Source: Flavobacteriaceae bacterium (GTDB lineage: Bacteria > Bacteroidota > Bacteroidia > Flavobacteriales > Flavobacteriaceae). Taken from it: DNA of 34,268 nt. Under the pieces are notes generated by a model that saw only the letters and a list, made by a program, of their open reading frames with translations, had not been told where the DNA came from and did no database searches. The position numbers were made by a program, and so were the translations under genes. Shown here in pieces: positions 1-34,268 of this stretch (position 1 is the stretch's first letter; every line of letters starts with the position of its first letter). The stretch is taken from contig JAKITG010000003.1 in the NCBI GenBank assembly GCA_021648195.1, forward strand, positions 1-34,268, in the 5' to 3' direction.

Positions 1-139
1 ATCCTATCGCTCTTAAAAAAGGAATCCATGAAGGGTTTACTTGAATTGCGTAAATTCCATGTCCAAAAAAGATACCAAAAACACCTATTTTAAGTACCCA
101 AATAATAATTTGAAAATTTTTATCGGAGTTTGTAACCAT
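1..139 (-). CDS. N-terminal part of a small membrane protein (possibly DoxX-like), continuing off the window edge
   Basis: Not in the ORF track because it is partial. The minus strand from ATG at 139 is open to position 1: MVTNSDKNFQIIIWVLKIGVFGIFFGHGIYAIQVNPSWIPFLRAIG. Overlaps the metallophosphoesterase stop by about 20 bp. Confidence 0.5.
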   Translation of the reverse strand, partial: MVTNSDKNFQIIIWVLKIGVFGIFFGHGIYAIQVNPSWIPFLRAIG

Positions 140-2021
140 CAAATTTTTCTAAGGTATCTGGGTTCACAACTTCTACTTTAATATTTTTTGCATTTACATG
201 AAATAATACCAATGCATTTTGAGTAGTAAATCCAGTAGCTTTATCAGACCAAGGTGTTTTTTCTTGTGCATAATAAGGAGCACCAGCTGCACCGTTATTG
301 ATTTGATAAATAGTTCTACTTAATTTAATTTTTTGAGGTTTATAACCTTCGGGATAGATATTTGTATTAGGACCAATTTCAGTTTTGGCATAATTATGTT
401 CATCTCCAGTTAAAATTGCGATTACCTTTTTACTTTTATTGACAAACAAATCTAACAATTGATCTCTTCTTTCAATAATCCCTTTATCAAGTGCTTTGCC
501 AGCAACCCATGTTCTTGGTATATTATTACCGTTATACCACATATCATCACCAACATGCCCACCATTTGGAAAAAATGGAGTATGTTCCGTAATAAAAATA
601 TGATCAATACTTGAATCGTTTTCAAGTTTTGTAATCGTTTCGGTTACCCAAGTAAATTGTTGATCCATGATGTAGGCATGTAAACCTCCACTCGTTAACG
701 GAATTTGTTTGGTAGATGGAGCATAAAAATAATTTGAATTCATTACTACAACAGCTACATTATCATAGGTGTAATAGAAAACATTTTCTTTGTAGGGAGG
801 AAAATCTATTTGCTTCTTATTTGGATCATAAATTGCCCCATCTTCACTAATGGGTCCATTGGTTGGATTCACAAAATTATTTGCAAAAATTACTTCTCCA
901 GATTCTGTTTTAAATGGAAATCTATCTACTGCAATATAATCTTTATTTTCATCAATAAAAACTCTATTTAAAGACTCATGATTTCCCATAGAAGTATATA
1001 CTGGAAAATAGTGTGCAAAAGGCTCAATGGCTCTTTTACAATTGGCATATTGCAAGTTCATTTCATCAATATTTGATAAATAACCATTAATTAAATCACC
1101 TGAAAATTGCATAAAACTGACATTTTCTTGTGTTGCTAATGCCATAATTTTTTTCATAATATAAAAATTAGTACCATATACATTTCTCTCTCCTCCTCCT
1201 TTTCCATTTCTAGAGTCACTAGCATAAGCAAAAGTAAATGGCTTTCTAACTCCTGGTTTATGTGCAGTTTTAAAACTATAGTTTTGTATATTGTTTTCAA
1301 CAGTTATAGAGTATTGATATTCTGTATCAGCTTCTAGTTCTGTTATTTTTATTTCATGATGTGTACTACTTTTAGAAATATATTCTTTATTATTTACAGT
1401 AATTTTAGCTGCAGTTGGAAAATTAGTTTCAAGAGAAATAGTAGCACCATCAGCTGTTAGCAAATTAACATAAGGACCTTCAATAATTCCTGTTGCTACT
1501 TCAAATCCGTTTTCAGTTACATTAAAGGAGACTATGCCGTCATAAAGGATTATTCCTTTGTTATTAACAACCCGATAACCTAGTGTTCCTTTTTTATTTA
1601 TTTCCCAATTAATCATATCATATTTCCCAGCCAATTGTTTAATATTTAGGTTGGTTTTACCTTTACTAATAGTTGATGGGTTTTTAAAATAAACTGGCAA
1701 GGCATGTTTTGAATCTTTAAATGGGATAAATCCGAAATATAATGTGCCACTAAAATCTGAAATTCCAAAATCAAAAGCAATACCTTTTGCCGTACCTTTT
1801 GGACTTCCCTTCATATTACTTAATGTATAATTAGGTTTAGAAATCGTTTCATAAATTTTTTTTTCATTTTTTTCTATATAAAATTTACCTTCTTCATCTT
1901 CATGAATATTGGTATAAACTTCAGGAATAATTGATTTTTCAGTAATTTGACTTGTACTTTTACAGGAAAAAAGAAGTAAAAGAATTAGACTAAAGAATAT
2001 TGAATTGAATTTTAAATTCAT
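120..2021 (-). CDS. Metallophosphoesterase / purple acid phosphatase-like lipoprotein
   Basis: 633 aa; lipoprotein signal (LILLLLFSCKS); fibronectin-like N-terminal region; metallophosphoesterase motifs (ASDSRNG, SGDLING, MGNHES, TGDEHNY). Confidence 0.85.
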   Translation of the reverse strand: MNLKFNSIFFSLILLLLFSCKSTSQITEKSIIPEVYTNIHEDEEGKFYIEKNEKKIYETISKPNYTLSNMKGSPKGTAKGIAFDFGISDFSGTLYFGFIPFKDSKHALPVYFKNPSTISKGKTNLNIKQLAGKYDMINWEINKKGTLGYRVVNNKGIILYDGIVSFNVTENGFEVATGIIEGPYVNLLTADGATISLETNFPTAAKITVNNKEYISKSSTHHEIKITELEADTEYQYSITVENNIQNYSFKTAHKPGVRKPFTFAYASDSRNGKGGGERNVYGTNFYIMKKIMALATQENVSFMQFSGDLINGYLSNIDEMNLQYANCKRAIEPFAHYFPVYTSMGNHESLNRVFIDENKDYIAVDRFPFKTESGEVIFANNFVNPTNGPISEDGAIYDPNKKQIDFPPYKENVFYYTYDNVAVVVMNSNYFYAPSTKQIPLTSGGLHAYIMDQQFTWVTETITKLENDSSIDHIFITEHTPFFPNGGHVGDDMWYNGNNIPRTWVAGKALDKGIIERRDQLLDLFVNKSKKVIAILTGDEHNYAKTEIGPNTNIYPEGYKPQKIKLSRTIYQINNGAAGAPYYAQEKTPWSDKATGFTTQNALVLFHVNAKNIKVEVVNPDTLEKFDGYKLR

Positions 2022-2228
2022 TGTGTTATTTTTTTAAGATTTTTTGTAAAGGTATTTTATTTTGACAAAAAAGAAGTTTTGAAATTTAAAAAAATATTAT
2101 TACCATAGAAACTATTATATATGTCTTTATAAAGAAACAAGCAAAACTGTAAGATTTAAAATTATCTAAGAATAGTTGTTTTTCTTTTGTAAATTACGCC
2201 TCAATTTAATCATCATTCTAAAACTTTA

Positions 2229-3047
2229 ATGGATAAAATCACTAAATACCTTTTTATAGCACAAGAAAGAGTAATTTTCTTCGCACCAAAAGTTTTATTA
2301 GCGGTTGCCATACTTTGGATAGGTTTTAAAGTAATTAAAAAATTGGTAAATTTATTTGAAATTGCCTTAGAAAAAGGTGGAATGTCTGCTAGTATTCGTC
2401 CGTTTTTAATGTCAATGGTAACTGTTTCTTTAAAAGTAATTTTACTTATAGTTGTTGCTGGTATTATTGGTTTGGAACTCACTATTTTTGCAACAATTCT
2501 AGCAGCTTCGGTTTTTGCAATAGGCATGTCTTTACAAGGCAGTTTGGGTAATTTTGCTTCTGGGCTAATAGTTTTATCATTAAAACCATACGATGTTGGA
2601 GATTGGATTCAAATTGAAGATAAATTTGGTAAAGTTGAAGAAATTGGAGTTTTCAATACCGTAGTTATTACTCCTGGCCGTAAAACTTTAATCATTCCTA
2701 ATTTAAAAATAACTAGTGATGTAGTCACTAATTATTCCAAAAAAGGAATGATTCGTTTAGAAATAAATGTTACCATGCCTTATGATGAAAGTTTTCCTAA
2801 AATAAAAGAAATAATTACCGATGCTCTTTCAACAGTTCCTCATATATTAAAGGAGCCTCAACCCGAGATTGGGATTGAAAATTTTGATAGTCATAATGTT
2901 CAAATTGCGGTAAGACCTTATGTTAAACCCGATGATTATTGGGAGGTTATCTTCGCTGCTCACGAAAGTATCAAAAATGAATTTTATAAAAATAATATTA
3001 AAGTGGCTTATTCTGAAGGTGTAGAATTTGGTAAAATTGGAGAATAA
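2229..3047 (+). CDS. MscS-family small-conductance mechanosensitive channel
   Basis: 272 aa; hydrophobic TM segments, Gly/Ala-rich pore helix (SLQGSLGNFASGLIVLSLKPYDVGDWIQIEDKFGKVEEIGVFNTVV) typical of MscS. Confidence 0.9.
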   Translation: MDKITKYLFIAQERVIFFAPKVLLAVAILWIGFKVIKKLVNLFEIALEKGGMSASIRPFLMSMVTVSLKVILLIVVAGIIGLELTIFATILAASVFAIGMSLQGSLGNFASGLIVLSLKPYDVGDWIQIEDKFGKVEEIGVFNTVVITPGRKTLIIPNLKITSDVVTNYSKKGMIRLEINVTMPYDESFPKIKEIITDALSTVPHILKEPQPEIGIENFDSHNVQIAVRPYVKPDDYWEVIFAAHESIKNEFYKNNIKVAYSEGVEFGKIGE

Positions 3048-3193
3048 CCTTCTTTTATTCTACCTTAAATCTGCAAGGGTTTTCCGCCAAAGGTCGGACA
3101 GGTTGTAGCGAGAAGTCAAAATGTATGTTAGTGTTGGTGTGGCACAGGTTTGAGACACGCAAACATAGCATTTGTTATGGTGAGTATCGAAAA

Positions 3194-3457
3194 TCAAGCA
3201 TTCTCAACAATGGCGTGCAGTTTGGCTTTGATAGCAGGAAATTCTTGCGGATTTAAGGTTCTATTTAAACTAAAATAATAAAGTGTGGCTTTTTTAGAAG
3301 CTAAAACACTTAATTCCTTGCCATTTGACAAGAATACTGTGCCACCTTTATTTTTTTCATACGAGGAAATATAAGCTACATTTACCAAAAATGATTTGTA
3401 AATTCTAGCAAACTCACTTTCTTTTAATACTTTTTCAAAATACTTTTTAAGATTCAA
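3194..3457 (-). pseudogene. LytTR DNA-binding domain fragment (truncated response regulator)
   Basis: 87 aa with TTG start; LytTR-like FARIYKSFLVNVAYISSYEKNKGGTVFLSNGKELSVLASKK. No receiver domain; the C-terminal tail appears unrelated. Confidence 0.6.
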
Positions 3458-3573
3458 ATACTTCGCAATTAGACGAAGTTGTAATTGTAAAAAGAGCGGT
3501 AAGTAAAAGTTCTAGAATTTACAAAAATTCGTCTTGGGATTTAGTCGATGCATTAGCATTTCATTATAAGTGA
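3451..3573 (+). pseudogene. Short gene fragment abutting the LytTR fragment; resembles the C-terminal part of a flavobacterial (possibly VWA-domain) protein
   Basis: Plus-strand reading frame DSNTSQLDEVVIVKRAVSKSSRIYKNSSWDLVDALAFHYK* has protein-like composition but no start codon and no upstream domain. Family assignment is from memory only. Confidence 0.35.
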
Positions 3574-3621
3574 TATACAGTAAGTTATGATAATGCATAA
3601 AAAAAATTGAAATTTAAAATA

Positions 3622-5079
3622 TTAAACAGAAACCAAATCTCCAGTTCCTTTAGTTCTTAAATTACTCTCTCCCATCAAAAATAAATCAACCTCTCTTGCT
3701 GCTTCTCTACCTTCGTTGATAGCCCAAACAATTAAAGATTGTCCTCTACGCATATCCCCAGCGACAAAAATATTGGATATATTGGTTTGATAATTTGACG
3801 CTTTATAATTACTTCTCGCATCCAATTCTAATCCCAACTGATCACTTATTGTTTTGTCAGGACCCGTAAAACCTAATGCCAATAAAGCCAAATCGCAAGG
3901 CCATGTTTTTTCTGTACCTTCTATTTCAATTAATTGAGGTCTTTGTTTAGGAACAATTTTCCATTCTACAGCTACAGTTTTAAGAGCAATCAATTCTCCT
4001 TTTTTATTAGTAACAAATTCTTTGGTATTAATTAACCAATTTCTATCACATCCTTCTTGGTGAGAACTAGATGTTTTCAATTGTAAAGGCCAAAAAGGCC
4101 AAGGTGTTTTTTCACTTCTATCTAATGGTGGCTTAGGCATAATCTCAAAATTAGTAACCGATTTCGCTCCTTGACGGTTTGAAGTTCCTACACAATCTGA
4201 TCCTGTATCTCCACCACCAATTACAATTACATCTTTACCTGTAGCAGAAATAGTATTTTCTTTAAATTTACTACCAAATAAAGTTTTAGTTTGTTGTGTT
4301 AAAAAATCCATAGCTTGTTCTACACCTTTTGTATCAATACCTTTTGTGGGCAAGCTTCTTTTTAAAGTAGCTCCTCCACATAAAACAACAGCATCAAATT
4401 CTTTTAGTTTTTCAACAGAATAATTTACACCTACATTAACATTGGTTTTAAACACAATTCCTTCTTCTTCTAAAATAGCTACTCTTCGATCAATAATTCT
4501 TTTTTCTAATTTAAAATTAGGAATCCCATAACGCAATAAACCTCCAATGGCATCATCACGTTCAAAAATAGTAACGGTATGACCTGCTCTATTTAATTGT
4601 TGTGCTACGGCTAATCCAGCTGGACCAGAACCTACAACAGCTACGATTTTATCTGTTCTGTTTTTTGGTGGATGTGCAACAATCCAACCTTCTTTAAATC
4701 CTTTTTCGATTATATTTTTTTCAATATTCTCAATAGAAACAGGGTCTTCAATAATTCCTAAAACGCATGCTTTTTCACAGGGTGCAGGACATAATCTTCC
4801 TGTGAATTCTGGAAAATTATTAGTAGCATGTAAAATTTGTAATGCTTCTTTCCATTCTCCTTTATGAACCATATCATTAAAATCTGGAATTAAATTACCT
4901 AGCGGACATCCACTATGGCAAAAAGGAATTCCACAATCCATACATCTTGAACCTTGTTGTGTTGCATCTTTACCTTTTAAAGGAACCGTAAATTCATCAT
5001 AATTTTTAAGCCTGCTTTTTACTGCTTCGTACTTTTCATTTACTCTTTCATATTCTAAAAAACCTGTTAATTTTCCCAT
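3622..5079 (-). CDS. gltD: Glutamate synthase small subunit
   Basis: 485 aa; N-terminal Fe-S cysteines (CMDCGIPFCHSGCPLGN), GSGPAGLAVAQQL and GGGDTGSDC nucleotide-binding motifs; adjacent to gltB. Confidence 0.96.
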   Translation of the reverse strand: MGKLTGFLEYERVNEKYEAVKSRLKNYDEFTVPLKGKDATQQGSRCMDCGIPFCHSGCPLGNLIPDFNDMVHKGEWKEALQILHATNNFPEFTGRLCPAPCEKACVLGIIEDPVSIENIEKNIIEKGFKEGWIVAHPPKNRTDKIVAVVGSGPAGLAVAQQLNRAGHTVTIFERDDAIGGLLRYGIPNFKLEKRIIDRRVAILEEEGIVFKTNVNVGVNYSVEKLKEFDAVVLCGGATLKRSLPTKGIDTKGVEQAMDFLTQQTKTLFGSKFKENTISATGKDVIVIGGGDTGSDCVGTSNRQGAKSVTNFEIMPKPPLDRSEKTPWPFWPLQLKTSSSHQEGCDRNWLINTKEFVTNKKGELIALKTVAVEWKIVPKQRPQLIEIEGTEKTWPCDLALLALGFTGPDKTISDQLGLELDARSNYKASNYQTNISNIFVAGDMRRGQSLIVWAINEGREAAREVDLFLMGESNLRTKGTGDLVSV

Positions 5080-5081
5080 AA

Positions 5082-8000
5082 TTATACTGTTGCTATTTGT
5101 TGTTCTGCGGCTAACCTCTGTAATGCTTTTTTATAATCTGTTGGAATTACTTTAATAAAATGACTTAATGTTTCTTCCCAATTATCTAATAATTCCTTTG
5201 CTCTTGTACTCTTAGTATAATTAAAATGATTTTGAAGTAAAGTCTGTAAATCAGATTGATCAACCGAATCTAAAGATTCGAGTTCAACCATTTCCATATT
5301 ACACAATCCATTACTAAATTTTTCATTATTATTATAAACATAGGCTATACCTCCACTCATTCCAGCAGCAAAATTTCTTCCTGTTTTACCAAGAATAATA
5401 ACTTTACCACCTGTCATATATTCACATCCATGATCTCCAACTCCTTCTACTACTGCTGTAACTCCAGAATTTCGTACACAAAAACGTTCTCCTGCAACTC
5501 CATTAATATAAGCTTCTCCTTTAGTTGCTCCATAAAAACAAACATTACCAATTATGATATTTTCTTCAGCTTTAAAATCAGCTTTTTCTGGTTTTTTAAT
5601 AATAATTTTTGCTCCAGACAAACCTTTTCCTAAATAATCATTTGTATTACCATCAACAATAAAAGTCAATCCTTTGGTAGCAAAAGCACCAAAACTTTGA
5701 CCTGCCGATCCTGTAAAATTAACTTGTAAAGTATCTTTTGGCAAGCCATTAATTCCGTAAATTTTTGACAATTCATTACTAATAATTGCTCCAACTGCTC
5801 TATCAGTATTTGCAATAGGATAACTCAATTGCATTTTTTCTTTACGATAAATTGCTGGATGCGCATCTTTAATAATTTTAAAATCAAGAACATTACTTAA
5901 ATTATGATCTTGCTTTTTTGTATTTGAAATTGGATTATCAAAGTAATTTTTTGGTTGATATAAAATTGCAGAAAGGTCAATACCCTGTGTTTTATAATGA
6001 CCTGTAGCTTTTTTTGTACTAATTTTTTGTGACTGACCAATCATTTCTTTGATGGTTCTAAAGCCAAGTTGCGCCATTATTTCACGCAATTCTTCAGCAA
6101 TAAAATACATAAAGTTAATTACGTGTTCTTGTGTTCCTTTAAAGTTTTTTCTCAATTCAGGATCTTGTGTTGCAATTCCTACAGGGCAAGTATTTAAATG
6201 GCATTTTCTCATCATGATACATCCTGTTGCTACTAATGGTGCTGTTGCAAATCCAAATTCTTCTGCACCAAGTAAGCAAGCAATAGCTACATCACGTCCT
6301 GTTTTTAACTGTCCGTCACACTCCAAAACAATTCTACTTCTTAAATTATTTAGAGTCAATGTTTGTTGTGCCTCTGCAATACCTAATTCCCAAGGTAGGC
6401 CAGCATGTTTTAGTGAGGTTAATGGTGAAGCACCTGTTCCTCCATCAAATCCTGAAACTAGAATAACATCGGCTTTTGCTTTTGCTACACCTGCAGCAAT
6501 AGTTCCTACACCAACTTCAGAAACCAATTTTACATTTATTCTTGCTTCTCTATTTGCATTTTTTAAATCAAAAATTAGTTGAGATAAATCTTCAATAGAA
6601 TAAATATCATGATGTGGTGGTGGAGAGATTAACCCTACATAAGGTGTTGAATTTCTAACTTCGGCAATCCAAGGGAAAACTTTTTCTCCTGGCAACTGAC
6701 CTCCTTCTCCAGGTTTGGCTCCTTGAGCCATTTTAATTTGTATCTCTTTTGCATTAGTTAAATAATTACTTGAAACACCAAATCTACCTGATGCAACTTG
6801 CTTGATAGCACTACTTTTACTATCGCCATTCAATTCTTTTCTAAACCTATTGATATCTTCCCCTCCTTCTCCTGAGTTACTTTTACCACCAATTCTATTC
6901 ATGGCAATAGCTAAATTTTCATGAGCTTCACTACTAATTGAACCGTATGACATGGCTCCTGTTTTGAATCGTTTTACAATTTCTGTCCAAGGTTCAACTT
7001 TATCAATATCAATTGGATCTAAGTTTTGGAATTCAAATAAGCCTCGTAAAGTCATTAAACTTTCACTTTGCTCATTAATCATTTTTGAATATTGCTTATA
7101 GCTTTTCAAATCGTTTGAGCGAACTGCCTGTTGCAATTTAGAAACAGTTGTTGGATTAAACATATGCTTTTCTCCATTACGTCTCCATCTATAATCACCA
7201 CCAATATTTAATTTTAAGTTACCTTGAATTGCATTTCCAAAAAATGCATTTTTATGACGTTTAGATATTTCGCGTTCTATTTCGTATAAACCAATTCCTT
7301 CTATACGAGTAGGTGTATATGGAAAGTATTTTTGCGAAAATTTACTATCTAGTCCTAAAATTTCAAATATTTGAGAAGAACGATACGAGTGTAAAGTGGA
7401 GATTCCGATTTTATTCATAATTTTCAAAATTCCTTTACCTATGGCTTTATTAAAATTCTGAACTGCTTTCTCTGATTCAATTCCAGAGATACTCCTATCT
7501 TTTACTTTATTTCTAATAATTTCATTTACCATATATGGATTTATGGCACTAGCTCCATAACCAAATAAGGTTGCAAAATGGTGCGGTTCACGTGGCTCTG
7601 CAGATTCAATAACGATATCAAATTTTGATCGTTTTTGTAATTTATTTAAAGTATAATTAATATAAGAACAAGCCAGTAATGCGGGAATTGGTCCATTTGC
7701 TTTATCGGCACCTCTATCTGTTAAAAGTATGATATTGTACCCTTCATTTACAGCTTTATTGGTTTGAGAAACCATATTATCTAATGCTTTTTCTAAAGCA
7801 TTTAAACCTCTTTTGATATCATACAACATTGATATTTCAATCGATTTAAAGTCTGGATGATCTATATTTTTAATTTTATCTAAATCATCATTAGAAATAA
7901 CAGGGTTTTGAATTTTTAGCTTTTTACAATGTTCTGGGGTAATTTTAAAAATATTTCTATCTTCTCCAATCGCCAAACTAATATCTGTAATAATTTCTTC

Positions 8001-9599
8001 ACGAATTCCGTCTAAAGGAGGGTTGGTAACCTGCGCAAAAAGTTGTTTGAAATAGTTATATAATAATTGTGGTTTATTTGATAATATTGCTACAGGTGTG
8101 TCGGTTCCCATAGATCCAATAGCTTCTTTTCCTGTTTTACACATTGGAGTAATTAGCGTATCAATATCTTCTGTTGTGTAGCCAAACATTCTTTGACGAA
8201 CATCAATTGTATTTATTTCAATCGGACATTTATTTCCTGTATATGGAACTTTTGCTAAAGGCAACAAATGTTTATTTAGCCACTTTCTATATGGGTGTTT
8301 AGAAACTATATCTTGTTTTATTTCTTCATCTTCAATAATTCTACCTGCATTCATATCTACCAAAAACATTTTCCCTGGTTCTAATCTACCGTGTCTAACT
8401 ACATCTTCAGGTTTAATATCTAGCACACCTATTTCTGATGACATGACTACATTACCACTTTTTGTAACGGTATATCGTGATGGTCGTAATCCATTTCTAT
8501 CTAGTAAAGCACCAATGAAATTACCATCGGTAAAAGGCACAGATGCAGGTCCATCCCAAGGTTCCATAATACATGAATTGTATTCATAAAAGGCCTTTTT
8601 ATCATCGGGCATTGTTGCATCTTTTTCCCATGCTTCAGGAACCATCATCATCATCACTTCTGGTAAAGAACGACCTGTCATCAATAAAAGCTCTACTACC
8701 ATATCCATTGAAGCAGAATCTGACTTACCTTGTAATATAATTGGAAATAATTTTTTAATATCATCGCCAAAAACATCACTTTGCATCAATTCTTCACGAG
8801 CTCTCATTCTACTAACATTTCCACGTAAAGTGTTAATTTCACCATTATGACACATAAATCTAAATGGTTGTGCCAGATCCCAAGAAGGAGCGGTATTTGT
8901 CGAAAACCTTTGATGTACTAAAGCCAAACGGGTGACCACATCTGAATCGGATAAATCGGCATAGTAATTTCTAATATCTTCAGGAATCAATAATCCTTTA
9001 TAAATTATTGTTGTTGTAGAAAAGCTAGAAATATAAAACTGATTACAATCTTTTAATTTTGAATTCAATATTTTGTGTTCGGCTATTTTTCTAGCGGCAA
9101 ATACTTTTGCATTGAATTGAAGTTCGGTTAAATTTTCATTTCCTTTTCCAATAAAAACTTGTTTGATAAATGGCTCTGTACTTTCTGCTATTTCTCCAAG
9201 GTGTTTTGGATTTACAGGAACATTTCTCCAACCTAAAATAGCTAAGTTTTGATTTCTAATTTCGGTTTCTAAAGTATCAATACAATATTTATATTGGTTA
9301 ATACTTTTTGGTAAAAAAACCATTCCAACAGCATATTCTCTAGATTCTGATAATTTAAATTTACATACTTTCTTGAAAAATTTATGAGGAATATCAATTA
9401 AAATTCCTGCACCATCTCCTGTTTTCCCATCTGCACTTACTGCACCTCGATGTTCTAATTTTATTAATATTTCTAAAGCATCATGAATGATACTATTTGT
9501 TTTTTCTCCAGTTAGGCTACAAATAAACCCTGCACCACAATTATCATGTTCAAATTCGGGTAAATACATCCCTTGCTTCTTATACGCCATTATTGTCAA
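5082..9599 (-). CDS. gltB: Glutamate synthase large subunit
   Basis: 1505 aa; N-terminal class II amidotransferase (DNCGAGFICS), FMN-binding domain, Fe-S cysteines (CIMMRKCHLNTCPVGIATQ), C-terminal GXGXG domain. Confidence 0.97.
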   Translation of the reverse strand: MTIMAYKKQGMYLPEFEHDNCGAGFICSLTGEKTNSIIHDALEILIKLEHRGAVSADGKTGDGAGILIDIPHKFFKKVCKFKLSESREYAVGMVFLPKSINQYKYCIDTLETEIRNQNLAILGWRNVPVNPKHLGEIAESTEPFIKQVFIGKGNENLTELQFNAKVFAARKIAEHKILNSKLKDCNQFYISSFSTTTIIYKGLLIPEDIRNYYADLSDSDVVTRLALVHQRFSTNTAPSWDLAQPFRFMCHNGEINTLRGNVSRMRAREELMQSDVFGDDIKKLFPIILQGKSDSASMDMVVELLLMTGRSLPEVMMMMVPEAWEKDATMPDDKKAFYEYNSCIMEPWDGPASVPFTDGNFIGALLDRNGLRPSRYTVTKSGNVVMSSEIGVLDIKPEDVVRHGRLEPGKMFLVDMNAGRIIEDEEIKQDIVSKHPYRKWLNKHLLPLAKVPYTGNKCPIEINTIDVRQRMFGYTTEDIDTLITPMCKTGKEAIGSMGTDTPVAILSNKPQLLYNYFKQLFAQVTNPPLDGIREEIITDISLAIGEDRNIFKITPEHCKKLKIQNPVISNDDLDKIKNIDHPDFKSIEISMLYDIKRGLNALEKALDNMVSQTNKAVNEGYNIILLTDRGADKANGPIPALLACSYINYTLNKLQKRSKFDIVIESAEPREPHHFATLFGYGASAINPYMVNEIIRNKVKDRSISGIESEKAVQNFNKAIGKGILKIMNKIGISTLHSYRSSQIFEILGLDSKFSQKYFPYTPTRIEGIGLYEIEREISKRHKNAFFGNAIQGNLKLNIGGDYRWRRNGEKHMFNPTTVSKLQQAVRSNDLKSYKQYSKMINEQSESLMTLRGLFEFQNLDPIDIDKVEPWTEIVKRFKTGAMSYGSISSEAHENLAIAMNRIGGKSNSGEGGEDINRFRKELNGDSKSSAIKQVASGRFGVSSNYLTNAKEIQIKMAQGAKPGEGGQLPGEKVFPWIAEVRNSTPYVGLISPPPHHDIYSIEDLSQLIFDLKNANREARINVKLVSEVGVGTIAAGVAKAKADVILVSGFDGGTGASPLTSLKHAGLPWELGIAEAQQTLTLNNLRSRIVLECDGQLKTGRDVAIACLLGAEEFGFATAPLVATGCIMMRKCHLNTCPVGIATQDPELRKNFKGTQEHVINFMYFIAEELREIMAQLGFRTIKEMIGQSQKISTKKATGHYKTQGIDLSAILYQPKNYFDNPISNTKKQDHNLSNVLDFKIIKDAHPAIYRKEKMQLSYPIANTDRAVGAIISNELSKIYGINGLPKDTLQVNFTGSAGQSFGAFATKGLTFIVDGNTNDYLGKGLSGAKIIIKKPEKADFKAEENIIIGNVCFYGATKGEAYINGVAGERFCVRNSGVTAVVEGVGDHGCEYMTGGKVIILGKTGRNFAAGMSGGIAYVYNNNEKFSNGLCNMEMVELESLDSVDQSDLQTLLQNHFNYTKSTRAKELLDNWEETLSHFIKVIPTDYKKALQRLAAEQQIATV

Positions 9600-9762
9600 T
9601 TTTTTACAAAAATAGTTTATTTACTGAAAATAATTTAATAAAAACCATTAAATGGTGCAAGAAATATAGCATTAACAATTATGTATAATTAAATTATAAA
9701 TATTACAAATATTATTAACTTTAAATAAAGAATTACAAAAATACACTTGTAAGAATTAAGAG

Positions 9763-10905
9763 CTAATCTCTTAAAATTGCTCTAGAAATTATTATTTTTT
9801 GAATTTCAGAGGTACCTTCATAAATTTGGGTAATTTTTGCATCACGCATCATTCGCTCTACATGATATTCTTTAACAAAACCATATCCGCCATGAATTTG
9901 AACAGCTTCTACGGTTGTTCGCATAGCCATTTCAGCAGCATATAATTTTGCCATTGCACTTGACAAAGTATAACTATTATGTTGATCTTTATCCCAAGCT
10001 GCTTTTAAACAAAGTAGCCTTGCAACTTCAATATCTGTAGCCATATCTGCAAGTTTGAATGCTATTGCTTGATGTTTACTTATTTCTTTACCAAAAGCCT
10101 TGCGTTCTTTAGAGTATTTCAATGCCAATTCATAAGCTCCCGAAGCTATTCCTAAAGCTTGAGCAGCTATTCCTATTCTTCCTCCTGAAAGTGTTTTCAT
10201 GGCAAATGAAAATCCGACACCGTCTTTTCCTATTCTATTTTCTTTGGGAACTTTTACATCTGTAAACATTAATGAGTGTGTATCAGAACCTCGAATACCT
10301 AATTTATTTTCTTTAGGTCCAACAACAAAACCATCTGCTCCTTTTTCAACAATAAAAACATTAATTCCATGTGAACCTTTTTCAGGGTATGTTTGTCCAA
10401 ACACCAAATAAATACTTGCATTGCTACCATTAGTTATCCAGTTTTTTGTTCCGTTAATTAGATAATGATCTCCTTTATCAACAGCGGTGGTACGCTGTGA
10501 AGTTGCGTCACTTCCTGCTTCAGGTTCACTTAAACAAAATGCACCTATCACTTCTCCTTTGGCTAATGGAACTAGATATTTTTGTTTTTGCTCTTCCGTA
10601 CCATAAGTTTCTAACCCCCAACAAACTAATGAATTATTAACTGACATCACTACAGATGCAGAAGCATCAACTTTTGAAATTTCTTCCATTGCCAAAACAT
10701 AAGAAACCGTATCCATTCCTCCACCTCCATATTTTGGATCAACCATCATTCCTAAAAAACCTAATTCTGCCATTTTTTTTACCTGCTCATGTGGAAATTC
10801 TTGCTTTTCATCACGCTCAATTACTCCTGGCAATAGTTCACTTTTCGCAAAATCTCTAGCTGCATCTCTAATCATTAATTGTTCTTCTGTGAATGTAAAT
10901 TCCAT
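9763..10905 (-). CDS. Acyl-CoA dehydrogenase
   Basis: 380 aa; canonical motifs GAFCLSEPEAGSDA, NGTKNWITNG, and C-terminal RMMRDAKITQIYEGTSEIQ. Confidence 0.95.
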   Translation of the reverse strand: MEFTFTEEQLMIRDAARDFAKSELLPGVIERDEKQEFPHEQVKKMAELGFLGMMVDPKYGGGGMDTVSYVLAMEEISKVDASASVVMSVNNSLVCWGLETYGTEEQKQKYLVPLAKGEVIGAFCLSEPEAGSDATSQRTTAVDKGDHYLINGTKNWITNGSNASIYLVFGQTYPEKGSHGINVFIVEKGADGFVVGPKENKLGIRGSDTHSLMFTDVKVPKENRIGKDGVGFSFAMKTLSGGRIGIAAQALGIASGAYELALKYSKERKAFGKEISKHQAIAFKLADMATDIEVARLLCLKAAWDKDQHNSYTLSSAMAKLYAAEMAMRTTVEAVQIHGGYGFVKEYHVERMMRDAKITQIYEGTSEIQKIIISRAILRD

Positions 10906-11177
10906 AATTTTTATTTTTATTTGAGTTGCTCCAAATATACTAAATATATTTATGGGTTTATTAAATTTTAAAAATGAGAAACCACACCTTATATAGTCAA
11001 ATTATGAACAAGAAATAAAGGAATATTTAATGATGCTTTTTAGTTATTAAAAAAACTTATAACTTACACCCCTGTAAAACAAGTTTTTTGTTTTTGTAAA
11101 ATAACACTTAGAGTTAATCTTCAATGTTGAATAAAATATTGTATTTATCAATTTAATTTTTTATAATAATAATAATA

Positions 11178-12542
11178 ATGGGAACATTAATAATAATCGT
11201 TTTTGTAGTTGGGTATTTAGCGATAACCCTTGAACATAACATAAAACTGGATAAATTAATTCCAGCATTAGCCATGATGGCAATACTTTGGGCTTTGGTA
11301 GCTTTAGGAATTGATAATTTTCCTAATTGGTTCGACTCAGGTCAACATAAACTAATTGATGGATTTGCAAGTTTCACATCAGAAGAAAAGCATCATTTAT
11401 TAGATGAGACATTATTACATCATCTAGGAAAAACCGCAGAAATTTTATTTTTCCTATTAGGCGCCATGACTATTGTTGAAATTATTGATTATTTCGACGG
11501 ATTTTCAACATTTAAGAATTATATAAAAACTAAAAATAAGAAAAAATTATTATGGATTTTTGCTTTTTTAGCATTCATCCTTTCTGCTATAATTGATAAC
11601 CTTACAGCGACTATCGTGTTGATAACGATTCTTCAAAAAATAATAGGTGATAAAAATACAAGGTTATGGTTTGCTGGTTTGATCATTATTTCAGCAAATG
11701 CTGGTGGAGCATGGTCTCCAATTGGTGATGTTACAACAACTATGCTTTGGATTGGAAATAAAGTAACAACAGTAATGTTAATTAAGTACTTAATTATACC
11801 TTCTTTATTATGCATGATAGTACCCGTATTTATAGCTTCTTTTTTAAGTCCGTTTCAAGGTGAAATTGAGACAATAGAAGACAAGAAAGGTGCTACTAGT
11901 AAATATGGATCAACGATGTTATATATTGGTTTAATTGCCATAGTTTTTGTACCATTTTTTAAAACAACAACACATTTACCACCTTATGTAGGCATGATGC
12001 TTTCTTTAGCAGTTGTAGGTATTTTTGCAGAATTATATAGCCGATCTGAATTTAGCATCTCTCATGCTATTGATGTAGAGGGCGATGACTCAGCAGGACA
12101 TCACAGTCCAGTACATGCCTCTCTATCAAAAATTGAGATGCCAAGTGTTTTATTTTTCTTCGGAATTTTAATGGCAGTAGCAGCATTAGAATCTTTAGGT
12201 ATGTTATTTATAGGAGCTGAATCACTAAAAACAATTATACCAAATACAGATGTTGTTGTTATGTTATTGGGTCTTGGCTCAGCAGTGGTTGACAATGTTC
12301 CTTTGGTTGCGGCAAGTATGGGCATGTTTCAAGAACCTATAGACAGTCCTTTATGGCATTTTGTTGCTTTTTCTGCTGGTACAGGTGGAAGTATGTTAAT
12401 CATCGGTTCTGCAGCAGGAGTAGTTGCTATGGGAATGGAAAAAATTAATTTCTTTTGGTATTTTAAAAACATTGCATGGTTAGCCGCAATTGGCTTTGTA
12501 ATAGGCTCTATAGCCTTTTTAGGAGTGAGAGCAATTTTGTAA
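11178..12542 (+). CDS. nhaD: NhaD-type Na+/H+ antiporter
   Basis: 454 aa polytopic protein; motifs AIIDNLTATIVLITIL, NAGGAWSPIGDVTTTMLWI, VVDNVPLVAASMGM typical of NhaD. Confidence 0.9.
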   Translation: MGTLIIIVFVVGYLAITLEHNIKLDKLIPALAMMAILWALVALGIDNFPNWFDSGQHKLIDGFASFTSEEKHHLLDETLLHHLGKTAEILFFLLGAMTIVEIIDYFDGFSTFKNYIKTKNKKKLLWIFAFLAFILSAIIDNLTATIVLITILQKIIGDKNTRLWFAGLIIISANAGGAWSPIGDVTTTMLWIGNKVTTVMLIKYLIIPSLLCMIVPVFIASFLSPFQGEIETIEDKKGATSKYGSTMLYIGLIAIVFVPFFKTTTHLPPYVGMMLSLAVVGIFAELYSRSEFSISHAIDVEGDDSAGHHSPVHASLSKIEMPSVLFFFGILMAVAALESLGMLFIGAESLKTIIPNTDVVVMLLGLGSAVVDNVPLVAASMGMFQEPIDSPLWHFVAFSAGTGGSMLIIGSAAGVVAMGMEKINFFWYFKNIAWLAAIGFVIGSIAFLGVRAIL

Positions 12543-12614
12543 AAAAATTTAACAAAATAGAAACAATTTTAAATAATAAAAATCGTTAAAAATTAACACC
12601 CTTAATTATAAAAT

Positions 12615-13316
12615 ATGTCTTTATTTACTCAACAAGATTCCAATATAAATTCCGATGGTTTAGAAGAAATAGTTTCCGAAGAGAAAACTTTATCAATCTA
12701 TAATTTAGTAATGGATGGAGGTATTGGAGGTCAAATTATTGTAGCTTTATTATTTATATTACTTTTAATTGCCCTATATATTTATTTTGAAAGATTTTTA
12801 GCTATCAAGGCTGCTTCAAAAATCGATAAAAATTACATGAACCAAATAAGGGATAATATTCTCAATGGAAATTTAGATGCCGCAAGAATTTTAAGTCAAA
12901 ATAACACATCACCAGTAGCAAGGCTAATTGAAAAAGGTATTTCCAGAATTGGCAAACCGCTAGATGACATCAATACTGCTATTGAAAATGCAGGAAAACT
13001 TGAAATTTATAAGCTTGAAAAAAATGTTAGCATTTTAGCAACTGTTGCTGGAGCAGCACCAATGATTGGATTTTTAGGAACCGTAATAGGTATGATTCTT
13101 GCAATACACGAAATAGCAAATGCAGGTGGTCAAATAGATATAAAATTATTATCAGATGGTTTATATACCGCAATGACTACAACTGTAGCTGGATTGATTG
13201 TTGGAATTATAGCTTATATAGCCTACAACCATTTAATTGTAAGAACAAATAAAGTTGTTTATCAAATGGAAGCCCATTCAATTGAGTTTTTAGACTTGCT
13301 AAATGAGCCTACATAA
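12615..13316 (+). CDS. exbB: MotA/TolQ/ExbB proton channel family protein
   Basis: 233 aa; three TMs with the signature AGAAPMIGFLGTVIGMI...LSDGLYTAMTTTVAGLIVGI; followed by exbD and tonB. Confidence 0.93.
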   Translation: MSLFTQQDSNINSDGLEEIVSEEKTLSIYNLVMDGGIGGQIIVALLFILLLIALYIYFERFLAIKAASKIDKNYMNQIRDNILNGNLDAARILSQNNTSPVARLIEKGISRIGKPLDDINTAIENAGKLEIYKLEKNVSILATVAGAAPMIGFLGTVIGMILAIHEIANAGGQIDIKLLSDGLYTAMTTTVAGLIVGIIAYIAYNHLIVRTNKVVYQMEAHSIEFLDLLNEPT

Positions 13317-13334
13317 TTTAGAAAATATCATTAA

Positions 13335-13727
13335 ATGAATATTAGAGGAAGAAATAAAATAAATCCAGATTTCAATATGTCGTCTATGACAGATATTGTT
13401 TTCTTATTATTGATATTTTTTATGCTTACATCAACTTTAGTAACTGTAAATGCATTAGATATTGTTTTACCCAAAGCACAAGGAAAAACAGAAAGTAAAA
13501 AATCTACTGCCGTAAGTATTACAAAAAAGTTAGAATTTTATATTGATAGGAAAAAAGTTAAAGAAAGTGAAATTGAGCAGTATTTATTAAAAAATATAGC
13601 AACTGAAGAAAACCCCACTATTGTTTTAAGAGCTGAAATAGGAGTTCCTATTGAAAAGGCGGTTAAAATATTAGACATTGCAAATCGAAATAAAATAAAA
13701 GTAATTTTAGCTGTTCAACCAAATTAA
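13335..13727 (+). CDS. exbD: Biopolymer transporter ExbD/TolR
   Basis: 130 aa; MSSMTDIVFLLLIFFMLTSTLV N-terminal TM with conserved Asp. Confidence 0.93.
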   Translation: MNIRGRNKINPDFNMSSMTDIVFLLLIFFMLTSTLVTVNALDIVLPKAQGKTESKKSTAVSITKKLEFYIDRKKVKESEIEQYLLKNIATEENPTIVLRAEIGVPIEKAVKILDIANRNKIKVILAVQPN

Positions 13728-13739
13728 CTTACAATCAAA

Positions 13740-14669
13740 ATGGCATATTTCGACACCATACATAAAAAGAAATCAGCAACCTTAACGGCAATTATTGCCC
13801 TACTTATTTTGTTTTTGATTTTTAATTTTGGAATGAAATATCTTGACCCTCCTGAAGAATTTGGCATTGCAGTAAATTTTGGAACTACCGATTTTGGTAG
13901 CGGAGATGTTCAACCAACAGAAGCTTTAAAACCTGCTGAACAAGAACCCGAAACTGAACTTATTGAAGAACTAGAAGATGTAGAAGAAGAAATTGTACAA
14001 GAACAACCAGAAGAAATTTCTAAACCAATAACTCAAGCCACCGAAAATGTTATTACTCAAAATAACGAAGAAGCTATTGCAATAAAAAAACAAAAAGAAG
14101 CCAAAAGAAGAGAAGATTTAAGAAAGAAAAATGAGGCTGATAAAAAAGCTGCTATAGAAAGGGAAAAAGCTACAAAAAAAAGAAAGAAAATCGAAGCTGA
14201 AAAAAGAAAAGCTAAAAAAGAAAGACAAGAAAAAGCTGCCAAAAGAAAAAAATTAGATGCGCTATTAGGAGGAATTGGCAATGGAAATGGAAAAGCAAAT
14301 GGTGGCGAAGGAAATGACAATAAAGCGGGAGATAAAGGAAAGGTAACTGGCGACCCAAATGCAAGTGGTTATTATGGAAGTGGTGGTGGTGGAAGCGGAG
14401 GAAACTATCGTTTAGGCAATCGAAAAGCACTAACTAAACCAAAACCTACTTACGATTGCAATGAAGAAGGGAAAGTTTATGTAAGTATTTCAGTAGACAA
14501 ATCTGGAAGAGTAATAGCAGCACAGCCTGGGGTTAAAGGAACTACCAACTCTGCATCATGTTTATTAAGACGCGCTAGAGAAGCAGCTTTAAAAACCAAA
14601 TTTAATTCTGACAATAAAGCACCTTCCAAACAAGTAGGAACAATAATTTATAATTTTTCTTTAAACTAG
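13740..14669 (+). CDS. tonB: TonB-like energy transducer
   Basis: 309 aa; one N-terminal TM, Glu/Lys-rich linker, Gly-rich segment and a C-terminal TonB-like domain; in an operon with exbB/exbD. Confidence 0.85.
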   Translation: MAYFDTIHKKKSATLTAIIALLILFLIFNFGMKYLDPPEEFGIAVNFGTTDFGSGDVQPTEALKPAEQEPETELIEELEDVEEEIVQEQPEEISKPITQATENVITQNNEEAIAIKKQKEAKRREDLRKKNEADKKAAIEREKATKKRKKIEAEKRKAKKERQEKAAKRKKLDALLGGIGNGNGKANGGEGNDNKAGDKGKVTGDPNASGYYGSGGGGSGGNYRLGNRKALTKPKPTYDCNEEGKVYVSISVDKSGRVIAAQPGVKGTTNSASCLLRRAREAALKTKFNSDNKAPSKQVGTIIYNFSLN

Positions 14670-14678
14670 TAACTAGTT

Positions 14679-15899
14679 TTGAACTACAAAGAGACATTAG
14701 ATTGGATGTTTACCAAACTTCCAATGTATCAGCGACAAGGAACTATAGCTTTTAAAAAAGACCTAACCAATATTCTTTCCCTTTCTAAACAACTAGGTTT
14801 TCCTGAAAAAAAGTTCACATCAATTCATGTAGCAGGAACTAATGGAAAAGGTTCTACCAGTCATATGCTTGCTTCAGTTATACAAGAATCGAGTTATAAA
14901 GTAGGTTTATATACCTCTCCTCATTTAAAAGATTTTAGAGAGCGAATCAAAGTAAATGGCGTCTCCATTTCTGAACAAAATGTTATTGATTTTATTAAAA
15001 AAAATAATACTTTTTTAGAGCAACAAAAACTCTCTTTTTTTGAAATGACAGTGGGTATGGCATTTGAATTTTTTGCTAATCAAAAAGTTGATATTGCCAT
15101 TATTGAAGTTGGTTTAGGAGGCAGGCTAGATTCAACCAATATAATTACCCCATTAGTTTCTGTAATTACAAATATAGGCTTAGATCATACTCAGTTTTTA
15201 GGCGAGACTCTACCTGAAATTGCTTTTGAAAAAGCAGGAATTATCAAACCTAATATTCCAGTAGTTATTGGAGAGAAACAAGAAAATATTGTTTCTGTTT
15301 TTAAAAAAATTGCATCAAAAAATAATGCTCCAATTTACTTTGCTTATGAATTGGTTTCAAATAAATATACCTCTGATTTATTAGGAGATTATCAAATAAA
15401 AAATATAAAAACAACTGTACAAACATTACATTTACTTGCTGAAAAAAAATTTAATATTTCTGATAAAGAAATAAGAAATGGCTTAAAAAATATAGTTAAA
15501 AATACAGGGCTGAAAGGTCGGTGGCAGGTGTTAAATAAACACCCAAAAGCTGTATGTGATACAGCGCATAATAAAGAGGGCTTAACCATTGTTATGAATC
15601 AGTTGAAAAATGAAAAATATCAAAATTTACATATTATTTTAGGAGTAGTTAATGATAAGAATTTAGACTCACTTTTATCTTTATTTCCAAAAAATGCTAG
15701 TTATTATTTTTGCAAACCAAATATTCCAAGAGGTTTAAATACTGAAATTTTAAAACAAGAAGCCTCAAAATTCGAGTTATATGGAAAGGTTTTTGATTCT
15801 GTTAACCAAGCTTATCAAAAAGCTTTAAGCCTTGCCAATAATAATGATTTTATCTATATAGGAGGAAGTACATTTGTTGTAGCTGAATTACCGCTATAA
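14679..15899 (+). CDS. folC: Bifunctional folylpolyglutamate synthase / dihydrofolate synthase
   Basis: 406 aa, TTG start; HVAGTNGKGSTSHMLASV P-loop, YTSPHLKDFRERI, GLGGRLDSTN motifs of FolC. Confidence 0.93.
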   Translation: MNYKETLDWMFTKLPMYQRQGTIAFKKDLTNILSLSKQLGFPEKKFTSIHVAGTNGKGSTSHMLASVIQESSYKVGLYTSPHLKDFRERIKVNGVSISEQNVIDFIKKNNTFLEQQKLSFFEMTVGMAFEFFANQKVDIAIIEVGLGGRLDSTNIITPLVSVITNIGLDHTQFLGETLPEIAFEKAGIIKPNIPVVIGEKQENIVSVFKKIASKNNAPIYFAYELVSNKYTSDLLGDYQIKNIKTTVQTLHLLAEKKFNISDKEIRNGLKNIVKNTGLKGRWQVLNKHPKAVCDTAHNKEGLTIVMNQLKNEKYQNLHIILGVVNDKNLDSLLSLFPKNASYYFCKPNIPRGLNTEILKQEASKFELYGKVFDSVNQAYQKALSLANNNDFIYIGGSTFVVAELPL

Positions 15900-16078
15900 A
15901 CAATCTACATTTTGCTTTTCTAATCAAATGATATAAAAATTTACATATTTGTTCTAGATTTTATTTAACAATTTAGAGTGTAATTTTAAAAACACCCTCA
16001 TTATCAAAAGAATAACATCTACTACTAACTAAAAGCTTTACTTATATTATTTGAGTGAAGTTTTTTTATATAAAAATG

Positions 16079-16109
16079 TTTGCTAGTATAAAAAACTCAT
16101 TTATATTTG
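16079..16109 (+). promoter_or_regulatory. Bacteroidota-type promoter for tRNA-Val (-33 TTTG, 19-bp spacer, -7 TATATTTG)
   Basis: TTTG at 16079-16082 and TATATTTG at 16102-16109, matching the TTTG/TAnnTTTG consensus, 12 bp upstream of the tRNA. Confidence 0.65.
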
Positions 16110-16121
16110 CACCTCAATTTA

Positions 16122-16196
16122 GGGCAATTAGCTCAGTTGGTTCAGAGCATCTCGTTTACACCGAGAGGGTCGGGGGTTCGAATCCCTCATTGCCCA
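16122..16196 (+). tRNA. tRNA-Val (anticodon TAC)
   Basis: Cloverleaf: acceptor GGGCAAT/ATTGCCC, D-arm GCTC/GAGC, anticodon stem TCTCG/CGAGA with loop TTTACAC, T-arm GGGTTCGAATCCC; discriminator A, CCA not encoded. Confidence 0.95.
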
Positions 16197-16203
16197 CAAC
16201 AAA

Positions 16204-16235
16204 AAAAAAATCTACACGAGAGTGTAGATTTTTTT
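16204..16235 (+). terminator. Rho-independent terminator after tRNA-Val
   Basis: Stem AAAAAAATCTACAC / GTGTAGATTTTTTT with loop GAGA and a T-run immediately downstream of the tRNA. Confidence 0.85.
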
Positions 16236-16460
16236 ATTTCTAAAAAAATCTGAAAGCTTGCTTTTATAATTTTTCATTTACAGAAGTGATCTTACTAGAA
16301 ATCAACACAGTTAATCCTTAAAAAAAAGTTTACTTTGTAAAGTTATGAAGAATAAAAAGTAGAGTTACTAAATGTAACTTAACCTTTAAAATGCAAACTT
16401 AAGAAGTACATAGTTTTAACTTTATTTGAGATTAATAAATGAATAAAGCAATCTTCCTTA

Positions 16461-16663
16461 ATTGATAATTTTTTATAAATATACCCAAACCATTTAGTTT
16501 TTTGGGAAATTTAACGAATATTATTTTTTTCTTTAACAAGGCAAAAAATTCTATCATAGCCGTAGCTATGATAGAATTTTTTAACGCAGTTAAAGGGAGA
16601 AAGAACGAGTTAAAAAACCAAAAAACTATGTGGTTTGAGTATATGCCCAACTTTTATAACTGA
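16461..16663. repeat. Long imperfect palindrome with an 18-bp perfect central hairpin
   Basis: Centre AAAAAATTCTATCATAGC (16543-16560) - CGTA - GCTATGATAGAATTTTTT (16565-16582); outer arms ATATACCCAAACCATTTAGTTTTTTGG versus reverse-complemented ATATACTCAAACCACATAGTTTTTTGG (24/27 identical). Confidence 0.75.
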
Positions 16664-16831
16664 CCTTTTTAGGTCTATCATAAAACGAAATCGAAAGGCT
16701 CAATCCTAAAATTTATTCAATCTAATCCTTCAAATTCAAACTTCAAACTCTTATAAACCTTTAAAAATCTATGAATTCCAATGTTTTTATATGCAACTAT
16801 ATGTAACAGCCCTAAACTCCAAACAATCTTT

Positions 16832-17686
16832 TCAATCAAAATGCGCTCCAATAAACGCAGTTAATTTTAAATTAGTATCAATAGCATTTACGGCTGTAAA
16901 AGCATGACCCTCACCTTCATAAAGCGTAAATTCATTTACAACACCCAAAGCGTCTAATTTCGCACTCATGTCAACGCCTTGCGAAGTTGGTATTAAATGA
17001 TCTTGATCTCCATAAAATAAGATGCTTGGTGGCGCAGCTGCTGTAACAACATGATACGGGCTCATATCTTCATAAGGTTTAGGGTTGCTACTATCGTAGA
17101 CAAGTCCAAAAAGCGCTCCAAGACTTATAAAACTAGGATGCGTAATATAATTTGGATCTGTAAAATTTGTAGGACCAACAATACTACAAACCATTTCAAC
17201 ATTGCTAGAAGTGTCATAAGCATAAGAATACAACATCGATAAATGCGCTCCTGCACTCACGCCAATAAACCCATAATCATCATCAATTTGATATATTTTT
17301 GTATTTTCTAAATCTGTTATAATACTTTCAATATCGTTAATTTGCATAGGAAGTGGAGGATTTCCAAGACCTGCCAATTGGTAATTTATATTTACAATAG
17401 CATGCTCTGGAAAGCGTTGTTTTAATGCATCAACCATAAAATTCATATCGCTTTTATCGCCACCTATCCAAGAACCGCCGTGAACCAACACAAAAACTTT
17501 TGTAGTTTCTTTAGTTCTTCCATAAGGTAAGTAAATGTCGTATTTTTGTTGCGGACTATCTCCATAAGAAACGTTTAAAAACTGAGTTGCTTCTAAAGGT
17601 AAAACATCTTCAATTTCGTCTTTACAAGAAGAAATAAAAAGAATTAAAAATGTATAGATAAAGAATTTATTATATTGATGTTTCAT
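16832..17686 (-). CDS. Alpha/beta hydrolase (carboxylesterase/BD-FAE-like) lipoprotein
   Basis: GVSAGAH nucleophile elbow, HGGSW oxyanion motif, GDQDHLIP and EGEGHAF C-terminal catalytic residues. Internal ATG at 17686 (MKHQYNKFFIYTFLILFISSCKD) gives a lipoprotein signal, so it is preferred to the ORF start at 17746. Confidence 0.85.
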   Translation of the reverse strand: MKHQYNKFFIYTFLILFISSCKDEIEDVLPLEATQFLNVSYGDSPQQKYDIYLPYGRTKETTKVFVLVHGGSWIGGDKSDMNFMVDALKQRFPEHAIVNINYQLAGLGNPPLPMQINDIESIITDLENTKIYQIDDDYGFIGVSAGAHLSMLYSYAYDTSSNVEMVCSIVGPTNFTDPNYITHPSFISLGALFGLVYDSSNPKPYEDMSPYHVVTAAAPPSILFYGDQDHLIPTSQGVDMSAKLDALGVVNEFTLYEGEGHAFTAVNAIDTNLKLTAFIGAHFD

Positions 17687-17882
17687 AAAAAAAATATTTC
17701 TCAACAAACCTAACTTAAAAATGGCATAATTAGTGAAAATGTACAAAGAAAATCAAAATCAAATTGATAAGGTGGTTACTGTTTTTAGAAAAGGTGGTTT
17801 ACCTATTTTCTTAGCTCTTTAATAAAACTTGCTAATCCTCTCATTATATGCTTTTAGCTAAATTTAACCCAAAAATTATTCA

Positions 17883-17925
17883 ACAAAAATAAAGGGACTT
17901 GAATAAGTTCAAATCCCTAAATAAT
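17883..17925. terminator. Possible hairpin terminator for the 112-aa ORF
   Basis: AGGGAcTTGAA taag TTCAAaTCCCT stem with one internal mismatch, flanked by A/T runs; downstream of the minus-strand ORF. Confidence 0.4.
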
Positions 17926-17969
17926 AATTAAGATTAATTTTGAGTAAAATTTTGAATATCTTAATACAA

Positions 17970-18308
17970 CTAAAAACTATTTAACAAATATGCTTTCCAA
18001 CTACGTTTTATTTCTTTCTCTGGCTTATTTTCGACCATATTTAGGGAGTGTAAATACACCTTTCCATTGGTATTTATTTTCGCTCTTACACATCTCTTTC
18101 TTTGATTTGAGATGCCAAAAGCTTCAAAATCTCTTGAACTACAATTGTCAACAACAATAAAATTTCTTCCTCTTAATTCATCAACAACCTGATTTACAGT
18201 GCTATAATCTTCATCAATAAAAGTAATATCAATAACTTCACCATTATCATTACTATTTAAGTAATTCAATATTTTATTTTCCAATTTCATAGCGCAGGGG
18301 TATTTCAT
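17970..18308 (-). CDS. Hypothetical protein
   Basis: 112 aa ORF with plausible coding composition; an internal ATG (MKLENKILNYL) is an alternative start. Family not recognised. Confidence 0.5.
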   Translation of the reverse strand: MKYPCAMKLENKILNYLNSNDNGEVIDITFIDEDYSTVNQVVDELRGRNFIVVDNCSSRDFEAFGISNQRKRCVRAKINTNGKVYLHSLNMVENKPEKEIKRSWKAYLLNSF

Positions 18309-18493
18309 TAAAAAGATACATCTTTTACAAATAGGTTGCGTATAAATAAAGAAAATTATTGGCTTTGAAATTTTATAAGGAACACTTTCTGTTTTCGGGT
18401 AGGTATTTTATAATTTAAGTTAGACGTAAAGCTAATATTTAATTACGAAATCATTTCAATTTTTATTGTCTTTTATATTTTTCGTATCATTAC

Positions 18494-19993
18494 ATGATTA
18501 AAATATGCTTAATGAAATCTCAAGATAATATTTCTAAAATACAAATTGATTCCGAAATATCGGGACAAGAAATAATTCAAAATAAAGAATTAAACATTTG
18601 GGAAGCATTAATTCCTGTTGTTATTTTAATGACAATGTTGGCGTATAATATCTTTTTTGTCAAAGGGCAAAAATTATTAGGAGATTATACCAATCAATAT
18701 ATTTTATTAATGGCTGGTCTTATCGCTGCCATTGTTGGTTTTTTTAATAAAGTTTCATTACAACTGATGGCTTCAGAAGTTTTAGAAAACCTAAAAAGTG
18801 TTTTAATACCGATAATGATTTTATTTTTAGTTGGTGCATTAGCAGGAACTTGGTTGGTTAGCGGAATCATTCCTGCAATGGTATATTACGGGCTTCAAGT
18901 ATTAAGTCCGAGTATATTTTTACCAGCATCGGTTGTTATTGCAGCAATCATTTCTATTGCTACAGGAAGTTCTTGGACTACCTCTGCAACCGTTGGTATT
19001 GCATTAGTTGGTATTGGAAGTGCATTAGGTATTCCAACTGGAATGATTGCTGGTGCAGTAATTTCTGGAGCTTATTTTGGCGATAAAATGTCTCCGCTTA
19101 GTGATACTACAAATCTTGCTCCCGCTATGGCAGGAACCGATTTATTTACACATATTAGATATATGGCAATGACAACCATACCAACTATAATTATCACAAT
19201 AATTATTTTTAGTATTTTGAGTATGAATATTGAAACTACGGGTAGTGCTGATATTAGTGGATTATTAAAATCCATTGAAAACACTTTCAATATAACACCT
19301 TATTTATTTACTGTGCCATTAGTGGTAATTGTATTAATTGTAACAAAAACGAAACCATTGATTGCCTTAGGTATAGGTGTTCTCTTAGCGGCAATATTTG
19401 CTTTTATATTTCAGTTGGAAGTACTAACTAGTTTATCTTCCTCAAATTTTAAATCGATTATTAATGCCATTTTTGTGGATACAGAAATTACAACTGATAA
19501 TGAAAAATTAAACAAATTATTTAGTGCGGGAGGAATGAAAGGCATGATTTGGACCATTTTATTAATCATTAGTGCTATGGTATTTGGGGGGATTATGGAT
19601 GCTATTGGTGCATTAGCACGTATCACTAAAGAGTTATTAAAATTAGCAACTTCAATTTTCGGCTTATTTGCCAGTACCGTATTTAGTTGTTTAGGTTTAA
19701 ATGCGATAGCAAGTGATCAGTATTTAGCTTTGGTGATACCAGGGAAAATGTTTAAAAAAGCCTATGAAGATAAGGGTTTAGCACCCGAAAACTTAAGCAG
19801 AACCTTAGAAGATTCTGGTACAGTCACTTCTGTATTAGTACCATGGACTACCTGTGGAGCTTATCAAGCAAGTGTGCTGGGTGTTGATACTTTATCGTAT
19901 GCAGGTTTTGCTTTTTTTAATTATATAAGTCCGTTTATGACTTTGCTTTTTGCTGCTTTTAACATTAAGATTAAACAATTAAAAGGTAAATAA
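18494..19993 (+). CDS. nhaC: NhaC-family Na+/H+ antiporter
   Basis: 499 aa polytopic protein; ATGSSWTTSATVGIALVGIGSALGIP, GAYFGDKMSPLSDTTNLAPAMAGTDLFTHI and VPWTTCGAYQASVLGV motifs. The start may be the Met at 18512. Confidence 0.9.
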   Translation: MIKICLMKSQDNISKIQIDSEISGQEIIQNKELNIWEALIPVVILMTMLAYNIFFVKGQKLLGDYTNQYILLMAGLIAAIVGFFNKVSLQLMASEVLENLKSVLIPIMILFLVGALAGTWLVSGIIPAMVYYGLQVLSPSIFLPASVVIAAIISIATGSSWTTSATVGIALVGIGSALGIPTGMIAGAVISGAYFGDKMSPLSDTTNLAPAMAGTDLFTHIRYMAMTTIPTIIITIIIFSILSMNIETTGSADISGLLKSIENTFNITPYLFTVPLVVIVLIVTKTKPLIALGIGVLLAAIFAFIFQLEVLTSLSSSNFKSIINAIFVDTEITTDNEKLNKLFSAGGMKGMIWTILLIISAMVFGGIMDAIGALARITKELLKLATSIFGLFASTVFSCLGLNAIASDQYLALVIPGKMFKKAYEDKGLAPENLSRTLEDSGTVTSVLVPWTTCGAYQASVLGVDTLSYAGFAFFNYISPFMTLLFAAFNIKIKQLKGK

Positions 19994-20119
19994 AATTCGT
20001 ACCTTTCTATATTAATAACTTCTCAAAGTATTATTATTCAAATTGATTATCTTTAGATTTTAAAAAATATTCTTTAATCAAACGCTCTATAAAATAGAGC
20101 TCTATAAACAACTATTAAC

Positions 20120-21409
20120 ATGAAATATTTATTCATTTTCTTTTTCACTTTTTATTCATTAACATCATTTGCTCAAACAAAATCAATTAATACATCTCCA
20201 GTGCTTGTGGAAGGCTCAGCTAGTAGTACAGGAATGTCGGATGAACGATTAGCTCGAATTGATGTTATGTGTAAAGAAGCTATAAAGCAATCTCAAGTAC
20301 CTGGTATAGTGGCTTTGATAGTAAGAAACGGAACAATTGTTTATTACAAAGCTTTTGGAATGGCAAATAATGAATCGGGAAGAGTTTTAAAAAGGAATGA
20401 TATTTTTAGAATTGCTTCACAATCAAAAGCCATTACATCTACAGCTGTGATGATGCTTTGGGAAGAAGGAAAATTTAAAATGGATGACCCTATTTCAAAA
20501 TATATTCCAGAATTTAAAAACGCACAAATACTTGACTCTTTATATGCAGATGGAACTTACCTTACTAAGCCTGCTAAAAATGAAATTACCATTCGACATT
20601 TAATCACACATACTTCAGGTATCGGGTATGGTGTCATTGATAATGACGATCGTTTTAGAAGAATATACAAAAAAGCAGGAATAACCGATTTATTTACAGC
20701 AAAAAAGATAACCATAGAAGAAAGTGTTAAAAAGCTTGCAAAGCTTCCTTTACATCATAACCCAGGTGAAAAATTTACTTACAGCGAAGGTATTGATGTA
20801 TTGGGTTATTTTATTGAAGTAATTTCTGGAATGCCACTTGATGAATTTTTCAGAACTAGAATTCTCGATCCATTGGGCATGGATGACACATGGTTCTATT
20901 TACCAAAATCAAAACACAATAGATTGGTAACAGTACAAAAAATAGAAAACGGAAAGTGGATAAACTATCCAGTAACATTTTACGACACAAATTACCCCAT
21001 AAAAGGGAAGAAAACTTTTTTCTCGGGAGGAGCTGGACTTTCAAGTACCGCAAAGGATTATGCTACTTTTTTACAAATGTATTTAAATAATGGTGAACTA
21101 AATGGAATACGAATATTAAGCCGAACAACTATACAATTTATGATGGGAAATCAAATTGGTGATATTTGGAAAGGTTTAGGAGTACATCAAGGTTTAGCAT
21201 TTAAAGTTGTTAACCAAAAAGGTCAAGATATGGGAGGTGCAGGAAGTTTAGGAACATTTGAATGGGGAGGCTATTTTAACACTCAATATTTTGCAGATCC
21301 AAAAGAGAAAATTATCGGTATTTTAATGAAACAAACACAAGATACTAAACCGTTTGATGAAACTGATTGGAAATTTCGTCAATTGGTTGGACAAGCTATT
21401 GATGATTAA
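20120..21409 (+). CDS. Serine hydrolase, beta-lactamase/class C penicillin-binding family
   Basis: 429 aa with signal peptide; SxxK (SQSK), YxN-like YSE, HxG-like region near GAGSLGTFEWGGYF; ITRHLITHTSGIGYG-type motif. Confidence 0.88.
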   Translation: MKYLFIFFFTFYSLTSFAQTKSINTSPVLVEGSASSTGMSDERLARIDVMCKEAIKQSQVPGIVALIVRNGTIVYYKAFGMANNESGRVLKRNDIFRIASQSKAITSTAVMMLWEEGKFKMDDPISKYIPEFKNAQILDSLYADGTYLTKPAKNEITIRHLITHTSGIGYGVIDNDDRFRRIYKKAGITDLFTAKKITIEESVKKLAKLPLHHNPGEKFTYSEGIDVLGYFIEVISGMPLDEFFRTRILDPLGMDDTWFYLPKSKHNRLVTVQKIENGKWINYPVTFYDTNYPIKGKKTFFSGGAGLSSTAKDYATFLQMYLNNGELNGIRILSRTTIQFMMGNQIGDIWKGLGVHQGLAFKVVNQKGQDMGGAGSLGTFEWGGYFNTQYFADPKEKIIGILMKQTQDTKPFDETDWKFRQLVGQAIDD

Positions 21410-21472
21410 TACTTTGTAGCTGACGCTATTCAGTGTCAATAAAAATATAGCCAGGTATGGATATAAAATATA

Positions 21473-21507
21473 AAGTGGGAAATTCTAATTAAAGAAATCC
21501 CACTTTT
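21473..21507. terminator. Bidirectional terminator between convergent genes
   Basis: AAGTGGGA (21473-21480) / TCCCACTT (21498-21505) followed by T/A-rich sequence, between the + hydrolase and the - FKBP gene. Confidence 0.6.
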
Positions 21508-21532
21508 AAAAATTCATTCAAATACATTTATT

Positions 21533-22507
21533 TTAATTTATATCGACCAATTCAACATCAAACTTCAAAATTGAAAATGGTGGTACTTTTTCTAAAATCA
21601 ATTTTTTATCTAAAAGATCCTTTCTGACTTTTTTAGGAAACACTTGCAAACCTTCATCATATGCTAAATGGGAAGGAATAATCAAAAGTGCTTTTTCTCC
21701 TTTTTGCATCAACTTGACTCCTTCTTCCAAACCTTTTATCACAGTATGATTTCCTAATTTAAAATTAAAAGTACTTCCTGTCTTAGTACTATCAAGAGTA
21801 GTTGTTCCATTTAAATATTTTGCAATAAACTTAATTTTTACAATTTCCCCATCAACTGGCTTATCTCCTTCTCCATCACTATTCTTTTTATAATAAAGTC
21901 CAGATAATATTCTATCAATATTTGCAATACTGTTATCTACTATATAGCTATCTATTGAGTCCTTTTCTATTTCTTTTTGTTCTGAATCGGTTTCTATTTT
22001 CATTATTTCACTATCAATAATAAATATTGAATTTCTTTGAAAAAGGTTTTCATAAGAATAATTTGCATACGCTAAATTTGATGGAATAAAAAATCTATAT
22101 TTTTCACCTTCTCTCATTTTTGAAGATCCAAATCTTAAACCAACAGGTACAAGAGATTTATCCATCATTTTAAATTTAACAGGTTTTCCTGAACTTGAGG
22201 CTTTAGTAACACTATCTATTTTTGAACCATTCAATAAATCCATTTTGTAATAGATAGACAAAATATCATTGTCTTTTACTTTAGAGCCAGAATTGTTTGA
22301 TTTTATAACGGAATAATAATACCCTTCTATTGCTTTCTCAGCAGTTATATTATTATCATTTAAGTATTTCAATATTAATCTATCATCAATACTCCTCTGG
22401 TCTTCAAAATCATCATTATCAATACAACTTTGTAAAACAATAAAACTTGATGATAATAGTAAAAATATTAATATTAACTTGTTGAAACCTAATTCTATTT
22501 TTTTCAT
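21533..22507 (-). CDS. FKBP-type peptidyl-prolyl isomerase lipoprotein (two FKBP-like domains)
   Basis: 324 aa; lipoprotein signal (LLSSSFIVLQSC); C-terminal FKBP motif VIKGLEEGVKLMQKGEKALLIIPSHLAYDE; related N-terminal repeat VPVGLRFGSSKMREGEKYRFFIPSNLAYA. Confidence 0.85.
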   Translation of the reverse strand: MKKIELGFNKLILIFLLLSSSFIVLQSCIDNDDFEDQRSIDDRLILKYLNDNNITAEKAIEGYYYSVIKSNNSGSKVKDNDILSIYYKMDLLNGSKIDSVTKASSSGKPVKFKMMDKSLVPVGLRFGSSKMREGEKYRFFIPSNLAYANYSYENLFQRNSIFIIDSEIMKIETDSEQKEIEKDSIDSYIVDNSIANIDRILSGLYYKKNSDGEGDKPVDGEIVKIKFIAKYLNGTTTLDSTKTGSTFNFKLGNHTVIKGLEEGVKLMQKGEKALLIIPSHLAYDEGLQVFPKKVRKDLLDKKLILEKVPPFSILKFDVELVDIN

Positions 22508-22692
22508 AATCTAAAGTATTTTTGATTTATTTATAGTTTATACTACCATTACGTTTATTTATATCAAAACGCTACACACAAAGCAAAAAATTTAAAAATA
22601 AACAAGACCGTTGCAAAAGCTCTTTTGATAAAGAAGTATGACGCTCGATAAAAATTTAACTCGCAGTAAACCTCTGTTTATGAGGACTTAAA

Positions 22693-22724
22693 TTTTAGAG
22701 AAGGAAGTAATTCGAAGTAAAAAA
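22693..22724 (+). repeat. 32-bp direct repeat, copy A
   Basis: TTTTAGAGAAGGAAGTAATTCGAAGTAAAAAA, identical to 22809-22840. Confidence 0.9.
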
Positions 22725-22740
22725 ATAAACAAAATTAGTC

Positions 22741-22787
22741 ATTCACCCGCTTACTATATCTATTACGGATATAGTAAGCGGGTGAAT
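22741..22787. repeat. Perfect 20-bp-stem inverted repeat (hairpin, 7-nt loop)
   Basis: ATTCACCCGCTTACTATATC - TATTACG - GATATAGTAAGCGGGTGAAT. Confidence 0.92.
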
Positions 22788-22808
22788 AATTTTTATATTG
22801 CAGTTAAT

Positions 22809-22840
22809 TTTTAGAGAAGGAAGTAATTCGAAGTAAAAAA
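22809..22840 (+). repeat. 32-bp direct repeat, copy B
   Basis: Identical to 22693-22724; offset 116 bp. Confidence 0.9.
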
Positions 22841-22926
22841 GCTTTAAATCTTAATTTTGTTCAATATTGCAACGGTCTTAAACCACTAGAGATAGGAGAC
22901 ACTTGATTTAAATTGCTTTTTAGGTC

Positions 22927-22965
22927 AAAAAAAAAATCCAGAATAAAATAATTTATTCTGGACTT
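22927..22965 (-). terminator. Rho-independent terminator downstream of ftsZ
   Basis: TCCAGAATAAA (22937-22947) - ATAA - TTTATTCTGGA (22952-22962); on the minus strand followed by a T-run. Confidence 0.85.
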
Positions 22966-22990
22966 TAAAATTCTCATTAACTAACCAAGT

Positions 22991-24790
22991 TTAATCAACA
23001 TTATCATGTAAAAATGAATTATTAGATCTCAATTGGATATTATCATATTCATCAACTTTTAATGTCATTCTTGATTGATCCATTTCCGATGATGAAGGCA
23101 CGTCGTTTAAATTAACGCCCATTCTTTTATAAGCTGGCTGACTTTCAATTTCATCAATATTTTTATTCATTTTATGAATGAATTTATAATTAAATTCTTT
23201 CATTTTTCTACGTCTATCGTCTGCTTTATTTTTTAATTCTGCTATAGTTAAATTCATTGGAGAAATATCTTCAGTATCTTCTACTATATCAGTAGCAACT
23301 GTTATTTTTTTCTTTTCTTCAACTCTTACTTCAAAATTAGGGTTCTCTTGATTAGAAACTGATTTTAAAGCTTTTATTTCAGATGAAAAATCATCTTCTA
23401 AAGCATGTAAAATTTTCCCATCATAAGAAGAAGGTTCTGGTTTTATTTCTTCTAAACCAATAATTTCAACATCACTAATATTCGTTACAACTTTTTCTTT
23501 TTGAATAGGTAAATCAAAAGTAAATGAAAACTGATCTTCACTTTCATTTTCAATGTTTTCTTTAATTTCAGGCTCTGGGGTTACATCAGTGATGATATAC
23601 TCTTCTTCAATTTTTGAATTTAAATCTTCACTAACCACTTCGGTATCCTTTACATTATCAATCTCATCAACTTCTTCAATTTCATCTTCTAAAGAAAATC
23701 TAGTTATAAACTCTTCAACCTTATCGGTTGGATTTTGTTGTAGTTCAACTTTAGCCTCTTTTTCATCTATTAAATTATGAACTATTTTTTTAGATTCGGT
23801 TACAGCAATTACATTTTGCTGATCCATATTAAACCCAGTAGCAATAATCGTTACAGCTATAGAATCTGCTAAAGATTCATCCTCTCCAACACCCATAATA
23901 ATATCAACATTTGTTTTTGCTTCTGATTGGATATAATCATTTATTTCGCCTATTTCATCAATTGTTACTTCTGATGATCCTGAAACAATCAATAACAATA
24001 CATTTTTAGCTCCTTCAATTTTATTATCATTTAACAAAGGAGAATCTAATGCTTTAGTAATAGCATTCTGAGCTCTGTTTGGCCCTGATGCCATTCCTGA
24101 ACCCATAATAGCAGTCCCACTATCTGATAGTACTGTTTTTGCATCTCTCAAGTCAATATTTTGAGTATAATGATGTGTTATAACTTCTGCAATTCCTGTT
24201 GCAGCAGTTGATAATACCTCATCTGCTTTTGAAAACCCTGCTTTAAATCCTAAATTACCATAAACTTCACGTAATTTATTATTATTAATAACCACTAATG
24301 AATCAACATGAGTACGAAGTTTTTCAATTCCAATCTGAGCTTGTTCTACACGTTTTTTACCCTCAAATGAAAATGGCATTGTAACGATACCTACTGTTAA
24401 GATATCCATTTCTTTGGCTATTCTTGCAATTACTGGTGCTGCACCTGTACCAGTACCACCTCCCATTCCAACAGTTATAAATAGCATTTTTGCCGAGGTA
24501 TTTAACATGCCTTTAATTTCTTCCATACTTTCCATTGCCGATTCTTCGCCAACAGTTGGGTTTGCTCCTGCTCCTAAGCCTTCGGTTAATGATGCTCCTA
24601 ATTGGATTTTATTTGGTACGGAACTATTTTGTAAAGCTTGTGCATCTGTATTACATACTACAAAATCTACACCTTTAATTCCTTTATTAAACATATGATT
24701 CACGGCATTACTACCTCCACCACCAACACCAATTACTTTAATAACATTAGACTTATTTTTTGGCAAATCAAAAGATATATCAATACTCAT
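22991..24790 (-). CDS. ftsZ: Cell division protein FtsZ
   Basis: 599 aa; tubulin signature GGGTGTGAAP, N-terminal IKVIGVGGGGSNAVNHM, long acidic linker, C-terminal peptide NNSFLHDNVD. Confidence 0.98.
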   Translation of the reverse strand: MSIDISFDLPKNKSNVIKVIGVGGGGSNAVNHMFNKGIKGVDFVVCNTDAQALQNSSVPNKIQLGASLTEGLGAGANPTVGEESAMESMEEIKGMLNTSAKMLFITVGMGGGTGTGAAPVIARIAKEMDILTVGIVTMPFSFEGKKRVEQAQIGIEKLRTHVDSLVVINNNKLREVYGNLGFKAGFSKADEVLSTAATGIAEVITHHYTQNIDLRDAKTVLSDSGTAIMGSGMASGPNRAQNAITKALDSPLLNDNKIEGAKNVLLLIVSGSSEVTIDEIGEINDYIQSEAKTNVDIIMGVGEDESLADSIAVTIIATGFNMDQQNVIAVTESKKIVHNLIDEKEAKVELQQNPTDKVEEFITRFSLEDEIEEVDEIDNVKDTEVVSEDLNSKIEEEYIITDVTPEPEIKENIENESEDQFSFTFDLPIQKEKVVTNISDVEIIGLEEIKPEPSSYDGKILHALEDDFSSEIKALKSVSNQENPNFEVRVEEKKKITVATDIVEDTEDISPMNLTIAELKNKADDRRRKMKEFNYKFIHKMNKNIDEIESQPAYKRMGVNLNDVPSSSEMDQSRMTLKVDEYDNIQLRSNNSFLHDNVD

Positions 24791-24829
24791 AACTATTTTT
24801 TATTTTTCAGGTTTTTATTTTTTATTCTA

Positions 24830-26143
24830 TTATTCGGCGTTATCTAAAAAGTCTCTAAACTTTTCACTCCATTTATCAAAAATTGATTTTCCAATGGGTT
24901 TGCTAATTTTCTGTTTTGGCTCAAAAACTTCATTTGTCTGACTTTCAGTTTTGCCTTTCTTTTTATCATCTACCAATCCTTTCATTAACAATCCTACTAC
25001 AGTTGCATAAACTGGGCTTGACAACTCTGTATCTGAATTACTTGCCAAATGCTCATTAGGGTATCCAATTCGAGTATCCATACCAGTAATATATTCTACC
25101 AGCTGTTTAATGTGTTTTAATTGGGAGCCTCCTCCTGTTAAAACGATACCTGCAATTAGCTTTTTCTTGGTATCTTCATGTCCGTAATTTTTTATTTCTA
25201 AAAACACTTGCTCAACAATCTCTATAACTCGTGCATGAATTATTTTTGACAAATTTTTAAGTGTAATTTCTTTAGGATCTCTACCTCTTAAACCTGGAAT
25301 TGAAACTATTTCATTGTCTTTATTTTCTCCTGGCCACGCCGAACCAAACTTTGTTTTTAGTAATTCGGCTTGTTTTTCAATAATAGAACATCCTTCCTTA
25401 ATATCTTCTGTAATAACATTTCCTCCAAAAGAAATAACTGCTGTATGTCGAATAATTCCGTTTTTGAATATGGCTAAATCGGTTGTACCACCACCAATAT
25501 CAATTAAGGCTACACCAGCTTCTTTTTCTTCTTGACTTAAAACTGCATCTGAAGAAGCTAGTGGTTCCAAGGTTATGCTCCCTAATTCTAGACCTGCACT
25601 TTTAATACATCTTCCAATATTTCTAATAGATGATACTTGACCAACTACTACATGAAAATTTGCTTCCAATCTACCACCATACATACCAATAGGGGTATTT
25701 ATTTCGGCTTGACCATCAACTTTAAAATCTTGTGGTAAAACATGAATAATTTCTTCACCTGGTAGCATTACTAATTTATAAACTTGATTAACTAGTCTTT
25801 CAATATCTTCTTCATCAATTACTTTTTCAGAATTTTGACGAGTTATATAATCACTATGGTGTAAACTTCTTATATGCTGACCTGCAATACCAACAACAAC
25901 ATTTTTAATTTTTTTATTGGAAGTGTTTTCTGCTTCTTGAACTGCTTCTTGAATAGATTGTATAGTTTGTGTAATATTATTTACAACACCTCTATGTACT
26001 CCTAAACTTTTTGCTTTTCCCGAACCAAGAACTTCTATCTTTCCATAAGCATCTTCTCTTCCAACCATTACTGCTATTTTGGTTGTTCCGATATCTAATC
26101 CAACTGCTATGCTATTTTCTTCCATTATCTTAATATTTTGCAC
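24830..26143 (-). CDS. ftsA: Cell division protein FtsA
   Basis: 437 aa; actin-fold ATPase motifs VGLDIGTTKIAVMVG, ALIDIGGGTTDLAIF, GIVLTGGGSQL; upstream of ftsZ. The start may be the Met at 26125. Confidence 0.97.
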   Translation of the reverse strand: MQNIKIMEENSIAVGLDIGTTKIAVMVGREDAYGKIEVLGSGKAKSLGVHRGVVNNITQTIQSIQEAVQEAENTSNKKIKNVVVGIAGQHIRSLHHSDYITRQNSEKVIDEEDIERLVNQVYKLVMLPGEEIIHVLPQDFKVDGQAEINTPIGMYGGRLEANFHVVVGQVSSIRNIGRCIKSAGLELGSITLEPLASSDAVLSQEEKEAGVALIDIGGGTTDLAIFKNGIIRHTAVISFGGNVITEDIKEGCSIIEKQAELLKTKFGSAWPGENKDNEIVSIPGLRGRDPKEITLKNLSKIIHARVIEIVEQVFLEIKNYGHEDTKKKLIAGIVLTGGGSQLKHIKQLVEYITGMDTRIGYPNEHLASNSDTELSSPVYATVVGLLMKGLVDDKKKGKTESQTNEVFEPKQKISKPIGKSIFDKWSEKFRDFLDNAE

Positions 26144-26861
26144 AAACTACTTGATTCTTAAATTTCAAATTAATTGTTTTATAATTATTTAATGTATTAT
26201 CTGAAATTGATTTTTGATAAAACACTTTTAATTTTTTAATTTTCTCATTTACTTTTTTCAATTTGCCAAAAATTATAATTTGATTTCCCAAACGTGTTTT
26301 TAGTTCAAATTGATTTGTACCTTTATTTTCTATTTGTTTAATTCCAATAATTTGTTTTCGTAAAAAATTATCATTTTTAATTTTATTTGCCAAATAAATT
26401 ATATCGTTACATTTTTCTTTATTTAATTTACTTGATGTTATAGGAACTCTTGCCGAATAATTATTAGACAACGGCATTTTCTTCCCTTGTTTATCATAAT
26501 AATATGATCCTGTGCTATTTGCCACTCGTAGAACTGGTGTTCTTTGTGTGATTAAAGCTCTTAAACTTCCTTTTAATGTTAAAAAAATTTCTGCTTTTTC
26601 AATCATATCATTATTTTGCACAAACCTTTCTAAATTATTCAAATTTAAATTTTCTTTTGATTGGTTTCCCTTAGTATTCAAACTTTGTATTAACAACTTA
26701 TTAACCATTTCATAACTAATAAAAAGGTTATCTCCATTCTTAAAAATAACATCAATATCTTCAATTTTTTTGTTTGCATTTCTATGCGATGCGAATCCGT
26801 ACAGAAAGACAACTGACAAAATGAGCATTAAAAATTTTATATATAAACTGTACTTTTTCAA
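26130..26861 (-). CDS. ftsQ: Cell division protein FtsQ
   Basis: 243 aa; N-terminal TM, POTRA-like region, position between murG and ftsA; sequence typical of Bacteroidota FtsQ. Confidence 0.85.
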   Translation of the reverse strand: MKKYSLYIKFLMLILSVVFLYGFASHRNANKKIEDIDVIFKNGDNLFISYEMVNKLLIQSLNTKGNQSKENLNLNNLERFVQNNDMIEKAEIFLTLKGSLRALITQRTPVLRVANSTGSYYYDKQGKKMPLSNNYSARVPITSSKLNKEKCNDIIYLANKIKNDNFLRKQIIGIKQIENKGTNQFELKTRLGNQIIIFGKLKKVNEKIKKLKVFYQKSISDNTLNNYKTINLKFKNQVVCAKY

Positions 26862-26969
26862 CTACTTATGTCTTTTTTGCTATTTTTTTTAAAAAACTAT
26901 GACAATTTTCAATCAACCCCCTCGTTAATATATTAAATTGCCATAGTCACCTAAAGCATTTAGTATTTT

Positions 26970-28061
26970 TTAATTAATCAATTTTTCAATTTCGTCAACA
27001 ATTTGAATTGTTGCATTTGGCAAAGCCATTTTTTTTATGTTTTTTTTCAAAAGATTTTGTTTTTCCCCATCATTAATTAAATCATCCAAAATTTCTTGAA
27101 ATTTTTCTAATTCATTTTCTTTTATCATTATTGCTGCATGATGTTTTGTAACCGCCAAAGCATTTTTTGTTTGATGATCTTCTGCAACGTTTGGGGAAGG
27201 AATAAAAATTACTGGTTTTCCAACAATACATAATTCTGATATTGACCCTGCTCCTGCTCTACTAATAATAATATCTGCAGCGGCATAAAGCAAATCCATT
27301 TTTTTAACAAAAGAATGAACTTGAACTTCTTCTATTTCATTATATTTTTTATAATCTTCATAATACAATTTGCCCGATTGCCATATTACCTGCACATTAT
27401 TTGCTAAAATATTTTCTATATTTTTTTCAATCGTTTGATTGATAACTCTTGCTCCCAAACTTCCACCAAGAACTACTAATGTTTTTTTATTCTCATTGAG
27501 TTTATAAAATTGAATTCCTTCTTTTTTTTTGTTAGATGTTTCTAATAAATCTTGTCGAACAGGGTTTCCTGTTTTGATAATTTTCTCTTTTGGGAAAAAT
27601 TTTTCTAAACCATCATAAGCAACACATATTTTTCCTGCTTTCTTAGCTAATAATTTATTGGTAATTCCAGGAAAAGAATTTTGCTCTTGAATTAAGCTAG
27701 GAATCTGTTTTTTATTTGCCATAAACAAAGTTGGACCAGAGGCAAAACCACCTGTACCAATCACCACATTGGGTTGAAATTTTTTAATTATTTTTTTTGC
27801 TCTATACAAACTCTGTATTAATTTAAATGGAAACATTAAGTTTTTAATTGATAAACTTCTTTGTATTCCCGTAATATTTAATCCTTTAATTTTATATCCT
27901 GCTTGTGGTACTTTTTCCATTTCCATTCTATCACTTGCTCCAACAAATAGAAATTTCGCATTGGGATGTCTATTTTTCAATTCATTTGCTATTGCAATTG
28001 CTGGATAAATGTGACCTCCTGTACCTCCGCCACTTAATAATATGTTTAGTTGTTTTCTGAT
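26970..28061 (-). CDS. murG: UDP-N-acetylglucosamine--N-acetylmuramyl-(pentapeptide) pyrophosphoryl-undecaprenol GlcNAc transferase; 5' end uncertain
   Basis: The ORF track starts at 27980 ([10 protein letters not shown]), but the frame continues upstream with [26 protein letters not shown], the essential MurG N-terminus, to a stop at 28065-28067, with no ATG/GTG/TTG in between. End coordinate is the candidate ATC codon. Body motifs [32 protein letters not shown]. Confidence 0.88.
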
Positions 28062-28298
28062 TGTTTAACTGTTTATTTGTTTAATCGTTTATTTGGTTTC
28101 TGGTATCTCACTTCTCTATTCTTTTCTCTATTTTCTCCTTCCAATTTCACACTTTTAACTTTTTATTCGTTTAATTGTTATTGGTTTATTTCCAACCATT
28201 ACCTTCTAACTTTCAATTTACCTTTCTCTTTTTTCTTTTCCCACTTCACACTTCCCACTTCCAACTTCACACTTCACACTTTTAACTTTTAACTCTTA
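28048..28298. repeat. Low-complexity, strand-asymmetric (pyrimidine-rich on +) degenerate repeat tract between ftsW and murG
   Basis: Repeated variants of CACTTC/TTCACACTTTTAACTTTT and GTTTAATCGTTTATTTG with no credible coding frame. Confidence 0.75.
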
Positions 28299-28300
28299 TA

Positions 28301-29506
28301 TCACCCTATTGCTTCATGTAAAATATCTAATGGGTTATCTAATTCTGCTTTATTTTTTTTAATCAAAACTTCTCCACTAGAGGCGCTTACGCTTAGTACT
28401 ATTCCAATTGCAAAACAGGTCATCCAAATAGAAGTTCCTCCTGTACTAATCAACGGAAGGGGTTGTCCCGTTACTGGAAATAACCCAACTGCAACTGCCA
28501 TATTAATTAGCGCTTGAAATATGATTGGAAATCCAACTCCTAGCACCAATAAGGTACCAAAAATTGTTTCTGTTTTTGTTGCAATTCTAACAATTCTAAA
28601 CAACAACATAAGGTACACTACAATAATTAATACTGCTCCAATAAATCCAAATTCTTCTCCAATAATTGCATAAATAAAGTCAGATGAAGACTGAGGTAAA
28701 AAGTTTTTTTGTACACTTTTACCTGGTCCTTTACCATAAATTTCTCCTGAAGCTATGGCTATTTTTGCTTTTTCTGCCTGATAATTATCTTCAGAATTTC
28801 CAGATATAAAATGTTCTACTCTATTTGACCAAGTATTAATTCTATTATTTTTCATTGCATCTGGAAATGCTTTCACTGTTAAGATAAATAATGCAAGTGC
28901 TAAAACTCCTACGCCTAGTATGATAAATATATTTTTTATAGGATATCCACCTATAAAAACCAATAAGATTACCATAGCAAAAGTAATAGCTGTAGTTGAA
29001 AAATTTGCTGGTAAAATAAATATTAAAACCATTCCTACAGGCAACCACAACTGTAATAAGCTTTCTTTAAAATTGATTTTTTTTTCTTTTTTTCTAGCTA
29101 GATAACGAGAAACATACATCATTAAAACAACCGATGCTAATGTTGAGGTTTGAAAACCTACACCAACAAACGGAATTTGAATCCACCTACTTGCATTGGC
29201 ACCACCTATTACTGTACCTTGTGTAAGCGTAAAAATTAATAACAGAATCACTACAGGAATCATTAACACAGATAATCCGCTAAAATATCTATACGGAATT
29301 TTATGTGTAGCAAAAACGATAACAAAACCAAGCAATAGTAGTACAGCGTGCTTAAGCAAATAACCCATTGTAGTACCTTTTCCGGCAACATACACTAGGT
29401 TAGTGCTTGCGCTATATACAGGAAGAAAGGAAAAAATAGCCAATACTGCTATAATTGCCCAAATGGTTTTGTCTCCTTTTATATTTTGCAAAAAATCCGT
29501 CATCAA
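28301..29506 (-). CDS. ftsW: Lipid II polymerase / cell division protein FtsW
   Basis: 401 aa, SEDS-family polytopic protein; GPGKSVQKNFLPQSSSDFIYAIIGEEFG and LPLISTGGTS motifs. Confidence 0.95.
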   Translation of the reverse strand: MMTDFLQNIKGDKTIWAIIAVLAIFSFLPVYSASTNLVYVAGKGTTMGYLLKHAVLLLLGFVIVFATHKIPYRYFSGLSVLMIPVVILLLIFTLTQGTVIGGANASRWIQIPFVGVGFQTSTLASVVLMMYVSRYLARKKEKKINFKESLLQLWLPVGMVLIFILPANFSTTAITFAMVILLVFIGGYPIKNIFIILGVGVLALALFILTVKAFPDAMKNNRINTWSNRVEHFISGNSEDNYQAEKAKIAIASGEIYGKGPGKSVQKNFLPQSSSDFIYAIIGEEFGFIGAVLIIVVYLMLLFRIVRIATKTETIFGTLLVLGVGFPIIFQALINMAVAVGLFPVTGQPLPLISTGGTSIWMTCFAIGIVLSVSASSGEVLIKKNKAELDNPLDILHEAIG

Positions 29507-29524
29507 TAATTCGTATAATAAATT

Positions 29525-30073
29525 TTACAGTTGTCTTACAGCTTCTTTAAATTGCTTACCTCTATCTTCATAATTTTTAAATAAATCATAACTTGCGCAA
29601 GCAGGTGAGAACAAAACAGATTCACCGTCTTCGGTTAATCTATATGCAATGCTAACTGCTTCTTCTATATTAATTGTTTCAATCATAAATTCAACAATAT
29701 TTCCAAATACATCTATTATCTTTTGGTTGTTATAACCCAAGCATATAATTGCTTTTACTTTTTCATTTACCAATGGCAATAATTGCTCATAATCATTTCC
29801 TTTATCAACACCACCTAAGATCCATACTGTTGAAGTTTTAATTCCATCTAAAGCATAATGTGTTGCATTTACATTTACAGATTTTGAATCATTAATATAC
29901 TGTACACCGTTTATTCGAAGTACATTTTCTATTCGATGTTCTTCATTTTCAAAATCACATAAACTTTCTCTTATACTTTCTTTGCGCACTTTTATCAAAT
30001 CTGATAAAGTACTTGATGCCATAGCATTTTTAGTATTAAAATTGGTTTGTGGAGCAAAAGCTGAAATACTCAT
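29525..30073 (-). CDS. murD: Truncated UDP-N-acetylmuramoylalanine--D-glutamate ligase: C-terminal ligase domain only
   Basis: 182 aa; matches only the MurD C-terminus (FNTKNAMASS...EEHRIENVLRINGVQYINDSKSVNVNATHYALDGI...WILGGVDKGNDY...SPACASYDLFKNYEDRGKQFKEAV). ATG directly follows an in-frame TAA; only 22 bp separate it from mraY. Confidence 0.85.
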   Translation of the reverse strand: MSISAFAPQTNFNTKNAMASSTLSDLIKVRKESIRESLCDFENEEHRIENVLRINGVQYINDSKSVNVNATHYALDGIKTSTVWILGGVDKGNDYEQLLPLVNEKVKAIICLGYNNQKIIDVFGNIVEFMIETINIEEAVSIAYRLTEDGESVLFSPACASYDLFKNYEDRGKQFKEAVRQL

Positions 30074-30095
30074 TTATATATAATTTTTGGTTAGT

Positions 30096-31328
30096 TTATC
30101 TTACTTTTAATGTTAATATGGACAATACGGCTAGTAAAATCGAGACAATCCAAAATCTAGTTACTATTTTACTTTCGTGATATCCTTTTTTTTGATAATG
30201 ATGATGTAATGGCGACATTAAAAATATTCGTCTTCCTTCACCATATTTTTTCCTTGTATATTTAAAATATGACACTTGTAATATTACGGAGAGGTTTTCT
30301 GCTAAAAAGATTCCTGCTAAAATTGGAATCAATAATTCTTTACGCACCGCTATGGCTAAAACTGCAATTATTCCACCAATGGTTAAACTTCCAGTATCTC
30401 CCATAAAGACTTGAGCTGGGTATGTATTGTACCATAAAAACCCTACCAATCCACCTACAAAAGCACTAATAAAGATGGTCATCTCACCCGAATTTGGGAT
30501 ATACATTACATTTAAGTAATTAGCAAAAACTATATTACCTGAAACCCAAGCAAAAACAGCAAGTGCCATTACAATTATAGCCGAAGTTCCAGCTGCCAGT
30601 CCATCGATACCATCAGTTAAATTTGCTCCATTTGAAACAGCAGTTATAATAAATATCACTACCAAAACAAATACTAACCATACATAATCATTGGCTTTTT
30701 CTCCCATCCAACCTAATAAACTTGCATAATCAAATTCGTTATTCTTAACAAATGGAATTGTGGTTTTGGTTGATTTATGAGCTTCGCCAAAATTACTAGA
30801 AGGATTCGTTTGATTTAAAGTTTGTGAGATTTGATTTGTAAGGATTTTTTCTTTTACTACTACATCAGGATTAAAATACAACATCAATCCAACAAATATT
30901 CCCAAAGTAACTTGACCAATTATTTTAAACCTACCCTTTAAGCCATCTTTATTTTTTTTAAATACTTTTATATAATCATCTATAAATCCTATTGTTCCCG
31001 TCCAAAGGGTTGTAACAATTAGAATAATGATATAAATATTCTCTAATTTTGCAAATATTAATACGGGAATGATTGTTGCTAAAATGATAATAATCCCTCC
31101 CATTGTTGGAGTTCCTGTTTTCTCTTTTTGCCCTTCTAAACCTAAATCTCTAACCGACTCTCCTACTTGTAATTTTCTTAATTTATCTATAATTTTTCTT
31201 CCAAAAATTGTTGAAATCAATAAAGAAAATGCGAATGCTAATGCAGATCTAAATGAGATATACTTAAACAAACCTGCTCCTGACAGATTATAATGTGTAT
31301 CCAAATATTCAAATAAATAGTATAGCAT
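30096..31328 (-). CDS. mraY: Phospho-N-acetylmuramoyl-pentapeptide-transferase
   Basis: 410 aa; [51 protein letters not shown] motifs. Confidence 0.97.
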
Positions 31329-31334
31329 TTTTAA

Positions 31335-32798
31335 TTATTTATTTAGTTCTTTTAGTGTTTCATTTACTATTTTAAAATCATCAAAATCAGACCTTACGTC
31401 TCCAATAATTTGATAAGTTTCGTGACCTTTTCCTGCAATCAAAATAATATCACCTGTATTTGCCAATTTGCATGCGGTTTTAATTGCTTGTTTTCTATCG
31501 GCAATAGAAATTGTTTTTTTATAGTTTTCGGGAGTCACACCTTCTTCAATATCTTTAATAATTAAATCGGGGTTTTCACTTCGTGGATTATCTGAGGTAA
31601 AAACTACTTGATTACTCAAAGTAGAAGCTATATTTCCCATTTTTGGGCGTTTTGTTTTATCACGATCTCCACCACAGCCTACCACGGTTATTACTTGCTC
31701 ATTATATGTGCGAATGGTATTGATTGTTTCTAAAACATTTTTTAGCGCATCTGGTGTGTGTGCATAATCCACTATAGAATTAATTCCACTTGTCGAGACT
31801 GCATGCTGAAATCTTCCATCTACATTTTCTAACTCACTAATTATTCGTAAAATTTCTAGTTTTTCAAGCCCTAATAAATCAGACACTCCATAAATTGCAA
31901 GTAAATTATAGGCATTAAAAGATCCTATCAGTTTAACCCACAATTCTTGGTTATCGATATTTAGCAACAAACCATTAAATTGATTTTCTAAGATTTTCAA
32001 CTTATAATCAGCAATAGTTTTTAATGCATAAGTATATTTTTTTGCTAATGTATTTTGCAACATGATTGTTCCATTTTTATCATCAATATTTACCAAAGCA
32101 AATGCTGTTTTAGGTAAATTATCAAAAAAGGATTTTTTCACATCTCTGTATTCTGCAAAAGATTTATGGTAATCTAAATGGTCGTGTGTAAGATTCGTAA
32201 AAACTCCACCTTCAAAATACAACCCTGCAGTTCGTTTTTGATCAATACCATGAGAACTTACTTCCATAAAGCAGAATTCAACTTCAGCTAAAACCATTTT
32301 ATGTAACGTTTCATTTATAGTTACTGAATCTGGAGTTGTATGAGTTGTGGCTTGTTCAAGTTCATCAATCATAATTTTTATAGTCGATAACAATCCAACT
32401 TTATAATTGGCTTTTTTAAATAGCTTATATAATAAGGTAGCGATAGTTGTTTTTCCATTAGTTCCTGTTACACCAACTAATTTTAATTTTTCGGAAGGAT
32501 TGTCATAAAAATTAGCAGCTATAATTGCTAAAGCCTCATCGCAATTAGCAACTTGAACATAAGTAATGTTAGGTTGAATTTCTTTAGGGAACTGTTCACA
32601 AACAATTACTACAGCACCACTTTCAATAGCTTTATTAACAAATTTATTACCGTCAAAAATCAAACCTTTTTGTGCTATAAATAATGAATTCAATTTTACT
32701 TTACGTGAATCAAATACAACTGATTTTATCTCAATATTAGTATCACCAAGAATAGATTCAATAGCAACTTTATATAGTATGTCTTTTAAATTTTTCAA
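31335..32798 (-). CDS. murE: UDP-N-acetylmuramoyl-tripeptide synthetase (meso-diaminopimelate type)
   Basis: 487 aa; VGVTGTNGKTT P-loop, TTPDS, EVSSHGIDQ, and the DNPR motif (FTSDNPRSENPD) associated with meso-DAP specificity. Confidence 0.96.
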   Translation of the reverse strand: MKNLKDILYKVAIESILGDTNIEIKSVVFDSRKVKLNSLFIAQKGLIFDGNKFVNKAIESGAVVIVCEQFPKEIQPNITYVQVANCDEALAIIAANFYDNPSEKLKLVGVTGTNGKTTIATLLYKLFKKANYKVGLLSTIKIMIDELEQATTHTTPDSVTINETLHKMVLAEVEFCFMEVSSHGIDQKRTAGLYFEGGVFTNLTHDHLDYHKSFAEYRDVKKSFFDNLPKTAFALVNIDDKNGTIMLQNTLAKKYTYALKTIADYKLKILENQFNGLLLNIDNQELWVKLIGSFNAYNLLAIYGVSDLLGLEKLEILRIISELENVDGRFQHAVSTSGINSIVDYAHTPDALKNVLETINTIRTYNEQVITVVGCGGDRDKTKRPKMGNIASTLSNQVVFTSDNPRSENPDLIIKDIEEGVTPENYKKTISIADRKQAIKTACKLANTGDIILIAGKGHETYQIIGDVRSDFDDFKIVNETLKELNK

Positions 32799-32813
32799 CT
32801 AATTATTCTTGTT

Positions 32814-34268
32814 TTAAGACAAATCCAACAATATGATTTCTCCTTTTTTTAATTCTTTTCCAGGTTTAATTGATTGCGATTTTACTTTACCTATTCCTTT
32901 ATAATTGACAATAAGTCCTAAATTTTCAAGTAGAGATATCGCATCCATTCCCGGCATATTCTTTACATTAGGGACCTTTTTATAATTTTTATTAGCCTTT
33001 TTATAATATTTTTCATAGTCTTTACTTACAGATGTTATTTCATTTTTAAATAACATTTCACCTTGTACAGGCGTATCTGAATAAATTTTATGAGCAATTT
33101 TTTTAAATACAGGTGCCGCTACTACGTTTCCATAATAACCAATCTCTATATCTGGCTTATGGATTACTACAATACATGAATACTTAGGTTCATTGGCAGG
33201 AAAATACCCAACAAATGATGAAATATATTCCGCTTTTCCTTTTTTCCAATATTCCGTTTGACAAGTACCTGTTTTGCCTGCCATAGAAAAATTTTTATCA
33301 TAAATGTTTTTTGCTGTACCTCTTTTAATAACATTCAGCATCATTTCTTTTACATAATCAACTGTTTGCTGAGAACATATTTTATAATTGATAACTTCTT
33401 TTTCAAATTTGGCAATTACATTGCTTTGGGTTCTAATTTCTTTTACAAACCTTGGTTTTACCATTTCACCATTATTTGCTATCGCATTATAAAACGTAAG
33501 TGTTTGCAAAGGTGTAATCGAAACTCCGTAACCATAAGCCATCCATGGCAATGATAAACCACTCCATTTTTTTTTATCTTTCGGGTTTGGAATAAATGGA
33601 CTCCCTTCTCCTTTTATAGGTAAGCCTATTTTTTTACTGACATTCATTTTATGTAAGGCATTGACAAACTTGCTTGGATTGTCTTTATAATTGTCATTAA
33701 TGATTTTTACAATACCAACATTTGAAGACACTTCAAATATTCTTGCTACTGAAATCTTACCATGACCACCTCTGTGAGTATCTCTAACGCTCCTTCCATA
33801 GAATGAAATCACACCTTTTTCTGTATCGATAATTGTTGAAGTATCTATAACCTTATCTTCTAAAGCTACAACCATACTCATCAACTTAAATGTAGAGCCT
33901 GGTTCATGCGATTCATAAACTGCATAATTTCTTTGCTCGTAATAAGTTCCTTTTGATGTTCTGCCTAAGTTTGATATTGCTTTTATTTCACCCGTTTTAG
34001 TTTCCATAACTACAACAGAACCATGATTGGCTTTGAAGTATTCTAATTGCTCTAACAGGGCATGATGTGCAATATCTTGTATATTTAGATCAATGGTAGT
34101 AATGATGTCTTTTCCATCAATAGGTTCAATTTCATTATTATCATTTAGAGGTTTCCACTGTCCTTTTGCAATTTTTTGTTTTAATCTTTTCCCGTTTTTA
34201 CCTCTTAAATATTCATAAAAACTCCCTTCAATTCCTACTCTTCCTCTATAATCATCATAACCAACTGC
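32814..34268 (-). CDS. ftsI: Penicillin-binding protein 2/3 (FtsI-type transpeptidase) with C-terminal PASTA domain; N-terminus off the window
   Basis: The frame is open past the ORF-track start (34007) to the window edge: AVGYDDYRGRVGIEGSFYEYLRGKNGKR...TTIDLNIQDIAHHALLEQL. Catalytic motifs GSTFKL (SxxK), SSN, GKTGT; PASTA-like VPNVKNMPGMDAISLLENLGL at the C-terminus. Confidence 0.94.
   Translation of the reverse strand, partial: AVGYDDYRGRVGIEGSFYEYLRGKNGKRLKQKIAKGQWKPLNDNNEIEPIDGKDIITTIDLNIQDIAHHALLEQLEYFKANHGSVVVMETKTGEIKAISNLGRTSKGTYYEQRNYAVYESHEPGSTFKLMSMVVALEDKVIDTSTIIDTEKGVISFYGRSVRDTHRGGHGKISVARIFEVSSNVGIVKIINDNYKDNPSKFVNALHKMNVSKKIGLPIKGEGSPFIPNPKDKKKWSGLSLPWMAYGYGVSITPLQTLTFYNAIANNGEMVKPRFVKEIRTQSNVIAKFEKEVINYKICSQQTVDYVKEMMLNVIKRGTAKNIYDKNFSMAGKTGTCQTEYWKKGKAEYISSFVGYFPANEPKYSCIVVIHKPDIEIGYYGNVVAAPVFKKIAHKIYSDTPVQGEMLFKNEITSVSKDYEKYYKKANKNYKKVPNVKNMPGMDAISLLENLGLIVNYKGIGKVKSQSIKPGKELKKGEIILLDLS

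Follow-up and report, generated by a model that had tools for sequence, protein, structure and literature searches.

Genus-wide loss of MurC and of most of MurD in Flavobacteriaceae, with a possible peptide-first entry into peptidoglycan synthesis

How might a bacterium start its cell wall when the gene cluster expected to encode MurC and MurD holds no murC and only part of murD? MurC and MurD are usually seen as indispensable in walled bacteria, and both are drug targets. The question is raised by a 34,268-nucleotide stretch of Flavobacteriaceae DNA (hereafter the window), which is one whole contig (C210) of a 2.04 Mb assembly with 215 contigs and 71% completeness. On its minus strand, the genes run in the order ftsI (cut)-murE-mraY-murD remnant-ftsW-murG-ftsQ-ftsA-ftsZ (Table 1).

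Table 1. Positions of the features discussed within the window
Feature	Position	Strand	Remarks
murG-ftsQ gap	26862..26969	-	place of murC in sister genera; genus-wide hairpin element inside; covariance model hit 26972-26878
predicted hairpin	26896..26947	-	ACTATGGCAATT...GAGGGGG...AATTGTCATAGT; outer stem is the palindrome noted earlier
murD remnant (MurDc, 182 aa)	29525..30073	-	C-terminal domain only; start is the former G-x-H-N-x-x-N motif
murG	26970..28056	-	frame open from about 28056; standard start codon absent in this assembly
ftsQ	26130..26861	-	directly downstream of hairpin; start codon TTG at 26861
ftsW	28301..29506	-	
mraY	30096..31328	-	intact
murE	31335..32798	-	intact; exceeds curated cut-off; genus-specific residue change: none seen
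folC	14679..15899	+	the window's other Mur-superfamily ligase; not a cell-wall gene

Absence of murC and truncation of murD across the genus

A sequence-only reading of the window had claimed that 108 bp of gene-free DNA separate the murG stop from the ftsQ start and that no MurC can be read in them. Both claims were borne out: with murG ending at 26970 and ftsQ starting at 26861 on the minus strand, positions 26862-26969 hold no gene, and tblastn with four MurC proteins from sister genera matched nothing there, its only matches in the window being MurE, FolC and chance-level ones. The truncation of murD was likewise confirmed, its 182-aa product covering residues 263-444 when aligned with a sister MurD of 444 aa. 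The same reading took the rest of the cluster for complete, with murE, mraY, ftsI and ftsW looking intact. This is correct for murE and mraY, but ftsI is cut down by the contig end to its last 484 codons, and no ATG, GTG or TTG precedes the GGGTGGH motif in the murG frame. Between ftsW and murG lies a purine-rich, repeat-like stretch of about 245 bp (GTGTGAAGTTGGAAGTGGGAAG; 28056-28300, minus strand) that displaces the start, hence the missing codon; in other members of the genus, unlike in the window, the two genes overlap. Either murG uses a non-standard start codon here or the assembly is at fault.

MurC was found in none of 22 genus genomes at the TIGR01082 cut-off of 335.1 bits, the Mpl-like protein of these genomes scoring about 217-241 bits; the set includes G012 (one contig, 100% complete) and G014 and G004 (99-100%). 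Among 18 other relatives, 17 encode a MurC above the cut-off (3/3 other genera of the family and 14/15 members of other families). Throughout the genus, the gene order is the same and the murG-ftsQ gap is short and non-coding, mostly 85-166 bp (78 bp in G010); one gap, in G006, seems longer because the murG frame is broken there. In the sister genera compared, murC sits between murG and ftsQ, overlapping or nearly overlapping both, and in the proposed synteny check all three sister genera examined keep murG-murC-ftsQ together with a 444-aa MurD. The murD gene measures 180-183 codons in the genus versus 444-449 in the sisters compared, a single call of 209 codons (G008) being due to an upstream in-frame start. 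Four public bins (CSMAG_2938, CSMAG_2614, CSMAG_104 and GMC9) show the same murC/murD state.

The incompleteness and fragmentation of the window's own assembly could point to an assembly or binning artefact of a metagenome bin, but the same junctions recur in about 20 separate genus genomes, some of them complete, together with a conserved hairpin in the gap; we regard this explanation as ruled out, with next to no probability left to it. A transfer or fusion of murC and murD to another place in the genome is conceivable, as mur fusions exist, for example MurB-MurC in Verrucomicrobium (PMC4803751). The Mur ligase middle domain (PF08245), however, occurs in complete G012 and G014 in exactly four proteins, namely MurE, MurF, FolC and a 450-aa Mpl-like protein, and the whole-genome searches of complete members with this domain and TIGR01082 returned no intact murC elsewhere. 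Relocation, named beforehand as the alternative for murC, is thereby ruled out in complete members unless the gene is unrecognisable, and keeps only a very slight probability. An additional Mur-type ligase such as MurD2 was not detected by the PF08245 search of complete members either.

On the evidence of these genomes, the loss is neither an assembly fault nor a one-genome event: the genus ancestor appears to have lost MurC and, from MurD, the N-terminal and ATP-binding domains, and the loss is found throughout the genus. Two Mur ligases had been called damaged or missing. The absence of murC and the truncation of murD in an otherwise kept cluster do hold, but "damaged" does not fit a state that is genus-wide, with a murD remnant under purifying selection and a gap that contains a conserved hairpin. 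Nothing points to peptidoglycan loss in the genus, where MurE, MurF, MraY, MurG, FtsW, MurI and Ddl were all found. We found no report of such a murC/murD loss in the openly accessible literature.

Full-length MurD is present in 386 of 397 Flavobacteriales genomes (all at least 90% complete except the window's own) and in 384 of 393 Bacteroidota genomes. The Flavobacteriales without it include the window genome, three genomes of a second family (f9), one of family f7 (G261) and, from f16, genomes so small (about 300 kb) that they look like endosymbionts. Among other Bacteroidota, G565, G491, G700 and G753 are at least 97% complete and lack full MurD (G565, 5.4 Mb, has an epimerase); these could be further independent losses. 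The f9 genomes are small (1.7 Mb). In one of them, G032, the cluster reads murE-mraY-ftsW-murG-ftsQ, murC and murD having left no trace, and an Mpl-like protein, MurE, MurF and Ddl are retained; MurI was found in 0/3 f9 genomes. As the genus and f9 belong to different families with intact relatives, their losses are best read as two independent events.

The hairpin in the gap and the retained MurD domain

The near-palindrome previously noted in the gap lies at the positions given for it and turned out to be the stem of a hairpin shared across the genus. As RNA, the gap of the window folds at -23.2 kcal/mol (z -4.9; 0/200 shuffles as good), and gap sequences taken singly outdo their shuffles in folding by 3.5 to 5.5 s.d. 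In nearly all genus genomes, the motif TGCTAAATACTTTG lies just upstream of ftsQ, followed by the hairpin ACTATGGCAA-...-GAGGGGATT-...-TTGYCATAGT and a T run; the upstream motif has diverged in G010, G011, G008 and the window. Over 19 sequences, pairing in the 14-pair stem amounts to 95.9%, with six pairs changed on both sides, which 0/500 shuffles reach, and sliding the partner strand destroys the pairing signal. The lower stem is nearly invariant, and compensatory changes lie in the upper stem. A covariance model run over 1.0 Mb, including sister mur clusters, matched the window and the gaps of G021 and G005, the latter at E 2e-11 despite lying outside the model-building set; its one further match was weak, an echo of the G005 hairpin on the opposite strand. 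Searching Rfam (4227 families) yielded only chance snoRNA matches far under the gathering scores.

Such conservation rules out the gap as a mere scar. In most species, the long stem is followed by TTTT to TTTTTT; its base is A+T-rich, and a pattern scan gave no terminator call. We read the hairpin as an ftsQAZ control element gained with the loss of murC, serving as a terminator, as a hairpin of the 5' leader or as both, and speculate that it would act on the transcription or the mRNA of ftsQ-ftsA-ftsZ. An extra terminator-like hairpin of the AAGGCCTT type lies between murG and the conserved element in G006 (L184), G017 (L190) and G021 (L192), where it may interrupt transcription on the way from murG to ftsQ.

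The murD remnant, MurDc, varies little in length or sequence among genus members, with a strongly kept fold core and a strongly conserved new N-terminus (MSISxFAxQTNFNxKNAMAS). Against TIGR01087 it scores 173.7 bits, below the cut-off of 211.95, and covers only positions 273-441 of the 441-position profile; of the three Pfam domains of MurD, it contains Mur_ligase_C alone. The AlphaFold model has a pLDDT of 80 and is weak in the first 45 residues, and the 33 best PDB matches in a fold search are all MurD (7ti7, E 3.9e-15). Weaker matches in this search include chains of the plastid polymerase. Between close pairs, dN/dS is 0.03-0.12 (0.23 in one pair), and these low values, in the range of murE and murG, mark it as a working gene under strong purifying selection. 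The equivalents of the D-Glu-binding residues K319, T321, K348, S415 and F422 (E. coli MurD numbering) have been lost from many members, the complete G012 and G014 among them: K348 is kept in 8/19, S415 and F422 in 10/19 each and T321 in 2/19 members. The HR and ND residues, which contact ATP in MurD, stay conserved. Because purifying selection persists while the D-Glu site has decayed in many species, MurDc can be taken as a retained, non-enzymatic protein rather than a ligase, a clean example of an enzyme domain that outlasted its catalytic half. Our guess is that it probably serves as a structural, scaffold or partner protein in a Mur/Fts assembly.

The Mpl-like ligase and the source of the peptide

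Following the suggestion to look for an Mpl-type ligase, we found an Mpl-like protein in 19 of the 22 genus members, the three without it being incomplete assemblies (67-84%). This protein is paralogous to MurC and has all three domains of the ligase architecture. It scores 165-187 bits against the Mpl model, below the cut-off (TIGR01081, 388.7), and one representative reaches 239 bits against the MurC model (cut-off 335.1) versus 165 bits against Mpl. Where classical Mpl has EPRSNT, its meso-A2pm motif (PMC3060825), the proteins of the genus, f9 and the sisters read ELHTYSSLN or ELHTYSSFN; the MurC motif HRxSRT is absent as well, with HTYSS as its counterpart. Conservation equals that of MurE, sister genera still having MurC carry a near-identical copy, and only one residue change is genus-specific. 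Since the same protein occurs in sister genera and is conserved like MurE, its function is presumably older than the loss. Judged by its sequence, the Bacteroidota Mpl-like ligase looks like an unnamed subfamily. Its copies at L145 9541-10908, L092 9910-11262 and L104 9625-11034 fall below both the MurC and the Mpl cut-off and have their own motif.

Because MurE and MurF need UDP-MurNAc-dipeptide and -tripeptide, respectively, and FolC is a folate enzyme, the Mpl-like protein would, by elimination, be the sole Mur-family enzyme left to load UDP-MurNAc. With no ligase left for D-Glu, the simplest account is that it joins a preformed D-Glu-containing peptide, most likely L-Ala-D-Glu or else a tripeptide, to UDP-MurNAc, after which MurE and then MurF would act as usual. 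That MurE carries no change peculiar to the genus agrees with UDP-MurNAc-L-Ala-D-Glu being the compound it normally acts on. Psychrobacter Mpl turns over 260/min on tripeptide, 1.4/min on L-Ala-D-Glu and 0.7/min on L-Ala (PMC3060825), side activities that would make a shift to dipeptide chemically modest. If true, this bypass would give a role to the uncharacterised Mpl-like ligase of Bacteroidota. The neighbourhoods of mpl, murF and the epimerase gene offered no candidate for a replacement gene.

The dipeptide could, speculatively, come from L-Ala-L-Glu via a dipeptide epimerase. An enzyme of the 3IJI/YcjG kind is encoded in 20 of the 22 genus members, including the window genome (G000:C92), in 2/3 f9 genomes and in MurD-less G565. 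The catalytic KIKLG, DAN, EQP, ADES and KLxKCGG-type motifs are intact in the 13 main-type genus sequences, and 3iji is the best-matching relative of known structure (E 2e-58, spanning 334 residues); scores against NF011708 (125-154 bits) lie below its cut-off of 343 bits. An epimerase is also present in 32 of 52 MurD-positive relatives, which weakens its use as a diagnostic marker of the loss; the genus is enriched at a Fisher p of about 0.01, not corrected for kinship. In G002 (L231 1691-2746) and G011 (L230 4639-5682), the usual epimerase was not found; both genomes carry instead an epimerase 32-33% identical to it, whose neighbours are a lipoprotein-like gene and a predicted zinc carboxypeptidase. 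This divergent form hints that the function is needed. A BioF/Kbl-like PLP enzyme directly adjoins the epimerase at L142 12262-13290 (G000:C92), L180 8623-9666 (G022) and L239 8418-9452 (G003).

An ATP-grasp_4 search found no dipeptide ligase. Nor did an ATP-grasp protein of the L-amino-acid-ligase type emerge as common to both losing lineages, the shared matches being Ddl-sized and, where checked (G012 and G032), Ddl. MurI is intact in the genus, which argues for the use of free D-Glu somewhere. In f9, the epimerase has an export-type N-terminus and adjoins an NlpC/P60 hydrolase; the two form a recycling cassette, and f9 may for this reason scavenge peptide.

Competing explanations and known systems

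Taken as a whole, loss of murC and murD in the genus ancestor with the Mpl-like protein joining a preformed D-Glu-containing peptide is our best explanation, to which we give an even chance. The more specific proposal of a "peptide-first" pathway, in which free L-Ala-D-Glu peptide and the Mpl-like ligase replace MurC and MurD in the genus and, independently, in a second family, with MurDc kept as a non-enzymatic protein, is put forward tentatively, as somewhat short of even. Against the main reading stand the near-identity of the Mpl-like protein in MurC-bearing sisters and its lack of both EPRSNT and HRxSRT, the retention of MurI, needless in a pure epimerase route, the position of the f9 epimerase in a recycling cassette, the limited diagnostic value of the epimerase and the failure of the ATP-grasp_4 search to turn up a dipeptide ligase. 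The Mpl-like protein could instead have taken over the addition of L-Ala from MurC, with an unrelated, unrecognised ligase adding D-Glu made by the retained MurI. The higher score against MurC than against Mpl fits this idea, but it requires a further, so far unseen ligase that does not belong to the Mur superfamily, the HRxSRT residues are absent from the HTYSS motif, and f9, which also lacks MurI, fits poorly; we consider it unlikely. Quite unlikely, too, is auxotrophy, that is, L-Ala-D-Glu or tripeptide scavenged from the peptidoglycan of others and attached by the Mpl-like ligase. The small genomes of f9, its lack of MurI and its export-type epimerase beside the hydrolase speak for it, as would the sediment-type habitats suggested by some relatives' names, which are probably rich in cell debris; yet genus genomes reach 4 Mb without general reduction and keep MurI, and recycling of a cell's own wall cannot sustain net growth. 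A split ligase, in which MurDc supplies the D-Glu-binding half and another Mur ligase lends its N-terminal and ATP domains, would account for the purifying selection and the conserved HR and ND residues. However, the D-Glu site is variable, its residues being lost even in complete members, and MurDc is absent from f9; we dropped this improbable half-enzyme.

If the main reading is right, an apparently free-living genus with ordinary-sized genomes and neither enzyme would show a natural bypass of the first two steps. The stepwise MurC/MurD route has the same start, UDP-MurNAc, and the same later enzymes (MurE, MurF, MraY and MurG); the genus differs in lacking both MurC and MurD as enzymes. In Xanthomonas, L-Glu is epimerised after ligation by the MurD2/MurL route, which uses MurC and the Mur-family MurD2; D-Glu addition is bypassed there too, but with an extra Mur ligase not found here. 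The PAP11/MurE-like protein of the plastid RNA polymerase is related to the Mur ligases and retained as a structural component; it offers an analogy to MurDc only, as Mur family and partner differ. Chlamydia, unlike the genus, retains MurD and a MurC fused to Ddl. Its D-Glu comes from DapF acting as a racemase, according to work cited in PMC9928106, an unusual supply of the kind that f9 would need. The epimerases YcjG, YkfB and B. thetaiotaomicron 3IJI have catalytic motifs in common with the genus enzyme; their known role is recycling or catabolism, whereas a biosynthetic role in the genus is only proposed. In the Mpl recycling route of E. coli and Psychrobacter arcticus, a MurC-like ligase joins free peptide to UDP-MurNAc. 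The Bacteroidota protein differs from classical Mpl in lacking EPRSNT and scoring under the Mpl cut-off, and where Mpl supplements MurC and MurD in those species, the Mpl-like ligase would be the only entry here.
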